Positions 1 to 64,000 of a stretch of 64,000 bases of DNA are shown piece by piece (the first letter of the stretch is position 1; every line of letters starts with the position of its first letter). The notes beneath the pieces are model-generated. The model ran no database searches, was not told the DNA's origin, and was given only the letters and a program-made list of their open reading frames with translations. Origin of the DNA: Dictyobacter aurantiacus (GTDB taxonomy: Bacteria; Chloroflexota; Ktedonobacteria; Ktedonobacterales; Ktedonobacteraceae). Position numbers and translations under genes: made by a program. Where the stretch lies: positions 1,984,001-2,048,000 of the forward strand of contig NZ_BIFQ01000001.1 of assembly GCF_003967515.1 (NCBI RefSeq), given 5' to 3'.

Positions 1-79
1 AAACGTACAGGACCACTATTATCAAAAATATAAGAGTCCTCGCTGATTGTAAACCATTCGCGGAGGAGAGCGAGAGCGT

Positions 80-871
80 ATGGAATCATCTCTTCAAAGA
101 GCAAATCTCGCAGTAGACGATCGAAAATCGTCTCTGGAGTCATATCAGGAAATAGAAGAGGCGGAACATCATATCCATATGCCAGGTCCCAGTCTATGGC
201 CCGCAATGCTGAGCGTTGCCATTCTGGTTGCCGTGGCCGGTTTGTTGTTCGTCCCTGATGCACCCTGGGTGACCCTTGTTGCGATTCCATTTATTATCTG
301 GGGCATTATGGGCTGGGCACTAGAAGATCCCATGGCAGGTGCTCACGATGAGGATGAGGCGGCACACAGGCCGGTAATCTCATTACCTGCACATGAGGTA
401 TTGGATCGGGCCCGTGCGACTGCAGAGCAGATTGTAACGTTAGGTAGCACGGCCTTCAGTAACCACCCTGTTAAGGTTGAGCTTGAGAATGAGACACCGG
501 AAGGTGTGGTGCTCGCCCTTTATGGTAAGCTTGAACTGGAAGTCCAGCGTGAGCGCCTGGAGAATGAGGTTAGCCGCGTCCCCGGCGTTGCAGGTGTACG
601 CAACTTTATTGTGGCTGAGGATACCGTCCTCAATACGGCCTATGAGCGTATCGAGAATCTGAGGTCACAGGGCAAGTTGGAGGGAGCCACCAATATCTCT
701 GTCCTGGTGGAAAACTATATTTTACACCTCTATGGAGATGTGCCAAAGCACAGCATGAAATATGTTCTAGAGCGTGAGGTTGTCGGCATCCCTGGTGTAC
801 GCGTGGTTGTCAACCATATCGGTTTGAACAAAGACATCCCAGGTAACCTGGGCAAAACCAGAAACGCATAA
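80..871 (+). CDS. Membrane protein with cytochrome-oxidase-like N-terminus and two BON domains
   Basis: 263 aa. Residues about 32-85 form two hydrophobic segments introduced by HMPGPSLWP and closed by GWALEDP, a pattern like the small subunit-IV-type or C-terminal segment of caa3-type cytochrome c oxidases. The cytosolic or surface part then carries two BON-type repeats, about 128-177 (ending VPGVAGVRNFIV) and 205-252 (ending IPGVRVVVNHIG). BON domains usually bind membranes or phospholipid. A GGAGGAG ribosome site lies 11 nt before the ATG. The upstream gene is outside the window; an oxidase operon is likely but unseen. The fusion of these parts is unusual. Function is inferred from composition only; no catalytic residues are visible. 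Confidence 0.7.
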   Translation: MESSLQRANLAVDDRKSSLESYQEIEEAEHHIHMPGPSLWPAMLSVAILVAVAGLLFVPDAPWVTLVAIPFIIWGIMGWALEDPMAGAHDEDEAAHRPVISLPAHEVLDRARATAEQIVTLGSTAFSNHPVKVELENETPEGVVLALYGKLELEVQRERLENEVSRVPGVAGVRNFIVAEDTVLNTAYERIENLRSQGKLEGATNISVLVENYILHLYGDVPKHSMKYVLEREVVGIPGVRVVVNHIGLNKDIPGNLGKTRNA

Positions 872-903
872 CAGCATCATTTTCAGCATAGGCGCACGAT
901 AAT

Positions 904-949
904 AAAAAAATCAGCGGCCCGCTTTTCAAAAGCGGGCCGCTGATTTTTC
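904..949. terminator. Bidirectional Rho-independent terminator
   Basis: Perfect 21-bp arms (906-926 and 928-948) centred on one base, with A-run on the left and T-run on the right. It sits between the convergent BON gene and ftsZ, so it can stop transcription from both sides. Confidence 0.92.
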
Positions 950-959
950 TTGTTCTACG

Positions 960-2501
960 CTAGCGCTTGCGCAGGAAGGCCGGGATGTCAATGACGTCTC
1001 CGGACGGGGTGTTGCGGTTGCCTCGTGACAGTTCAGAGGCGGCCCCACGGTCCAGTCGTCGCACGACACGTCCACGCTGGCCCCCATCCCGCCGTGGTGG
1101 CAAAGCCTGATCCTCCATGTCGGGCGTTGGCAGGTTACTCATATCGGGCATCGACGGCTGGGTCATCTCCTCGTCTTCATCATCCAGGTTGCCGCTGTTA
1201 ATCAACGGAATTGCTGGCGGCGTGTAGCCATTGCCAGCCCGAAGCGGTCGCCCCGCATCAGGCTTATACGGCGGCAGAGCAGGATTCGATGACGAAACGG
1301 GCGCGGGCGGCTGATTCCTTGGCGCCGCGGGTATCGGTCCGGTGGGGCGATTGACGTCCTGCTGCATCGCCGGAGAGACCGGGGTTGGATAGCCTTGAGG
1401 CGGTCCCTGGCGTACAGGAGCATTGCCACTGACATTGCCGGACTGGGACGGATTGGAACCGGTATACAGGCGGCTACGATCGTATTCTGGACGTGGCGTG
1501 CCAAATCCCGCATGGCCACTGCTGGTCGCGACGCGCGCGGGCGGCAACTGATCAAAACCGGTGGCGATAACGGTGATCTTCACCTTGCCATCGTAGTTGG
1601 CATCCTGCACAGCGCCAAAGATGATGTTGGCTTCCGGATGGGCCGCCTGGCTGATGATATCAGCCGCCTCATTGACCTCAAACAGTGTCATATCCAGTCC
1701 GCCCGTGATGTTGAAGAGCACACCACGCGCCCCGCTGATATCGATGTCCAGTAAAGGACTGGAGATGGCGATCTGCGCGGCATCGATAGCTCGACTCTCG
1801 CCACTGGCCTCACCAATTGCCATCAAGGCAGAACCGGCCGCCGACATAATGGTCTTCACGTCGGCGAAGTCCAGGTTGATCAGACCAGGTACAGTAATCA
1901 GGTCACTGATACCCTGGATGCCCTGACGCAATACATCGTCCGCCAGGCGGAACGCTTCGGCCAGCGGTGTGCGCTTATCGGCCACCTGCAGCAGACGATC
2001 ATTGGGCACGGTGATCAGCGTATCCACGTGCTGCTTCAGATTGTTGATCCCCTCTTCGGCTGAGAGCAAGCGCTTCTTGCCCTCAAAGGTGAAGGGACGG
2101 GTAACAACGCCCACGGTCAGGGCGCCCACCTCGCGCGCGATCTGCGCCACCACGGGGCTGGCTCCGGTGCCGGTGCCACCACCCATACCGGCGGTAATAA
2201 AGACCATATCCGAGCCCTTCAGGGCCTCATAGATATCCTCGGCATTTTCTTCAGCGGCCTTCATGCCAACGCTAGGATTACCGCCTGCTCCAAGGCCACG
2301 GGTTAATTTATCACCGATACGGATGCGATGCGGCGCCTCTGTCAGCAGTAAGGCCTGGGCATCTGTATTAATGGCAATAAATTCGATACCCGTCATATTG
2401 GCCTGGATCATGCGGTTAACCGCATTACTGCCACCTCCCCCAACGCCGATCACACGGATTTGGGCGAAGCCCTCAAGTTGATGATTTCCCATTGGTAACA
2501 T
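960..2501 (-). CDS. ftsZ: Cell division protein FtsZ
   Basis: 513 aa tubulin-like GTPase that polymerises into the Z ring at mid-cell. Visible are the N-terminal GGGGSNAVN loop, the tubulin signature GGGTGTG (about residue 107-113), and the T7 loop NLDFAD needed for GTP hydrolysis between subunits. The GTPase core ends near residue 320. A long Pro/Gly/Asn-rich linker follows, ending in the conserved C-terminal peptide DIPAFLRKR that binds FtsA and other partners. At 513 aa it is longer than the usual 350-400 because of this linker. It is the last gene of the dcw cluster, 172 bp after ftsA, and ends at a shared terminator. The ATG at 2501 is chosen; an in-frame ATG three codons later is also possible. 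Confidence 0.98.
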
Positions 2502-2673
2502 ATTCTTCGTGGCCCCCTTTCGAGTTTCTCATTTATAGTCAATGCCTCATATGTGTAGAACGAACGACACCCAGTTTGTTGCAGTGGTCCGCCTCCATGC
2601 ATGCAATTGCTTATCATACTCCATTGTTCGTTTATACGCTACTCAATGCTTCGCCTATAAATGAGTACTTCGT

Positions 2674-3918
2674 TTAAGGAATAAATGCACGCAGCCAGCG
2701 CCCAAACCGAGATACAAGATTATTTTCATCATCTTCTACATTTACATCGATCGGCTCTTCCTCCATGAGGAGCGAAGTATTGCTCAATCCCCACAATAGC
2801 AGACCAACGGCCGTTGAATAGGCTGGTCTGTTAATCGAGTCCGCTAACCCATGCAGACCCAGAGGAGATCCGATGCGAGCCGGGAGGTCAAGAACCTGGC
2901 CCGCCAGTTCCAAAATACCTGGTAGCTCGGCGGTCCCGCCGGTAATGACGACGCCGGCAGGCAGCAATCCATCATACCCAGATTTTTTGATTTCTTCATG
3001 CACCATGCAGAAGATTTCATCCACGCGCGCCTGGATAATTTCTGCCAGGAGCTTGCGCGGTACGAGATCATCACAGTCGGGCATAAATTGTGACAGGTCG
3101 ATCATATCATCTTCATCGATAGCCGACGGATCACAATGCCCGTACGTAATTTTTAGCTCTTCAGCGACCCCGACGGGCAGGCGCAGTCCGATAGCGATAT
3201 CGCTGGTGATCAGGTTACCACCAACCGGCAACACGATCGTGTGCCAGATAGCACCATCGGTATAGACCGCGACATCGGTGGTGCCACCACCGATATCGAC
3301 CAGGGCGACCCCCAGGTCAGTCTCGCCTTCCTCCAGGACCGCGTCACCCGAGGCCAGAGGCTCCAGGACGAGATCTTCAATCTCGACATGCGCCTTATGC
3401 ACACATTTAATCAAATTATGCATAGAAGACACCGAGCCCGTGATGATGTGCGCCTCCACCTCCAGACGGAAACCCGACATACCAATGGGGTTCTTGATGC
3501 CCTCCTGTCCATCGACGACATAACCCCGCGGAATCACGTGAATCAGTTCACGATTCGCGGGAATGGCAATTGCTCGAGCCACCTCGAAGGCACGGCTAAT
3601 ATCGTTTTGTTCAATATCCCGATTCTTAGGAGAAATCGCGACGAACCCCTTGCTATTTTCCGAGGAGATATGGCTACCAGCAATACCAACATACGCAGAG
3701 GTAATTTTCTTACCTGATAAGCGTTCAGCACGATCAAGCGCCGCTGCAATTGAAGTGACGGTCTCTTCAATGTTCACCACCACCCCACGGCGCAACCCCT
3801 GTGAAGGGCAGGTGCCAACGCCAACAATGTTCAGCTTCCCGTCACGATCCAGCTCGCCGACCAGGACACAGATTTTTGTTGTTCCGACGTCGATGCCGAC
3901 AATCACCCGCTCTTGCAC
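2674..3918 (-). CDS. ftsA: Cell division protein FtsA
   Basis: 414 aa actin-like ATPase that ties FtsZ filaments to the membrane. The N-terminus has the phosphate-1 loop GIDVGTTKICVLV, the middle has phosphate-2 VDIGGGTTDVAVY, and an adenosine motif ITGGTAELPG lies near residue 325. The last 14 residues (SRFGRWLRAFIP) form the expected amphipathic membrane-targeting helix. Translation starts at GTG, with AGGAG about 9 nt upstream. It lies between ftsQ and ftsZ, the classical order. Confidence 0.97.
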   Translation of the reverse strand: MQERVIVGIDVGTTKICVLVGELDRDGKLNIVGVGTCPSQGLRRGVVVNIEETVTSIAAALDRAERLSGKKITSAYVGIAGSHISSENSKGFVAISPKNRDIEQNDISRAFEVARAIAIPANRELIHVIPRGYVVDGQEGIKNPIGMSGFRLEVEAHIITGSVSSMHNLIKCVHKAHVEIEDLVLEPLASGDAVLEEGETDLGVALVDIGGGTTDVAVYTDGAIWHTIVLPVGGNLITSDIAIGLRLPVGVAEELKITYGHCDPSAIDEDDMIDLSQFMPDCDDLVPRKLLAEIIQARVDEIFCMVHEEIKKSGYDGLLPAGVVITGGTAELPGILELAGQVLDLPARIGSPLGLHGLADSINRPAYSTAVGLLLWGLSNTSLLMEEEPIDVNVEDDENNLVSRFGRWLRAFIP

Positions 3919-4002
3919 GATCTACGCTCCTATTGGGCGGTACACTTTTGAGACGCACTACGAATACAGTAATTCAGACCTGTCATGTGGTTATTCACGT
4001 TC

Positions 4003-5163
4003 TTATTGTTGCAATGTAAACACTGGTCGCAGACCATAACGTAAGTCTATGGTGGCAAGATGCATTTGCTGCTGGCGTGCGAGCTTGACAATCTCACTTA
4101 ATTCTTTAAGACGATTATCCAGAGAGTTCGCATCATGAGAGTTTCCTAGATACGCTTTCCAACCATCCGGACTTTCTATAATATAAGATCCCCTACTACC
4201 TGCCACTTCGCCAGTTTGACTGGTAGTACTAGCATACATTGTACCATCGTAATACAGTTTGAACGTATCTATACCTGCGACCTTTGGAACTCGTTGCCAG
4301 ACATTACTTGCAAATGCAACATCGATATTCTTTAAATACGTTCCAGGACGCAATAACGGCTCTGTTTTTGCGTCCTGCTTTGTTGTGTCTACGATGGTTC
4401 CTAACTGCTCAGCTCCAGGTGTCTGGCTGACAGGCGCGATCACGATCCCCCGGGTATCTACACTGAAGGTGCCCTGCGGGCCCTGCCACAGTACCGCGGG
4501 CCTGCGCTCCACAATGGTCACCGTCAATTGATCGGGAAATTGCTTGCTGATCGCAACCGATGCTACCAATGGCGATTCCTGGATGCGCGCCTGAATATTT
4601 CCGGTATCAACCAGAAAGATATTCTGCCCCTGAATTCCCATGTGCTCAACGTTCTGGATTAACCCGTTGTTGTGGGTGCCCATCACGCTGACGCGATGCA
4701 GACGAAAGACATCGCTGGTGAGCGCGAAGTTGATCGCGGCGATCAGGCAGGCGATGAACGCGAATGCACCCACGACCTTCCAGATCATACTACGCCGACG
4801 TAACCGGAGACCACTACGCCTGGGAATCGACGACCGGTAGGGCAATGGACGCCGCACCGCCTGAATGCGTCCATTGGTCGCCCGTACCCCGGTCTGGACC
4901 AGTGTGCGTGGTACCAGTTTGACAGGCTTTTTGCGTGCTCGTGAGCGCACGTGTCGCAGTTGCGATTGACGTTGGGCAAACGTATGCCATGCCACTGAAG
5001 GGTCCGCATTGGGCACCGTAACTACCCGCTTCAACGAGCGAGCGGAGACGAGCGTATTCTGCGCCGGCTCTTTCTTTACTGCATCCTTTGGGGTGTAGAC
5101 TTTTTCAAGCTTGTTATAGCTCGGCGTCACCCGTTGAGATGGTAGCTTTTTCCTTTCTGTCAT
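4003..5163 (-). CDS. ftsQ: Cell division protein FtsQ/DivIB
   Basis: 386 aa bitopic membrane protein of the divisome. A basic cytosolic region of about 125 residues (many Arg/Lys/Pro) precedes one membrane segment at about 129-150. A POTRA domain follows (FRLHRVSVMGTHNN and later QNIFLVDTGNIQ), then the beta domain (FPDQLTVTIVERRPAVLW). The cytosolic tail is longer than in most FtsQ proteins. The ATG begins one base after the murB stop, so the two are probably translationally coupled. Confidence 0.93.
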   Translation of the reverse strand: MTERKKLPSQRVTPSYNKLEKVYTPKDAVKKEPAQNTLVSARSLKRVVTVPNADPSVAWHTFAQRQSQLRHVRSRARKKPVKLVPRTLVQTGVRATNGRIQAVRRPLPYRSSIPRRSGLRLRRRSMIWKVVGAFAFIACLIAAINFALTSDVFRLHRVSVMGTHNNGLIQNVEHMGIQGQNIFLVDTGNIQARIQESPLVASVAISKQFPDQLTVTIVERRPAVLWQGPQGTFSVDTRGIVIAPVSQTPGAEQLGTIVDTTKQDAKTEPLLRPGTYLKNIDVAFASNVWQRVPKVAGIDTFKLYYDGTMYASTTSQTGEVAGSRGSYIIESPDGWKAYLGNSHDANSLDNRLKELSEIVKLARQQQMHLATIDLRYGLRPVFTLQQ

Positions 5164-5164
5164 G

Positions 5165-6184
5165 TCATAGTACCTTCCACTCCCCGCGCAGTTCGACCTC
5201 TAGCTCTAGATCTACCCCGAAGCGATCATAGACACGCTGATGAGCTTCTTTGATGAGAGCCGCAACGTCTGCTGCACGTGCTCCACCTACATTGACGATA
5301 AAATTGGCATGGCGCTCCGAGATCTGGGCTCCTCCATGGGTCATCCCCTTCAACCCCACCGCTTCGATGAGCCGGCCCGAATAGTCGCCCTGCGGATTTT
5401 TAAACATGGAACCTGCGCTCTGCTGTGGTGGCTGCGTGCGTTTGCGATATTGTTTGTGCTCTTCGATAGCGGCACGCAACTGCTGGGGATCTTCCCGATG
5501 CAGACGAATACCCAGCTGCATGACGATCTCGGCGGGCTCGATCAGCTTGTGGGGCGCGGCAACCGGGTTGCCCTCACCATCAAACTGGACGCGCCTCTGG
5601 GCCCTGAAACGGCTGTGCCGATAGCTAAGCTCTAACTCGCTGTGTTGATAGCGCACAACCGTTGGGGCCACGGGAGCCTCTTCGCACTGGCGCGCGTCGA
5701 CGATATCGACCCATTCCAGCACCTGTCCCAGATCGTGACCGTGCACGCCCGCGTTACTAACGACTCCACCACCCAGAGTCCCTGGTATGCCAGGACCAAA
5801 CTCCAGACCACCCCATCCTTTGGGGGCGATCTCATTGATGATACGAGGCCAGCTGATGCCAGCTCCGACCGTTAAAAAGGCAGTTCCAGCGCCGCTCTCT
5901 TCCAGGGTATAGGCGTTGATGGCGACACGCGCCACCACACCACGGACACCGGCATCGGCATAGAGTACGTTGGTGCCGTTGCCGGTAATCAGCAATGGCC
6001 AGCGTCGCTCAGCACATAATGTGACCAGGCCCACAAGATCCTCAGGTGTATCCACTGAGACCCATACATCAGCGGGACCACCGACGCCAAAGGTGCAGTG
6101 GCGGGCTAATGGCTCATTGCGGCGCACGCGGTTGCCGAAGTGAGCAAGGAGTTCGTTATAAGCAATCTCAGCATCAAATGTCAT
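5165..6184 (-). CDS. murB: UDP-N-acetylenolpyruvoylglucosamine reductase MurB
   Basis: 339 aa flavoenzyme that reduces UDP-GlcNAc-enolpyruvate to UDP-MurNAc with NADPH, in the cytosol. The FAD-binding part contains TGNGTNVLYADAG and GIPGTLGGGVVSNAG. The C-terminal part carries the catalytic serine in SAGSMFKNP and a conserved GGAQISERHANFIVN. AGAGGAAAC precedes the ATG by 4 nt. It sits 10 bp after murC and directly before ftsQ. Confidence 0.97.
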   Translation of the reverse strand: MTFDAEIAYNELLAHFGNRVRRNEPLARHCTFGVGGPADVWVSVDTPEDLVGLVTLCAERRWPLLITGNGTNVLYADAGVRGVVARVAINAYTLEESGAGTAFLTVGAGISWPRIINEIAPKGWGGLEFGPGIPGTLGGGVVSNAGVHGHDLGQVLEWVDIVDARQCEEAPVAPTVVRYQHSELELSYRHSRFRAQRRVQFDGEGNPVAAPHKLIEPAEIVMQLGIRLHREDPQQLRAAIEEHKQYRKRTQPPQQSAGSMFKNPQGDYSGRLIEAVGLKGMTHGGAQISERHANFIVNVGGARAADVAALIKEAHQRVYDRFGVDLELEVELRGEWKVL

Positions 6185-6194
6185 GTCGTTTCCT

Positions 6195-7670
6195 CTAGGC
6201 CTGTTGTGTATTCTTTAATAGGTTTTCTGTGACGATATAAATGTCTCCCGCGCCCATGATTACGACCAGGTCACCGGAACGCAGGGTGTGGGCAAGCAGC
6301 TCGGTCGTTTCAGCAACGCTACCACCATGCATAATATGGGATCGGCCACTGGCGAACGCCGGCTGCTGCGCGATTCCATCCACAAGTTCACGCGCATGGA
6401 TCAAGCCGGTATCGCGCTCGCGGGCGGGAAAGATGTCCGCGATGATGGCGATATCCGCCGCGTCAAACGCGTGCAGGAATTGATCAAAAAAGGTTTTGGT
6501 GCGGCTATACATGTGCGGCTGGTAGACCGCGACGATGCGCTGTCCAGGATAGCGACGGCGCGTAGCCTCCAGCGTAGCGGCGATGGCCGTTGGATGGTGG
6601 GCATAATCATCCACCAGCATGACGTCCAGCGCCTGATCCACGATCTTCAGTGGACCCTGGTGGCGGATGTCAAAGCGCCGCCTGGTGCCACTGAAACCCT
6701 CCAGGGTCTGCGCGATACTTTCGATCCCCACACCGCACAATTGCGCCGCCGCCAGTGCGGCCAGGGCATTCTCAATGTTATAAGCGCCCGGCAACTGCAG
6801 GCGCAGCACCTGTTCCTCTGGTATAGAGGAAGTTGCGAGGCGCGAGCGCACGCGGAAGCTGGTCTCACCATCCAGTTTGATATCATAGGCTTCAAAAGTG
6901 GCCGGACCCTGCTCGGGCGCCGCATGGTGCCCAACCGAGTAAGTTAAGATCTGTCCCGGCCAATCGTGCAGGCGCGCCTTTAGATCCCAGCAACCAGGGC
7001 TATCTGCGTTTAGAATGACGGTCGCGGGTAGCGGCCAATCACCCTGTAGATCCATGCCGCGAATAAAGTGTTCAAAAGCAGACAGGAAGGCATCGTAATC
7101 GGCAAAGAACTCTGGATGCTCAAACTCGATCGAGGTAACAATCGCCAGCCGCGGATGGTAATGCCAGAAGTTATGGTTGAACTCGTCGGCTTCATTGACG
7201 AAGAACGAGCCCTTCCCCAACCGGTAGTTAGCACCAAAACGCGGGACCACCGCGCCAATCTCACAGGTCGGATCCAACCCGGCATCGACCAGCATCAGCG
7301 AGAGCATGGCAGTGGTCGTCCCCTTCCCATGAACACCGCTAACGGAGAGGACGCATTTGTCCTGCATCAGATCACTCAGGATCTCCTGCCAGTGAATAAT
7401 CGGCAAGCCACGCTCACGGGCTGCCAGCAATTCGGGATTATTCGGGTCCAAAGCGGGCACAGCCGGACTGATAACCAGCGTGTCGACATCATTGAGATGA
7501 TCGGCGCTGTGTCCAATCTGGATGGCAATCCCTGCCTCGCGTAGGGCGCGTACGGTCGCCGATTCGCGTTGATCGCAACCGGTCACCGTTTCTCCTGCGG
7601 CATGCGCCATCTGCGCAACCGCCGAAATACCCTGACCTCCAATACCCATAAAATGCAAGCGTGACTTCAT
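6195..7670 (-). CDS. murC: UDP-N-acetylmuramate--L-alanine ligase MurC
   Basis: 491 aa Mur ligase that adds L-alanine to UDP-MurNAc using ATP. The N-terminal Rossmann part starts HFMGIGGQGISAVAQ. The ATP site reads GVHGKGTTT, where the family normally has GTHGKTTTT, so the residue after the P-loop lysine is Gly rather than Thr. The Mg-binding segment reads EADEFNHNFW instead of the usual EADESD. The C-terminal domain contains DDYAHHPTAI and QPHMYSRT, typical of MurC. Its ATG overlaps the murG stop by one base (TGATG). It is called MurC rather than the recycling ligase Mpl because of its operon position; the changed ATP loop is noted as odd. Confidence 0.9.
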   Translation of the reverse strand: MKSRLHFMGIGGQGISAVAQMAHAAGETVTGCDQRESATVRALREAGIAIQIGHSADHLNDVDTLVISPAVPALDPNNPELLAARERGLPIIHWQEILSDLMQDKCVLSVSGVHGKGTTTAMLSLMLVDAGLDPTCEIGAVVPRFGANYRLGKGSFFVNEADEFNHNFWHYHPRLAIVTSIEFEHPEFFADYDAFLSAFEHFIRGMDLQGDWPLPATVILNADSPGCWDLKARLHDWPGQILTYSVGHHAAPEQGPATFEAYDIKLDGETSFRVRSRLATSSIPEEQVLRLQLPGAYNIENALAALAAAQLCGVGIESIAQTLEGFSGTRRRFDIRHQGPLKIVDQALDVMLVDDYAHHPTAIAATLEATRRRYPGQRIVAVYQPHMYSRTKTFFDQFLHAFDAADIAIIADIFPARERDTGLIHARELVDGIAQQPAFASGRSHIMHGGSVAETTELLAHTLRSGDLVVIMGAGDIYIVTENLLKNTQQA

Positions 7671-8830
7671 CAGACGTTTATCCTCTTGTTTTCTGGCGTC
7701 TGCGCGCCAGTTGTCGATTGTGCCATATGTACAACAGCCTCGGCGATATCACTGGTCGCTGTCGGCCGGGCGAAGCTCTTGAGCGCCTGCGCCATATCTA
7801 GCAAGCAAGCAGAATTTACAATGTGTTGTACACGACTGATCAATAGCTCAGGTTTCAATACATCGTTCTTGATCACTTCGGCCGCCTGAGCGCGACGGAA
7901 GGTCTCGGCGTTCGCTTCCTGCGGAGAACTGCCGATCGCAGGTGGCAAGGGCACCAGGATGCTCGGCTTCTCCAATACAGCCAGTTCACTCAGCGTGGCA
8001 GCCCCGGCGCGGCAGACGACCAGTTCGGCGGCCCGCAGTGCCAGCGCCATCTCATCCGTGAGGTACGGCACCAGGCGATAGCGCTGCTTAAGCTCGCTAT
8101 CCAGCCCCGCGATGGTACTTTCAGACAGACTCTGGGTCTCCGTCAGCAGCTTCTGACCACTGATCTGCAGCACCTGGCAGAACTGTAAGAGCTCTGGCAG
8201 AGCCCGCGCGACCACCTGGTTCAGGTGACGCGCCCCCTGGCTACCACCGGTGACCAGAATCAGTGGCAGGTCCGGGGACAACCCCAGTTGAATGCGCGCC
8301 TGCTGCACGCTGACCTGGCGCACGTCCAGAATCTCCTGCCGGATCGGATTTCCCAGCAGCAGCGTCTTGTCGGCCGGAAAGTATTGCTGCGAGTCGGCAA
8401 AGGCGATTGAGATGCGATCAGCCAGCGGACCGATCAGCTTATTTGATAGATTGGGCGGTACATCCTGCTGATGAAGCAGGAGAGGCACCCCGTTGAGGCG
8501 CGATGCCAGTCCAGCCGGGACCGCAACGTAGCCGCCACTGGTAAAGGTGGCGTCCGGTCGGAATTTGCGTACAATACCTACCGCCTGTACCATACCAATG
8601 GGTACACGGGCAATGCCTTTGACCGTCTTGACGGAGACATAGCGCTGGAGCTTACCCGCCTTAATGGTGGCCATCCGGAAACCGGCGGCCGGCACGAGTT
8701 GCGTCTCCAGGCCATCATCGCTGCCTAGATAGAGAATCTCCGCGTTATATATGTTGCGCAGGTGGGTGGCAACGGCCAGAGCCGGATAGATATGGCCACC
8801 TGTCCCTCCACCAGAAATAAGAATTCGCAT
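7670..8830 (-). CDS. murG: Lipid II synthase (GlcNAc transferase) MurG
   Basis: 386 aa from the preferred start. A GT28 glycosyltransferase that adds GlcNAc to lipid I on the inner membrane face. The N-terminal GGGTGGHIYPALAV loop is diagnostic, as are VTGGSQGARHLN and VCRAGAATLSE (the UDP-GlcNAc site). An upstream in-frame ATG at 8842 would add four residues; MRILISGGG at 8830 has a GGA 7 nt before it and matches the usual MurG N-terminus. It follows ftsW after a 198-bp gap that holds a family A repeat. Confidence 0.96.
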   Translation of the reverse strand: MRILISGGGTGGHIYPALAVATHLRNIYNAEILYLGSDDGLETQLVPAAGFRMATIKAGKLQRYVSVKTVKGIARVPIGMVQAVGIVRKFRPDATFTSGGYVAVPAGLASRLNGVPLLLHQQDVPPNLSNKLIGPLADRISIAFADSQQYFPADKTLLLGNPIRQEILDVRQVSVQQARIQLGLSPDLPLILVTGGSQGARHLNQVVARALPELLQFCQVLQISGQKLLTETQSLSESTIAGLDSELKQRYRLVPYLTDEMALALRAAELVVCRAGAATLSELAVLEKPSILVPLPPAIGSSPQEANAETFRRAQAAEVIKNDVLKPELLISRVQHIVNSACLLDMAQALKSFARPTATSDIAEAVVHMAQSTTGAQTPENKRINV

Positions 8831-8869
8831 AATGTGTTCCATAAGAAGTACTATGAGACCTCCAATGCA

Positions 8870-8970
8870 GGAGGTGCAGGAGGGCGGCTAGCCCTCCTGC
8901 CGGGGTGTGGGGTGTCCCCACCCTTTCCTTTCCCCCCCCGTGCCGCCGCAGGCGGCGCAGGAGGGAAAAA
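8870..8970. repeat. Family A intergenic repeat, copy 1
   Basis: Starts GGAGGTGCAGGAGGGC, folds back through GCCCTCCTGCC, then a GGGG/CCCC hairpin with the loop TGT, then a third hairpin around GCCGCAGGC (8945-8953). The same order occurs at 28089, 49047, 51128 and 51258. This copy splits the dcw operon between ftsW and murG. Confidence 0.85.
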
Positions 8971-9028
8971 GCTAGCCCCCCGCATCCCCAGTTTTGGGAA
9001 CTTTTTCAAAAGTTCAGAATAGCTCATG

Positions 9029-10732
9029 CTACTTCGCTACTTTCTTTTTTAACCTTTTTGTAATGGTCTGCCGGGAGAGCGCTGGGTCTTCCGGCGCTTG
9101 AATATAACGAGAAATATTCAAGAGGACCCCAATGCCTGCTAACGAGATGACGAGCGAGGTCCCTCCGTAACTGATAAAAGGCAACGGCACACCCGTGTAG
9201 GGTATCGTCCCGGTTGTGGCACCGATATTGATCATGGCCTGCACAACGATCCAGGTGGTAATGCCGGTAGCCAGCAAGGCTCCATAGACATCCTGAGTGC
9301 GGCGCGCCAGGCGAAAACCGCGAAATGCCAGTACCATAAATAGCGCGATCACAACCATACAGCCAATATATCCCATCTCCTCACCCACAATAGCAAAGAT
9401 AGAGTCAATATAGGGCAGCGGCAAATAACCTGTCTTCTGCCGGCTTGCTCCTAGACCAACCCCTAACCAGCCGCCTGAGCCCAGCGCTAACAGCGATTGG
9501 TACAGCTGCAGATTAATATCGGTCGTATATTTAAACGGATTAAGGAAACCAATCAAACGGTAATAGCGATATCCGCTAAAAGCCTGGGACAAAAAGATTA
9601 AAAATCCACAGCCCAGGGCCAGCAAAAATTGTAAGATGTTTGCTCCCGCCGTAAAAAACATGGCGGTCGTCAAAACCGCGATAACACTGGCGGTTCCCAT
9701 ATCTTTCTGCAATAAAACCAGACCAAGCACCAGGCCAAGCAACAACACAAAAGGCGTAAGTCCATACAGGAAGGTTCCTACCTGTTTGCCTTTGCGAGCG
9801 AGCCAATCAGCAATATACAAAGCCAGCACCAGTTTGATCAACTCGCTGGGTTGGAATGAGAAAAAAGATCCAAAGACCAGCCAGCGCGAGGCACCATACG
9901 CATTAGAGCCGATAAACAATACCGCCGCCAACAGGGGAAGCCCGATGGCCAGTCCCAACAGGGAGAAGCGACGCCAGATGCGATAATCGATGCGCATCGT
10001 TACCAGCATAGCGACCACCCCTAATACAGCTCCCAGGAGCTGCTTCTGAAAAAAGTATGACGCATCGCCGAAATAGCGCGCCGACGCGAACGAGCTGGCG
10101 CTATAAACCATAATCAGTCCGATGCACAGCAGGGCCAACACCGCCACCAGCAAGATCGGGTCCGGTTTGCCAGGCACACGCGGGAGGAACATCTCCAGCG
10201 CGGCCAGCTTCTCCTGCTCCTCTTCGCTGATCACCTGTAGCGGCTTGCTCGATCGCACGGGCGGCTTGTTGCGCAAGAGATCGGCCGTCTGCCTTGGCAA
10301 GACCGTGCGCCCGAAGGGTCCGCGTCCACCCGGCGAGAGCTCAACCGGCTCCTGCGGCGTTACCTCCGGGACATTAGCCGCTTCCGGTGCATCCGCTTCA
10401 TTCATCGTCGCCATAAGAGGGCGGTTTCTCATACGCGGCAAACTCTTGCGCATCGTCTTTTGATCAGCCAGCGTGTCTTCTGCCGCATAACTCATTTTGA
10501 CGCGTCGAGCCATCACTGCCTGGGTCGCCCTGCGCTTCATCGGCTTAGCCCCGTGGGTCGGAGGCGGCAACGGCTTGCGCCTGCTTCCTCCCGCTGAAGG
10601 CTGCTGACCCTTCAGTTCGATCGACTCCAGGGCAGGAGAGCGAAACGTGGGAGGGGCCAGGTCTTTGCGCCTCGCACCCTTCATCATCCTCTCTCCCGCA
10701 TTCTTTCCTCGATTGAATTTATCTTGTGGCAT
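9029..10732 (-). CDS. ftsW: Septal peptidoglycan polymerase FtsW (SEDS family)
   Basis: 567 aa. About the first 190 residues are cytosolic, basic and Pro-rich with no recognisable fold. The SEDS membrane core follows with about ten membrane segments, starting PDPILLVAVLALLCIGLIMV. Conserved family segments include FSFQPSELIKLVLALY, QKDMGTASV and, near the C-terminus, GVPLPFISYGGTS. SEDS proteins polymerise glycan from lipid II with a class B PBP; the partner here is the ftsI product two genes upstream. FtsW is favoured over RodA because of the dcw location. The extended N-terminus is much longer than usual. The ribosome site is weak (AAGAAG). Confidence 0.95.
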   Translation of the reverse strand: MPQDKFNRGKNAGERMMKGARRKDLAPPTFRSPALESIELKGQQPSAGGSRRKPLPPPTHGAKPMKRRATQAVMARRVKMSYAAEDTLADQKTMRKSLPRMRNRPLMATMNEADAPEAANVPEVTPQEPVELSPGGRGPFGRTVLPRQTADLLRNKPPVRSSKPLQVISEEEQEKLAALEMFLPRVPGKPDPILLVAVLALLCIGLIMVYSASSFASARYFGDASYFFQKQLLGAVLGVVAMLVTMRIDYRIWRRFSLLGLAIGLPLLAAVLFIGSNAYGASRWLVFGSFFSFQPSELIKLVLALYIADWLARKGKQVGTFLYGLTPFVLLLGLVLGLVLLQKDMGTASVIAVLTTAMFFTAGANILQFLLALGCGFLIFLSQAFSGYRYYRLIGFLNPFKYTTDINLQLYQSLLALGSGGWLGVGLGASRQKTGYLPLPYIDSIFAIVGEEMGYIGCMVVIALFMVLAFRGFRLARRTQDVYGALLATGITTWIVVQAMINIGATTGTIPYTGVPLPFISYGGTSLVISLAGIGVLLNISRYIQAPEDPALSRQTITKRLKKKVAK

Positions 10733-10936
10733 GAAGCTTCTTTCACTTAGCTAGCTGACACATTACGACCTTGACATAGAACGCATTTTCTAGTACAATT
10801 ATGTTTGGCAAGGTTCCTAATACATTCTCTCTTGACGAATAGGAATGTCTCTGTACATTGCTATTCGCTAAGAGACGAAGGTGGCAGCACATAATCTTTT
10901 TCATTTCTTCAATCCATTTGAGGATATCGCAATACA

Positions 10937-11284
10937 TTAGTGCTGCTTAGACGATGAACCCTCGTCATCTTGCTGAGCGGATTGCTCTTGCATAACCTCG
11001 AGCATCTGCTCGACTTCTTTATCGCTGATCTGTAAGCGTGTCTTATGCAGATCAACTATTTCAACACCCTTAGCTTGTATTAACGTACTCCAGGGGTCAC
11101 TTTCGAGCGTCGGGATGCCTCCCTGGTCTTTTTCCACGCGCTCAATGTCGTCTGCCCCCTGCTGTAACTTGCCCTGCGACTGGCGCCCGAGCAGTTCCTG
11201 CCAGGCGGCGCTCAGCTCCTGCTGCCCATCCGAGATGTCCTGATCTTGCTGTGAACGTTTCTTTTTATCTTTCATCTCACTCAC
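10937..11284 (-). CDS. Hypothetical hydrophilic protein in the dcw cluster
   Basis: 115 aa, not recognised. It is rich in Gln, Glu, Asp and Lys with no membrane segment. The middle contains DPWSTLIQAKGVEIVDLHKTRL, split here as a short ordered stretch, and the end is a likely helix (KEVEQMLEVMQEQ) with a polar tail. It begins at GTG with AAGG five bases upstream; an ATG three codons later is possible. Its place between ftsI and ftsW suggests a division role, but nothing in the sequence proves it. Confidence 0.6.
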   Translation of the reverse strand: MSEMKDKKKRSQQDQDISDGQQELSAAWQELLGRQSQGKLQQGADDIERVEKDQGGIPTLESDPWSTLIQAKGVEIVDLHKTRLQISDKEVEQMLEVMQEQSAQQDDEGSSSKQH

Positions 11285-11408
11285 ACCTACCTTGTCAACA
11301 CACTACATTCCCTGCACACCCACACAGCTCCCTCCACCATCTTCGTGCACTACAAAGTTCCGCGCTATCTTCTCAACTACATTTTCCAGCCTCTGACCGC
11401 CGAGCTCA

Positions 11409-13160
11409 TTAGCTGGCGGCATCGGGTGGAATGCTATAGTGCCACATCAATTGTTGCGCGATATCCTTCCACACCGGTCCGGCCGCGCTTCCTCCATAGA
11501 TAGTCGCTGTTGGGTGATCGATCTTCACCAGGATAACAAACTGTGGGTTTGAAGCCGGTAGAAAACCTGCCATTGAGGCATCGGTATTTGTATCCGCCAA
11601 ACCCTGTATGGTTGCCGTTCCGGTCTTTATCGCGACGCGATAGCCGGGAACAATATCTTTATTAAATTGGGCTACGCTCTCCAGCATGGAGGTCAACGTT
11701 TTGGCCGTATCGGCACTGATCACCTGCCGTTCTTCATGCGGCTGAATGGTGGTCGTATGATCTTTGTCTCGCAACGACGAGACAAGATAGGGCTGCATCA
11801 AAACACCATCGTTGGCGATCGCCTGGTAGGCCGAGGCCATCTGCAGCGGGGTTACCAGAATACTCTGCCCAAAGGATTGGCGCGCCAGATCGCTGGGCGA
11901 CCAGTCCTTGGAAACCGGTGTGCGATAGGCGCCGGCCGACTCGGGATCCAGGACGCCGGTGCGCTGTCCGAAGCCGAAGCGCTGCAGGTAAGGATAAAAA
12001 CCTCTGGCACCCAGCTTCTGTGTGGCCACCCAGGCGGCTCCGACATTGGCTGAATGCTCCAATACCTGCGTCATAGACTCGGTGCCATAGCCCAGGTTAT
12101 GCCAGTTCGCAACCGTCGGTGTTCCATCTTTAAAGGCAAGGTAGCCGGGATCCTGAATGGTATCGGTTGGTTTGATCAGGTGCTGATCAAGCGCGGCCGC
12201 CATCGTGACGGCCTTCATGGTCGAACCCGGCTCATAGGCACAATAGACAACCGGATTGCTATACACCTCGAGTTGACCCCGGCAATCGGTGTCACCGGCG
12301 TACTTGCTATAATCGTTAGGGTCAAACGAGGGGGCTCCGGCCATCGCCACGATCGCGCCCGTGCGCGCATTAAGCACTACCGCGGTTCCGCTCATGGCTC
12401 CCATCTGCTTGACGCGCGCCTCCAGGTCGGTCTGCAGCTGGTATTGAATGGTACTATCGATGGTCAGGGTTATATCATCTCCAGGGACCGCGTTCTGCTC
12501 AAAGCTGGGACCCACGGTTAAAGGATTGCCGTTGAGGTCCGTTTCAGCCGAAAAACTGCCCGCCTTACCAGAAAGCAGCTGATTGTATTTTTTTTCGATG
12601 CCATAGATCCCCTGCGGCGAGCCACCGGTCGCGCCTTCCTGCACGAATCCCAGGGTCTGTGCCGCCAGATCGTTGCCTGGATAGGTACGCCAGGTACGCG
12701 GCTCCAAAAAGATATAGGGCAGATGCAGATTTTTCAATTTCTGACTCTGGTCTGGCGTGATCGAGATGGCTACCCGCACCGTCGGAGCCGAAGAGTTGAA
12801 GGCGCTCGTTAACTTCTCTTTGGGTATATTGTTCAGCACCCCGCTCAACTTCTGAATCAGGGTATCGCGCTCGCTCTGATAAGTATCGGGATAATCCGTT
12901 ACCAGCTGTGATGGCTCGATATACACATCGTCTCGTACCACGTTGGTCGCCAGCAACTGTCCCGCGTCGTCATAGATGCGCCCTCGTGGCGCGTTCAACG
13001 TCTGACTTTGCAGATGCTCGGCATTGGCGGCCTTCGCCAACTGTGGACCCTGCATTACCTGCCAGTAGTAGAGTCGTCCAGAAAGAAGCACCATGCCAGC
13101 GCAGACCAGCAGAAAGATAACCATCTGGCGGTTACGTGCACGGCGTAGCTCTGTACTCAT
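11409..13160 (-). CDS. ftsI: Class B penicillin-binding protein (FtsI/PBP2-type transpeptidase)
   Basis: 583 aa. One membrane anchor at about 13-32, the PBP dimerisation domain starting at LNAPRGRIYD, and a C-terminal transpeptidase domain. The three active-site motifs are present: the nucleophile in EPGSTMKAV, the SxN motif in HSANVG, and KTG in IKTGTATIQG. It cross-links septal peptidoglycan and should pair with FtsW. No PASTA repeats follow the catalytic domain. GGAGA lies 8 nt before the ATG. It comes 70 bp after ftsL. Confidence 0.96.
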   Translation of the reverse strand: MSTELRRARNRQMVIFLLVCAGMVLLSGRLYYWQVMQGPQLAKAANAEHLQSQTLNAPRGRIYDDAGQLLATNVVRDDVYIEPSQLVTDYPDTYQSERDTLIQKLSGVLNNIPKEKLTSAFNSSAPTVRVAISITPDQSQKLKNLHLPYIFLEPRTWRTYPGNDLAAQTLGFVQEGATGGSPQGIYGIEKKYNQLLSGKAGSFSAETDLNGNPLTVGPSFEQNAVPGDDITLTIDSTIQYQLQTDLEARVKQMGAMSGTAVVLNARTGAIVAMAGAPSFDPNDYSKYAGDTDCRGQLEVYSNPVVYCAYEPGSTMKAVTMAAALDQHLIKPTDTIQDPGYLAFKDGTPTVANWHNLGYGTESMTQVLEHSANVGAAWVATQKLGARGFYPYLQRFGFGQRTGVLDPESAGAYRTPVSKDWSPSDLARQSFGQSILVTPLQMASAYQAIANDGVLMQPYLVSSLRDKDHTTTIQPHEERQVISADTAKTLTSMLESVAQFNKDIVPGYRVAIKTGTATIQGLADTNTDASMAGFLPASNPQFVILVKIDHPTATIYGGSAAGPVWKDIAQQLMWHYSIPPDAAS

Positions 13161-13230
13161 CTACAAAATCTCCTCATTCAGGTAACCTGTGTGCAATCAG
13201 TCAATCAGTTAACCAGTTTTTTGTCTATCG

Positions 13231-13647
13231 CTAATTATCATTGGGTCCTGGATCATGGATGGGCTGTAAATTGGGAATTTTAATGACATTGACATGCGCC
13301 GGGTCAGCGGGTACCAGACCGTTTTTTTTCGCCTGTTCACTGATATAGGCGGGCGAACGCTCAATGGCGATGGTCTGGGCCAGATCCTGGTTTTCTCGTT
13401 GCAGTGTGGCCTGCTCGCTCCGCATCTGCTGCAATTGCTGGTTAGCGACGGCTGACTGGCCAACCTGGGCCAGGTAAAGTACCGCCATCAAAGCGATCAG
13501 CAGCACGCTGGTAATCGATAAGGCCGCCGGCCCCATATGAAAGAAAAAGGGGCGCAACTGACGCCGTCTTTTCGCCGCAAAGACCGATCTGGGTATAACC
13601 GGCCGTTCTTTCCGAGCCTCGTTATTGAGCTGTTTCAGGCCATACAT
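13231..13647 (-). CDS. ftsL: FtsL/DivIC-like septum protein
   Basis: 138 aa from the ATG at 13647, chosen because GAAGGA sits 9 nt upstream; longer in-frame starts up to 13710 have no such site. A basic cytosolic part is followed by one membrane segment (about 40-63) and a coiled coil rich in Gln and Glu (LQQMRSEQATLQREN). The final part, ISEQAKKNGLVPADP, resembles the post-coil region of FtsL. Such proteins bridge FtsQ and FtsW/FtsI. Assigned by position between rsmH and ftsI and by shape, since the family is poorly conserved. Confidence 0.8.
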   Translation of the reverse strand: MYGLKQLNNEARKERPVIPRSVFAAKRRRQLRPFFFHMGPAALSITSVLLIALMAVLYLAQVGQSAVANQQLQQMRSEQATLQRENQDLAQTIAIERSPAYISEQAKKNGLVPADPAHVNVIKIPNLQPIHDPGPNDN

Positions 13648-13736
13648 ACGCTGCGTTCCTTCGAGATGGTTAATCATTCTGCAGATACGCCCGTGTAGAG
13701 ATATCCGCATCCTTACACACCCCTACATGTGACGCA

Positions 13737-14735
13737 CTACGAATTATTCTGCAATACTTCAGCTGCTCGCAATTTGGCGCTACGAGCGCGAGGGTTGCTG
13801 GCGATCTCCTGCTCACCTGGTATGACAGGTTTGCTTGTCAGGTTGCGTAAACGAGCTTTATGACCACAGATACATACAGGAAGGCGAGGCGGGCAGAGGC
13901 AATCGGTGGCCTCGCGCCGGATATATTCCTTGACGATTCTATCTTCTAGCGAGTGAAACGCGATGATTACCATGCGCCCCTTTTCCCCGTGCCCCTCTTC
14001 ATCGCCCCTTGTCTTTCCCTCAAGAACATCCACAATTTGCGGCAATACTGCTTCCAGACGCTCTAATTCGCCGTTCACAGCGATTCGTAGAGCCTGAAAT
14101 GCGCGCGTGGCTGGATGAATGGCACCATGCTTATGTGGTACACCGGCGGCTATCAAGGACGCCAGTTGAGCCGTACGCGTGATAGGTGTTTTCTCCCGCT
14201 CACGCACAATGCGTCGTGCAATCTGGCGTGAGCGCGTCTCTTCACCATAGCGCCAGAAGATATCCGCCAGTTCCTGCTCGCTCGCGCCGTTCACCAGATC
14301 AGCGGCGGTTAACGGCGACGCCTGATTCAGGCGCATATCTAATGGACCATCCGCGCTAAAAGCAAAGCCACGCTCTGGATTGTCCATCTGGTCCGAGGAA
14401 AATCCCAGATCCAGTAAGACACCCTGCACCCCCTTTCCACCCCCAAAACCAGTCTGTTCCACGATCTGTGCCAGGTCAGAAAAATTACCATGTGCCAGAA
14501 CCAGGCGGCCATTGGCAACGAACTCAGCCAGACGTTCGCCCACACGGGCCAGTGCCTGGCTATCGGTATCAATACCCAGAACCTTGCCATCGGGAGCGCT
14601 GCGCTCCAGGATTGCCGCCGTGTGGCCACCGCCACCTAACGTGCCATCGATATAGAGTCCTCCAGGTTTTGGCTGGAGGTATGTCAGCACCTCGTTTGGC
14701 ATTACTGACACATGTTGTGTTTGTTCCATTGTCAT
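13737..14735 (-). CDS. rsmH: 16S rRNA (cytosine(1402)-N4)-methyltransferase RsmH
   Basis: About 332 aa, SAM-dependent enzyme that methylates C1402 in the ribosomal decoding centre. The N-terminal HVSVMPNEVL and DGTLGGGGHTAAIL (SAM loop) and the later LDLGFSSDQMDNPERGFAF are family signatures. IIAFHSLEDRIVKEYI lies near the C-terminus. Start is uncertain: ATG at 14735 or 14729, and a TTG at 14738; none has a clear ribosome site. It follows mraZ by about 50 bp, as in most dcw clusters. Confidence 0.96.
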   Translation of the reverse strand: MTMEQTQHVSVMPNEVLTYLQPKPGGLYIDGTLGGGGHTAAILERSAPDGKVLGIDTDSQALARVGERLAEFVANGRLVLAHGNFSDLAQIVEQTGFGGGKGVQGVLLDLGFSSDQMDNPERGFAFSADGPLDMRLNQASPLTAADLVNGASEQELADIFWRYGEETRSRQIARRIVREREKTPITRTAQLASLIAAGVPHKHGAIHPATRAFQALRIAVNGELERLEAVLPQIVDVLEGKTRGDEEGHGEKGRMVIIAFHSLEDRIVKEYIRREATDCLCPPRLPVCICGHKARLRNLTSKPVIPGEQEIASNPRARSAKLRAAEVLQNNS

Positions 14736-14787
14736 CAAATTGATAAAAATCTAGAATTTCGAATCTGTTATGTATTGCTTGTGTTCA

Positions 14788-15195
14788 TTAAAAAGGAATA
14801 TTACTTCCTTCCGCATCGAGTCGTGCCTGGTACTCCTGCCAGGTCGCGCGATCCCAAATTTCAATATGGTCTCGCACACCCGCCACGGTTACTTCACTAC
14901 TTAAATTTGCATAAGCTCGTAATTTAGCCGGGATTACCATACGTCCCTGTGAATCTAAATCAATTTCACTGGCACTGGGATAGATGCGCCGTTCGAAATC
15001 GCGGAGATCATCGCTCGACAGGCCCGCAACCAGTTCATTTGAGCGCCGCTCCCAGTGTTCCGCCGTATAGATAGACAGGCATGTTCCCATACCTTTGCTA
15101 ACAACCGCGCCCTTATCTATCTGTGAGCGAAATCTGGCCGGAACCGCCATACGCCCCTTCGTGTCGATTGTATGCTCGTACTCACCTAGAAACAT
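14788..15195 (-). CDS. mraZ: Transcriptional regulator MraZ
   Basis: 135 aa. Two SpoVT/AbrB-like halves, each with the DxxGR motif: DTKGRMAVPARFR near residue 11 and DSQGRMVIPAKLR near residue 81. MraZ rings bind repeated TGGGN boxes before their own operon and control dcw transcription. GGAAG lies 6 nt before the ATG. First gene of the cluster, with candidate boxes just upstream. Confidence 0.96.
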   Translation of the reverse strand: MFLGEYEHTIDTKGRMAVPARFRSQIDKGAVVSKGMGTCLSIYTAEHWERRSNELVAGLSSDDLRDFERRIYPSASEIDLDSQGRMVIPAKLRAYANLSSEVTVAGVRDHIEIWDRATWQEYQARLDAEGSNIPF

Positions 15196-15270
15196 AGCTA
15201 GCTTCCATACTTTCTCAACGGCAGTTGCGGGATATCCACAGTGAAATTTCTCAGAAATCGAGTACTATTC

Positions 15271-15334
15271 TGCCATACTTCCCCATCTCCGCCACTAATA
15301 CTATAGACTCACCAAAATTCCCCACTTTTCCCCA
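15271..15334 (-). promoter_or_regulatory. Candidate MraZ operator boxes
   Basis: On the minus strand TGGGG occurs at 15330-15334 and 15320-15324, exactly 10 bp apart, each preceded by an AAG or AAAG stretch. A third TGGGG lies at 15281-15285 and a weaker TGGCA at 15271-15275, again 10 bp apart. This spacing matches known MraZ boxes (TGGGN plus 5 nt). Confidence 0.7.
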
Positions 15335-15397
15335 CTTCATTGTAACACTTCTTAGGCATGTGGGAAAAGAGTCTTTGCGGCCAATTTTGCTCCGACA

Positions 15398-15417
15398 GGT
15401 GGATAACTTGTGGATAA
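15398..15417 (-). promoter_or_regulatory. Pair of DnaA boxes upstream of mraZ
   Basis: Minus-strand TTATCCACA (15409-15417) and TTATCCACC (15398-15406), 11 bp apart start to start. A one-mismatch box ATATCCACA lies at 15232-15240 on the plus strand. They may couple dcw transcription to DnaA or belong to a replication-related site. Confidence 0.6.
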
Positions 15418-15480
15418 CTTTTTTTTGGCCCTACCAAAGAGCTGCATGAAAAGCAACAGTGACTTTATCAGTTACCTCCT

Positions 15481-15540
15481 ATACCAGGTGGTGTTGCATC
15501 ATGCGCGCCTGAGCGCGCATGATGCAACACCACCTGGTAT
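15481..15540. repeat. Long perfect hairpin with T-run
   Basis: 28-bp perfect arms around the loop CTGA, with GCGCGC on both sides of the loop, followed on the plus strand by six T. It has terminator shape but lies in a divergent region with no plus-strand gene before it. A small hairpin with GCCTGCGGC (15551-15559) follows. Confidence 0.9.
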
Positions 15541-15579
15541 TTTTTCGGCCGCCTGCGGCGGCGAGTGCATAAAACAGGT

Positions 15580-15609
15580 TTGACATTTATATTTCAAGAA
15601 AAATACAAT
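15580..15609 (+). promoter_or_regulatory. Promoter for the 15714 hydrolase gene
   Basis: TTGACA at 15580-15585, 18-bp spacer, TACAAT at 15604-15609. This is a near-consensus sigma-70 type promoter about 100 bp before the start codon. Confidence 0.7.
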
Positions 15610-15713
15610 CTAAAAAGATAGATTTCAATTGCGAAATCTTTGCAAGTAGCCACGTGCACCTACTCTTTAGTAAAGCGCAAGTAAAGCGCACATACGACAA
15701 AGGACTGTTCCCC

Positions 15714-16772
15714 ATGACACAGCAACAACCGGCTGGATCTCCGGCCCGGGATCAGGAGCGATCCCCTCTGATTCGTGAGGTCGCGGACCACATCTGGCAG
15801 ATCACCCTCCCGATTCCCTTACCGCTCAAGACGGTCAATGTCTACGCCCTGATCAGCCAGACTGGCTGGGTCCTGGTGGATACCGCGCTCGGCAGTCCAG
15901 ATACACGCGAGGCGTTTTTCAGCGCCATCGAGCAGCTCGGTCTTGATCTCAAGCAGTTGCAGGCCATTGTGCTCACACATAGACATCCAGATCACATCGG
16001 TCTTTCGGGAGAAATCCACGAGTTGAGCGGAGCTTCCATACTGATGCATCCACTGGATAGCTCAGGTATGCTTGACAGCTGGGGCGCAAACGCCCGGGCA
16101 CACCTTGCATTAACCAGCCAGTTCTTCTCCCACCATGGTCTACCACCATCCGATCACTGGTATACACGCATGTCACCCGAGATGCAGCGCACTATTTTAC
16201 GTCTACCACCAGCCTCAGCTATGCACCCGCTGGCAGATGGGCAACGGGTGGAACTGGCCGGTGACCACTATCGCGTCATCTGGCTCCCGGGCCATTCGGA
16301 CGGACAGATAGGGCTGTGGCGCGAACGCGATGGCATCTTGCTGGCAGCTGATCATGTGTTGCCGCGCATTACACCAAATATTGGCCTTTATTCGCCTCAG
16401 GATCGCCCCAATCCTCTCGCGGACTATTTCCAATCATTGAAGAAAATTGCCGCATTACCAGCACAACGTGTTTTACCCGGACATGGTGATCCATTTGACC
16501 ATCTTACCAACCGGGTTGCAGAGATTATTGAACATCATCAGCGCCGATTAAAACAAATTATAGATTTACTCGCAATACAACCTCAACCTGCGACGCAACT
16601 AACACAACAGCTATTCGGGGCCCGTCTCAAGGGCAACGAGGCACTGCATCTTGCCGTTGCAGAGATTGTTGCTCACCTGGAATATTTGCGACTCCAAAAA
16701 CAACTCATTCAACAACAAACCCAAGCAGGCATTCTATATTATGTCGTTTCCGATACATTGCTACAAAAGTAG
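15714..16772 (+). CDS. Metallo-beta-lactamase-fold hydrolase
   Basis: 352 aa from the ATG at 15714, picked because AAAGGA lies 9 nt upstream; the open frame extends 20 codons further. The metal-binding motif is HRHPDHIG, followed by later ligands in LPGHSDGQIG, AADHVLP and LPGHGDPF. After residue 250 a helical C-terminal part (RLKQIIDLLAIQPQPATQ) resembles the winged-helix tail of LACTB2-like enzymes. It probably hydrolyses a thioester, lactone or phosphodiester; the substrate cannot be told. Transcribed alone from its own promoter. Confidence 0.88.
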   Translation: MTQQQPAGSPARDQERSPLIREVADHIWQITLPIPLPLKTVNVYALISQTGWVLVDTALGSPDTREAFFSAIEQLGLDLKQLQAIVLTHRHPDHIGLSGEIHELSGASILMHPLDSSGMLDSWGANARAHLALTSQFFSHHGLPPSDHWYTRMSPEMQRTILRLPPASAMHPLADGQRVELAGDHYRVIWLPGHSDGQIGLWRERDGILLAADHVLPRITPNIGLYSPQDRPNPLADYFQSLKKIAALPAQRVLPGHGDPFDHLTNRVAEIIEHHQRRLKQIIDLLAIQPQPATQLTQQLFGARLKGNEALHLAVAEIVAHLEYLRLQKQLIQQQTQAGILYYVVSDTLLQK

Positions 16773-16969
16773 GCAGTAGGATTTGTTATAACCTTTCTAA
16801 TGCAAGAGTTTAAAGAATCGAAATACTAACTACAATCGCACAATATTCTAGAAAAGAACAACCTTATATAGAGATTTTTTGCAATTTTTTTAAGCCGATA
16901 ATAGAGGGGCGGATTGGCTCTCCAGGCTGATTCATGCTGTACTTGCTACTTTTAGAGATAGTGCGACGC

Positions 16970-16998
16970 TTGTATTTCTTAAAATCGCGTGCTATACT
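16970..16998 (+). promoter_or_regulatory. Promoter for the HU gene
   Basis: TTGTAT at 16970-16975, exactly 17 bp, then TATACT at 16993-16998. It lies about 100 bp before the HU start codon. Confidence 0.65.
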
Positions 16999-17101
16999 CC
17001 TAATCGGCAGTGAGGTTGTGACGCCGCTCTACAAGCCCGGCAAAGTGCATTTGGGCGACCAAGCGACGTGTGTTGATAGTTGCAAGGAGGAAATCGAACC
17101 T

Positions 17102-17416
17102 ATGGCCGAAAAGACCGATCAGGCTGCGGCACAAACCGTTGGCCGGCAAGAGCTATCTAAGCGCATTGCCAAGCAGGCGAAACTTTCTCAAAAGCAGGCG
17201 TCTGAGGTGCTAGAAGCCACCCTCACGGCAATCCGTGAAGCACTTCAGAATGGTGACGAGGTCCGTCTAGTAGGCTTTGGCTCTTTCAAAGTTCGCCAAA
17301 GCGCCGCACGCAAAGGGGTAAATCCACGCGACCGCAAACCAATCGAAGTGCCAGCCAAAGAGCGTGTCCGCTTTTTCCCCGGCAAAGAACTCTCGGAGGC
17401 TGTTCTCAAGAAGTAG
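17102..17416 (+). CDS. hup: HU family DNA-binding protein
   Basis: 104 aa from the ATG at 17102, which has a strong AAGGAGGA site about 9 nt upstream; a longer open frame from 16934 runs through the promoter and is not used. Helical N-terminus (ELSKRIAKQAKLSQKQ) then the beta arm with VGFGSFKVRQ and the conserved RKGVNPRDRKPIEVPA, which bends DNA in the minor groove. A Gln/Ala-rich leader of about 13 residues precedes the usual HU start. Nucleoid architecture protein, expected to be abundant. Confidence 0.95.
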   Translation: MAEKTDQAAAQTVGRQELSKRIAKQAKLSQKQASEVLEATLTAIREALQNGDEVRLVGFGSFKVRQSAARKGVNPRDRKPIEVPAKERVRFFPGKELSEAVLKK

Positions 17417-17697
17417 TAAGTCGTGACTCTGTTCTCACTGCCATACAATGCATAGCCCGCTAAGCATCATTAGCCGCGAGAGATCGGGCACCTGGCATGT
17501 GCCGGTGTCCTGGCATTCGCTCCTACACAGGCAATACGCAGAAGAATGTTGCCGCCGATGCTTTTCTGGGCTATGTTCCGTCCATTCACTCGCCACCTAT
17601 CTCAGATCTTGCTCGAAACAATACTGCTGATTGCTATTCCATTATATACACGGTTATACGCAGTCCAGTCAGGACTGATTAGTTAGCGGGGAAGTAT

Positions 17698-18243
17698 ATG
17701 ACCACATATACCATCAACGGTTCTACCCTACTCTTACAACAGGGCAATATCGTCAATGTGCAGGCCGACGCCATCGTGAACGCCGCCAACGCTGCCCTGG
17801 CTGGTGGAGGGGGCGTGGATGGAGCCATTCACAGGGCCGCGGGTCCTACTATCATGCGGGAATGCCGCCAGATCGGTGGCTGCGCAACGGGCAGCGCTGT
17901 CGCCACCGGAGCCGGCAATCTGTCTGCTCGCTATATCTTTCACGCGGTCGGTCCGATTTACCAAAACAGTGGGAATGAGCCGCAGTTACTCGCGAGCGCC
18001 TACCAGACCTGTCTGAACCTGGCTGAAGAACATCAGTTGCAGAGCATCGCCTTCCCCTCTCTTAGCACGGGCGCCTATGGCTATCCGCTCCACCTGGCGG
18101 CGCCAATCGCTCTGCGCACGGTTATTACCCACCTACAACAGCCCACCAGCCTCAAACAGGTCTACTTTATCCTTTTTGATCAGCGTACCCTCCTGGCCTA
18201 TCAGCAAGCCCTGCAAAAGTTGTTGGGCGGCGATCAGATCTGA
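17698..18243 (+). CDS. Macrodomain protein (ADP-ribose/O-acetyl-ADP-ribose hydrolase type)
   Basis: 181 aa, a single macrodomain. DAIVNAANAALAGGGGVDG and IHRAAG near residues 24-48 form the ADP-ribose site of the MacroD/YmdB type, and SLSTGAYGYP near residue 121 is the second conserved loop. Such enzymes remove ADP-ribose from proteins or O-acetyl groups from O-acetyl-ADP-ribose. GGGGAAG lies 4 nt before the ATG. The 281 bp between it and the HU gene show no gene. It may be co-transcribed with map, 101 bp downstream. Confidence 0.94.
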   Translation: MTTYTINGSTLLLQQGNIVNVQADAIVNAANAALAGGGGVDGAIHRAAGPTIMRECRQIGGCATGSAVATGAGNLSARYIFHAVGPIYQNSGNEPQLLASAYQTCLNLAEEHQLQSIAFPSLSTGAYGYPLHLAAPIALRTVITHLQQPTSLKQVYFILFDQRTLLAYQQALQKLLGGDQI

Positions 18244-18344
18244 ACATGAAATATGCAGCGCCGATTTGCCGCCACTGTATAGAAAATATATGATGTATAG
18301 GTACATTTGAATTATTTTTTTATACAGAGGGATAGCAAGAATAT

Positions 18345-19172
18345 ATGCAATCGCGCGAGCCAAATTTAAAGTCTGAGGAAGAGATTGCGCTGATGCGGCA
18401 GGCCGGATTATTGACCTGGCAGGCACAGCAGGTCGCGGCGGCTCTGATTCGACCAGGCGTAACAACCGGCGAGATCAATGCGGCCATGGAGGCCTTTATG
18501 CTTGAGCAGCAGGCCGAGCCACTATTCAAGGGGGTACCAGATGGTACGGGTGAGGTACCGTTTCCGGCGGTCGCCTGTATCTCGATCAATGAGCAACTGG
18601 TGCATGGTATTCCCGGTCCGCGCCAGTTACAGGAAGGGGATATCGTCAGCATCGATACCGGGGTGCGTTTCCAGGGCTGGTGCGGTGATGCCGCCGTCAC
18701 GTACGCCGTCGGCGAGATCAATCCTGACACGCGCCATCTGCTGGAAGTGACCGAGGGAGCGCTACGCCTCGCCATCGAACTGATCCCTCAAAAACAATAT
18801 TGGAGCCAGGTGGCGCGCGCCATGGAAACATATGTGACACAGGCCGGCTTCACAGTGGTAGAGGGATTGGTGGGACATAGTATCGGTCGTGAGATGTGGG
18901 AGATGCCGCAAGTTCCCAACTATTTCACTTTACAATATCAGGCACTGGGCGATTTTGAACTGCAGCCGGGCGTGGTCATCGCGGTAGAACCGATGGTAAG
19001 CATGTCATCCCGCCATGTCAGAATGCTATCCGATCATTGGACTCTGATAGCTGAAGATGGTCGGCCTACTGCCCACTTTGAGCATACGCTGGCCATTACG
19101 CCGTCAGGGGTACAGGTGCTGACCGCCGGACCAGACGGCAAAGCCTGGGCACTCCCAGAAAAAACGCGCTGA
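18345..19172 (+). CDS. map: Methionine aminopeptidase, type I
   Basis: 275 aa metalloenzyme that removes the initiator methionine from new proteins. The five metal ligands are seen in DTGVRFQGWCGDAA (two Asp), GHSIGREMWE (His), AVEPMVS (Glu) and HFEHTLAIT (Glu). The substrate His is in LVHGIPG. The segment GREMWEMPQVPNY departs from the usual GREMHEEPQIPNY, with Trp and Met in place of His and Glu. Map is often next to ribosomal genes; here it stands alone, so a second copy may exist elsewhere. Confidence 0.94.
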   Translation: MQSREPNLKSEEEIALMRQAGLLTWQAQQVAAALIRPGVTTGEINAAMEAFMLEQQAEPLFKGVPDGTGEVPFPAVACISINEQLVHGIPGPRQLQEGDIVSIDTGVRFQGWCGDAAVTYAVGEINPDTRHLLEVTEGALRLAIELIPQKQYWSQVARAMETYVTQAGFTVVEGLVGHSIGREMWEMPQVPNYFTLQYQALGDFELQPGVVIAVEPMVSMSSRHVRMLSDHWTLIAEDGRPTAHFEHTLAITPSGVQVLTAGPDGKAWALPEKTR

Positions 19173-19207
19173 GCGTCCCGCTTTGCGTCTGATATTGAAG
19201 CAGTAAA

Positions 19208-20374
19208 TTAGGCAGCAATAAGTATCTGAGAGCGGGCCACAACGTCCCGGTACCCCTGCACCATGCATTCCATCGCTTCATGCCATGAGCGCCGGGCCGC
19301 TTCGCTCTCCGCCTGCTGTCCCATCATCAAGCGCTCGTCTCTGTTCTGCACTAACCTTACAAGGGCATCACGATAACCGGTCACCTGAGCCTGGTCATTC
19401 AATTCTTCAGCCGATAGCAGCAGACCCGTCTGTTCATGTGTTACCAGGTCACAGACACCCTCGGAATGAATGCCGACGACAGGCAGGCCAGACGCCATCG
19501 CCTCCAATACGACCTGGCCAAAGGTCTCTGTATAGGATGGAAAGGCAAATATATCGGCGGAGGCATAGGCTGTGGCCAGTTCCTCACCACTCAGGTAGCC
19601 GGTCATCGTTACCGGCAAGTCTTCGAGATCATGCTGAACCTCATTGTAGGCAGGTCCCTGGCCCACAATAACCAGGTGGCAGCGTGAATGATCCATCTCT
19701 TTATATGCCTGAATCAGCAGACGCAGATTCTTCTCCCAGGAGACACGACCAACGTAGAGCAGGATGCTCTTATCCTCCGGCACGCTGCGCCCGCGAAGCC
19801 AGGCGGCCCGTAATGCTTCGCTGCGACGTTTGGACGCGAACAGATCTTTATCAACCCCGCGTGGCCAGATGCGCAGATGCTCAAAACCCTGACTGGTCAG
19901 CATTCTGGCGGTAGAGGCTGAGGGACAGTAGGTCAACACACACTGGTTGTGCACGAACCGGTTGTAGAGCCACATCGGCCGCGTTAATAAAGAGAAACCA
20001 AAGTGACCACAATACGCGGCCAGATTCGTGTGATAAGAAGAGATGATCGGGATATTGAGAAAGCGTGCAGCCGCCAACCCTGTCGCACCCAGGATCACCG
20101 GGTCGACGACATGAATGATATCGGGATGGAATTCGAGCAAGCGACGCACGAACAATGGTCGGAAAAAATTAAATTTGAGCTCAGGATAAAAAGGGAAAGG
20201 CAATCCTGCGGTCCCTACCACTTCCGCGCCAGCGTATTCATCCATGCCACAATCAGGGCCCAGCAAGAGCGCCTGGTGACCATTGGCATGGAGATGTTCT
20301 AGTAAACGCGATACTGTTCTGGTAACACCATCTAGTTTGGGCAAAAAATTTTCTGTAATGACGGCAACACGCAT
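19208..20374 (-). CDS. GT4-family glycosyltransferase
   Basis: 388 aa from the ATG at 20374, preceded by AGGTGG; a 17-codon longer frame is less likely. The N-terminus MRVAVITENFLPKLDGV and the donor-site segment FPSYTETFGQVVLEAMASGLPVV are typical of GT4 enzymes that glycosylate lipids or sugars at the membrane, such as the MgtA/SqdX type. LLYVGRVSWEKNL is the GT-B domain switch. It could make a glycolipid or envelope glycan; the acceptor is unknown. Its end faces that of map across 35 bp. Confidence 0.9.
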   Translation of the reverse strand: MRVAVITENFLPKLDGVTRTVSRLLEHLHANGHQALLLGPDCGMDEYAGAEVVGTAGLPFPFYPELKFNFFRPLFVRRLLEFHPDIIHVVDPVILGATGLAAARFLNIPIISSYHTNLAAYCGHFGFSLLTRPMWLYNRFVHNQCVLTYCPSASTARMLTSQGFEHLRIWPRGVDKDLFASKRRSEALRAAWLRGRSVPEDKSILLYVGRVSWEKNLRLLIQAYKEMDHSRCHLVIVGQGPAYNEVQHDLEDLPVTMTGYLSGEELATAYASADIFAFPSYTETFGQVVLEAMASGLPVVGIHSEGVCDLVTHEQTGLLLSAEELNDQAQVTGYRDALVRLVQNRDERLMMGQQAESEAARRSWHEAMECMVQGYRDVVARSQILIAA

Positions 20375-20839
20375 TAGGTTCACCACCTGCTCATCGATAT
20401 GCGAATCACGGCATGCTTGACGCACGTGTATAGCTGGAAAAACGAGCGTGATACATGGTGCTAATCAGCATGACGCGGTTAGACGAATGGGTGACCGATG
20501 TACCCTATATCAACAGTAACACGTTGTATTTAGAGGATAATTAAGGCTTGTTTAGGGTTATGTAAAACACAGGCTAACGAGCCATTAAATAGATATATTC
20601 ACATATGACCAATTAGTCCCGGTATATGGATGAGACAATTGTCTCTGTCGTGAAGATTTACTCTACCATTCGTTATAATGTGTAGCAAATACTTCTTTTT
20701 GTACCATGGTGTCATATTACACATAAAACATATAAAGCTCATAAAAGATTTGGGCTTCAGGGGGCTATAGCATATATGGGAGGGGAAAAGCTCAAAGAGG
20801 TATGATATATATTCAGTGAATAGGAAGCGGGTATAGCAG
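20375..20839. other. AT-rich divergent intergenic region
   Basis: 465 bp between the GT4 gene (-) and the LCP gene (+). It is rich in A and T and must hold promoters for both. No ORF, hairpin or repeat was seen; AT-rich stretches near 20660-20830 are the likely promoter zone for the LCP gene, with no clear -35/-10 pair. Confidence 0.4.
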
Positions 20840-22798
20840 GTGAAAAATCAATTTGTGCATAAGCCTTCCCGGGATGGCATGGCGAACCAGCAGGGGTCGC
20901 CGCCGGGTTCAGCGACTGGACAAAATATAGGTGGGAATAATACAGCTGAGGAACAGCCTCAGGGTCCTTCAGCGCATAAAAGCGGGTTGCTCACCAGGTG
21001 GAAAACGGGACAATTGCCCCCTCCTCAAGATCAAAAAGCTGTGCGCACAGACAACTTAAGGAATGAACCTGCAACCGATCCGCTGAGTCAGCGTCAGATG
21101 CCAAAACCTGCATCTCAACAGGGTATACCGTCCTCTCGTGCCGGGTCATTTTCAATTCCCGCTGATTCGGTACCAACATCCTACCAGCCCGCAGTTCCAG
21201 ATATGGTTCCACCATCGCAGATAGGCCTACGGCAGTATCCAGCGGTACCACCAGCACGACCCACTTTTGCGGGTCCTCCCGTGACACCTCAACGACCACG
21301 GATCACACGTGATCTTAATGGGTACGCACAGCGTCCCACAACGGGACAATTAAACAATCCAGCGCAGAGTCAGCCGGGTTTCGTCAGTGGACAGTGGCAG
21401 AACCCCGCCGCGGCTCCAGCGACTGTGAGCAGAAATGGTTGGGAGAATTATAATCGGCCGGCCTCGGGGGAACCTCCCTACATGGTAGCAGGTCCGTCTA
21501 AAACGGGAAAAGCCGATGGTCGCAGGCACATCCCGATCTGGGCCCGCGTGGTGATTGCCATTCTGGCCTTCCTGGTCATTACCGGCGGGGGCGCCTTTGC
21601 CTACTATCAGATCAACTTCGCCAATTCGGTTAACGATATCACAGGCAATAGCGCCCTGCACGATATCAACGGCAAAAACAAAACGTCTCAGCAGCCGGTG
21701 AATGCCGATCCCCTGACGCAGCGCACAAATATTTTGTTGCTGGGCAGTGATACCGATGGCAAAGGAAATGATATAGCGACTGGCAAGCCGCTGGCCCAGA
21801 CCGTAATCATTATTACCATTGATCCAAAGACAAATTATGTTGGTATGCTCTCCATCCCACGTGATATGCAGGTCTCAGACCAGATTCTGGGCGGCCAGGC
21901 CAAAATTGACCAGATATTTGAAAATGGCTGGCAGGGGAAGACCACAAAAGAGAAAGCGCAGCGCGCCGCCGGGCATACCATGGATGTGATTGAGGAGAAC
22001 TACGGCATCCATATCGACCACTACGCCTGGGTGGGTCTGCAGGGCTTTATCAAGGTCATTGATACGATCGGGGGAGTAGATATCGACGCCATGCGCCCGG
22101 TGGTCGATGATGCCTATCCTGATGACACCAACAACAGTCCTAATGCCTATAACTACAAGCGCCTCGATATCGCGCCGGGTCCACAGCATTTTAACGGCAC
22201 TGGCGCCCTGGAATATGTGCGTTCACGCCATGCCGACCTGGGTGGAGACTTCGGTCGTACCCAGCGTCAACAGCAGATCTTGAGCCAGATCAAGGTCAAA
22301 CTGAGCGGTTCGGATATCGTGACAAAGGCGCCCACCATCTTAAGCGATCTGGATGGCTACCTGCTGACCGACCTGACGGTCTCACAGCTGGCCTCCTTTG
22401 CCCAGATCGCTAAGAATGTCGACGTCAACAAGGTGGATCGCGTCTCTTTCACAACGGGCTATTCAAATCCGATTCCGGGCAACAGCAACTACGCTCCCAA
22501 TTGCCAGGCCATCATGGCGAAAATCCATGCCATGTTTGGCATTACGCCAAATTGTATCCCACAGGCTTCTGTGCCGGGCAACACCAGTACAAGCGTGGCC
22601 CGGATACAGACCTCGGGAGCCGGCCCCGCTATGGCCACTGCCTCGATAGATAAGGGCTCCAGCCAATCTGGCTCTGGTTATCAACTGACCAGCCTGAACA
22701 CAGGGAGCGCCATCGTCTCAAATAAGGCGACCTTTAGCAATTTGACGGACCTGATGCTTCTCACCGTTTCTGGCTCATTCAATGCCATGGGGAAATAA
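20840..22798 (+). CDS. LytR-CpsA-Psr (LCP) family cell-wall ligase
   Basis: 652 aa from a GTG start; an ATG at 20879 is an alternative. The first 230 residues are cytosolic, low-complexity and rich in Pro, Gln and Gly. One membrane segment (about 234-256) leads to the LCP domain at about 290-500. Key features are LLLGSDTDG, the arginine-bearing IPRDMQV, GGVDIDAMRPV, YVRSRHADLGGDFGRTQRQQ. LCP enzymes move polyprenyl-linked glycopolymers to peptidoglycan outside the membrane. A Ser/Thr-rich tail of about 100 residues with no known fold follows. Consistent with a thick-walled monoderm cell. Confidence 0.93.
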   Translation: MKNQFVHKPSRDGMANQQGSPPGSATGQNIGGNNTAEEQPQGPSAHKSGLLTRWKTGQLPPPQDQKAVRTDNLRNEPATDPLSQRQMPKPASQQGIPSSRAGSFSIPADSVPTSYQPAVPDMVPPSQIGLRQYPAVPPARPTFAGPPVTPQRPRITRDLNGYAQRPTTGQLNNPAQSQPGFVSGQWQNPAAAPATVSRNGWENYNRPASGEPPYMVAGPSKTGKADGRRHIPIWARVVIAILAFLVITGGGAFAYYQINFANSVNDITGNSALHDINGKNKTSQQPVNADPLTQRTNILLLGSDTDGKGNDIATGKPLAQTVIIITIDPKTNYVGMLSIPRDMQVSDQILGGQAKIDQIFENGWQGKTTKEKAQRAAGHTMDVIEENYGIHIDHYAWVGLQGFIKVIDTIGGVDIDAMRPVVDDAYPDDTNNSPNAYNYKRLDIAPGPQHFNGTGALEYVRSRHADLGGDFGRTQRQQQILSQIKVKLSGSDIVTKAPTILSDLDGYLLTDLTVSQLASFAQIAKNVDVNKVDRVSFTTGYSNPIPGNSNYAPNCQAIMAKIHAMFGITPNCIPQASVPGNTSTSVARIQTSGAGPAMATASIDKGSSQSGSGYQLTSLNTGSAIVSNKATFSNLTDLMLLTVSGSFNAMGK

Positions 22799-22974
22799 CA
22801 AGCCAGTACTTTCTATGCTAGAACAGGTATCCCGATGACATAGCAAGTACTCCTATCCTAAAGAATAATTGCGATAGTTTTAAAGTGAGATGCATTATAT
22901 AGTTTGAGCACAATGTTCCCTGGTGCGTTGTTCACCAGTGCACCATTATTTTATAGAGATGATGACAAGAGCTA

Positions 22975-23325
22975 GTGTCAAGTACCCCACGCCTGAAGGC
23001 GGGAGCTTGTAAATAGGGGTGACTTCTGCCCGGCTATTGCAAGCCCGGACTTGACCAGCCCCAGCCAAGGCTTTCTTCGGAAAGCTATCGGGCTACGATA
23101 TCGGGAGTGTTCAAGAACGTACCTTGAGATGCTTGCCAGTCTCAAGCTCTACAATTACTGAGTTAATCAGCCAGACGGGGTTCGAGGCAGTGCTCAGTGG
23201 ATATGCAGCCCGGTATCTTCGGCGAGGCACACCTTACTTTGTGCGGAAAAGGGTACCAGCCATCTCTGGCTAGGAGGAGAAACCGCATATTTCTCCTCCT
23301 CCCCTTCGGGGGCATTCTTGAAGAA
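22975..23325 (+). other. Structured gene-free stretch, possible IS200/IS605-type end or RNA
   Basis: No ORF. It opens with CCCCACGCCTGAAGGCGGG at 22983, a hairpin similar to those beside TnpB genes of IS200/IS605 elements, and continues through several GC-rich hairpins. Near the end, AGCCATCTCTGGCT, AGGAGGAGAAA with TTTCTCCTCCT, and CCCCTTCGGGG lie in a row (23262-23312). No transposase gene is nearby. It may be a decayed element end, an orphan RNA, or a long leader for the lipoprotein gene. Confidence 0.35.
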
Positions 23326-23339
23326 CTGCATTGAAAATC

Positions 23340-24629
23340 ATGAAAAAATATCCACCGTGGAAACTGATCATTCTTTTTGCATTGCTCTCCATGAGCCTGC
23401 AAGGCTGCCTGGGGCTGGGGGGCGGCGACACCGACTATAAAAGCGTGACAACGGGCAAAAATGGTGACGTCAAAATCAATTCCCAGCAGGCGGTCTTTCA
23501 AGGCAAGATATATTTCACCCTTAACCGCAATCTCTACATGCTCGATGGGAAAAATAAAGAGCATCTGATGCAGCTCACCAAAGGAATGGATGTCCGTGAC
23601 CCAGCGGTCTCGCCCAATGGCAAGCTCATCGCGTTCATCATCCACTACAAGGACTATTCGGACCTGGCGTATATGCCTGCTAGCGGCGGCAAACCGACCA
23701 TCATCGCCACCGGCTACGGAAAGTTTACGCCCAACGGAGCTTCTGTGCTCAGCACGTACCACTGGTTCGCCCAGCCCGCCTGGGATCCTGATAATGAGCA
23801 TATCTATTTCTTAGGCGACAATCAGAAACACTACTGGAACCCCGCCTTAGTCGGAAATTATGACGCGGACATCCTCGACCTGCAGGTCTTTAAAATGTCC
23901 ATTCATGATAAAGAACTGGTTACAGTGGACGATATGGAAAACGCCCAGGCCGTGGCCTACACCTCTATCGGGGCGGGCGGTCTGCGTGATCCAGCGTATC
24001 GCCCGGGGCATGCCAACGAACTGGTCTACACCAGCTACAAATATACACCGCCTGACTGGTCCAAATTGGCTATCCAGATCAATATCATTGATACCAATGC
24101 CATTCAGAATAGCATCAAACAAGACGCCAACCCGTATAATCCTAAATATCATCCAGGGGTCTATGCTAGCGAGTACGACCCGGGCGTCTCGCTCACTCCT
24201 GAGAAGGCCGATCTGACTAATATGCAACCGGCTTTTTCGCCCGACGGCAATACACTGATCTATGTGCGACGCGAGGATGCCACCCACATGAGTCTGTATA
24301 CCATGCCGGTCGTCAATGGTGTGACCAGCGATCCCAACAATCCAGCCTTTGATCCCAACAGCGATGCCAACACCAAAAAGGGGCTCTCGGGCTATGCACA
24401 ATCGACAAAGCTGATGACGGGGCAGTACATCAGCCAGCCTGTCTGGTCTCCGGATGGATCGCAGATCGTCTATTACGATTATCACGATAACCTCTTCGAT
24501 CTCTGGCTGGCAAAGATCGTCAAAGATCCTAAAACGGGGGCGTACAGCATCGACAAGAATAGCATCACGCAACTCACGCAGACGAATGGAAACCTGGACG
24601 CCGATTCTCGCGCGGCCTGGAGCCGATAG
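23340..24629 (+). CDS. Lipoprotein with TolB/WD40-like beta-propeller repeats
   Basis: 429 aa from the ATG at 23340 (a TTG nine bases upstream is possible). A basic start and hydrophobic stretch end in the lipobox LQGC, so it is exported and lipid-anchored. Repeated PD40-like units are visible: DPAVSPNGKLIAFI, QPAWDPDNEHIYFL, QPAFSPDGNTLIYV and QPVWSPDGSQIVYYD. Such propellers mediate protein contacts at the cell surface; no catalytic motif is seen. It stands alone between the LCP gene and the kinase gene. Confidence 0.85.
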   Translation: MKKYPPWKLIILFALLSMSLQGCLGLGGGDTDYKSVTTGKNGDVKINSQQAVFQGKIYFTLNRNLYMLDGKNKEHLMQLTKGMDVRDPAVSPNGKLIAFIIHYKDYSDLAYMPASGGKPTIIATGYGKFTPNGASVLSTYHWFAQPAWDPDNEHIYFLGDNQKHYWNPALVGNYDADILDLQVFKMSIHDKELVTVDDMENAQAVAYTSIGAGGLRDPAYRPGHANELVYTSYKYTPPDWSKLAIQINIIDTNAIQNSIKQDANPYNPKYHPGVYASEYDPGVSLTPEKADLTNMQPAFSPDGNTLIYVRREDATHMSLYTMPVVNGVTSDPNNPAFDPNSDANTKKGLSGYAQSTKLMTGQYISQPVWSPDGSQIVYYDYHDNLFDLWLAKIVKDPKTGAYSIDKNSITQLTQTNGNLDADSRAAWSR

Positions 24630-24691
24630 CCTATGCCTGGTTATCGCTTGCGAAGAGAAAAATTAGCAGATAGACGCTGGTCATGTAACAC

Positions 24692-24720
24692 TCGACGGCA
24701 TAACTCATTAATGGTATACT
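24692..24720 (+). promoter_or_regulatory. Promoter for the Ser/Thr kinase gene
   Basis: TCGACG at 24692-24697, 17-bp spacer, TATACT at 24715-24720 preceded by TGG (extended -10). The start codon is about 60 bp downstream. Confidence 0.6.
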
Positions 24721-24778
24721 ACCCTCTGAAGTTAAATTTTCTTATAAAGTATTCGCCCAGGTCGCTCGAGGTGAGACG

Positions 24779-25741
24779 TTGAACCAATTCGAAGGCACAC
24801 TGATCGCTGGACGGTACGAGATTCGTGAGCATATCGCTACTGGTGGTATGGCGAGCGTCTTCAAAACCTGGGATCACCGGGTGGAGCGCATTGTCGCGAT
24901 TAAAGTGTTGCGCTCCCTGGACAAAAATGATCTTCGTGCAGTCGAGCGTTTCCGCCGTGAAGCTCGTGCTGCTGCCGCGCTCGCACATCCGAATGCCGTC
25001 ACTATTTACGATTTTGTAGAAGAAATGGGTCAGTATTTTCTGGTAATGGAGTATATTCACGGCCCAACCCTGAAACAACTGATTGCACAACGCCGCCAAT
25101 TACAACCTCGCGAGGCGATAGAGATTGCGGCCCAGGTCTGTGCTGTACTTCAGGTTGCGCATACGCGCGGATTTATTCATCGCGATATCAAACCACAAAA
25201 TATCATGTTAGCGTGGAGCGGCGGCGCAGGTAGCCTCAGTGATGGAGGCGCATGGGTAAAACTTACCGACTTTGGTATTGTGCGTGTAGCGGAGGATGCG
25301 GGCTTAACCAATAGCGGCATCGTGCTTGGCACAGCTGACTATCTGTCACCAGAACAGGCGCGCGGCGAAACCTTGACCGCGTCCTCCGACCTGTATTCTC
25401 TGGGCGTGGTGATGTTTGAGATGCTGGCCGGCCGACCTCCCTTTGTGGGCCCGACCGCGGTATCCATCGCGATGCAGCACGCATCAACGAATCCGCCACC
25501 GTTGCGCCAGTTCAGCCCGCAGGTTCCCACCGTGCTTGAGCAGCTCGTCAATCGAACGTTGCAAAAAGAGCCCTCCGAGCGGTTTAATTCAGCAGCAGAG
25601 ATGCAAAAAGCCTTGCGGGCATGCGCGAAAGAGCTCGCACGTAGCAAGTCAGCCTCATTGCCGGTCGGTCAACAATCCTATCCGTCACGTTTCAACGATG
25701 GGCAAGGCCACTATCCACCCGCAGGACACAGTCAATTCTGA
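24779..25741 (+). CDS. Soluble eukaryotic-type Ser/Thr protein kinase
   Basis: 320 aa. Starts at TTG with GAGGTGA 4-6 nt upstream. All main kinase motifs are present: glycine loop IATGGMASVFK, VAIKVL lysine, catalytic loop HRDIKPQNIM, DFG in LTDFGIVRV, and GTADYLSPEQ in place of APE. The domain covers about residues 12-275. A short polar tail follows; there is no membrane segment and no PASTA or other sensor domain, unlike PknB. Its substrates are unknown. A hairpin terminator follows the gene. Confidence 0.94.
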   Translation: MNQFEGTLIAGRYEIREHIATGGMASVFKTWDHRVERIVAIKVLRSLDKNDLRAVERFRREARAAAALAHPNAVTIYDFVEEMGQYFLVMEYIHGPTLKQLIAQRRQLQPREAIEIAAQVCAVLQVAHTRGFIHRDIKPQNIMLAWSGGAGSLSDGGAWVKLTDFGIVRVAEDAGLTNSGIVLGTADYLSPEQARGETLTASSDLYSLGVVMFEMLAGRPPFVGPTAVSIAMQHASTNPPPLRQFSPQVPTVLEQLVNRTLQKEPSERFNSAAEMQKALRACAKELARSKSASLPVGQQSYPSRFNDGQGHYPPAGHSQF

Positions 25742-25772
25742 GTTACGTGAAAAGGCAAAGCCAGGCTATACA

Positions 25773-25833
25773 TTTTTATCCTGTGATGGAGGAAGGTGTG
25801 CATCACGCATCTTCCTCCATCACAGGATAAAAA
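25773..25833. terminator. Long hairpin after the kinase gene
   Basis: 23-bp perfect arms (25773-25795, 25811-25833) with T-run and A-run at the edges and a 15-nt loop that partly pairs. A small GGGCGC-GCAA-GCGCCC hairpin follows at 25840-25855. Probably terminates the kinase transcript. Confidence 0.8.
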
Positions 25834-25967
25834 AGGACCGGGCGCGCAAGCGCCCTCCGCAACAAACAACGTGTTTCCTTTAAAAATGGGAGACACCCAA
25901 CTACTTTCAATTTATATTCAGCGCAAGATAGCATTCGCGTCTACTTGCCCAATGATGGGAAATGCAC

Positions 25968-26354
25968 ATGGAATACACACAGATTAGCACATCCGAAGCT
26001 CCAGCAGCTATTGGTCCTTATAACCAGGCCATTCGCTATGGACAATTCGTTTATACTTCCGGCCAGATCCCCCTTGATCCGGCCACGGGCGAAATGGTTG
26101 GCGACGATGTCCAGACACAGACACATCGCGTGCTACAAAATCTGCAAGCGGTGTTGAAGGCTGCCGGTGCCTCCCTGAATAGCGTCATCAAGACCACTGT
26201 TTTTCTGACGCGGATGAGCGATTTCCAGGCCATGAATGAGGTCTACGCCACCTATTTTGGCGATGTGGCGCCAGCGCGCTCGACGATCGCGGTCGTTGAA
26301 CTGCCTCGCAAAGCGCTGGTTGAAATTGAGTGTGTCGCGCTCGCTCAAGACTAG
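25968..26354 (+). CDS. ridA: RidA family enamine/imine deaminase
   Basis: 128 aa from the second ATG (GGGA 7 nt upstream). RidA trimers hydrolyse reactive enamines made by PLP enzymes. Family segments are present: GPYNQAIRYGQFVYTSGQIP near the start, the substrate arginine in PARSTIAVVELP, and the glutamate in KALVEIECVAL. Typical length. It ends 17 bp before the dnaA start, so the two are probably co-transcribed. Confidence 0.95.
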   Translation: MEYTQISTSEAPAAIGPYNQAIRYGQFVYTSGQIPLDPATGEMVGDDVQTQTHRVLQNLQAVLKAAGASLNSVIKTTVFLTRMSDFQAMNEVYATYFGDVAPARSTIAVVELPRKALVEIECVALAQD

Positions 26355-26371
26355 TGCATGGGGGGATAACG

Positions 26372-27916
26372 GTGAATACCGCGACTATCTGGCGCACGAC
26401 CCTGGCACAACTGGACACCACGCCCATTGATGAACTGACCAAGACCTGGTTGCAGGATGCACATCTAGTTGAGTTGTCTGCCGAAACACTGCATGACATC
26501 GCGCCTGATGCGGCCGAGCAGGGTCTGCTGGCCTTTACCCTTCAGGTTCCCAATGATCTGGCCGGGGAAATCATTGAGACCCGCTGGCAAAACTTGCTAG
26601 AGGATGTATTAAAAGATGTGCTCGGGCAGCCGGCGCTTCTCATTGTGAGGCCCCCGACGCAAGCCGAGCCTGTCGCAGAGACGATGCCACCCATGCATGA
26701 ACGGGAACAAGAGCCCCAACAGGCTCCACGCCCGGGCCATCAGGCACGGTCTCCACACACGAACCATAACACGAGCAATGCGTATTATGACACTGCACCG
26801 GCGCGGCCGCCAACGCAGTCCGAGTTCTCCTACTCCTCTGCTTCGCCTGAGACACTGGAAGATTGGGAGAACGAGCAGCGCGCTAACATGCTGGCTCATA
26901 ATCGTTTGAATCCACGCTACACCTTCGATGCATTCATCGTTGGCAATAGTAATCGCCTGGCACATGCCGCCTCACTGGCGGTCGCGGAGGCGCCTGGTGA
27001 GTCCTATAATCCTCTCTTCCTCTACGGAGGGGTCGGATTGGGCAAGACCCACCTGCTGCATGCCATCGGTCATCAAGGAGTGCAGACAGGTCTGGCGGTC
27101 CTCTACGTCTCGTCAGAACAGTTTACCAATGAGATCGTCAACGCCATCCGTTACCGTACTACCGAAGAGTTTCGCGCCAAGTATCGCTCGGTTGATATCC
27201 TGCTGGTTGACGATATCCAGTTTATCGCCGGCAAAGAGTCGACCGAGGAAGAATTCTTTCATACTTTTAACAGCCTGTACGAGATGAGCAAGCAGATCGT
27301 GATCTGTAGCGATCGTCCTCCCAAGGCCATCTTGAGCCTGGAGGAGCGGCTCCGCTCGCGCTTCGAGTGGGGACTAATCGCCGATATCCAGCCACCCGAT
27401 CTGGAGACCAGGATGGCCATCCTGCGCGTTAAGGCCGATCTCTTGCATTACCATGTGCCCGATGAGATCATCGCCTACATTGCCAGTCGCGTCCAGACGA
27501 ACATTCGTGAGTTGGAGGGCTGCCTGAATCGCCTGATGGCCTATCAGCAGTTGCATCGCGTCGAGCTGACGATGGATGTGGCACGTTCCGCCATCTCATC
27601 CCTGGGCACAGATAATCGCGAACCGACCTTGAATAGCCGTCAGATCGCTCAGGCGGTCGCCGACTACTACCATATCTCGCTGGAAGCCATGTGCGGCAAG
27701 CAGCGCGATAAATATATCGTCACGCCACGCCAGATCGCTATGTACCTTATCCGTCAGGAGACCTCAACCTCCCTGCTGGAGATCGGCCAGCTCTTTGGTG
27801 GCCGCGACCACAGCACAGTGCTGCATTCATGCGAAAAGATCGATCGTACCATCAATGTTAATCAAAACTTGCGCCGTGAGATCCTGGCGATCCGCGATCA
27901 GCTCATGCGCGAATAA
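26372..27916 (+). CDS. dnaA: Chromosomal replication initiator DnaA
   Basis: 514 aa from the GTG at 26372, which has a GGGGGGA site a few bases upstream; the frame extends further but lacks a site. Domain I (about 1-90) begins IWRTTLAQLD. Domain II is a low-complexity Pro/Gln/His linker. Domain III (about 165-385) is the AAA+ core with Walker A GGVGLGKTH and Walker B LLVDDIQFI. Domain IV ends with the DnaA-box binding signature GGRDHSTVLHS. No dnaN, recF or gyrB follows, which is unusual, and no DnaA-box cluster is next to the gene. A strong terminator follows. Confidence 0.97.
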   Translation: MNTATIWRTTLAQLDTTPIDELTKTWLQDAHLVELSAETLHDIAPDAAEQGLLAFTLQVPNDLAGEIIETRWQNLLEDVLKDVLGQPALLIVRPPTQAEPVAETMPPMHEREQEPQQAPRPGHQARSPHTNHNTSNAYYDTAPARPPTQSEFSYSSASPETLEDWENEQRANMLAHNRLNPRYTFDAFIVGNSNRLAHAASLAVAEAPGESYNPLFLYGGVGLGKTHLLHAIGHQGVQTGLAVLYVSSEQFTNEIVNAIRYRTTEEFRAKYRSVDILLVDDIQFIAGKESTEEEFFHTFNSLYEMSKQIVICSDRPPKAILSLEERLRSRFEWGLIADIQPPDLETRMAILRVKADLLHYHVPDEIIAYIASRVQTNIRELEGCLNRLMAYQQLHRVELTMDVARSAISSLGTDNREPTLNSRQIAQAVADYYHISLEAMCGKQRDKYIVTPRQIAMYLIRQETSTSLLEIGQLFGGRDHSTVLHSCEKIDRTINVNQNLRREILAIRDQLMRE

Positions 27917-27926
27917 AACCAACCAC

Positions 27927-27980
27927 AAACGGGAAGCGCTCCCTCTGTCGCCACGGTGACAGAGGGAGCGCTTCCCGTTT
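27927..27980. terminator. Terminator after dnaA
   Basis: 23-bp perfect arms (27927-27949, 27958-27980) that can extend by three pairs into an AC loop, with a T-run at the right edge. A TGATATACT sequence 14 bp later may be an extended -10 of a new promoter. Confidence 0.9.
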
Positions 27981-28042
27981 GCAGCTCAATCCCTGTGATA
28001 TACTGGATGCGGATCACAGGCGAGGGAAAAATCCGGGGCAGG

Positions 28043-28217
28043 CCCGGCACCTACGGGGGCCGCCACGCACCCAAAGCCAGCATAACACGGGGAGGTGCAG
28101 GAGGGGCGGTTAGCCCCTCCTGCCGGGGGGTTGGGGGTGTCCCCCAACATCCCTCCCTTTTCCTATGTCCCGCCGCAGGCGGGGCGAGCGAGCCGGAGCA
28201 AACCCGGCACCGACGGG
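28043..28217. repeat. Family A repeat, copy 2, with flanking direct repeats
   Basis: The element itself covers 28089-28184: GGGGAGGTGCAGGAGGGGC with its inverted partner, a GGGGG/CCCCC hairpin with a GTGT centre, and CCCGCCGCAGGCGGGG. It is bracketed by 15-nt direct repeats with one mismatch, CCCGGCACCTACGGG (28043-28057) and CCCGGCACCGACGGG (28203-28217). Confidence 0.75.
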
Positions 28218-28260
28218 CACAATCACAACGTTTATATATTTTTGGGAGAACGATGCGAGC

Positions 28261-29061
28261 ATGTTACCACAAATACAAGACCTCACAACCTACCTCATCG
28301 ACCTCGATGGCGTTGTCTATCGCGGTGAAACCCTCGTGCCTGGCGCGCAGGCATTTATTCACTGGCTGGATGCCAACGCGAAAAAATACCTGTTCTTAAC
28401 CAATAATTCCTTTGCCAGCGAGACCCAGGTGGTGGGTAAATTGGAGCGACTGGGCATTCAAACCGATCCCAGCCATGTGATGGGAGCCGCGCAGGCAGCT
28501 GTGCAAAGCATTCAGCATCGCTTCCCCGAGGCTTCGGTCTATGTGATCGGCGAACAGCCATTGTTTGACCTCGTGACGCAACATCAGCTCAAAGTGGCCA
28601 ACGACGATTGGCAAAGCACAGACGTGGTCTTTGTAGGACTCGATCGCTATTTTAACTATCAGAAGCTCACGGAGGCGGTACTGGCGATTCGCAAGGGCGC
28701 TGCATTCATTGCCATCAATCGCGATCCTCTGCTGCCGATCGCAGGCGGTGCCCTGACAGCGGGCTGCGGAACAATGGTGGCCGCGATTGAGGCTGGCAGC
28801 GAAACGACGCCGGAAGTGATTGGGAAACCGGAACCCGCCCTGCTTCAGGAGGCGATGCGCAAGCTGAATAGCAACCCGGAAGAGACGGTGATGATCGGGG
28901 ATAACCTGGGGGTAGATATCCAGGCCGGGATCGCCGCCGGTACCAGGACCATGCTGGTCTTCTCGGGCAAAGATACACCCGAGAGCCTGGCGAAATCTAC
29001 CCTCCATCCAGATTATGTCTACGCTGATCTGGCCGCCGTCATGCAGCAGATCCAAAGCTAA
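28261..29061 (+). CDS. HAD-superfamily phosphatase, NagD/IIA type
   Basis: 266 aa from the ATG at 28261; the frame extends upstream through the repeat and is not used. HAD motif I is LIDLDGVVYRGE, motif II is FLTNNS, the lysine lies in IGKPEPAL and motif IV is MIGDNLGVDI. The cap of about 100 residues in the middle is the C2a type. These enzymes dephosphorylate sugar or nucleoside phosphates such as 4-nitrophenyl phosphate, ribonucleoside monophosphates or glycerol phosphate. The exact substrate cannot be told. Confidence 0.92.
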   Translation: MLPQIQDLTTYLIDLDGVVYRGETLVPGAQAFIHWLDANAKKYLFLTNNSFASETQVVGKLERLGIQTDPSHVMGAAQAAVQSIQHRFPEASVYVIGEQPLFDLVTQHQLKVANDDWQSTDVVFVGLDRYFNYQKLTEAVLAIRKGAAFIAINRDPLLPIAGGALTAGCGTMVAAIEAGSETTPEVIGKPEPALLQEAMRKLNSNPEETVMIGDNLGVDIQAGIAAGTRTMLVFSGKDTPESLAKSTLHPDYVYADLAAVMQQIQS

Positions 29062-29071
29062 AGCGGTCAGC

Positions 29072-29524
29072 TTATTTTCTCAACAACGGATCGCCTCCAT
29101 CCGGAGGACGATCCACCACTGCGACCGTGCAGCGCGAGACGCAGATAAGCTTCTCTCTTTCGTCTGTGATGCGCACGTCCCAGACGTGGGTGGAGCGGCC
29201 CAGATGGATGGGGGTCGCCACCGCGAGTAGCTCACCATCGCGCTTGGGACGCAGGTGGTTGGCGTTGATCTCCAGTCCAAAGGCCATCTGCCGCGCGCTA
29301 TCGATGTTCATCACGCTGGCCAGCGAGGCTACCGTCTCCGCCAGTACGACCGAGACGCCTCCATGTAAATAGCCAACCAGCTGCAGGTGTTTCGCAGCGA
29401 TCGGCATAGAGGCCGCAACCTTCTCCCTGCTGGCCTCTACCACGGTAATATCCAGCGCCTCCAGCACGGTCCCCTGGCTGCTGGCATTTAAACGTTCTAG
29501 CATCTCCTGCGATGTGGCATCCAT
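29072..29524 (-). CDS. Hotdog-fold thioesterase (PaaI type)
   Basis: 150 aa from the ATG at 29524, with GAAGGAGG upstream; a longer frame to 29653 is overlapped by the next gene. The core motif GYLHGGVSVVLAETVAS (about residue 50) carries the catalytic region, followed by GLEINANHLRP and GRSTHVWDVRI. Likely hydrolyses acyl-CoA thioesters such as phenylacetyl or dihydroxynaphthoyl-CoA. It lies downstream of the membrane gene and faces the end of the HAD gene across 10 bp. Confidence 0.9.
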   Translation of the reverse strand: MDATSQEMLERLNASSQGTVLEALDITVVEASREKVAASMPIAAKHLQLVGYLHGGVSVVLAETVASLASVMNIDSARQMAFGLEINANHLRPKRDGELLAVATPIHLGRSTHVWDVRITDEREKLICVSRCTVAVVDRPPDGGDPLLRK

Positions 29525-29579
29525 TCCTATGAACCCTCCTTCTTCGATTACAGCCGGGTGTGCGCAATCGTGCCTGCGC

Positions 29580-30206
29580 TTACTTAGACATGGTCGGGGC
29601 ATGCTTTGACGTCGAGACCTGATTTGCCTCCCCTTCCTCGATTGGGGCAACAAAAGGTGTTTTTCTGGCGCGCCACCAGAATAGCATGAAGCCCAGGAAG
29701 AAGGCCACCAGCCACATCACAATCGTGGCCACAGTAGCTGCCGGCACGTTCTCCCACACCTGGTAAGAGCCATTGGTGATGCCTCCCGAGATGTCGCGAT
29801 ACATACTGAACAGGGGGATACCAATCAGCAAGACCCAGGAGAACCAGCGCGCTTTCCCGGACCAGAAGCGCCAGATAAGCAGATAGCCCAGGCTGCCATA
29901 AATAAAGATCGGCGTCAGATAAAATGGCAGGGGAATGTGCAACGTATTCAGAGACCCCATGAACAGATTGGAGAGATGCTGTTGAAAGTCGCTGGGGTTG
30001 TGCAGGCCTGATTGCACAAATGTGTAGTGCCACCAGTGGGCCGTATACGCAAGCAGATCAACAGCTATATTAATGACGCCCATGACCAGGCCGCCCAGCA
30101 ATGAGGCCAGCCAGACCGCCTTTGGGGGCCGTATATACAACATGAACGAGCCATATACGAGCAGCAGAAATGGAACAACATAGAGCAGGAAGATAAACGC
30201 TTCCAT
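29580..30206 (-). CDS. Uncharacterised polytopic membrane protein
   Basis: 208 aa from the ATG at 30206, with AAAGGAG 11 nt upstream. Five to six hydrophobic segments are visible, starting EAFIFLLYVVPFLLLVYGS, and the last cytosolic tail is polar. The loop between segments contains AYTAHWWHYTF and LPFYLTPIFIYG. The pattern is that of a small integral membrane protein or carotenoid-biosynthesis-like family, but no function is proven. It and the thioesterase read in the same direction with a 55-bp gap. Confidence 0.65.
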   Translation of the reverse strand: MEAFIFLLYVVPFLLLVYGSFMLYIRPPKAVWLASLLGGLVMGVINIAVDLLAYTAHWWHYTFVQSGLHNPSDFQQHLSNLFMGSLNTLHIPLPFYLTPIFIYGSLGYLLIWRFWSGKARWFSWVLLIGIPLFSMYRDISGGITNGSYQVWENVPAATVATIVMWLVAFFLGFMLFWWRARKTPFVAPIEEGEANQVSTSKHAPTMSK

Positions 30207-30328
30207 GTGAAAGAAACTCCTTTGAGAACAAACGAAAAAACTCTGTATACATATCATAGCGCCAGGAAGCGAAAGCAACAAGAAGGACGCACCTTTGGTT
30301 TTTTATACTCCGCGCCTGCGGCGCGGAG

Positions 30329-30437
30329 ATATTATGTATGTGTGTAGTGTGCCGGGGCGCCGAGCGCCCCGGCACACTACACACATACATAATATGCTCA
30401 AGCTACTGCGCGCCCCGGCACACTATACACATACATA
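30329..30437. repeat. Long perfect hairpin plus partial third arm
   Basis: 32-bp perfect arms (30329-30360, 30364-30395) around the 3-nt loop CGA with GCGC on both sides. A third copy of most of the right arm, one mismatch, lies at 30410-30437. A separate hairpin CTCCGCGCC-TGC-GGCGCGGAG is just before it at 30309-30328. They sit between two minus-strand genes. Confidence 0.88.
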
Positions 30438-30462
30438 CTTTGGGTGCCTCCTGTTACAGGCT

Positions 30463-31638
30463 TTATTCCTCGGGCAGACACAGGCGCTGGATCAGGCCGG
30501 CCAGCAGGGGGCCACGCACCGTGAAAGAGTTGGCCTGCATATGTTCGCGGTCCAGATTATGCATCCCACCACCCACTGGCCCCAGCGTGTCCAGCGTGGG
30601 AATGCCGGCGTCCATCAAGATATTGGCGTCGGATACGCCTCCCTTTGGCTCGGCTTTCAGTTCGATTCCCAGGGCCTCGCCTTCTAGCTTAGCCAGTTCG
30701 ACCAGGCGCTGAACAGCGGCCGTAGGCTCATAAGGATGGCGGCCGGTATTGCGTGTCAGCGTGGTGGTGGTATCGGGCACGCTACTGCTGGCGGCAATCG
30801 TCTGCAACGCGGCCGCGGCCGCATCCAATCCACGACGACTAAACGAGCGCACAGAAAGATAGCAACGCGCCATATCAGGAATGACGTTTAAGGGCTCGGT
30901 ACTGCTTAGCCTGGTAATATTAAAGGTGACCCCGGGAAAAAGAGAGTGCAGATTCTGAATCGCCAGGATCTTGTGCGCCAGCTCAACAACGGCCGAGCGA
31001 CCCTTGAAAGGCTCAACACCCGAATGGGCAGAAATACCTTTCACCTCCAGTATATACTTATCGGTCCCCTTGCGCGAATGGGTTAAGGAAGACTGCTTGC
31101 CCGCCGGCTCCAGCACCAGTGCATAGTCAACCTCGCGCGCGACTTCGCGGATCAAAGAAATGCTCCCCGGTGAGCCCACCTCTTCATCATTGTTGAAGAG
31201 CAGGACCAGCTCGCCATACTGGTCAAAACCAGCTTCAATCAAGGCGCGAACCGCGTAAATACCCAGAACAACACCCGACTTCATATCCAACACGCCCGGA
31301 CCCACCGCGATCCCATCACGCATAGCAAACGGCTGCTCCTGAACCGCTCCGGCCGGATAAACAGTGTCGACATGCCCCATGATCAGGATGCGCCGCTGCC
31401 CCTTCCCTTTGCGCCGGGCCAGCAGATTATTGCCATAGCCTGCTGATCCGTGCAGGCTCACCGCGAAATCGTACTCGGTCAACCATTGTTGGAGTATATC
31501 CATAATGCGGTTCACGCCCTCAATCTGGCCAGTCCCCGAGTCGATATTCACCAGTGTCTCTAGCTTCTGGAAATATTCTTGCTGGTAGGATTGAAAACTC
31601 GCGAGGTAGCTCTGTGCATAGGTAGCGGTCTGTGACAT
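30463..31638 (-). CDS. M20 family metallopeptidase (CPG2-like)
   Basis: 391 aa. Zinc ligands and catalytic residues are in GHVDTVYPAG, GPGVLDMKSG and FNNDEEVGSPGS. The dimerisation/lid domain runs about 190-300 (ISAHSGVEPFKGRSAV). It ends with the last ligand region in GGGMHNLDREHM. This group cleaves C-terminal glutamate or peptides, as in glutamate carboxypeptidase. No signal peptide is seen, so it is probably cytosolic. AAGGA lies 11 nt before the ATG. Confidence 0.93.
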   Translation of the reverse strand: MSQTATYAQSYLASFQSYQQEYFQKLETLVNIDSGTGQIEGVNRIMDILQQWLTEYDFAVSLHGSAGYGNNLLARRKGKGQRRILIMGHVDTVYPAGAVQEQPFAMRDGIAVGPGVLDMKSGVVLGIYAVRALIEAGFDQYGELVLLFNNDEEVGSPGSISLIREVAREVDYALVLEPAGKQSSLTHSRKGTDKYILEVKGISAHSGVEPFKGRSAVVELAHKILAIQNLHSLFPGVTFNITRLSSTEPLNVIPDMARCYLSVRSFSRRGLDAAAAALQTIAASSSVPDTTTTLTRNTGRHPYEPTAAVQRLVELAKLEGEALGIELKAEPKGGVSDANILMDAGIPTLDTLGPVGGGMHNLDREHMQANSFTVRGPLLAGLIQRLCLPEE

Positions 31639-31788
31639 AAATAACTTGTCCTTCGTAGTGCGTTTAACGTCAACGGTGAAGTTAGTCTGCCGCTATTGTA
31701 TCACAGGAGGTAATCGGGCTCCTGTACTTTGGAGATCCCATTGTTCACCAGCCTGGGGGCGCCACGCCCCCACTCGTGTTTTTATAGG

Positions 31789-31847
31789 GATCGCGGATAT
31801 GGTGCCTTCCTCACACTGTATGCGAGGAAGGCACCATATCCGCGATC
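31789..31847. terminator. Hairpin downstream of the first sigma-like gene
   Basis: 24-bp perfect arms (31789-31812, 31824-31847) with an 11-nt loop. A shorter TGGGGGC-GCCAC-GCCCCCA hairpin lies just left (31754-31772). They lie after the sigma-like gene's end on the minus strand and probably insulate it from the peptidase gene. Confidence 0.75.
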
Positions 31848-31865
31848 TCTCATTGAAGAAAAATG

Positions 31866-32543
31866 CTAGGAAATTTCCTGTTCGTTGAGATGGAAGGTCT
31901 GGCGCAATCTTTTGTAAGCCATGCTCAATGAAGCAGCATGGCGGCTTCGCTCCAGTGGATCGTCGGATGGAGGTCGGCGATACTCACGTAGATCGATGCC
32001 CACAGTCTTAAATGCCGCCAGTAACTGACTGGTCTCGCCGCTTAAATCAGCATGATTGGCCAGGTCTATCAGCAAGGCGGTACGCTGCTTGACAGGGAAA
32101 TCAACGATGATACGGGCCAGGGTCATAAGTACAGAGATACGCATAAGACTATCCAGGGCTATTTCAGAAGGGTCTACATCATCTCCATTTGATAAAAGGT
32201 AGGGAACCTCTCCATCCTGCGAGGTGGGGCGAATGAGCCGCAGTTCACGCCGACGCAGGTCACGAAAATGATTGTGTGCCACGGTACGCCCAAAACAAGT
32301 CATGGAGTGTATCGGCATCCCAATGCCATTTTCTACCAATCGTGTATATTTCAAGGTGCGGATAACCGCCTCTTGCAATATATCATCGGCAATATCATGT
32401 TCCTGACCATGCCACGATGTGACACCGGAAGAATAGACCCAACCTAAGATGTAGGGTCGTAATGCACTGTAGAGCTCAAGCCAAACACGATCGCTTACCG
32501 CCTGGCGATCAGTTGCCTGTACTATTGGTCGATAGACAGCCAT
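31866..32543 (-). CDS. Sigma-70-like protein, module copy 1
   Basis: 225 aa. Residues about 25-105 look like sigma region 2, with DDILQEAVIRTLKY and HNHFRDLRRRE. A region-4-like part follows (IVDFPVKQRTALLIDLA), but the helix-turn-helix is interrupted by an insert (SGETSQLLAAFKTVGIDL) before the final helix MAYKRLRQTF. It could be a divergent ECF sigma factor or a sigma-like regulator that does not recognise -35 DNA. GGAGG precedes the ATG by 9 nt. It is divergent from the MerR-GAF regulator, with 587 bp between them. It has a clear paralogue at 36096. Confidence 0.75.
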   Translation of the reverse strand: MAVYRPIVQATDRQAVSDRVWLELYSALRPYILGWVYSSGVTSWHGQEHDIADDILQEAVIRTLKYTRLVENGIGMPIHSMTCFGRTVAHNHFRDLRRRELRLIRPTSQDGEVPYLLSNGDDVDPSEIALDSLMRISVLMTLARIIVDFPVKQRTALLIDLANHADLSGETSQLLAAFKTVGIDLREYRRPPSDDPLERSRHAASLSMAYKRLRQTFHLNEQEIS

Positions 32544-33130
32544 GAGTTGTAACCTCCAGGAAAGACAGGCTATCTTAGAAACCTATCAACCCTTTCTAAA
32601 TATGGCGCTCACCTAATGCTTGCTTCTGGTTACTGAGCTTTGTTCTGCTTTCATCACTTACTTACTTCAACCTACACCCACAAAGCTTCACATAAAACTC
32701 TTCAAACATCTCATATTATTGACTTATCCTTATCAATTTTATAGCATACTAGAGTTAGTAATTCAATGTTTTCTTAGGATCAGCTGATATTTCTATGAGC
32801 TTTATCCAAAAAAATCAATATTTATAAGCATCCAGGCAAACATTTTCGGCCATATTTCAACATATTTTCTGACCTTACCATAAATTAACCTGACTTTATT
32901 CTGAATTTGGGATGGGAAAGCATAAAAAAATCTTACCCTGCAGCGTTCTTTTTAGAGGAAGGCAAACAGGGATACGGTGATTTTTTTCGCGCATGGAGAC
33001 AGTTTTTTTAATATACCATTTGCCAAAACGTCATATACAGGTGTACAAGCTATTCGAGCGTGTGTTATGATAGGCAGGAATTCAAAATACATGGGCTATT
33101 TCCCACTGTATTTTTTAAAGGAACATGGTG
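32544..33130. promoter_or_regulatory. AT-rich divergent control region, module copy 1
   Basis: 587 bp with no ORF, clearly richer in A and T than its neighbours. A candidate promoter for the regulator is TGTACA (33042-33047), 18 bp, TATGAT (33066-33071) with an extended TG. AAAGGA lies 8 nt before the ATG at 33131. No clear promoter for the sigma-like gene was seen. Confidence 0.5.
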
Positions 33131-35296
33131 ATGGATGAGCGCAACCTACAGCGGATTGCCAGACATCTTAAAGATGAGGCCGCACAACGACGTGTTCATC
33201 ACAACATCCAGCGAGGGCGCAACGAGGTCACAGTGACAATAGGACGGGCATCGCGTCTCTTCGGCTTTAGTGAAAGCCAGCTACGCGATTGGGAGAAGAT
33301 GGGGTTGATTAAGCCGATACGCCCACGAGAAGATACCGAGTCACGGCAGATTACAGGCCAACGGCAGTATTCATTTGCTGAGCTAGATAAACTCGCGATC
33401 ATTCGCGAGTTGCTTGATGAGGCCCACCTGACTCCAGGGGCAATCCCTCCAAATATCAATGAGATCTGGTCAGCATTGGCTTCACCGGCATCTGCGCTAT
33501 CGGCGCAGGTGTTCGAACAAGAGGCGGATAACCAATCCGTGACCATGGCTACATCATCACCAGATGATAATATCAATAAGCGTGTGACGCTGGCGTATCG
33601 TGATCTTACCGCCTGGCGCTTCTATGCTTCGCGGGTGCTCTGGCTGGCCTTGCTGCTGGTCTATGAAAATATCCCGGGCTTTTACGCTGGCCTCGTGCTG
33701 CCTGCCCAGGATTACCAGGGCGATGAGATTTTACGCGATCCCGCCAACATTAGCATGGTCGGGCCATCACTGGTCGGCTGGCTGGGCCAGACAGGCTCAT
33801 TTTTTACCTTCTTGACCCCTGCCCCGGCCTTCGAGTATCCCAGCGATTATATTGTACTGCCATTATGCCCCCCCGACTTGCGTATGCAATTACCAGGCTC
33901 GATCGCCTATCGGACCCTGGTGGTGGTGCAGCGCGACGAGATCCAGCATATCCGGCAGCAGGAAAAGGCCATTCGCACGGTGTTGCGCCTGCTGGAACCC
34001 CTTTATGAGGATCAACAGCAATGGGAGCATTATATGGGCGATGGTCGGCAGGATGTCATTACGCCAGCAATGGATTTTACTCCCAAGCTGACAGATGCTA
34101 TCCTGACCAGCCTGGCCAATACAACGATTCGCCTGGGCGGCAAAATGTCCGACGGCCAGAGCCGCTGGCAGGACTGCTGCATTCTCCTGCCCAGTACGCA
34201 GAGCCTGCCTCTGCAGCAACGTAGCCTGGTGGTACGAGCCAAGAGCCAGCAGGCGCGTCACACCGTCGGCGTCACCTCGGTCTCTCCCGAGCGCCATGTG
34301 ACCAGCCTGAGTATCCGCGCGTACCAGAGCAGCCATATCATCTATCGGTCAGAGTTGGCCCGCGAAGATATTCTCGCTCTCCAGCGCGATCTGGAGGGTC
34401 CTATTCAGTCGAATATCGCGGTTCCTATCGGTGGCGAAAGCGGACAGCCCCTGGGCGTGCTCTATGTCACCTCTAATGAGCAGGACGCCTTCAACGAAGA
34501 AGATCAGCGCATCCTGCGTATTATAGCTAAAATTACTGAAGAACTTTTATATACCTATAAGGTTCGACAGCAGGTCGCGGACACGCTGACCGATATCCTG
34601 GAGGATCCTGCCACGGTAGATCCTCTCTTCAAAGATTTTGCTTCCGAGAGCGATTTCCTCCGCGACCTGGCGGAAATCCTGACCACCATCAAAGCGCAGG
34701 TGGAACGGGGGCAAGATCCTATGGCCTCGACCGACATCGATGGAACGGTAAAGGAGATCTCTTTTATCGCCATAGATATCGATAGTAATGTACAAGAATC
34801 GATTGCTAATAGTTATGGAGATCAGACCCTGCATAATCTAAATAAAGCCATTGGTTTACGCATCCACGATCTCTTGCCAGCACTTTTCTCCAATCACTTC
34901 AACTGCACACTCTATCATATTTATGGCAGCATCTATTGCCTCCTTCTACGTGGCTTTACGCTCGAACGTACCAAAAGCAATGCGGAACGCCTGCGGAAGG
35001 CTCTAGAGGGAAGCATCGCGGTCAAGCAATCAGAATTACCAGGTGGCACATTAACGCTACCAGATATATCAGTCCACCTCGGGGCTACCTGGTATTCATA
35101 TGAAAAACTTGCGGAATTTTTATCCCCTCGCCATATGCGGTCGGTGACCGATGTGCGCGCAACCCTTTACCATTCGTTGGATTTCGCGCTCAAGCTCGGA
35201 ACGGATACCGGGGGCAATATCATCTATGCCTGGGATCCAGTCACCCAGACCTATATGCCGTATCAATCTGGCGAGGAGCAACAACAAAAAAAATAG
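33131..35296 (+). CDS. MerR-HTH / GAF / degenerate GGDEF regulator, module copy 1
   Basis: 721 aa from the third codon of the open frame, where AAAGGA is 8 nt away. About 33-105 is a MerR-type winged helix (TIGRASRLFGFSESQL, then RQYSFAELDKL). About 150-300 is a divergent GAF-like region and about 325-480 a clearer GAF domain (IAVPIGGESGQPLGVLYV). About 545-705 resembles a GGDEF domain (FIAIDIDSNVQESI), but the signature is replaced by HIYGSIY, so cyclase activity is not expected. It is likely a one-component DNA-binding sensor of a small ligand. A paralogue lies at 37295; the P-loop gene starts 42 bp later. Confidence 0.8.
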   Translation: MDERNLQRIARHLKDEAAQRRVHHNIQRGRNEVTVTIGRASRLFGFSESQLRDWEKMGLIKPIRPREDTESRQITGQRQYSFAELDKLAIIRELLDEAHLTPGAIPPNINEIWSALASPASALSAQVFEQEADNQSVTMATSSPDDNINKRVTLAYRDLTAWRFYASRVLWLALLLVYENIPGFYAGLVLPAQDYQGDEILRDPANISMVGPSLVGWLGQTGSFFTFLTPAPAFEYPSDYIVLPLCPPDLRMQLPGSIAYRTLVVVQRDEIQHIRQQEKAIRTVLRLLEPLYEDQQQWEHYMGDGRQDVITPAMDFTPKLTDAILTSLANTTIRLGGKMSDGQSRWQDCCILLPSTQSLPLQQRSLVVRAKSQQARHTVGVTSVSPERHVTSLSIRAYQSSHIIYRSELAREDILALQRDLEGPIQSNIAVPIGGESGQPLGVLYVTSNEQDAFNEEDQRILRIIAKITEELLYTYKVRQQVADTLTDILEDPATVDPLFKDFASESDFLRDLAEILTTIKAQVERGQDPMASTDIDGTVKEISFIAIDIDSNVQESIANSYGDQTLHNLNKAIGLRIHDLLPALFSNHFNCTLYHIYGSIYCLLLRGFTLERTKSNAERLRKALEGSIAVKQSELPGGTLTLPDISVHLGATWYSYEKLAEFLSPRHMRSVTDVRATLYHSLDFALKLGTDTGGNIIYAWDPVTQTYMPYQSGEEQQQKK

Positions 35297-35338
35297 ATAC
35301 ATACCAAAGCGCAGATGGAAGATGGAGGAGTGTGATTG

Positions 35339-36010
35339 ATGTTAGCAAAGGTATTCGTTTTAGGGCGTCCTGGTAGTGGCAAGACAACGGCAATTTATCA
35401 TCTTTTGAATGTAACACGCCAGCGCGGCTATACAGCCCTGAATATAGATGACTATGGCATTCTTTACCACATGTCACGCGATGAAAAACACCATGAGCAA
35501 TTTCGCCGCACAGCTTATGATGGCTTCGATGTGCTGGATCTCTCGGTCTTTGATGTGGCCCTGCAGAGGTTAGAACAACAGGTACGCGCGCTCTCAGCAC
35601 ATGAAGACAACGGCATCATTACCATTGAGTTCGCGCGCAACGATTATGCCCAGGCCCTGCATCAGTTTAGTCCCGATTTCTTGCAAGATGCGTATATATT
35701 CTTTGTCGACGCAGACCTCAATACGTGCATTGAGCGCATTTATCAACGCATCGCCGGGCCACAGACCAATAGCGGGCACTTCGTTTCGGACTATATTATG
35801 CATACATATTATAGCTATGATAACTGGCCCTATGTCAGCACCCAACTGGCCTCGACCTATCACATCACGAAAACAATCGAGACGTTTCGCAATACAGGCA
35901 GCGTCCCACAGCTACTAACCAGGGTTGAGCAGTTCGCGGAACACATCTTCAACACCGAATTTGAACGGCCAGCCCCGGCCGATTCTTTAAAACAACTGGC
36001 GCATGCCTGA
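35339..36010 (+). CDS. Small P-loop NTPase/kinase-like protein, module copy 1
   Basis: 223 aa from the ATG at 35339 (GGAGGAG 8 nt upstream). Walker A is GRPGSGKTT at residues 8-16. A likely acidic-strand motif is ITIEFARNDY near residue 98. VDADLNTCIERIYQR resembles the lid region of nucleotide kinases. No HTH, membrane segment or toxin-family catalytic motif is visible. It may phosphorylate a nucleotide or other small molecule; the substrate is unknown. It is in an operon with the preceding regulator and has a paralogue at 39663. Confidence 0.75.
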   Translation: MLAKVFVLGRPGSGKTTAIYHLLNVTRQRGYTALNIDDYGILYHMSRDEKHHEQFRRTAYDGFDVLDLSVFDVALQRLEQQVRALSAHEDNGIITIEFARNDYAQALHQFSPDFLQDAYIFFVDADLNTCIERIYQRIAGPQTNSGHFVSDYIMHTYYSYDNWPYVSTQLASTYHITKTIETFRNTGSVPQLLTRVEQFAEHIFNTEFERPAPADSLKQLAHA

Positions 36011-36020
36011 AGAAAAACGA

Positions 36021-36067
36021 AACGCCTGCGTGGCGAGAGGTAGTCTGCCTCTCGCCCGCAAGGCGTT
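36021..36067. terminator. Bidirectional terminator between the two modules
   Basis: A long imperfect hairpin (AACGCC, GCG, GGCGAGAGG with their partners) lies between the convergent P-loop gene and the second sigma-like gene. It marks the border between the two module copies. Confidence 0.8.
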
Positions 36068-36095
36068 GAAAGATTCTGCGATATCAAAACCGTTT

Positions 36096-36767
36096 TTACA
36101 CCTGTACCTGCTGCTTTAAGCGCTTGTAAGCGATGCTGCGCAAGGCGGCATCTCGACCACGAATGATCGGATCCTCGGATCGCGGTCGCCTGTATTCGCT
36201 CAACTGCAGGCCGACATCCCGCAGGGCCTGCTCTAACAACGATGGCTCACCATCTAAATCAGACATATTGGCCAGATCCGTCAGCAGGGCTACTTTCTGA
36301 CCGAGTGGGAAGCCCGCCACGATCCGGGCCACTGACACAATGATTGAGTCCAACATCAAGCGGTCCAGCGCAATCTGGGAGGCATCAACAATCTCATGTG
36401 GTCCCGCCGTGACATCCAATGCCTGCTGATCATTCTCGTTGAGGGTTGGACGCACCAGACACCAGTCCTTTTTACGCCAATCCCGAAAATAGTTACGCGC
36501 GATCACCCGGCTCAGTGCCTTCAAAGAACCTATGGGAGACATCTCGCCACGAGCAGCGCGCTGTTGATAACGAAATGTCCGCACGACAGCTTCATGAGCA
36601 ATGTCTTCCGCGATCTCCCGGTGCTGACCATACCAGGATGAGACGCGAGAGTCGCGCACCCACATTTCAACCAGTGGCAGTAACCAGTTATACAGGTCAT
36701 ACCACACTTGCCCATCCGCCATATCGTAGCTGCTGCCCTGGTGGGTAGATGTTGCATCTGTTGCCAT
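36096..36767 (-). CDS. Sigma-70-like protein, module copy 2
   Basis: 223 aa, paralogue of the protein at 31866. Region-2-like part: EDIAHEAVVRTFRY and ARNYFRDWRKKD. C-terminal part: IVAGFPLGQKVALLTDLA, then an insert and AYKRLKQQVQV. Shared unusual features with copy 1 include a stretch LxEYRRPxSxDP just before the last helix, absent from ordinary sigma factors. GGGAGG precedes the ATG by 8 nt. It is divergent from the second MerR-GAF gene. Confidence 0.75.
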   Translation of the reverse strand: MATDATSTHQGSSYDMADGQVWYDLYNWLLPLVEMWVRDSRVSSWYGQHREIAEDIAHEAVVRTFRYQQRAARGEMSPIGSLKALSRVIARNYFRDWRKKDWCLVRPTLNENDQQALDVTAGPHEIVDASQIALDRLMLDSIIVSVARIVAGFPLGQKVALLTDLANMSDLDGEPSLLEQALRDVGLQLSEYRRPRSEDPIIRGRDAALRSIAYKRLKQQVQV

Positions 36768-37294
36768 GAAAGTGACCTCCCGAATATGGTCTGCCTACGC
36801 CTGCGCTACAATACCGGCACGTCGCCGTTATCCACAGTTGATCACTACATTATCGCGGCAGAAAAGAGCTTTAGCACCCTTCCCTACTCTGGTTCTATCC
36901 TGTATGCACTACCCACAATATGTAAATGTTCACCAGCCCCGACAACAGAAAGAAGACTGTTCTGAAGATTGTTTACAATTAAGAAGAAAATTGCTATATT
37001 TAAAGTATATGGTACCTGAGAAGAAGTTTTTTGTCAATGGCATGAAAGAAAGTTACGCACCTCAGATAACAAAAGGTAATCTTTCTTAACTTTTCTGACG
37101 ATAGCTTTAAATTACCTGACCATCATGCATTTATCATCAGAAAAACTTATCCTATCGGAGTTTTTAACTATCCGTTGATAAAAAACCTCATATTTTTTAT
37201 TTGAAATAGGTATACAAACTAATACAATTGTGGTACTATTAAACCTGTGTTGCATCAGCCCTGAATTTTTCTCCACTTTTTCAGCGAGGCGAAG
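36768..37294. promoter_or_regulatory. AT-rich divergent control region, module copy 2
   Basis: 527 bp without an ORF. A perfect DnaA box TTATCCACA lies at 36828-36836. A good promoter for the regulator gene is TTGAAA (37201-37206), 16 bp, TACAAT (37223-37228). The region matches copy 1 in length and AT-richness, but no long shared sequence was found by eye. Confidence 0.6.
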
Positions 37295-39421
37295 ATGGAT
37301 GTGCGAAGTAAGCAATCAATACAGGAGCATTTACAAAAAGCAGATGTTCAAGAACGTATCTTGCAGAATATCCACCGAGGGCGTGATGAGGCGACGGTTA
37401 CCATCAGTCGCGCGGCCGAGCTATTTGGCATTACCGAAAATAAGTTGCGCGACTGGGAAGAATATGGCTTCCTGAATCCACTGCGCCCCGGTGGACCCAA
37501 GGGACGACGCCTGTATGCACCAGCAGAGTTAGATAAGCTGGCTATCATTCGTGAATTGATCAACGCAGGCTATGCGGCCAGCGATATTCCAGCCGATATC
37601 GATAAGCTCTGGCACACTATTCGTTCGCTGGCAGAGCTTGAGTTGGCCAGCAATGCGGCCAACCATACCCCTTCACTTACCCCACTATCACCGGTTAATG
37701 AGCTTTCGATCAATCAGCGTATTCATCAGGGACGCGATGAGCTGTTCTGGAACTTTTATATCGCGCGGGCTCTGCGTCTGGCCTTGAAGTTGATCTGTGA
37801 GGATATCCCCAATACGACGGCCGGGTTAATCCTGCCCCTCTCACCCACCGCTAACGCACAGGGGGTACAACGCATTGAGGATCTGGAGACCCTGGGGGAA
37901 TCCCTTGTGGGCTGGCTGAGTCAGAGCGGCTCATCTCATACCCTCCTGACATCTCGTCCATGGTTTCAATATACCTCTGATTTTCGCGTTGAGCATCTAC
38001 AGGAGATGCGCGCCGGTATCCCGCAGTCTGAGCAGGTATGTGATCAGACCCTGATTATTTTGCAGCGCGAGACAAGTCCGCTGACGTTAAGTAGAGAGGT
38101 GGTAAAAACGATTCAGCGCCTGCTGGAACCGCTCTATGCGGAGGTAGAGCATGTACGTGCCTCCCTGGGACCGGGCGCACGCGATAGCATCGATCCCGCC
38201 ACTGACCTCTATAATAATATGAACCATGAGGATGCCATTCTCAATGGCCTGGCAGATATGGTGATCCGACTGGGGGGCACGCTGCGCACGGGCCAGCCGC
38301 GCTGGCGCTTCTGCTGGATCTTGCTGCCGCGCGATATTTCACAACCGGCCAGTATGAGCCATCTGACGCTGAGAGCCCAGAATCAAGATGCTTTCTATAC
38401 CACCCGTCTCCCCCTCGCCGGACTGGATAAGTATACCAGCTATCCGTTTATCAGGGCCCTGTACAGCCGTCATATCATCTATGAGCCCAATATACCTGCC
38501 TCGGACGCACAGGCTATTCTGCGCGACCTGGACGTGCCTGTGCGCTCTTCTATCGCCATACCTATCTCCGGTGAAGATGGCCTGCCGCTGGGCGTGCTGC
38601 ATGTGGCCTCCCACCTGCGCGATGCCTTTAGTAAAGACGACCAACGTCTGCTACGTGTCATCTGTCGCATGGCGGAGGAGCTATTGAAAACGTACTGGAT
38701 ACGTCAGCAGGTAGCACGACATATGGGCAGCATGGTCAAAAATCCGGCCGTTATTGATACGCTGTTTGAGGGCTTTGCCTCGGAGTATGACTTTAATCAG
38801 AGTGTAGAAGGACTGCTGAAGCCGCTGCAGAGCAACCGGGGCAAGGGCGGCAAAGACAAGCTAAACGATAAAGTGGTCTCCTTTATCGCACTGGACATCG
38901 ATAAATATACGAGCCTGACCAACAAATATGGTGAACGCCTGATGCGCAATCTCACCCGAGAGGTCGGCCTGCGTATTCAGGAACAGATCCGCACCTTCTT
39001 CAAAGAATATCCCGAGTGCCAGCTCTATCATATCTACGCCGACCGCTTCTTTATCCTGCTCAAGAATACGTCTCTCGAACAGACGCGCGAACACGCGGAG
39101 CGGCTGCGCATCGGGACCATGGGTCCCTACAAGCTGGATGCCCTGCGTATCTTCGCTGATCAACAGAGCCGCTCCGAAAGCCTGATAGAGATGACGGATA
39201 TCACCATGCGCTTCGGCGTCACCTCTTATCCTTATTCCAAGTTGGACGAGATTCTGCATGAGCACGCCCCCGAATATGCCATCCCCGAGGTGCGTTCGAT
39301 TATTACTTCAGCTCTGGACGTCGCCCTGGTGAAAGGACAGATAGATGGCGGCAACGTCGTCATCAGTTGGGACTACGAGCAGCGCAACTTTATTCGCTGG
39401 TCCCCTCCAAAGGCCCGGTAA
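37295..39421 (+). CDS. MerR-HTH / GAF / degenerate GGDEF regulator, module copy 2
   Basis: 708 aa, paralogue of the protein at 33131 along its whole length. MerR-type helix at about 35-100 (TISRAAELFGITENKL, then RRLYAPAELDKL). A GAF-like first region (ESLVGWLSQSGSSHTLL), then a GAF domain (IAIPISGEDGLPLGVLHV). The GGDEF-like end begins FIALDIDKYTSLTNKYG and has HIYADRF where GGDEF should be; the first Asp of the metal site is kept but the catalytic signature is lost. GAGG lies 5-6 nt before the ATG. The P-loop gene follows after 241 bp. Confidence 0.8.
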   Translation: MDVRSKQSIQEHLQKADVQERILQNIHRGRDEATVTISRAAELFGITENKLRDWEEYGFLNPLRPGGPKGRRLYAPAELDKLAIIRELINAGYAASDIPADIDKLWHTIRSLAELELASNAANHTPSLTPLSPVNELSINQRIHQGRDELFWNFYIARALRLALKLICEDIPNTTAGLILPLSPTANAQGVQRIEDLETLGESLVGWLSQSGSSHTLLTSRPWFQYTSDFRVEHLQEMRAGIPQSEQVCDQTLIILQRETSPLTLSREVVKTIQRLLEPLYAEVEHVRASLGPGARDSIDPATDLYNNMNHEDAILNGLADMVIRLGGTLRTGQPRWRFCWILLPRDISQPASMSHLTLRAQNQDAFYTTRLPLAGLDKYTSYPFIRALYSRHIIYEPNIPASDAQAILRDLDVPVRSSIAIPISGEDGLPLGVLHVASHLRDAFSKDDQRLLRVICRMAEELLKTYWIRQQVARHMGSMVKNPAVIDTLFEGFASEYDFNQSVEGLLKPLQSNRGKGGKDKLNDKVVSFIALDIDKYTSLTNKYGERLMRNLTREVGLRIQEQIRTFFKEYPECQLYHIYADRFFILLKNTSLEQTREHAERLRIGTMGPYKLDALRIFADQQSRSESLIEMTDITMRFGVTSYPYSKLDEILHEHAPEYAIPEVRSIITSALDVALVKGQIDGGNVVISWDYEQRNFIRWSPPKAR

Positions 39422-39662
39422 TCGCTCTTGAGCTTTTTCAACGATGATTTTCTATCTAAAGTATATTCCTCTACGTCCCAATAACTCTTACTCTTCCGAT
39501 TTACAGTTACCCCCCATCCCATATACGCGTTACGTGTGTATATTAGCAGTACCAGCCCTCCTCCCTCCAAGGCTTACGGCCATTCAAATGGATAGAGCTA
39601 CTGTAATTATTTATAGGTTAATTAAAGCAGAGGTGGATGGGCAGACGGGAGAACATATAGTT

Positions 39663-40403
39663 ATGGCCATCAATCTTTTTTTATTGGGACGACCCGGTTC
39701 CGGCAAATCTACGGCGGCCCATTATATCCAGTGGTTGCTTAAAAAATATCATTGGTCTGCCGTGCATATAAATGATTATCATTTTTTATTGAACCAGTTC
39801 AGGGAGGACATTCATCAGCGCAAGTTTAAACCAAGTGGTTGTGGCGGCTTTGATGTGCTGGACTTTTCTGTTCTGGATGAAGTGCTGCGCGACCTTGAAC
39901 ATGAGGCACAAAACTACGCGGCCCATCCACGTACCGTGCTCCTGCTGGAATTCGCACGTAATGACTATATGCAGGCCCTGCGACAGTTTCAGACCGATTT
40001 CTTGCGGAATGCCTGCTTTCTCTTTTTTGAGGCTGACCTGGATACCTGCGTTGATCGTGTCTATACGCGTGCCTATCACCCAACCAATGCGGATGACCAT
40101 TTTATCTCGGAAGAGATGTTACGCAGTTATTATCATGAGGACAACAGGGTTCATCTGATTTATCAATTGCTTTCTAGCTACGGTGTCGGAGAAAACAATA
40201 TATGTGTGATCCATAATAACAGTACCCGGCGCAACTTCTATGAACAGGTGCGCCGCTTTACAGTGGACCAATTACTCAGTCCTGCCAAAGAACACCAGCA
40301 CCCTGTCGGGATCCACACGGCAGACCACGAGTATGCACCTGCTTATACCAAACACCCGACATCCGGCCGAGCTTATGAACGCCGACAACGGCAGAAAATG
40401 TAG
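39663..40403 (+). CDS. Small P-loop NTPase/kinase-like protein, module copy 2
   Basis: 246 aa from the ATG at 39663; a frame open to 39444 has no good site. Walker A is GRPGSGKST. Shared with copy 1 are GFDVLDFSVLDEVL, LLEFARNDYMQAL, FFEADLDTCVDRVY and the order of motifs. The last 30 residues are polar and differ from copy 1. The substrate is unknown. GGGAG lies about 13 nt upstream, a long spacing, so the start is less sure. Confidence 0.72.
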   Translation: MAINLFLLGRPGSGKSTAAHYIQWLLKKYHWSAVHINDYHFLLNQFREDIHQRKFKPSGCGGFDVLDFSVLDEVLRDLEHEAQNYAAHPRTVLLLEFARNDYMQALRQFQTDFLRNACFLFFEADLDTCVDRVYTRAYHPTNADDHFISEEMLRSYYHEDNRVHLIYQLLSSYGVGENNICVIHNNSTRRNFYEQVRRFTVDQLLSPAKEHQHPVGIHTADHEYAPAYTKHPTSGRAYERRQRQKM

Positions 40404-40481
40404 ATACGCCCCGGATTTGACGTATGTGATACAGTGTGAATAACGTATCCCCCCTAGTAGTTGATAGGAGATCCATGACGA

Positions 40482-41402
40482 GTGGCATCTACACATACTC
40501 CATTTGATAAGCTAACTCCGATCCATCCTAATCGTCGTATTACGTTAGAAACCGGGAAACAACCGATAGCGCCACGCATGATTGATCTTCTGGTGCCGCT
40601 CGGCTTTGGGCAGCGCGCGTTGATCGTCGCTCCCCCTCAGGCAGGCAAGACGACGATTCTGCGTCAGGTCGCGGCAGCAACCATGCAAAATTTTCCTGAG
40701 GCCCGCCTCTATCTCTGCCTGGTCGATGAGCGACCAGAGGAGGTCACCGACTGGCGCATGGAGGTGCGCGGACCCCAGGTTCGCATGTATGCTTCTAGCT
40801 TTGATCAGCAGTCCTCCAAACATGGACGCATCGTTGAGCAGGCCCTGCAGGATGCCAGACGCGAAGTGGCCCAAGGACATGACGTCGTTATTTTACTGGA
40901 TTCTTTGACACGTTTAGCACGCGCCCATAATCTGAATACCGATATGTGGCAGACACCGCGCAACCAGCGTGGAGGCTATGGGAGCCGCACGCTGTCGGGC
41001 GGCATCGACGCCCACGCTCTTGAGATTGGACGCCGCGTCTTCGGAGCCGCCCGTGCCCTGGAGGAAGGTGGCAGCCTGACCATTGTGGCTAGCTGCCTGG
41101 TTGAGACAGGTAGCCGGCTGGATGAGGTTGTCTACGAAGAATTTAAAGGCACGGGCAACCTTGAAATACGCCTCTCGCGCGAACTGGCCGACCGGCGCAT
41201 CTTTCCGGCCATCGACGTTACCACGTCCAGTACGCGCCAGGAGGAGCGTCTGCTCTCATCGGAAGAGCTACGTGCCATGTCTATCGTTCGTCGCCGCATG
41301 GCCGATATCCCTCGTCGCGACGCCGCGGAACAGGTCATCCAGCTCTTCGCCAAAACCCCCACCAACGCCCAACTCGTAGAGGCAATTCTCAAACAAGGCT
41401 AA
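40482..41402 (+). CDS. Rho-type ATPase without the N-terminal RNA-binding domain
   Basis: 306 aa, against about 420 for normal Rho. It begins [18 protein letters not shown], which corresponds to the junction just after the OB-fold of standard Rho. The motor domain is complete: Walker [23 protein letters not shown], Walker [14 protein letters not shown], the secondary RNA site region [27 protein letters not shown] and EEFKGTGN. It starts at GTG with TAGGAG 11 nt upstream; no OB-fold is encoded in any frame just upstream. It could be a specialised termination factor or another RNA motor. A possible promoter TTGACG lies at 40417. Confidence 0.88.
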
Positions 41403-41404
41403 AC

Positions 41405-41458
41405 AAGTCCAGTAGCAGTTGAGGTCGTCTCACGACGACCTCAACTGCTACTGGACTT
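41405..41458. terminator. Terminator after the Rho-like gene
   Basis: 24-bp perfect arms (41405-41428, 41435-41458), 6-nt loop. A TGATATACT sequence about 18 bp after it may be an extended -10 element, the same arrangement as after dnaA. Confidence 0.82.
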
Positions 41459-41617
41459 CCTGGTCCCACCATTGTGATATACTACAGCCAAAAAGAAGTT
41501 TTTCATGCGGCCGTTTACCGGCACAATTGGATATCATAGCCCATACCCACGTTTTATGTATCAGAGACCCCGTCCAATACTTTTGATATTGTCTGCAAAC
41601 AGACTGGAGAGCAATCT

Positions 41618-42367
41618 ATGCGCTGTCCTCATTGTGGTGGATTAAATCCAGATACTTCTAAATATTGTATTCGTTGTGGACGCACATTCGCCCCACAGCA
41701 ACAAAATGTTTTTCAGCCGGCGCAGCGTCCGGTCTATCCTCCCAGGCCCGCGACACCGCCTCAGCAGTCAAGGCCCGTCTATCCGCCGCCGTCTCCAGCG
41801 CGTCCGGCTCCGCCAGAACGTCCAACGGTCGCGCCACAGCCACCCCGACCAACCGTCTATCCACCAACTACTCCCAGGACCACGCCGCCGGTATCCGCTC
41901 CACCAGCGGCGCCCGCGCGCCCAGCACCCAGACCATTCAGAGCCGATCAGGGAAGTTGGTCGCCCGAGCCTCCCATCCCACCCGCGCCAGAGCCGCCCGC
42001 GCCATTTCCTCCCCACACCGTGGCCCAACTTAAACAATTAGTCGGCGGCGCGCTGGATTATACAGTGGTGAACGAAAATACCGATTATCGCTCGAAAAAA
42101 GTGGTACAGATCCTCTATCGGCGTTGCGCCCAATGGCAACAGGTCGCGACCCTGTTAAAGGCTTTTAACGATCTTGACGATAAGAAATTTGGCACAGTCG
42201 TCATTCAGGGTGTGTATAATCAAGAGCATACACTCTATGCGTTTACCAATGGACAACTCATCTTTGATCGCGATGTACGCCTGGGCAGCCAGACACAGAA
42301 GCGCTATCAAATTGAGACCGATAACGGCTACGCCATGGAGGCGGTGCGCATCGTAGTATCTGAATAG
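41618..42367 (+). CDS. Zinc-ribbon protein with proline-rich linker and unknown C-terminal domain
   Basis: 249 aa. The first 24 residues form a zinc ribbon: CPHCG and YCIRCG. Residues about 30-135 are almost all Pro, Arg, Ala, Gln and Thr. The last about 110 residues form a folded-looking domain (LKQLVGGALDYTVV, VVIQGVYNQEHTLYAF, NGYAMEAVRIVVSE) that is not recognised. No membrane segment. GGAGAG precedes the ATG by 6 nt. Confidence 0.75.
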   Translation: MRCPHCGGLNPDTSKYCIRCGRTFAPQQQNVFQPAQRPVYPPRPATPPQQSRPVYPPPSPARPAPPERPTVAPQPPRPTVYPPTTPRTTPPVSAPPAAPARPAPRPFRADQGSWSPEPPIPPAPEPPAPFPPHTVAQLKQLVGGALDYTVVNENTDYRSKKVVQILYRRCAQWQQVATLLKAFNDLDDKKFGTVVIQGVYNQEHTLYAFTNGQLIFDRDVRLGSQTQKRYQIETDNGYAMEAVRIVVSE

Positions 42368-42457
42368 CTACCTGGCACAATCAGCTCATCCTTTCACAAA
42401 GATGTGCAGGTTGATTGATTGCTATGGCAGCGAGCTGAAATTGTGGAATAACAACAT

Positions 42458-43765
42458 ATGCAAATGGTTGAGCTTATCACCAGGAAGAGGGATGGGGGGA
42501 CGTTCAGTACAGAGGAGATCACCTGGTTAATCGAACACTATACACAGGGCAGCATTCCTGATTATCAGATGGCCGCTCTGCTGATGGCTATTTATTTACG
42601 CGGCATGGACGCGCGCGAGACCAGCGATCTGACGCTAGCAATGGCTCGCTCAGGCGCCCAATTGCACGTCAATACACAGGTTTCACCGGTGATAGACAAA
42701 CATAGCACCGGAGGCGTGGGCGATAAGGTCACGCTGGCCGTGGCGCCTCTGGTCGCGGCCTGCGGGGTCGCCGTGGGCAAGATGACCGGTCGGGGACTGG
42801 GCCATACCGGCGGCACCGTCGATAAATTGGAGTCTGTCGATGGATTCCACGTCGAACTGTCGCGCGACGAGTTTATGCGTATCTTGCAAGAGCACCAGAT
42901 CGTGCTAGCTGGTCAATCCAATGAACTGGCGCCGGCCGACGGCAAACTCTACGCCCTGCGGGATGTCACCGGCACCATCGAGAGCATCCCATTGATCGCC
43001 TCTAGCATCATGAGTAAGAAGCTGGCCGTCGGTGCTTCCCACCTGCTGCTGGACGTTAAATTTGGCTCAGGCGCGTTCATGAAGACGATTGAACAAGCCC
43101 GGCAACTGGCGCGGGCTATGGTTGAGATTGGACGCGCGGCGGGACTGCATACGGTGGCCGCGATCACCTCGATGGAACAGCCGCTGGGACGCGCCATCGG
43201 CAACTCCATTGAATTGAGGGAAGCCATCGATATTCTGCGTGGCCAGGGACCGGCCGATGTATCTGAGCTCTGCTACCACGAAGCAGCGGAGCTGCTGATG
43301 ATGACAGGTAAGGCATCCGACGAGACAGCTGCAAACCAGATAGTAGCACAGGCAATCCAATCGGGAGCCGCCGTCAAAAAGCTGGCGGAGATCATCGCCG
43401 CTCAGGGTGGCAATCCTGGACAGATTGAGCAACCCGAACTGCTACCAACCGCGCCGGTCAAGACAATGCTGAAGTCTCCGCGTGGCGGCTACATAGCCTC
43501 CATCAACGCCGAAGGCATCGGGGTGGCCAGCATGCACCTGGGCGCCGGACGCTTCAAGAAGGGCGATCCCATCGACCATCGCACCGGCCTGATCCTGCAG
43601 GCCAAAGTAGGTGATCATCTGGCGACTGGCGATCCACTGATTGAGATCCATGCCCGTGACGAACAGGAGGCCCATGATATACAGGCATCACTGCTCGCCT
43701 GCTATCAATGGAGCGAAAACCCTGTCCAGACCCAATCCCTGATCCACGACATCATCCGCCCCTGA
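42458..43765 (+). CDS. pdp: Pyrimidine-nucleoside phosphorylase
   Basis: 435 aa. It cleaves thymidine or uridine with phosphate to give base and (deoxy)ribose-1-phosphate. The phosphate and substrate site is seen in DKHSTGGVGDKVTL and KMTGRGLGHTGGTVDKLES; SIMSKKLAVGASHLLLDVKFGSGAF is split over the conserved lysine loop. The C-terminal mixed domain contains RGGYIASINAEGIG and HLGAGR. Length is typical. It may start at the first or third codon; the ribosome site is weak. Confidence 0.95.
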   Translation: MQMVELITRKRDGGTFSTEEITWLIEHYTQGSIPDYQMAALLMAIYLRGMDARETSDLTLAMARSGAQLHVNTQVSPVIDKHSTGGVGDKVTLAVAPLVAACGVAVGKMTGRGLGHTGGTVDKLESVDGFHVELSRDEFMRILQEHQIVLAGQSNELAPADGKLYALRDVTGTIESIPLIASSIMSKKLAVGASHLLLDVKFGSGAFMKTIEQARQLARAMVEIGRAAGLHTVAAITSMEQPLGRAIGNSIELREAIDILRGQGPADVSELCYHEAAELLMMTGKASDETAANQIVAQAIQSGAAVKKLAEIIAAQGGNPGQIEQPELLPTAPVKTMLKSPRGGYIASINAEGIGVASMHLGAGRFKKGDPIDHRTGLILQAKVGDHLATGDPLIEIHARDEQEAHDIQASLLACYQWSENPVQTQSLIHDIIRP

Positions 43766-43808
43766 GTTCACTCGACAGAACCAGGGACCTTTAATAAACA
43801 AAGCCAGA

Positions 43809-44019
43809 TAGTGCCACAGGAGCGCACTATTTCCAGTGCACCTCTGGTCTGTACAGCCATTTATATAATAGTGCCACAGGAGCGCACTGCTTCCAGTGCA
43901 CCTCTGGTCTGTACAGCCATTTATATAATAGTGCCACAGGAGCGCATTCGCGCTCCTGTGGCACTATTATATATACCGGTGCGGCCGCGCACGCGGACGC
44001 CCGTGCGGGGGCGCCCAGG
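43809..44019. repeat. 60-bp tandem repeat ending in a hairpin and GC-rich terminus (element E1)
   Basis: Two nearly identical 60-bp units (43809-43868, 43869-43928) and the first part of a third. The third runs into a perfect hairpin, 24-bp arms (43922-43945, 43950-43973), loop ATTC, with GCGC on both sides. GCGGCCGCGC...GTGCGGGGGCGCC follows at 43981-44016. The same architecture occurs at 53050-53566. Confidence 0.88.
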
Positions 44020-44035
44020 CACACTAATAAAAAAA

Positions 44036-44055
44036 GAGATCGTGTGCACGATCTC
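44036..44055 (-). terminator. Terminator of the tRNA-Glu gene
   Basis: GAGATCGTG-TG-CACGATCTC on both strands, followed on the minus strand by a run of T (plus-strand A-run 44028-44035). It lies 12 nt past the tRNA 3' end. Confidence 0.88.
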
Positions 44056-44066
44056 CTTTTTACTTC

Positions 44067-44143
44067 TGGTAGCGCATACGGGATTCGAACCCGTGATCTC
44101 CGCCTTGAGAGGGCGATGTCCTAAACCACTAGACGAATGCGCC
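44067..44143 (-). tRNA. tRNA-Glu (anticodon CUC)
   Basis: Reading the minus strand, acceptor GGCGCAT pairs with ATGCGCT, with a G-U at the first pair. The D loop contains GTCTAGTGGTTTAGGAC, the anticodon stem TCGCC/GGCGG has the loop CTCTCAA, and the T arm has GGTTCGAATCCC. CCA is encoded. Anticodon CTC reads GAG. The stem of the anticodon has one mismatch (T-G wobble) at its outer pair. Confidence 0.95.
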
Positions 44144-44312
44144 ATATTTGTTGTCATAGGTATGTAACACTTGTTGAGTGCTTGCTCTCCCTACGGCTCA
44201 TGTATTATGCCATGACCACCATCCTTTGTCAAGAGTCAGTTCAGAGAAAAAACGGGGCATCGACAGATCGTCTACAATAGACACAAAACCATATACTCAA
44301 AGAGAGGATATA

Positions 44313-45056
44313 ATGGAAGATAATCTTTTATTGCTCAGCAATTCGCAAACACACAATATGGGCTTTCTGGAACATGCCAGAGAAGCGCTAGTGGAATTCC
44401 TCGATGGGCGCCGCTCCATCTATTTCGCGCCCTACGCGGCGAAGGTCAGCGCCTATGACAGCTACACAGCCACCATTCAGGAGGCCTTTAAACCATTCAA
44501 CGTCACCGTCACCGGGCTGCATACGGTAGACCGACCGGCCGCGGCCCTGCGTGATGCCGAGGTCCTGTTTGTGGGAGGCGGCAATAGTTTTCGTCTGCTC
44601 AAAACGCTGCAGCAACTGGATGTGATTAACGTGGTGCGTGAACGCGTGACACACGGCGAGCTACGTTACATGGGTTCCAGCGCCGGTACCAACATGTCCT
44701 GTCCCAGTCTGCGCACGACCAATGACATGCCCATCGTGCAGCCCGCCTCCTTCGCCTCCTTCGGCCTCATTTCTTTTCAGATCAATCCACACTATCAGGA
44801 CCCACCGACCGACTCGACACATATGGGTGAGACTCGTGAACAAAGAATCCTGGAGTTTCTGGATGAGAACGATGTACCCGTGGTGGGCCTACGCGAAGGC
44901 TCGTGGCTGCGCAAGCGCGGCGCATCCCTGGCACTGGAAGGTCTGACCGCCGCCCGCATCTTCAGACGCAACACCGCGCCCCAGGAATACAAGCCCGGCT
45001 CAGACCTATCCTGGCTGCTCACCCTGCCCGCGACCTTTGACCAGAGCCAGCCTTAA
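44313..45056 (+). CDS. pepE: Peptidase E-like (S51) dipeptidase
   Basis: 247 aa from the ATG at 44313, preceded by GAGAGGAT; the frame extends to 44178 without a site. The nucleophile serine is in YMGSSAGTNMSCP (about residue 122), and the histidine probably in QINPHYQDPP. VLFVGGGNSFRLL matches the family. It hydrolyses N-terminal Asp dipeptides in E. coli PepE. Single gene between the tRNA and a terminator. Confidence 0.93.
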   Translation: MEDNLLLLSNSQTHNMGFLEHAREALVEFLDGRRSIYFAPYAAKVSAYDSYTATIQEAFKPFNVTVTGLHTVDRPAAALRDAEVLFVGGGNSFRLLKTLQQLDVINVVRERVTHGELRYMGSSAGTNMSCPSLRTTNDMPIVQPASFASFGLISFQINPHYQDPPTDSTHMGETREQRILEFLDENDVPVVGLREGSWLRKRGASLALEGLTAARIFRRNTAPQEYKPGSDLSWLLTLPATFDQSQP

Positions 45057-45089
45057 GAATGCCCATCATGGAGAGAGCATTCTCTAAAA

Positions 45090-45125
45090 TGCACGAGCGC
45101 CCGCGTTCAAACGGGCGCTCATGCA
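45090..45125. terminator. Terminator between pepE and the ZIP gene
   Basis: GAGCGCCCG and CGGGCGCTC arms with an outer GCA/TGC pairing. It lies between convergent genes and could serve both. Confidence 0.78.
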
Positions 45126-45165
45126 ATAGTGCGACATTCAGAGAGGATATTTCTTCAGTTAGGGC

Positions 45166-46113
45166 TTATGCTCCCGCGTAGGTAACAATCAGGTCCGTCA
45201 GGTAACCGAGGAAGAAGCCGAGCAGCAGGCCCCACATGACGATCTCGGGGGCGCGCACCTTCTTGGCCACGCCAAACAGTTCGGCGACCACGTAGATGAT
45301 AGCGCCGGCGGCCAGGGCCAGGCAGAAGATAAAAACCTCGGTGGAGTGGAAGGCGATGCCGAATATGGTGCCCAGGAATGTTGGGCCACCACCGATCAGA
45401 CCGAGCATGGCGATGAATTTCCAGGACACACGCTGACCCGTCAGGGGTCCAGCAATTCCAAATCCTTCGGTCATATTATGCAGCCCAAAACCGATGATGA
45501 GAATGGTTGCCAGTTGTAGCGCGCCCGCCGCCGCCGATTGCCCGATGGCCAGTCCCTCCGAGAAGTTATGGAAGCCGATGCCGATGGCGATAATCAACGA
45601 CAACGTCGCAGGGGCCAGGTCCCTCGAAGGGGCAGGCGCCGCCACACTTGTAACAGGCTCGGCTACCGCGACCTTAGACTTGCCCTTGCCCGCCTGGTCG
45701 GATGCCTCTAGCTCATTGGCTCCAACGCTGGCCAGGGCGATCTGAGAGGTGGGAACAGGAGTACGTCCCGTTGCTGCCTGGCTCCTGGTCCACTTCAGAC
45801 GCCCAATCACAAATTTATTGAAATACACCAATCCCATCAAGCCAATGATCAGGCCCAGCAACATCAAGACAACGTCCAGGATCAGCGACGCACCACCAGT
45901 ATTATGCGAGTGCACCTGGTCGATCAGATCATTAATTGGCTCACTGGCTTTCCCCACAACATCGTAAAGCAAGAACACAAGCACACCTGTAGCCACCATA
46001 CTAAGAAAAGCTTTCAGCAACTGTGGGGCGCGCTTAAAGAACGCTAGAGGCAGACCCAGGTAGATTGTTAGACCGGCAAAAGCACCGAGCAAAATAATGG
46101 TTCCGGTAGGCAC
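45166..46113 (-). CDS. ZIP family metal transporter
   Basis: 315 aa, GTG start with AAAGGA 7 nt upstream. About eight membrane segments. The two metal-site helices read GFHNFSEGLAIG and GLHNMTEGFGIA, as in ZupT-type ZIP proteins. A polar cytosolic loop of about 55 residues after the third segment (HSHNTGG precedes it outside) separates the halves. Likely imports zinc, iron or manganese. A palindrome upstream may be an operator. Confidence 0.93.
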   Translation of the reverse strand: MPTGTIILLGAFAGLTIYLGLPLAFFKRAPQLLKAFLSMVATGVLVFLLYDVVGKASEPINDLIDQVHSHNTGGASLILDVVLMLLGLIIGLMGLVYFNKFVIGRLKWTRSQAATGRTPVPTSQIALASVGANELEASDQAGKGKSKVAVAEPVTSVAAPAPSRDLAPATLSLIIAIGIGFHNFSEGLAIGQSAAAGALQLATILIIGFGLHNMTEGFGIAGPLTGQRVSWKFIAMLGLIGGGPTFLGTIFGIAFHSTEVFIFCLALAAGAIIYVVAELFGVAKKVRAPEIVMWGLLLGFFLGYLTDLIVTYAGA

Positions 46114-46165
46114 AAGTGATTCCTTTCATCCACCGTCGTGAGATGGATAGCAACTATTCTGGCAT

Positions 46166-46198
46166 AACTAATATCCTAGTTACCCACTCGGATATTAG
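46166..46198. promoter_or_regulatory. Candidate operator of the ZIP gene
   Basis: Inverted repeat CTAATATCC (46168-46176) and GGATATTAG (46190-46198), 13 nt apart, overlapping a tighter AACTA-6-TAGTT palindrome (46166-46181). It lies about 55-85 bp upstream of the start codon. The binding protein is unknown; a metal-sensing repressor is likely. Confidence 0.45.
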
Positions 46199-46250
46199 CA
46201 TAGCCTAATGCAAAAAATCAAGACCCGCATTCCCGATTTGTATGGTGAGA

Positions 46251-46308
46251 AACATAAAAAAAGCAGATGCGGGAGTTAGACTCCTGCATCTGCTTTTTTT
46301 ATGTGGTT
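46251..46308. terminator. Terminator after the M1 aminopeptidase gene
   Basis: Arms AAAGCAGATGC and GCATCTGCTTT plus GGAG/CTCC, with A-run and T-run at the edges. It lies between the M1 gene end and the ZIP gene, both on the minus strand. Confidence 0.9.
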
Positions 46309-46329
46309 AGCGCCTTACACAGGCAGATT

Positions 46330-49011
46330 TTATTTCAGCCTGACCTCAATGGCCGACAGTTGCTCACGCAACTTGCGGTTCTCTTCGCGGACCTCATCCA
46401 GGTCGCTACGCAGTTGTTTAAGCTGTGCCTCGTCTTTGCCTTCGGTACTGAGCCTCTGGGCGGCAACCAGGTAGGTGCGCTGAGCGCCGGAGTCCAGTTC
46501 GGTATCGGCCATGCTCTTCAAGACGGGGATGGCACGTTTATCACCGAACTCGGCCAGGGCCCGTGCCGCCGTTGAGCGCGTAGGCGCCCAGCTATCGTGC
46601 TCAAGGATATGGATCAGTGCCGTGACGGCGCTCTCACGGGCTCCCTCACTGTATAGGGCCCGTTGTTGTCCTGCCGCCTGCAGACCCACGACGGCCGCTC
46701 GGCGCAGAGTGGGATGGTTGTGGTCGCTGCCAGCGTACTCGGTCATGATGTTTATGGCGCGATCTTCACCACTATGGCCGAGGCCGCTGAAGATGCCACG
46801 CTGCACATGGTTCATCCAGCTCGCACGATCCAGCAAACCGGTCAGAAAATCGACCACGCCTTCGGTACGGGTACGGCCCAGCGCCTCGGCGGCATTGGCT
46901 TCGACCATGTAGCTGATATCCCCCTTGTTCAGGAGGGTCCGCAAGACTTCAGAGGAACGGAGGGCCAGCTCGGCCTGCTGCGGTGCCTGGAACTTGCCCA
47001 GCGCGCTTACTACCGCCGCGCGCACCTTCGAGGATTTGCGGGGATCCAGCTTCTCCAGCGAGTCAATCAAGGCACTCTGAGCCCGCTCGCTACCCACGGT
47101 CGCCAGGGCTCTGGCGGCTGTGACGCGTACGCCCCAGAAGGGATCGTTATTGAGCGCAGAGACCAGGGCCTTCAGGCTGTCTTCGTCCTTCTGTTTAGCC
47201 AGTTCCTGAGCCGCCTCAACCCGGCCCAGTATGTCGGGATCGTGGGCCAACTGGTAGCGCAGCATACGGTTGGAACGCTCAAACTTGAGGGTCTTCAACA
47301 ACCAGCCGTCTGGATCAACACGCACCAGCAGCGGCTCACGCTCCAGCGGCAGATAGAAGCTCTGCTCTGTCTGCCCATCTTCTCCAAGCTGGACCTGCAT
47401 GGTCACGGTGCGTGTCTGCGTGCTGTCTCCCTTTTTGGCCTCTTCATCCGAAGTGGGTACGGTAAAGGCAATATCGAGCGGCATATAGAAACAGGCGGTC
47501 AACTCATCGACTTTCTGGGTCTGCTTGACCTTGACCTTTGCCAGTTTACGCTCGATATCCCAGCTATAGTTCACCTCTAACTCGGGATGCCCGCCGCCAT
47601 GAACCCATTGCTGGAAGAAGCGCTCCAGGCTGTGTCCCGTCACCTCTTCAAGGGTACGCAGAAGATCGGCCGTCACCACCGATTTACCACGATACTTTTC
47701 GACATACGCCTTCATACCACGGCGGAAGCCCTGATCGGTCAGGCGGTGGCGCAGCATATGCAGGACCCAGGCGCCTTTGTTATACAGATGGCGATCAAAC
47801 AGTTCAAAGCCGCGATCATGGTACACATGATAGACGATCGGGCGGCGATAGTGGCTATCCTCATCCAGATATCCCTGCTTCTCGCGCAGCATCGAGTATT
47901 TAAACTCATCATTGCCGAGATCATGCTCCTCCCACATCTGCTCGAAGTAGGTGGCAAACCCTTCTTTGAGCCAGGCATTGGCCAGGTCGCGACAGGTCAG
48001 CAGATCGCCAAACCACTGGTGGGCCAGTTCATGAGCCACCACCGGTACCACATCCATATCCAGCGCGGCGCGCTCATCCGGTAGAAGCGAGAAGCTGTGC
48101 GTGGTGGTAGTCGTATGCTCCATAGCGCCGGTGTAGATCTCAACGACCGTCTGGGCATACTTGTCGTAGGGATACTCGACGCCGATATACTCGCTGAAGA
48201 AGCGCATCATCTTCGGAGTCTTACCCATCAGCAGGGTCGCATCACCCTCACGATCTTTGCGCACATAGTAGTTGACCGGCTTGCCGTTGTAAGAATCTTC
48301 AATGACGGCAAAATCACCCACCACCAACGAGATCAGATAGGCCCCATGGGGAACGTCGTGACGCCAGTGGTGCGTTTTGGTAGCGCCATTGTCTTTGACT
48401 TCCAGCAGATTGCCATTGGAAATAGTAATAAATTCGGCAGGGACGGTAGCGATGATTTCCGACGTCGCCTGATCGTCCATGCTGTCATGGCAGGGGAACC
48501 AGTGACTGTTGTAACGTGGTTCTCCGAAGGTCCACGCGTGCACCGGGCGGGTGGGATCTTCAGGTACCGGCTTCATGAAATGCAGGCCGATGCGCGGCTG
48601 CGCATGATAGGTTACCGCGACGGTAAACTGCTCGCCGTGCTTATACGGCCGATCCAGGACCACCAGCAACTTGCGATTGGTGGTTGAGTATTCCAGTCGG
48701 GTGCCATTCTCAAGTGCCACCTTCTCGATCTGCAGTTCCTCGGCATCAAGAGAAATGCTACGCACCTCTTCAAACAGCGTTCGGAAGGTTGTATAGGCAG
48801 TGCCACTGATCGTCTCCTGATCAAAGTCCAGCGTAATATCCAGCTTCACATGCTGAATGTCGGCTGGCCGATCAGGAGCATAATGCAGTTGATCACCAGG
48901 GAACTCAAATGAGCGTGCTTTGGGAGACGGTAGGGAGTGATGCTCATTAAACACGAGCAGGCCATAGCCATTGCCCAGTTCAAGCGCTTCCCCACGATGA
49001 CAGGTAAACAA
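46330..49011 (-). CDS. M1 family zinc aminopeptidase with C-terminal HEAT repeats
   Basis: 893 aa, TTG start with AGGAG 8 nt upstream. The catalytic domain contains the zinc site VVAHELAHQWFGD and the third ligand in WLKEGFATYFE. The exopeptidase motif, usually GAMEN, reads GAMEH here (about residue 300). From about 600 on, HEAT-like repeats follow (VRVTAARALATVGSERAQ, VRAAVVSALGKF, STAARALAEFGDKRAI). The last 40 residues form a coiled coil (LDEVREENRKLREQL). No signal peptide, so cytosolic. It trims N-terminal residues from peptides. Confidence 0.94.
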   Translation of the reverse strand: MFTCHRGEALELGNGYGLLVFNEHHSLPSPKARSFEFPGDQLHYAPDRPADIQHVKLDITLDFDQETISGTAYTTFRTLFEEVRSISLDAEELQIEKVALENGTRLEYSTTNRKLLVVLDRPYKHGEQFTVAVTYHAQPRIGLHFMKPVPEDPTRPVHAWTFGEPRYNSHWFPCHDSMDDQATSEIIATVPAEFITISNGNLLEVKDNGATKTHHWRHDVPHGAYLISLVVGDFAVIEDSYNGKPVNYYVRKDREGDATLLMGKTPKMMRFFSEYIGVEYPYDKYAQTVVEIYTGAMEHTTTTTHSFSLLPDERAALDMDVVPVVAHELAHQWFGDLLTCRDLANAWLKEGFATYFEQMWEEHDLGNDEFKYSMLREKQGYLDEDSHYRRPIVYHVYHDRGFELFDRHLYNKGAWVLHMLRHRLTDQGFRRGMKAYVEKYRGKSVVTADLLRTLEEVTGHSLERFFQQWVHGGGHPELEVNYSWDIERKLAKVKVKQTQKVDELTACFYMPLDIAFTVPTSDEEAKKGDSTQTRTVTMQVQLGEDGQTEQSFYLPLEREPLLVRVDPDGWLLKTLKFERSNRMLRYQLAHDPDILGRVEAAQELAKQKDEDSLKALVSALNNDPFWGVRVTAARALATVGSERAQSALIDSLEKLDPRKSSKVRAAVVSALGKFQAPQQAELALRSSEVLRTLLNKGDISYMVEANAAEALGRTRTEGVVDFLTGLLDRASWMNHVQRGIFSGLGHSGEDRAINIMTEYAGSDHNHPTLRRAAVVGLQAAGQQRALYSEGARESAVTALIHILEHDSWAPTRSTAARALAEFGDKRAIPVLKSMADTELDSGAQRTYLVAAQRLSTEGKDEAQLKQLRSDLDEVREENRKLREQLSAIEVRLK

Positions 49012-49046
49012 GATGTTACTCCTACTCTAGTATGAAGGTAAAAAAT

Positions 49047-49137
49047 GGGGAGGTGCAGGAGGGGCTCGCCGCCCCTCCTGCCGGGGTTTGGGGCGTCCCC
49101 AAAACCTCCCACCCTCTCCTTCCCGCCTGCGGCGGGA
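49047..49137. repeat. Family A repeat, copy 3
   Basis: GGGGAGGTGCAGGAGGGGC, inverse partner, GGGG/CCCC hairpin, then CCCGCCTGCGGCGGG (core 49125-49133). Lies between the divergent M1 and ABC1 genes. In this copy the third hairpin core is reversed (GCCTGCGGC rather than GCCGCAGGC). Confidence 0.85.
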
Positions 49138-49418
49138 ACACATAAGGTATGGTATATCTGGTTAAAAAAAGAAAAAGATCATTAGCCACACCATAGCCAT
49201 TACCTCTACATGATATGATGATTATCCACTATAATCAAACTCAGTCATCGCATTCCACCAGTATAATGCATAGTGGGCTACCACTCTACCCTAAAGCATG
49301 GCTCAAGCGTAATGATTACGTAGACCAAAGATTGGGACCGCAAAAATCTGGACGCATCCATGGTTTTTCGTCCACTGTGGCTGCTATAGTATGTCAAAAG
49401 GGTAAGAGAGGCGCCTTG

Positions 49419-51116
49419 ATGCAGAGAAAAGTACCCCGAATCAATAGATTTTCGCAGCTTGTCCGCTCTTTTCGGGTGATCAGGCTGCTGCTATGGACCC
49501 TGTGGGTTATTTACCGTGAACGGCGTCGCGTGGTGCGAGCGCGTGAACGGGGCAATTATGAAGTACAACCGAATATCGAGGTCTTGATTGATGTGCTGGT
49601 CGCGTTTCGTCAGACCGCCATCAAGCTGGGCGTGTTGATGATCAAACTGGGCCAGTTTATGAGTACGCGCGCCGACCTGCTGCCGGAGCGAGCCCTGGCC
49701 GTACTCGCCTCCCTACAGGACGAGGTTCCTCCAGAGCCGTTTGAGCACGTGGAGCGGGCCATCGAGGCCGAATACAATAAGCCGGTGAAGGAGATCTTCA
49801 GCCATATCGAGCCCACCTGCGCGGCGGCCGCCTCCCTGGGGCAGGTCCACAAGGCGGTGCTGGCGAAGACAGGTGAGACGGTGGCCGTCAAGGTCCAACG
49901 TCCTAATATCGACCAATTGGTGACGATGGATCTCAATAGTCTGCGCTTTGTAATCTGGATCATCAGGCGGTTTGTGGATACCAACTTTATCGATCTGCAG
50001 GGCTTCTATCGTGAATTCCGGCGCACGGTCTATGAAGAGATAGACTTCGTGACCGAGGCCGCCAATGCGAAACGCTTTAAAGAGATGTTTAAGGATGATC
50101 AGACTGTCTATATCCCCAATATCTATGAAGAATATATTACGCGCCGTGTGCTGGTGATCGAGTGGATCGATGGCATTAAATTAAATGATTACGCGGCCCT
50201 GGATGCGGCCAAAATTAATCGCTTAGAGGTGGCGAGCCGCACCGTTAAGGCCTATTTCTATCAATTCTTTGAAGCAGGCTTCTTCCATGCCGATCCCCAT
50301 CCCGGCAACATCTTTGTCAAGGCCGGATCTTCTCCTGATGAGCCGGTGGTGGCATTCCTGGACTTTGGCATGGTGGGATCGATTACAAAGGGGATGAAGC
50401 GCTCGCTACGCGATATCTTTATCGCCTTTATTACCCGTGATGCCCACATGATGGTCGCAGCCCTGACGCGGCTGGGCTTCATCGGCGAGGGCGCCAATCC
50501 TTTAGTGATCGAAAAAGCCATCGCCATGATCCTGGAGCAATACCATGGGGTGACACTGGGACAGATGCGTGAGATGGAGATGGACGACATCATGCAGGAC
50601 ATCGTCAACCTGCTCTATGGTCAGCCCTTTCGTATTCCAGCCCAGTTCGCCTTCACCGGGCGCGCCGTCGGCACCCTGGTGGGTGTCTCTACAGGTCTGG
50701 CCCCCACCTTCAACTTCATCGAGGTCGCGACCCCCTACGCGCGCTCATTTATGGGGCTGGACGCCAATTCGGCGCGTGAAACCATGCAGGAGGTCCTGAC
50801 GCAACTATTGGAGAATGGCAAGGTCTTGCTCAGCCTGCCGCGTTCAGTCGAAAGTCTGATTACGCGCATCGACTCGGGACAGATGGAGGTCAAGCTATCT
50901 AATCTTCCAAATATCAGAGGCAGGCGTGGAAGGAATGCCAATGCCGCGGGAGTGGCTCTAGCCGCGTCTGGAGGTGGACGCATCGCGCTCTTTTTTATGT
51001 TTCTAGCTTCTATGGGTGGCGGCATCTACCTGACCAACCTGCACCTGGACGCCCCTGGCTGGTTCTGCCTCGGACTGGCTGGCCTGACCGCCCTCGGCAC
51101 CATCCTCAAGCGCTAG
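49419..51116 (+). CDS. ABC1/UbiB family protein kinase-like ATPase
   Basis: 565 aa from the ATG at 49419, with AGAGG 7 nt upstream; the frame extends 68 codons. The KxGQ motif is IKLGQFMSTRADLLP, followed by the Ala-rich loop AAAASLGQVHKA that replaces the glycine loop, VAVKVQRP, and the catalytic segment FFHADPHPGNIF with LDFGMVG. Two C-terminal membrane segments are visible (about 515-535 and 543-560). UbiB proteins help make or distribute isoprenoid lipids such as quinones. A perfect-but-one DnaA box lies at 49222. Confidence 0.94.
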   Translation: MQRKVPRINRFSQLVRSFRVIRLLLWTLWVIYRERRRVVRARERGNYEVQPNIEVLIDVLVAFRQTAIKLGVLMIKLGQFMSTRADLLPERALAVLASLQDEVPPEPFEHVERAIEAEYNKPVKEIFSHIEPTCAAAASLGQVHKAVLAKTGETVAVKVQRPNIDQLVTMDLNSLRFVIWIIRRFVDTNFIDLQGFYREFRRTVYEEIDFVTEAANAKRFKEMFKDDQTVYIPNIYEEYITRRVLVIEWIDGIKLNDYAALDAAKINRLEVASRTVKAYFYQFFEAGFFHADPHPGNIFVKAGSSPDEPVVAFLDFGMVGSITKGMKRSLRDIFIAFITRDAHMMVAALTRLGFIGEGANPLVIEKAIAMILEQYHGVTLGQMREMEMDDIMQDIVNLLYGQPFRIPAQFAFTGRAVGTLVGVSTGLAPTFNFIEVATPYARSFMGLDANSARETMQEVLTQLLENGKVLLSLPRSVESLITRIDSGQMEVKLSNLPNIRGRRGRNANAAGVALAASGGGRIALFFMFLASMGGGIYLTNLHLDAPGWFCLGLAGLTALGTILKR

Positions 51117-51127
51117 CGATCCCATAC

Positions 51128-51237
51128 GGGAGGTGCAGGAGGGCAGCTAGCCCTCCTGCCGGGGTGCGGGCGAGCATGATCCTAGCGTGCTCAAGTCCCC
51201 ACTAATTCTCTCCTGCTTCTCGCCGCCGCAGGCGGGG
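51128..51237. repeat. Family A repeat, copy 4 (with insertion)
   Basis: Same order as other copies, but the central hairpin has an extra segment around GAGCATGATCCTAGCGTGCTC, itself a small GAGCA/TGCTC hairpin. Ends at GCCGCAGGC core 51225-51233. Immediately followed by copy 5. Confidence 0.82.
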
Positions 51238-51257
51238 TTTCAAAAAGCAGCGTAAAG

Positions 51258-51350
51258 TGGGGAGGTGCAGGAGGGGCTAGGCGCCCCTCCTGCCGGGGTG
51301 TGGGGTGTCCCCACTAATTCTCTCCTACCTCTCCCCGCCGCAGGCGGGGA
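51258..51350. repeat. Family A repeat, copy 5
   Basis: The most regular copy: GGGGAGGTGCAGGAGGGGC, inverse partner, GTGGGG-TGT-CCCCAC, TCTCCT, then CCCCGCCGCAGGCGGGG (core 51337-51345). Copies 4 and 5 are in tandem between the ends of two convergent genes. Confidence 0.88.
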
Positions 51351-51368
51351 TACAAAAGGTATAACAGC

Positions 51369-52184
51369 TTAGCGGACAGGATAACAAATTGCATCATCGA
51401 TGATAGAAGCCTTATGCTCCCGCTCAAGCTTGATCAGGTGGGCCTTCACCGATTGCATGGCCATGTTGTGCAACCGTTCATCCACATCCTGGTAGATCTG
51501 TTTCACGATCACCATCATCTCGACCCCTTCAGGATGTTGCCCCAGGACCGACATGATCTGCTCTTCTCGCTGCAGTCGATGGGCGATATAGTTGGCCAGC
51601 AGTGGCTGAGGATCGGTGATGCTCGGCCCATGGGCCGGTACTATCTCTTTCAGATCCATGCTCTGCAGGCTCTGCAGCGAATTGAGGTACGCCTGCATAT
51701 CGCCCTCGGGGGGGATAATGACGACGGTCCCGCTTCCCGCCACCAGGTCGCCGGCGAACAGAATCCGTTGCTTCTCAAGGAGAAAGCACAGATGGTCAAA
51801 ACGGTGCCCAGGGGTATGGATGGCGCGTAAACAGTCTTCTCCGGCCGGGATCTGGGTGCCATCCGGTAGCTCTTCATCGGCGCAGAGGACACCCTGGCGG
51901 CTGAAAGCATAGATGTGCATGCCCAGCCTCTTGCGCAACGCTTCCGCCCCTCCAACGTGGTCGGGATGTCCATGGGTAATCAGGATGCGACGAATGCCTC
52001 CCCTGGACTCACCGGCACGGATAATAGCCTCCAGGTGCTCTGGATCATCACAGCCCGGATCAATCACCGTCGCTCCCTCGATGCCCCCTCCTACAATAAT
52101 CGTGTTGGTTCCAGCTCCAGTCATCATAGATGCATTGGGCGCCAGAATAGTTGTATATGCCGTAAGCATGGTAATAATTTCCAT
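51369..52184 (-). CDS. Metallo-beta-lactamase-fold hydrolase (LACTB2-like)
   Basis: 271 aa. Zinc motif THGHPDHVGGA (about residue 68), later ligands in HTPGHRFDHLCF, LFAGDLVAGSG and VPAHGPSI. A helical tail after residue 200 (RLQREEQIMSVLGQ, HLIKLEREHKA) is the LACTB2-type winged-helix region. The same architecture as the gene at 15714, but the sequences clearly differ. It follows the Nudix gene by 28 bp and is probably in one transcript with it. Confidence 0.92.
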   Translation of the reverse strand: MEIITMLTAYTTILAPNASMMTGAGTNTIIVGGGIEGATVIDPGCDDPEHLEAIIRAGESRGGIRRILITHGHPDHVGGAEALRKRLGMHIYAFSRQGVLCADEELPDGTQIPAGEDCLRAIHTPGHRFDHLCFLLEKQRILFAGDLVAGSGTVVIIPPEGDMQAYLNSLQSLQSMDLKEIVPAHGPSITDPQPLLANYIAHRLQREEQIMSVLGQHPEGVEMMVIVKQIYQDVDERLHNMAMQSVKAHLIKLEREHKASIIDDAICYPVR

Positions 52185-52212
52185 TCTCGCTCACTGAGCG
52201 TATTTCAGCTAT

Positions 52213-52986
52213 CTATGCAGGCTCCTCTGGCAATAGAATCTGCGTCTGACCGTCTTTTTCTATCATTACGGGTCGCTGCGTTCGGACGTATTGCTGATCG
52301 GATCCCGCCAGAGCAACCCCTACCGTTGGGAAGACTGCTAGCTCACGCAGTTGATAGATGGTAGGAAACGCCAGGTCGAATGTTCCCGCCTCGTAACGGG
52401 CAAGCGCTTCACCCGGTCCGATCCATATGCCATCGCTCGTCTCTATGCGATCGTACATCGCTTCCTGTTCACCGGGAGCCTGTGCCAGGAAAAAATGGGT
52501 ATCATAACGCCTGGGAGAAGCCTCGGGCGTGATCCAATGGGAAAAGTAGTGCAGTTGATCGCTGGCCAGCAGCAATCGTTCACTGCTTAACATCGCCTCC
52601 ATTGAACCCTGCTGCTGATGAAACAGGCGGCGGTAATCCATAAAGCGAGGCAGCGACTTCTCGTCAATGGCCAGCATGCGCTGTTCGGCTGTATAAGCCA
52701 GCAGCACATTCGCCTCCTCGAACAATTCCCGCAGGGCCGCTACGCGCAATCCATGGCCCAGTTTGGTGCGCCCCTCAGGGTCGGCCACTGTTGTCTGAGC
52801 CGGCACGCATAGCCGGGCGGCAGCTTCAATAGCGCGATCCTCCTCCATCACCACGCCCCCAGGAAACACATAAACATCAGGCATGAAAGCGCTTTTCGCG
52901 GAACGCCTGACCATAAAGACTTCTAAACCACTCTGTGTATCTCGAAGCAGCATCACCGCTGCAGATGGCCGAGGTTGTACTGGCAT
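52213..52986 (-). CDS. Nudix hydrolase (NUDT19/RNA polymerase-type)
   Basis: 257 aa. The Nudix box is spread: VFPGGVVMEEDRA near residue 40, then an insert of about 30 residues, then LRVAALRELFEEANVLL. This split box with an insert is typical of the NUDT19 (CoA diphosphatase) group. The rest, HYFSHWITPEASPRRYDTHFF, is also typical. The metal site glutamates are present (RELFEEA). Substrate: likely CoA or a related diphosphate. GGAG is 8 nt before the ATG. Confidence 0.9.
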   Translation of the reverse strand: MPVQPRPSAAVMLLRDTQSGLEVFMVRRSAKSAFMPDVYVFPGGVVMEEDRAIEAAARLCVPAQTTVADPEGRTKLGHGLRVAALRELFEEANVLLAYTAEQRMLAIDEKSLPRFMDYRRLFHQQQGSMEAMLSSERLLLASDQLHYFSHWITPEASPRRYDTHFFLAQAPGEQEAMYDRIETSDGIWIGPGEALARYEAGTFDLAFPTIYQLRELAVFPTVGVALAGSDQQYVRTQRPVMIEKDGQTQILLPEEPA

Positions 52987-53049
52987 CCCTGAAACTCCAA
53001 TTTCTTCCCAAAAATTTCAACGGGCAATGAGAATGGGGCTGACTCCCGT

Positions 53050-53566
53050 CAGTCACCCTGGTGGCACGTGAGCGCCCCCGCACGCGCGGCCGCTCCGTTT
53101 TTTTGAGCTGGTGCATCGGTGGCGCATCCGCGCCCCCGATGCACCAGCGCACAACTGACACGTGAACACCTCAGGCACCTGAGCATCTGTATTGTGATGG
53201 TGTGGCAGGGGCGCATCCGTGCCACCGATGCATCAGCTCACAACCAACACGTGAACACCTCAGGCACCTGAGCATCTGTATTGTGATGGTGTGGCAGGGG
53301 CGCATCCGTGCCACCGATGCATCAGCTCACAACCAACACGTGAACACCTCAGGCACCTGGGTATCTGTATTGTGATGGTGTGGCAAGGGCACATCCGTGC
53401 CACCGATGCACCAGCGCACAACCAACACGTGAGCACTTCAGGCACCTGGGTATCTATATTGTGGTGTGGCAGGGGCGCGGATGCGCCCCTGCCACACCAC
53501 AATACACAAGTGCGGCCGCGCAGCGGCCGCGCGAGTGGGGGCGCTCACATTCACCCCTGGTGACAG
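53050..53566. repeat. 89-bp tandem repeat with inverted GC-rich ends (element E2)
   Basis: Left GC-rich arm 53068-53093 (GTGAGCGCCCCC...GCGCGGCCGC) and inverted right arm 53523-53548, with further weak pairing outwards. Inside are a hairpin (53107-53148), about 3.4 tandem units of exactly 89 bp beginning at 53158, 53247, 53336 and 53425, and a final perfect hairpin (53457-53504, loop GGAT, GCGC both sides). 89 is not a multiple of three, so the array is not coding. Confidence 0.9.
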
Positions 53567-53697
53567 AAATAAGACACATTCTAAAAATATCTGATCTGAT
53601 ATATTCACGATACAATCACAGGCGCAAAAAAACAAGCGCCCCAAAGGAGGCTATTATCACCAGACCACTGCGTTATATATTGTAAAGGGACTACTTT

Positions 53698-53706
53698 TGG
53701 TATAAT
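53698..53706 (+). promoter_or_regulatory. Extended -10 promoter element for aroE
   Basis: TATAAT at 53701-53706 preceded by TGG. A weak TTGTAA lies at 53680-53685, 15 bp upstream. The start codon is 130 bp further on. Confidence 0.55.
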
Positions 53707-53836
53707 CTGAAAGAAAAACGATGGGCGATTTTCTGCTCTTTAGGGTCCACATACGACCAGGGTCACAATCCATGTATCCAGGCACGGTTAACGTCCTCAT
53801 ATTGATACAGATATACTATAGAAAAATGGTGCTGGG

Positions 53837-54736
53837 ATGTCTATTGAGAAGCAAACGTTAATGCAGACAACAAAGCAATTGCATGTTGGGTTAATTGGAG
53901 ACCCTGTGGCGCACTCTTTTTCGCCGCGCTTCCAGCAGCCTGCCTTTGATGCGCTTGGCATTCCTGCGCGCTACGAACTCTGGCATACGCCCGCCAGGCA
54001 GCTCATCGAGCGTATCCGCTCTCTCTGTGAGCCGGACTGCCTGGGCGCCAACGTCACCATTCCACATAAAGAAGCCGTCCTACCTCTGGTCGATAAAATT
54101 GATCCGCTGGCGGCTCGCATCGGGGCCATTAATACCATCGTGCATCGCGACGACTATCTCTATGGCTATAATACCGATGCGCTTGGCCTGCTTCATGCTC
54201 TCCATGAACATGGCCTGGGTGAAGTGGAGACATATAATGGTCGCGAACATATCTCACTGCGCGGCCATACCGCGATCTTACTGGGAGCCGGTGGGGCGGC
54301 CCGGGCCGCCGCGTTCGCGCTGGTAGATGCGGGCGTTGAGCAGCTTATCATCTTAAACCGCAATCTGGAACGCGCGCGCCACCTGGCCGCTGACCTGTTG
54401 CGCTCTTATGATCGTCCCATCTTTAGCTTGAATGATCCATCGTTCTTGATTCCACGCACGTCGTCGATCATCATCAATGCCACCTCACTTGGGTTGCATG
54501 AGGATATCAGTCCCTTACCGGTGGAGACCCTGGCCCAGTTTGATCCTGATACATTCATCTACGACATGATCTATAATCCATCGCAAACCTACCTGCTCTG
54601 CCAGGCCCGTCTGATGGGCTTCAATACAGCCAATGGACTCTCTATGCTTCTGCATCAGGGCGCGCAGGCCTTTACTCTGTGGACCAACCAGCCGGCCCCG
54701 ATTGAGATCATGCGCAAATCCCTGATGATGGAGTGA
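53837..54736 (+). CDS. aroE: Shikimate dehydrogenase AroE
   Basis: 299 aa NADPH enzyme reducing 3-dehydroshikimate to shikimate. The substrate part has GDPVAHSFSPRFQQPAFD and NVTIPHKEAVLPLVD (catalytic lysine), then GAINTIV and YGYNTDALG. The nucleotide site is LLGAGGAARAAAFAL and the C-terminus has NATSLGLHE and NGLSMLLHQGAQAF. Start at the first ATG; residue 9 is another Met. It is not next to other aro genes. Confidence 0.97.
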   Translation: MSIEKQTLMQTTKQLHVGLIGDPVAHSFSPRFQQPAFDALGIPARYELWHTPARQLIERIRSLCEPDCLGANVTIPHKEAVLPLVDKIDPLAARIGAINTIVHRDDYLYGYNTDALGLLHALHEHGLGEVETYNGREHISLRGHTAILLGAGGAARAAAFALVDAGVEQLIILNRNLERARHLAADLLRSYDRPIFSLNDPSFLIPRTSSIIINATSLGLHEDISPLPVETLAQFDPDTFIYDMIYNPSQTYLLCQARLMGFNTANGLSMLLHQGAQAFTLWTNQPAPIEIMRKSLMME

Positions 54737-54756
54737 AGCACCCCTCAGAAACATCA

Positions 54757-57177
54757 TTATGCTGGAGGGATGGTTATATAGTGTACCGTGCCATTGTCAT
54801 CAATGTTGAGCTGGTATATGGTACGTCCCGGAAAGGCGCCGCGCAGTTGCGCATACTGTGTGGGATCGTTGGCCAGCGCATAGATAACATCGCTGCGCAG
54901 GTCAGGATCGTTTAAAGGGAACAGGACGAGTTGATACAGGGTAAAGTCGTCCGTGACGACGATGGCCCGGCTCAGCTTTGGATGGTAGATGGCGTTCAGA
55001 TCCACCTTGTAGCCGGGAGGCAGGCCCGTATAATCGCGATAGACAACCGTTTGACGTGGCAGATAATAGAACAGGTTGCAGGCTACCAGGCACACGATCA
55101 GCAAAACCGTCGCCACACTCAATGGGACTGAAATGGAGGCTGGCTGCTGCTGCCGCACCCGCCCCAGGTAAGAGGAAACCATAGCTCCGGTTTTCATGCC
55201 CAGCGAACCAAGCGTCAGGATGCCACGGGCGGTCAGGCCCAGCAAAAAAGGCAGCGTCTCAAAGAGGTAGCGAGGGCCTAGGTAGATACCATGATAAAAA
55301 TAGCCAATATAAGCGCCCGCCATGATGATCAGACAAAACAGGAGCACCCAATCGACCAGCCGTGCCCGTCCGGTGATAAAGGGGAGGGGCACAAAAGCCA
55401 GCGTAAAATAAAATGGCCAGCCATAGAGATCGGTTGACAGGCTGGTTAAGAGCTCATCCAGATTAACCAGGCCAGCCGCCAGCGTATGCTGGCCATAAAA
55501 GCCGATACCCATACCAAAGCCCCAGCGATCAGGCGCATAAAAGAGGGTACGCGGCGAGGTCAGGGCATCGTGGGTGAGGTAGAGATTGTAGCACATGCTG
55601 ACCGCTCCAAAGCAGCACGCCAGTCCCAGCACCATCAATGCCGGTGTAATCCATCGGCGCCAGGTGCGCCAGTTACGCCAGATGCGCGCCTGGTTAAGAA
55701 CGATGCAGCCGATGACTACCAGGGAGATCCATAAGATGCCGACCAGGTCACGCGTGAGGGCACCCAGGCCAAAGCAAACAACGGCCAGGTAGAGATTCCA
55801 TTGAGAGCGTCCTTCCTGCATAAAACGAAGCAGGGCCCACCATCCCCAGACCAGGTATAACAGGGCGATGGTATGGCTCAAATAGCTGGCGGACAGATAG
55901 CTATAGAAAGGGGAGAGCGTCCCCAGCACGATGACCAGTGTCGCCACCATCCGACCATACAGCTGTCCCAGCACCAGTCCACACCCCAGCAGAGCCAGGG
56001 TACCACAGATGGGCTCTATGACCCAGGGCATGCCGAGCCAGATACCAGGCATCAACGTAAGCGCGGTCCCTGGAGGATACTGCGCGAACCACTTTCCATC
56101 AAATTGCACCACGAAGGGGCCCGGAAAAAGTTTAGGCACAGATGGGAGTGGGGCAGCCAGTTGACCATGGGCATAGATTTTCGCGGCGAAAAGATACGCG
56201 TTCGCGTCATAGATATGCGGCTCCCCATGGTACTCCACCAGCGCGATCCATAGTACAAAGACCAGCGCGATCACCAGAAAGAGCAAGGCAACGGGATGAA
56301 TGGCCGCCGTCAGCCCCTGCCAGCCACGCCGTATCAGGCCCGACTTCTGAACAGAAGAGGCTACGTACCCGTTCTCACTCGTGGGCCTTCTACGTCGCAG
56401 TCTGGACAGCCAGCGACCGGGAGCGCCATGCCACAGGCCCACGCTCAGCGCGTCTCCCAACAACACAATCACCAGTATAGCCAGGGCCCACAGGCAGGTA
56501 CGTACCAAAAAGCTGATGATCATGGCGGCAAACGGCCAGGGATTTTGTGGAAAGAACGCTCGCGCGACCTCGGCATCCGCTCCCCCTATAGGATTCTGGG
56601 AACTTCGTGTAACGCGAATATAGCGATCGTTGCGATCCAGCGTGATATGAATGGTTGTATGATCAGACATGAGCACATTTATGGTGCGTGGCGTCTCTGG
56701 CCGCTGCAACTGTAGATGGACGTCGAAAGAGGACGCGGAGGGCAATGGAACAGACATGGTTGATGCGGGCCGCGCGATGGTGCGTATAATACGTTGAGCT
56801 TGCGCTATCTGAACATCACGCCAGACGCTCGTACCGTCGAAATCGCGCATCCAGGCCTGAAAGCGATAGTATGGGGAACTGGCTAGCTGCTCAAAGTAGG
56901 CCTGATTGAGCGTAAAATTATTGGTACTATCCGTACCATCTATCTGATATTCATGAACAACCGGGCTACCATTGGATAGCGAGAGAAAGCGCGGCGCGGC
57001 TACCGTACCCACCTTCAACCTGGAATCATCGACATCAACAGTTAACGTCTGGTGGCGCACCTCTAATGTGACAGGTACCGTCACCTGGTAGCAGGCTCGA
57101 TCGATCAACACCAGCAGCAAAGCCAGTAATATCAGTCCACCCAACTTCCACCATCTATACGTAACAAACCACTTCAT
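54757..57177 (-). CDS. Large membrane glycosyltransferase-like protein (GT39/ArnT type)
   Basis: About 806 aa. One N-terminal membrane segment, an extracytoplasmic beta-rich domain of about 200 residues (FYYRF-type pattern, SPYYRFQAWMRDFDGT), then about ten membrane segments from residue 215. The first luminal loop has EYHGEPHIYDANAYLFAAKI, similar to the acidic loop of dolichyl-phosphate mannosyltransferase and ArnT-like enzymes, followed by QYPPGTALTLMPG. A C-terminal soluble part follows. Likely uses a polyprenyl-phosphate sugar; substrate unknown. Start at 57177 or seven codons earlier. It ends 20 bp from aroE. Confidence 0.72.
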   Translation of the reverse strand: MKWFVTYRWWKLGGLILLALLLVLIDRACYQVTVPVTLEVRHQTLTVDVDDSRLKVGTVAAPRFLSLSNGSPVVHEYQIDGTDSTNNFTLNQAYFEQLASSPYYRFQAWMRDFDGTSVWRDVQIAQAQRIIRTIARPASTMSVPLPSASSFDVHLQLQRPETPRTINVLMSDHTTIHITLDRNDRYIRVTRSSQNPIGGADAEVARAFFPQNPWPFAAMIISFLVRTCLWALAILVIVLLGDALSVGLWHGAPGRWLSRLRRRRPTSENGYVASSVQKSGLIRRGWQGLTAAIHPVALLFLVIALVFVLWIALVEYHGEPHIYDANAYLFAAKIYAHGQLAAPLPSVPKLFPGPFVVQFDGKWFAQYPPGTALTLMPGIWLGMPWVIEPICGTLALLGCGLVLGQLYGRMVATLVIVLGTLSPFYSYLSASYLSHTIALLYLVWGWWALLRFMQEGRSQWNLYLAVVCFGLGALTRDLVGILWISLVVIGCIVLNQARIWRNWRTWRRWITPALMVLGLACCFGAVSMCYNLYLTHDALTSPRTLFYAPDRWGFGMGIGFYGQHTLAAGLVNLDELLTSLSTDLYGWPFYFTLAFVPLPFITGRARLVDWVLLFCLIIMAGAYIGYFYHGIYLGPRYLFETLPFLLGLTARGILTLGSLGMKTGAMVSSYLGRVRQQQPASISVPLSVATVLLIVCLVACNLFYYLPRQTVVYRDYTGLPPGYKVDLNAIYHPKLSRAIVVTDDFTLYQLVLFPLNDPDLRSDVIYALANDPTQYAQLRGAFPGRTIYQLNIDDNGTVHYITIPPA

Positions 57178-57333
57178 AACAAATCCATATCCCATCATAC
57201 CAACCAGCCGTCGTTAATTTACACATGAATATTAACACATATATATTAAAAGTTATAGGTAAACCATAGGGCGCAATACGAGCATGACTATTATAAACAT
57301 CACCGTGGAGCATGTCAAAGTCCTTCCGCATCA

Positions 57334-57395
57334 AGGCTTTTTAATATTCGTGTGTGGTGGGCGGCCGCCCACCACACACGAATATTAAAAAGCCT
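57334..57395. repeat. 62-bp perfect palindrome without loop
   Basis: 31-bp arms meeting at GGCGG-CCGCC with no unpaired base. Lies in the 293-bp space between the divergent glycosyltransferase and FAH genes, so it is not behind any gene. Confidence 0.9.
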
Positions 57396-57470
57396 GCTTT
57401 CGCATCCATACAGAGGTGAATATTGTAGAATAATGGACAGAAACGAATTCCATTGAAGGAGAGATTTTAC

Positions 57471-58385
57471 GTGAAACTGGTCAGCTTTTCCAGCCAGGGA
57501 AACACCACGATCCGGCCAGGCCTGGTTGTACAGGAAACCATTCTGGATATACCCGCCGCCTGCACGCTACTTCAACTCTCAAGCCCTGATTCCGTGCAGG
57601 GCATCATTGAACACTATACGACGGCTAAAGAGAGCCTGCAATCCATCATAGAAGCAGCCGAGCAAGGAAAACTGGGAGATGCCAGCTATGCTCTACGCGA
57701 CGCCACGCTGGCCGCGCCGATTCCACGTCCTAGAAAAAACATTATGTGTCTGGCGGTCAACTATACCGAGCATGCGAAAGAGACGGCCGCCCTACGCGAC
57801 CATGGTGGCGAGCCACCCACGCAGCCGGTCATGTTTACCAAAGCTCCCACGACCGTGAATGGACCCTATGGAGAGATCACCATTGATCCTGAGGTCTCCT
57901 CAAAGATCGATTGGGAGGTTGAACTGGGCGTGATCCTGGGCAAAACGGGCAAGAATATTCGCGAGGACAATGCCATGTCTTATGTTTTTGGCTATACGGT
58001 CCTCAACGATGTCACGGCCCGCGACCTGCAGTCGCGCCATAAACAATTTTTCAAAGGCAAGAGTCTCGACGGCTCATGTCCCATGGGACCCTGGATCGTC
58101 ACAGCCGATGAGATCAGCGATCCGCACAACCTGGCCCTGCGCTTGCGCGTCAATGGCGAGATAAAGCAGGATGGCAACACGAAACAGATGATCTTTTCTA
58201 TTCCAGATATGATCGTCACGCTATCGAGGGGCATGACCCTGGAGGCCGGTGATATCATCGCGACGGGCACCCCCAGCGGTGTCGGTTTCTCCCGCGTCCC
58301 CCCTGAATTCTTACAGCCCGGCGACACCATGGAATCAGAGATCGAAGGCATCGGCACGTTGCGCAATCCTATCGTAGCAAGCTAA
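57471..58385 (+). CDS. Fumarylacetoacetate hydrolase (FAH) family protein
   Basis: 304 aa from the GTG at 57471, with GGAGAG 9 nt upstream. Metal ligands are seen in WEVELGVILGK and GYTVLNDVTARDLQ; the catalytic region includes CLAVNYTEHAKET. ATGTPSGVGF near the end is typical. The family hydrolyses, decarboxylates or tautomerises 2,4-diketo acids such as acylpyruvates. An aromatic-degradation role fits the VOC gene next to it. Confidence 0.93.
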   Translation: MKLVSFSSQGNTTIRPGLVVQETILDIPAACTLLQLSSPDSVQGIIEHYTTAKESLQSIIEAAEQGKLGDASYALRDATLAAPIPRPRKNIMCLAVNYTEHAKETAALRDHGGEPPTQPVMFTKAPTTVNGPYGEITIDPEVSSKIDWEVELGVILGKTGKNIREDNAMSYVFGYTVLNDVTARDLQSRHKQFFKGKSLDGSCPMGPWIVTADEISDPHNLALRLRVNGEIKQDGNTKQMIFSIPDMIVTLSRGMTLEAGDIIATGTPSGVGFSRVPPEFLQPGDTMESEIEGIGTLRNPIVAS

Positions 58386-58411
58386 AGTATCACCGCGCCT
58401 GGATCAACCTG

Positions 58412-58460
58412 AACAATAAAGCCCGGCGGCACGCGTTGCGTGCCGCCGGGCTTTATTGTT
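58412..58460. terminator. Bidirectional terminator between FAH and VOC genes
   Basis: 23-bp perfect arms with the loop GTT. Convergent genes end on either side. Confidence 0.93.
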
Positions 58461-58462
58461 CA

Positions 58463-59419
58463 TTACACCTGGGCTTCTTCGCGAATCCAGGAGGGGAGGA
58501 CACCCCAGAGGTTCAACGCCATCACCCGTGTATGCCACAGGCGTGGCGGGGTCGTCACGTCACGATCATAATATTGTTGGATACCAGCGGATAATTCGAC
58601 ATGAATGCCATCGCTATCGGCGAAGCGCACAAACAGGTCTCCGCTGGTACCATGGCGCCCCGGACCCCATAGCAAAGGGATCTGATGCTGGCTCAACTGG
58701 TCAGCCCAGCGCAGCAGCTCATTGCCCTCGGAGATAGTAAAGCCAATGTGGTCGATGCCCGGCTTACCTTGAATAAACATCAGGGTGTGATGATTTTGAT
58801 TGCAGCGCAACCAGACGCGCTCACGCAACAACCAGTCAGAGATATCGAAACCCAGGGCCTCGGTATAAAACTCGACCATGGTTTCCAGGTGGGAAGTATA
58901 GAGAGCGACATGCTGTAATGCCTGCGGGCGCCACATAGAGGGACGTCCGCCAAATGAGGCTATGAAATCATCGGGCCTGGAAGCAATCTCAACCCGATTG
59001 CCATCGGGATCATTGAACCAGAGCGTATCCCCCCGGTCGGAATCACCGTCGCGTGGCTCCAGTTTAAGATCAACGCCCGCCATCTTCAGGCGAGCGGCCA
59101 GCGCGGCCAGTTCAGCATCGCTATCGACCTCAAAAGACAGATGATGGAGAGGCGTTTTCTGAACAGGACGCCGCCCATTGACAGAGTTGGGGCGATCATC
59201 GTTAAAAAAACCCACGCAATGGGACTCTTCGCCCAGGCCTAAAAATATATTCGCCTCGTTTAATTCGTTATCCTCATCTGTCGCACTCTCAGATGTTGAG
59301 CGCACATCCAGCCCAAGGACTTGATGGTAGAAGCGTGCCTGCGCGGACACGTCTGTCGTCCATACGCCAACATGCGCCAGGCGCTTTACCTTAACCTTCT
59401 GTACCTGCTGGTTGCTCAT
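58463..59419 (-). CDS. Double-VOC-domain protein (extradiol dioxygenase-like)
   Basis: 318 aa from the ATG at 59419, where GAGGAGG lies 6 nt upstream. The first VOC module spans about 14-145 (LAHVGVWTTDVSAQARFY, then DPDGNRVEIAS), the second about 165-290 (LQHVALYTSHLETMVEFY, HIGFTI, DSDGIHVELS). Metal ligands His and Glu are in the second module, as in catechol 2,3-dioxygenase. Likely cleaves an aromatic diol, or acts as a glyoxalase-type isomerase. Converges with the FAH gene. Confidence 0.88.
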   Translation of the reverse strand: MSNQQVQKVKVKRLAHVGVWTTDVSAQARFYHQVLGLDVRSTSESATDEDNELNEANIFLGLGEESHCVGFFNDDRPNSVNGRRPVQKTPLHHLSFEVDSDAELAALAARLKMAGVDLKLEPRDGDSDRGDTLWFNDPDGNRVEIASRPDDFIASFGGRPSMWRPQALQHVALYTSHLETMVEFYTEALGFDISDWLLRERVWLRCNQNHHTLMFIQGKPGIDHIGFTISEGNELLRWADQLSQHQIPLLWGPGRHGTSGDLFVRFADSDGIHVELSAGIQQYYDRDVTTPPRLWHTRVMALNLWGVLPSWIREEAQV

Positions 59420-59528
59420 AGGAGCCTCCTCACCTATCTGCTTGCTGATACTCGCACAAAATCTGCCTGCTATCATACTTCGCTCGCAGCAGCAGGTCAA
59501 TAAAATACCCGAAGGTCATACATTCAGC

Positions 59529-60287
59529 TTATTCAGATACAGAGGTGTCCTTACGCTGCCCCTTTACATCACGCAGCCTGGCAATGGATCCGGTGGTTTG
59601 GGATTTGACATCGAGAAAATGCTTTACATTGGTAGATGATAGGTCGATCGTCTCAAGCACGCGCACCAGCGGCGTGGCCGGTGGCATAGGCGTGTCAGGA
59701 AAATTGAACAGGGAGGGCACCTGGGACTGAGGAAGACTCTGGCTACGACTCAAGGCTTGCAATGGCTGGCTCGGCTGCGATGCCGGAATGCCCGCGAACG
59801 ATGATGTGGCGGACGGCATAAATGGCTTGATCGTCTGCTGCGTGCTCCGTTTCTGTTCACCACGCCAGTAATCAAAAATAGCGGTTGTTAACACACATAA
59901 ACAGGCGAACAACGCAAACGTCACCCAGTGCGAGAGCAGCATAGCCCAATCATAAATGGCCGACAGCACAAAAGCGATTCCGATACACACAAACACAAAC
60001 CCACCCTGAAGTAGTCGATTAAATGTCAGATAGCGAGACATCACATAGAGCACCTGAATGCGGAGAAGACCCAGCATATCAAGCCAGCTAATGCCAGTCA
60101 TGATAATGAGACGGCGCTGCTGAGCAGCTCGATTTGTATGGACATAATGTTGGGCCGTTAATGGCCAGATAGCTTTGCTGGCACCACGATGCAATTGATA
60201 GAGCCTGCTTTGACGCATACGCCGCTTCTTTGGCTCTCGCATACCCCTACTCTCCACCATATACCTCGGTAATAATGATTGAAGCAT
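59529..60287 (-). CDS. Hypothetical protein with two membrane segments
   Basis: 252 aa, not recognised. A basic start (MREPKKRRMRQSRLY) and two hydrophobic segments, about 97-115 and 122-140. The last 100 residues are polar, rich in Ser, Pro and Gln. AAAGGA is 9 nt before the ATG. Lies 109 bp before the VOC gene on the same strand. Confidence 0.6.
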   Translation of the reverse strand: MLQSLLPRYMVESRGMREPKKRRMRQSRLYQLHRGASKAIWPLTAQHYVHTNRAAQQRRLIIMTGISWLDMLGLLRIQVLYVMSRYLTFNRLLQGGFVFVCIGIAFVLSAIYDWAMLLSHWVTFALFACLCVLTTAIFDYWRGEQKRSTQQTIKPFMPSATSSFAGIPASQPSQPLQALSRSQSLPQSQVPSLFNFPDTPMPPATPLVRVLETIDLSSTNVKHFLDVKSQTTGSIARLRDVKGQRKDTSVSE

Positions 60288-60782
60288 AGCGACATTTCCT
60301 TTGATTGATCCCCAGAACCTTTTTGATTATTTCGATCAGATTAATAGTTTTGCGCGCTCTTCTACTATACATCGTGCCCGGTACCGTAAAGCTCAGTATT
60401 TCATTACCATGGTATTAACTTCCTACCTTATCAATAGGGTGGAAGCGTAGGCACGCAGACCGTATGGTGGTCAAATACTGTCCGGACAAAAGACCATGTT
60501 ATTTTTATATGAGCAAAAGGAACTCAATAATCACGGCACCCATTATATGGCTTAAAGGGTAAAATAAAAGTTAAAAACATATAAGGATCGTGTTAAGAAA
60601 TTAATGTTTGCCATACACTTTCTTAACCTTTTATAGATTCATTGCGCTATGGCTATACATAATATATGCCCATATGCGCATATACAGGGAGAGGGCGGAG
60701 CAGGAGGCAAGAGGATGAGGAGCATCCTGATCAAAGGGTGCCCCATATACAGGTATCACAGCGTTAGCGGCAGGTGGACAGC
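60288..60782. other. AT-rich gap between minE and the two-TM gene
   Basis: 495 bp. No convincing gene, hairpin or repeat was seen. An open frame starting at 60649 on the plus strand runs into minE on the opposite strand and is a shadow. Confidence 0.4.
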
Positions 60783-61130
60783 TTATTTGTGGTCGCTATC
60801 CGAAGTATCTACGTGTACGGTGCCACGGATGACGTTTGAATTAGGAGTATGGGAAGGAGGATCCCACTCAAACGTAATTTTCTCGCGCCTGATCGGCATG
60901 TTGGCCAGCAGTTTTTCCGCGCCACCCTCATGCGCCAGGTTGACCTGCACCTGATCTTCATCAATCGCCAGACGACGGGAGACGACCGACAGAATCTCCC
61001 CTCGGATCACCTCCAGCAATTCAGGGTTAAGCTTCAGGCGATCATGTGCCAGTACTACTTTTAAGCGCTCCTTGGCCACCTCACCAGGGGTTGGCTTTTT
61101 CTTGCCAACCATAAATTCAAAAACACCCAT
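60783..61130 (-). CDS. minE: Cell division topological specificity factor MinE
   Basis: 115 aa from the ATG at 61130, with GAGAGGGGG about 7 nt upstream. The N-terminal amphipathic start (MGVFEFMVGKKK) and the MinD-contact stretch AKERLKVVLAHDR (about 20-32) are present, followed by the dimerisation half (EVIRGEILSVVSRRLAID). The C-terminal 30 residues (NSNVIRGTVHVD) extend the usual 85-90 aa. It releases MinD from the membrane by triggering ATP hydrolysis. Lies 22 bp after minD. Confidence 0.93.
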   Translation of the reverse strand: MGVFEFMVGKKKPTPGEVAKERLKVVLAHDRLKLNPELLEVIRGEILSVVSRRLAIDEDQVQVNLAHEGGAEKLLANMPIRREKITFEWDPPSHTPNSNVIRGTVHVDTSDSDHK

Positions 61131-61152
61131 TATTTGCCCCCTCTCAAGAAGA

Positions 61153-61980
61153 CTACGAACGCACAGGCTTCTCACCCAATGCAGGACCAAATCCCATTAA
61201 GCGCCGTAATCGTTCCAGCAGGGAAGGAGATTCTACCAGATCTTCCAGTGGGACCTCTTCTCCCAGGAGACGTTGAGCGACGTGCAAAAAGCCACGTCCA
61301 GCACGCGTACGCTTATCATAGACAGCTGGCTCACCTTTATTGGTAGCAACGATGATGGCTTCATCCTCTGGAATCACGCCTAACAATTCAATGTTGAGCA
61401 CCTCCAGTACATCGGTGACATCCATCATATCACCACGCTTGACCATCTCTGGCCGCAAACGGTTAAGGATCAGGCGGGGCTCCGGCTTGCCAGCAGCTTC
61501 TACCAGGCCGATAATCCGGTCGGCATCGCGTACCGAGGCCATTTCAGGATTCGCCACAATGATAATCTCATCGGCACCAACAATTGAGTTACGGAATCCT
61601 TGCTCAATACCAGCCGGTGAATCAATCACCACAAATTCAAATTCCTGGCGCAATTGCTGGCAGAGTTGCTCCATCTGAACGCTATTGACGGCGTTTTTAT
61701 CGCGTGTCTGTGCGGCTGGCAATAAATATAGTTCTGGCTGGCGTTTATCTTTAATGAGCGCCTGCCGCAGACGGCACTGGCCCTCAACAACATCTACCAG
61801 GTCATAGACAATGCGATTCTCTAAGCCGAGAACGGCATCCAGGTTGCGCAATCCAATGTCGCCATCAACAACCGCAACCTTTTTCCCTTGCATCGCCAAT
61901 GCGGTCCCCAAATTCGCAGTCGTGGTTGTTTTGCCCACTCCACCCTTACCCGACGTAATGGTGATTATCCGGCTATCCAT
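61153..61980 (-). CDS. minD: Septum site-determining ATPase MinD
   Basis: 275 aa. Deviant Walker A SGKGGVGKTTTTANLG, switch VDGDIGLRNLDAVLG, Walker B FVVIDSPAG. The C-terminal amphipathic membrane helix (SLLERLRRLMGF) is present, with a short extra tail after it. Binds MinC and MinE. GAGGGAG 7 nt before ATG. The second gene of the min unit, 124 bp after minC. Confidence 0.97.
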   Translation of the reverse strand: MDSRIITITSGKGGVGKTTTTANLGTALAMQGKKVAVVDGDIGLRNLDAVLGLENRIVYDLVDVVEGQCRLRQALIKDKRQPELYLLPAAQTRDKNAVNSVQMEQLCQQLRQEFEFVVIDSPAGIEQGFRNSIVGADEIIIVANPEMASVRDADRIIGLVEAAGKPEPRLILNRLRPEMVKRGDMMDVTDVLEVLNIELLGVIPEDEAIIVATNKGEPAVYDKRTRAGRGFLHVAQRLLGEEVPLEDLVESPSLLERLRRLMGFGPALGEKPVRS

Positions 61981-62104
61981 GCTATACTCCCTCTGAAGAA
62001 CTTTTCAGGCTGCTGTATTGGCCCATACAGTCTTTTAGTATATCACGAACTTTTAATTGAAGTAGATGTGCATCATCCAACTTCACGAATACAGCAAACA
62101 CGCA

Positions 62105-62929
62105 TTATTTGCGGGGCGACCGTCCGCTTACCCATGTCTCGACAACGATCTGGCCTTCGCGGATGGTCGCGACCTCGGGCCTGGGCTGTGCTTCAAAACC
62201 TTCGGGGGGGCGAGAGAGGAGATGCGCAATACGCAATTGGACGGGCGATAACTGCAAGGAGCAGACGATTGCATTCTCATTATCTGGATAGCCAGCATGT
62301 ACCATACCCCGCAATACTCCCCAGACGATGATGTCTCCACCGGCCACAATTTCTGCGCCCGGGTTGACATCTCCTAGCACTACAACGTTGCTCTCATGAT
62401 GGATGGCCTGCCCGGACCTCACCGTACGCCTGATGAACAGGGTATCGGTCGATTCGCGAGCATCCTTGGCCGGTGTTTCGCGCACATCTTTTGTTAGCGG
62501 ACCCGACACTTTAGTATTGAGAGACGAATTTGGGGATGGATTCAAAGGTGGATTTGAAGATGGAGTCGGTGCCGGTGTTGGCGGAATCTCTTTTGTCATT
62601 GGTCCGACCTCCTTGGTGACTATTCCTTCAATAGACGTATCTGGAATGGATAGAGAGATCGTCTTGGGGGCCTTTCGCTTTTCGGACACGGTTTCAACTG
62701 CGGATACAGACATGTGATAGCGAGCCAGTAGATCTTCCAGTTGCGAACGCTCGTTGGTGCGCAGTGAGCGATGTGTGGTGTCTACCGTCAGAGAGGCACC
62801 CCGAAAAAAAGCGGGCGATTCCGCCAGGCGATCAGCCAGCGCAGAGATCAAGTCACTGAAGGGAGTCTCTGGTTCTAGCGTTAAGAGCAAACCGTTGCGG
62901 GTACCTTTAATTGCGATATGTCCTGTCAC
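62105..62929 (-). CDS. minC: Septum site-determining protein MinC
   Basis: 274 aa, GTG start with AAAAGG almost touching it. The N-terminal domain (about 1-85, FFRGASLTVDTTHR) blocks FtsZ assembly. The middle (about 88-165) is a Pro/Ser/Thr-rich linker, much longer than usual. The C-terminal beta-helix domain has RRTVRSGQAIHHESNVVVLG and GGDIIVWGVLRGMVHAG, which binds MinD. First gene of the min operon. Confidence 0.92.
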   Translation of the reverse strand: MTGHIAIKGTRNGLLLTLEPETPFSDLISALADRLAESPAFFRGASLTVDTTHRSLRTNERSQLEDLLARYHMSVSAVETVSEKRKAPKTISLSIPDTSIEGIVTKEVGPMTKEIPPTPAPTPSSNPPLNPSPNSSLNTKVSGPLTKDVRETPAKDARESTDTLFIRRTVRSGQAIHHESNVVVLGDVNPGAEIVAGGDIIVWGVLRGMVHAGYPDNENAIVCSLQLSPVQLRIAHLLSRPPEGFEAQPRPEVATIREGQIVVETWVSGRSPRK

Positions 62930-63587
62930 CCTTTTTCAATCGTGCGGAACCCCCCGCCTTCCGACAAGGGGAGGATGCACGCCTCCTTTTTTCTGTCTTT
63001 CCTCGCTTCGGCGCTTCTCTATCCGAATTGTCTCCCATGCTTTTTAGTATTCGTATGCATCCGGAAGCTGGACGAATATAATGATACGGTAGCAGTAGTG
63101 ATGAATAGCATACATATGGGTACATACATATGTACCTTGATATCATACAGTATAAACACCTGACTCTCAAAAGACAATAGGTCCTATTTGAGCATACAAT
63201 CCCGGTGGCAGCGGGATTGTATGCTCAAATATCAGGAGTGCCTGGATGGCTGCTTTGTTGGCCTGCGGCCCTGACTCGAGCGCCTGCGGCGCTCGAAAAA
63301 TCTTATTATTCAGGGAAGTTGTCGCAGGCGCGTTCCGCGCCTGCGACAACTTCCCTGAATAATAAGAGTGGTGGGCTTAAAGACAATAAAAAGAGTGATG
63401 GGCTTAAAGACGTGGAAATGGTAAAAGAGTGGTGGGCTCAAAGACGCGAAAAGAGTAGAAAAAAGGACAGTGCGTCCAGGGGTGCGGAGGTGTGGTAAGA
63501 GAACTTGCGATCAGGCTCAGATATGCGTACAATGCCAGCGTGACAATATTTTAAGAAATATGCGTCTGACAGCAAAGGAGGGATCAA
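62930..63587. repeat. Repeat-rich intergenic region with two hairpins and a short tandem repeat
   Basis: Contains a 20-bp-arm hairpin (63185-63231), two GCCTGCGGC cores (63261-63269, 63282-63290), a perfect hairpin with 32-bp arms and the 3-nt loop TTC (63301-63367), and three degenerate units of GAGTGRTGGGCTYAAAGAC (63366-63453). No gene found. Confidence 0.85.
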
Positions 63588-64000
63588 CTGGAAGAGCTTC
63601 TTTTTGGGCCGCGCGCCGACCTGGAACTGGTTCCCGAGCTGCTTGAGCATTATGCGCTCGGTACGACGTTCGCGGTTCGTGATCTGGGAGGCACCTATAA
63701 CTTAAACGCCCTGTTGGATACGGAGTCGGGTCAGTATGTGCTGCGCATCCATCGCCCCTGGGTCACGATGCGCCGCCTGTCTTTTGAACATCAGACGAAG
63801 CGCCTGCTGGCCGAAGCAGGCTTTCCAGTCGCCCTCCCGATACCCGCCCTCAGTGGCGCGGACATATTATCTCATGAACAGCGCCTGGTGGAAATTGAGC
63901 CGTTTATTGCTCATGACGCTCCCACAAAACGCTGGGAGTATTTACCCGCGATGTTTACACTGCTCGGTGATCTGCATGCGTTTCTGGAAAAGCATCTTGT
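63588..64000 (+). CDS. Phosphotransferase (APH family), partial at window end
   Basis: The visible 137 residues open with LEELLFGPRADLELVPELL and continue through GTYNLNALLDTESG, YVLRIHRPW and LVEIEPFIA, the start of an aminoglycoside/choline/homoserine-kinase-like fold. No ATG, GTG or TTG lies near the strong AAAGGAGG at 63574-63581, but CTG at 63588 does, and the frame is closed by a stop at 63567. It probably starts at CTG. The catalytic HGD and DxD motifs are outside the window, so its substrate is unknown. Confidence 0.8.
   Translation, partial: MEELLFGPRADLELVPELLEHYALGTTFAVRDLGGTYNLNALLDTESGQYVLRIHRPWVTMRRLSFEHQTKRLLAEAGFPVALPIPALSGADILSHEQRLVEIEPFIAHDAPTKRWEYLPAMFTLLGDLHAFLEKHL

Follow-up and report, generated by a model that had tools for sequence, protein, structure and literature searches.

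What kind of system is encoded by three genes, for a sigma factor-like protein (SIG), a MerR-type regulator (REG) and a P-loop kinase-like protein (PLP), that stand in the same order twice, head to tail, in Dictyobacter aurantiacus? The two sets occupy positions 31866–40403 of the 64,000-nucleotide stretch of DNA analysed here (hereafter, the window). An initial annotation, made from the sequence alone, described them as back-to-back copies of one gene order in which all three genes are paralogous, and this description holds: all six genes are found, in the order SIG(-)/REG(+)/PLP(+), and the paralogs are 44% identical for SIG (214 columns, E 3e-60), 38% for REG (719 columns, E 2e-157) and 37% for PLP (201 columns, E 3e-47). 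The motifs quoted at that stage are present, except that the P-loop of copy 2 reads GRPGSGKS, not GRPGSGKT. The features of the locus, in window coordinates, are as follows.

31866..32543, minus strand: SIG copy 1, ECF-sigma-like, 225 aa; 44% identity to SIG copy 2
32544..33124: divergent AT-rich region of copy 1, 581 bp, GC 0.36
32737..32785, minus strand: SIG1-side promoter-like island, conserved, in the copy-1 divergent region
33023..33072, plus strand: REG1-side promoter-like island, conserved, TGTACA-18-TATGAT
33125..35296, plus strand: REG copy 1, predicted MerR HTH, GAF and degenerate GGDEF domains, 723 aa
35339..36010, plus strand: PLP copy 1, predicted NMP-kinase-fold P-loop protein; probable start ATG 35339
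36021..36067: hairpin between the convergent PLP1 and SIG2
36096..36767, minus strand: SIG copy 2, ECF-sigma-like, 223 aa
36768..37294: divergent AT-rich region of copy 2, 527 bp, GC 0.38
36983..37038, minus strand: SIG2-side promoter-like island, conserved, TTGACA-17-TACCAT
37211..37241, plus strand: REG2-side motif, TATACAA-N14-GGTACTATTA
37295..39421, plus strand: REG copy 2, predicted MerR HTH, GAF and degenerate GGDEF domains, 708 aa
39663..40403, plus strand: PLP copy 2, P-loop protein with a predicted NMP-kinase fold; the open frame reaches back to 39444

The start of PLP copy 2 is probably the ATG at 39663 rather than 39444 because the homologs begin at 39663. In the 8.88 Mb genome of D. 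aurantiacus, the REG search finds nothing beyond the two copies in the window; a third PLP was not found in this genome, and neither was a third close SIG, the third match to the SIG profile (E 4e-4) being the canonical ECF sigma gene L241.

Predicted domains of the three proteins

REG combines a MerR DNA-binding domain and a GAF domain with a GGDEF fold that lacks both the catalytic motif and the I-site for c-di-GMP; a MerR HTH, a GAF domain and a degenerate GGDEF domain had been assigned to it at the outset. In an alignment of 30 of the 36 REG genes (20 of 36 for the C-terminal domain; the alignments of the three families leave out near-duplicates, contig-end genes and a single broken gene), the MerR_1 and GAF_2 models match all 30 rows and the GGDEF model matches 17 of the 30 at E 0.01. 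The nearest solved relatives of the HTH are the chains of GlnR and TnrA (82–125 residues, E 1e-10 to 2e-8), which, unlike REG, are short proteins not known to carry GAF and GGDEF domains. In the predicted model of REG copy 2 (pLDDT 82, pTM 0.61), the HTH is followed by a long helix and an unassigned alpha/beta domain, then by the GAF domain and finally by the GGDEF fold. For residues 136–300, an hhalign comparison with the GAF part of Pfam does not support a second GAF domain, and this stretch is therefore left unnamed. A Foldseek search started with the REG model ranks cyclase and phosphodiesterase structures with GGDEF domains first, with whole-chain TM-scores that are low because only part of the chain matches; the C-terminal profile matches DosC with E 1.6e-5.

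An intact GG(D/E)EF motif is found in none of the 20 aligned C-terminal domains of REG; the signature is mostly Y-A-D-R-F, and the E of the site is replaced by R in 18 of the 20 rows. The I-site, RxxD, lies five residues before the GGDEF motif, and its Asp is missing in all 20 rows, the position being occupied by C, Y or I, whereas both Asp residues of the D-x-D strand are invariant. With the roles that we take these residues to have, an active cyclase and an I-site sensor are both ruled out (0/20 for either motif), and the absence of the I-site Asp speaks against classical c-di-GMP binding by this domain. The same observation bears on the possibility that REG acts alone, as a MerR-type one-component sensor responding to c-di-GMP or GTP, with SIG as a target and PLP as an independent nucleotide enzyme. 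The c-di-GMP-binding MerR protein BrlR is indeed among the matches of the REG HTH, and REG is the most widespread of the three families in the class, extending to G012 and G016 (see below), but the lost I-site and the persistence of PLP beside REG in a genome where SIG has been lost (G001) make this reading unlikely.

PLP is predicted to adopt the NMP-kinase fold and keeps the P-loop, in line with its original description as a kinase-like P-loop protein. A Foldseek search started with the predicted model (pLDDT 89.5) places UMP-CMP and adenylate kinases first among the best 50 of 419 matches at E 0.001, with TM-scores of 0.42–0.68 and 10–21% identity in these 50; the first of them, a UMP-CMP kinase, is matched by the predicted model with E 1.1e-8 and TM 0.53/0.60. 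In an alignment of 31 of the 35 PLP genes, the G, P, G and GK positions of the P-loop are invariant, and so are an E-F-x-R motif and R138, all of which align with human UMP-CMP kinase. The resemblance to UMP-CMP and adenylate kinases thus extends to the fold, the P-loop and the Arg positions; PLP differs from them in the low identity and in that E-F-A-R replaces the G-F-P-R of the human enzyme. The R...R...DD stretch that comes next is also aligned by the profile. The whole-sequence match to human UMP-CMP kinase has E 3e-6, the single stretches being weak (0.09 and 0.7). Both PLP proteins of the window miss the curated kinase cut-offs, scoring 26.9 and 24.2 bits against 27 for AAA_33, and 25.3 and 27 against 207.6 for UMP_CMP_kin_fam. 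The Zeta_toxin model of Pfam matches 7 of the 31 PLP rows at E 0.01 (best 1.2e-5), which might indicate a regulatory or zeta-toxin-like kinase restrained by REG and SIG; however, zeta toxins are absent from the 50 best structural matches, which NMP kinases head, and the gene has a fixed chromosomal place, so this reading appears very improbable.

SIG is best classified, by profile comparison, as a divergent ECF-sigma-like family in which region 2 is detectable and region 4 is not, and region 2 can be recognized in the family as a whole but not in every member. In an alignment of 32 of the 38 SIG genes, stand-alone paralogs included, a threshold of E 0.5 gives Sigma70_r2 in 15 of the 32 rows (best 1e-8), and ECF models are found in 23 of the 32 at E 0.1, with NF058625 matched in 23. 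Two rows from triad loci, L113:11593 (35.3 bits) and L117 (32.7 bits), exceed the Pfam cut-off of 24, and the stand-alone SIG L102 scores 24.2 bits against the same cut-off. When scanned singly, 7 of 17 triad rows have any match; copy 1 of the window gives a marginal Sigma70_r2 match in Pfam (E 0.093), and copy 2 gives none, with weak ECF models (best E 0.001). An hhalign comparison of the SIG profile with the canonical ECF protein L241 yields a probability of 95.7 and extends from region 2 as far as the beginning of region 4, and a search of solved structures identifies SigL at no better than E 0.011. SIG resembles ECF sigma factors in region 2 and differs from them in region 4: no region-4 model is among the families matched by the 32 rows at E 0.5, although in the same scan L241 gives r4_2 at 5e-12. 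This lack of a recognizable region 4 counts against a function of the locus as a transcription switch, the reading discussed in the last section.

Distribution, linkage and age of the gene set

The three genes form a conserved linked module in Ktedonobacteraceae, a conclusion in which we have high confidence. This family (f1, 29 genomes) is taken here to include Thermogemmatispora, which the available text of PMC6497799 places in an order of its own. The linkage map covers 32 stretches with 36 REG frames longer than 1,500 bases, 34 of them in f1. The search of Chloroflexota genomes for co-occurrence that the initial annotation had proposed finds SIG divergently upstream of REG in all 34 f1 copies (23 genomes) and PLP downstream in 31 of the 34. 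The gaps between SIG and REG are 283–691 bp, or 911 bp where REG is a fragment interrupted by a stop; among the 34 SIG genes, one is split (G026) and one is cut by a contig end (G030). PLP is missed in G041, where the contig ends and PLP is found on another contig, in copy 1 of G031, and in the middle copy of G030, which has no PLP of its own and in which REG is broken by an internal stop. Conversely, two tandem PLP genes are present in G020, G022 and G027. In copy-2-type loci PLP lies about 210–480 bp behind REG, so that co-transcription is not obvious. Both this spacing and the missing PLP in copy 1 of G031 and in the middle copy of G030 count against the reading as a switch.

Among the 47 genomes of the class, profile matches were obtained in 26 for REG, 24 for PLP and 25 for SIG. 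REG is present in 23 of the 29 f1 genomes. In two of the others (G021 and G044) a SIG gene lies near a contig end and the presence of the module cannot be judged; in the remaining four, G028 (99% complete), G029 (83%), G045 (76%) and G046 (87%), no match to any of the three families passes the thresholds used. In genomes outside f1, REG and PLP occur in G001, where a NUDIX gene is divergent to REG and SIG is missing; REG occurs alone in G012; and G016 has the N-terminal part of a REG whose reading frame continues past the contig end. The families, expected at the outset to keep together, are therefore mostly linked, but they come apart in G001 and G012, and several genomes also carry SIG paralogs elsewhere. 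In a draw of 400 Chloroflexota genomes, REG was matched in 26, all of the class Ktedonobacteria, SIG in 25, and PLP in 26, two of them beyond the class (G056, E 7e-14, and G396, E 2e-15); these two are stand-alone PLP relatives, with neither REG nor SIG found in the stretches examined there. Within the reach of these searches, REG and this SIG group are confined to Ktedonobacteria, and PLP has distant relatives beyond the class; because no more than 2 or 7 candidates per genome were scored in the phylum searches, weak relatives could escape.

The genomic context is conserved beyond the module. An M20 peptidase gene flanks the module on one side (in 19 of the 32 stretches mapped); the other flank has genes for a Rho-like ATPase (16), a zinc-ribbon-like protein (17) and a pyrimidine nucleoside phosphorylase (19); the ATPase and the zinc-ribbon-like gene were recognized by eye, the latter having no Pfam match, and the M20 peptidase is also present in three stretches without REG. 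These flanking genes indicate that the module has been inherited at one chromosomal place. They are also compatible with the view that the three genes are conserved neighbors without a joint mechanism, kept together by a slowly rearranging stretch of the chromosome, as is the occurrence of REG without SIG in G001 and by itself in G012. This view appears somewhat unlikely, given that the set occurs twice in three genus codes whereas the flanking genes occur once per stretch examined, that the divergent order is kept in 34 of 34 f1 copies, and that the three families are jointly absent from four f1 genomes, three of which are, however, only 76–87% complete. As observations in their own right, the missing SIG in G001, the solitary REG in G012 and the conservation of unrelated neighbors all weigh against a switch.

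Two other kinds of systems were considered. Of the 8 stand-alone SIG loci examined, 4 have a STAND- or WD40-type gene nearby, and a PADLOC scan of the six module proteins matches the REG HTH to mad1 (E 1.8e-8 and 9.7e-6) and the copy-1 PLP to mad8 (8.6e-4) of the MADS defence system, which might point to anti-phage defence or a STAND-linked system. The PADLOC matches are, however, short HTH or P-loop stretches, and the fixed place and the metabolic neighbors also speak against defence, a reading that was set aside as extremely improbable. A mobile element was rejected as well: REG copy 1 has no plasmid match, PLP copy 1 has no match to viral-contig patterns, and the neighbors are fixed.

The trees, from which frames shorter than 180 aa were excluded, bear out a duplication of the whole three-gene set and indicate that it is older than the genus. 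In the REG tree (midpoint-rooted, for drawing only), the Dictyobacter genes separate by copy into two clades, each of which also includes Ktedonobacter and other genera, and the single-copy genes of Thermogemmatispora and G020 branch outside both. A tree in which the two REG copies of Dictyobacter are kept as one group is rejected with p-AU 4e-7, in tests that used groups named after the tree was seen; a recent tandem duplication is thereby ruled out. In the SIG tree the copy-2 clade is recovered across genera (97/94) and copy 1 is not, the tree with copy-1 SIG held together not being rejected (p 0.12); in the PLP tree the copy-1 clade is recovered across genera (88/97), and the copy-2 genes of Dictyobacter and of other genera form two unjoined groups. 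That copy-1 SIG and copy-2 PLP are not recovered as single clades is a further observation against a switch. In G019, SIG groups with copy 2, and REG and PLP with copy 1 (p-AU 0.02 for SIG with copy 1), and G027 has one REG and one PLP of each kind; both placements are uncertain because of long branches.

Divergent regions and the border between the copies

The AT-rich divergent regions, estimated initially at about 530–590 bp, measure 581 and 527 bp and have GC contents of 0.36 and 0.38, against 0.46–0.60 in most of the surrounding 500-base windows. The terminator that had been placed at the border of the copies is matched by a strong hairpin at 36021–36067 (plus strand, -38.3 kcal/mol, z -6.9; minus strand, -34.5 kcal/mol, z -6.8), with a T-rich tail, judged by eye, on the minus-strand side only; it is absent from the output of the terminator scan. 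That scan yields 13 terminator-like matches against 7.6 expected (sd 2.4).

In both divergent regions, the best windows of the islands toward each gene exceed 99% of column shuffles. Conservation was measured in 25-bp windows of alignments of five rows of the genus for copy 1 and six rows (five of the genus and G036) for copy 2; the test is mild because shuffling breaks the correlation between neighboring columns. On the SIG1 side, the window 32737–32761 has a conservation of 0.94 (5 rows) against a shuffle level of 0.86, which the adjoining window (0.81) does not exceed; the REG1-side windows reach 0.98 and 0.87 against the same level, and a further copy-1 island, 32545–32569, lies directly at the SIG start. 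For copy 2, where the 99% level is 0.78 (6 rows), the SIG2-side windows reach 0.93 and 0.89 and the REG2-side window 37212–37236 reaches 0.82. The promoter scan lists TGTACA-18-TATGAT on the REG1 side and TTGACA-17-TACCAT on the SIG2 side, and its promoter-like matches, 11 against 12.3 expected (sd 3.3), are no more numerous than by chance. Exact copies of the REG-side motif TATACAA-N14/15-G[GT]TACTAT are found in 9 of 13 copy-2-type loci, from five genus codes. A search of 29 genomes with this motif gives 10 exact matches, of which 9 are the source REG promoters (2 for the reversed control); because the motif was drawn from those 9 loci, only the scarcity of other sites is informative, and no regulon was found in the 29 genomes, where a single site lies beyond the source promoters. 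The copy-1 and copy-2 regions have one short, weak match in common (31 bp, E 0.03). Operators of the MerR family are typically dyads within a long (19–20 bp) promoter spacer; no conserved dyad of this type is seen in the divergent-region alignments read by eye, and the promoter-like pairs have spacers of 16–18 bp, the scan reaching no longer ones.

A candidate switch and its relation to described systems

The module is real and conserved, is built of known kinds of domains and, as far as searched, is undescribed: titles and abstract beginnings among the open-licence literature matches listed contain no description of such a module, which agrees, within those matches, with the earlier impression that no system of this composition had been described. 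The nearest analogies are partial. In the RmdB/sigma-WhiG/RsiG sporulation switch of Streptomyces, likewise a mycelial sporulating host, RmdB binds sigma-WhiG via its GGDEF domain regardless of enzymatic activity; RmdB differs, by its description in the available text, in being a phosphodiesterase that has a GGDEF domain besides its EAL motif, and neither a MerR HTH nor an NMP-kinase-like partner is mentioned for it (PMC13232838). In the MlrA-DgcM-PdeR system of Escherichia coli, DgcM co-activates the MerR-like MlrA, which likewise pairs a regulator of this type with a GGDEF protein; as this system is outlined in PMC5052742, however, the components are separate proteins including an active cyclase and a phosphodiesterase, in contrast to REG, a single fusion with a dead GGDEF domain. 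PopA is likewise a degenerate GGDEF effector, with the fold and without the catalytic motif, but, according to the same partial account (PMC5052742), it keeps the I-site that REG lacks.

We tentatively propose that the locus encodes a transcription switch of Ktedonobacteraceae with three components, passed on vertically and found here in two old paralogous copies, a reading that we consider quite possible but short of probable. In such a switch, a REG dimer bound to the divergent region would set transcription in both directions, toward sig and toward reg (and plp). The GAF/dead-GGDEF part of REG would sense a nucleotide-like ligand, and the dead GGDEF domain may contact SIG itself, either holding it or setting it free, an idea suggested by the precedent of RmdB and WhiG. 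PLP would phosphorylate the ligand or its precursor and so reset the switch. The initial annotation had likewise suggested a signalling unit, in which a small ligand might be produced or consumed by the P-loop enzyme and sensed by GAF/GGDEF, with the MerR helix and the sigma-like partner acting on transcription; the evidence supports the families, their domains, their duplication and their co-occurrence, and the roles in this scheme are putative. Ktedonobacteria grow as mycelia, including aerial mycelium, and form spores, much like actinomycetes, as described in the available text of PMC6497799; from this host group and the shared distribution in one clade, one might guess at a role of the module in differentiation or sporulation. 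A bolder version, in which the unit is independent of c-di-GMP, the MerR-fused dead GGDEF domain gates a dedicated SIG by binding, PLP makes or removes the ligand, and the two copies are two tunable developmental switches of mycelial Ktedonobacteraceae, seems decidedly unlikely as a whole.

The open-licence matches listed include no account of the control of mycelium formation or sporulation in Ktedonobacteria, and the word "sigma" is absent from the available text of PMC6497799. Seen only in Ktedonobacteria, at one chromosomal place and in two old copies in three genus codes, the module offers a concrete candidate regulator. Should the proposed mechanism be true, it would extend the contact between GGDEF domains and sigma factors to a protein with a DNA-binding domain of its own.

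Altered module genes and stand-alone SIG paralogues

Two module genes are disrupted, one encoding the ECF-sigma-like protein (SIG) and the other the MerR HTH/GAF/degenerate GGDEF regulator (REG), and a locus of genome G001 that lacks SIG carries a different gene in its place (L-codes denote fetched genome stretches, with coordinates counted within each):

L107:4561-5484, SIG copy 1 of genome G026, broken into two separate frames
L112:11707-13809, one of the three REG genes of genome G030, with a stop inside
L095:6416-6898, G001, NUDIX gene divergent from REG and occupying the SIG position

SIG paralogues also stand alone. Besides four further stand-alone loci located by the profile search, there are four with large genes nearby:

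L099:6446-7189, TIR-nSTAND1 gene nearby
L100:4297-4959, WD40 protein gene nearby
L102:6538-7203, WD40 protein gene nearby
L103:6055-6879, HTH-NB-ARC-TPR gene nearby, with one gene between

By eye, both WD40 proteins contain an HTH-like and a P-loop part.

Distant relatives of SIG and PLP

The SIG profile weakly matches (E 1e-8 to 1e-10) a second, divergent sigma-like family (L235-L239 and L240), hosted by Ktedonobacter, Thermosporothrix and genome G027. Distant relatives of PLP, the NMP-kinase-fold P-loop protein, occur in two other genomes of the phylum, with neither REG nor SIG nearby (8.0 and 6.2 kb examined, respectively):

L242:3478-4416, E 2e-15
L243:3855-4601, E 7e-14

Features flanking the module in the window

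Three further features flank the module:

40482-41402, Rho-like ATPase gene (306 aa)
30329-30395, perfect inverted repeat of 32 nt with a 3-nt loop
30410-30437, third copy of the repeat core, with 1 mismatch

The ATPase was identified by eye; its Pfam matches are confined to the ATP-synthase alpha/beta nucleotide-binding family, with none to an RNA-binding domain. The family of the Rho-like gene was found in 16 of the 32 stretches on which module families and neighbouring genes were mapped. The inverted repeat has no other copies elsewhere in the window at 3 mismatches; together with the additional core copy, it is REP- or MITE-like.
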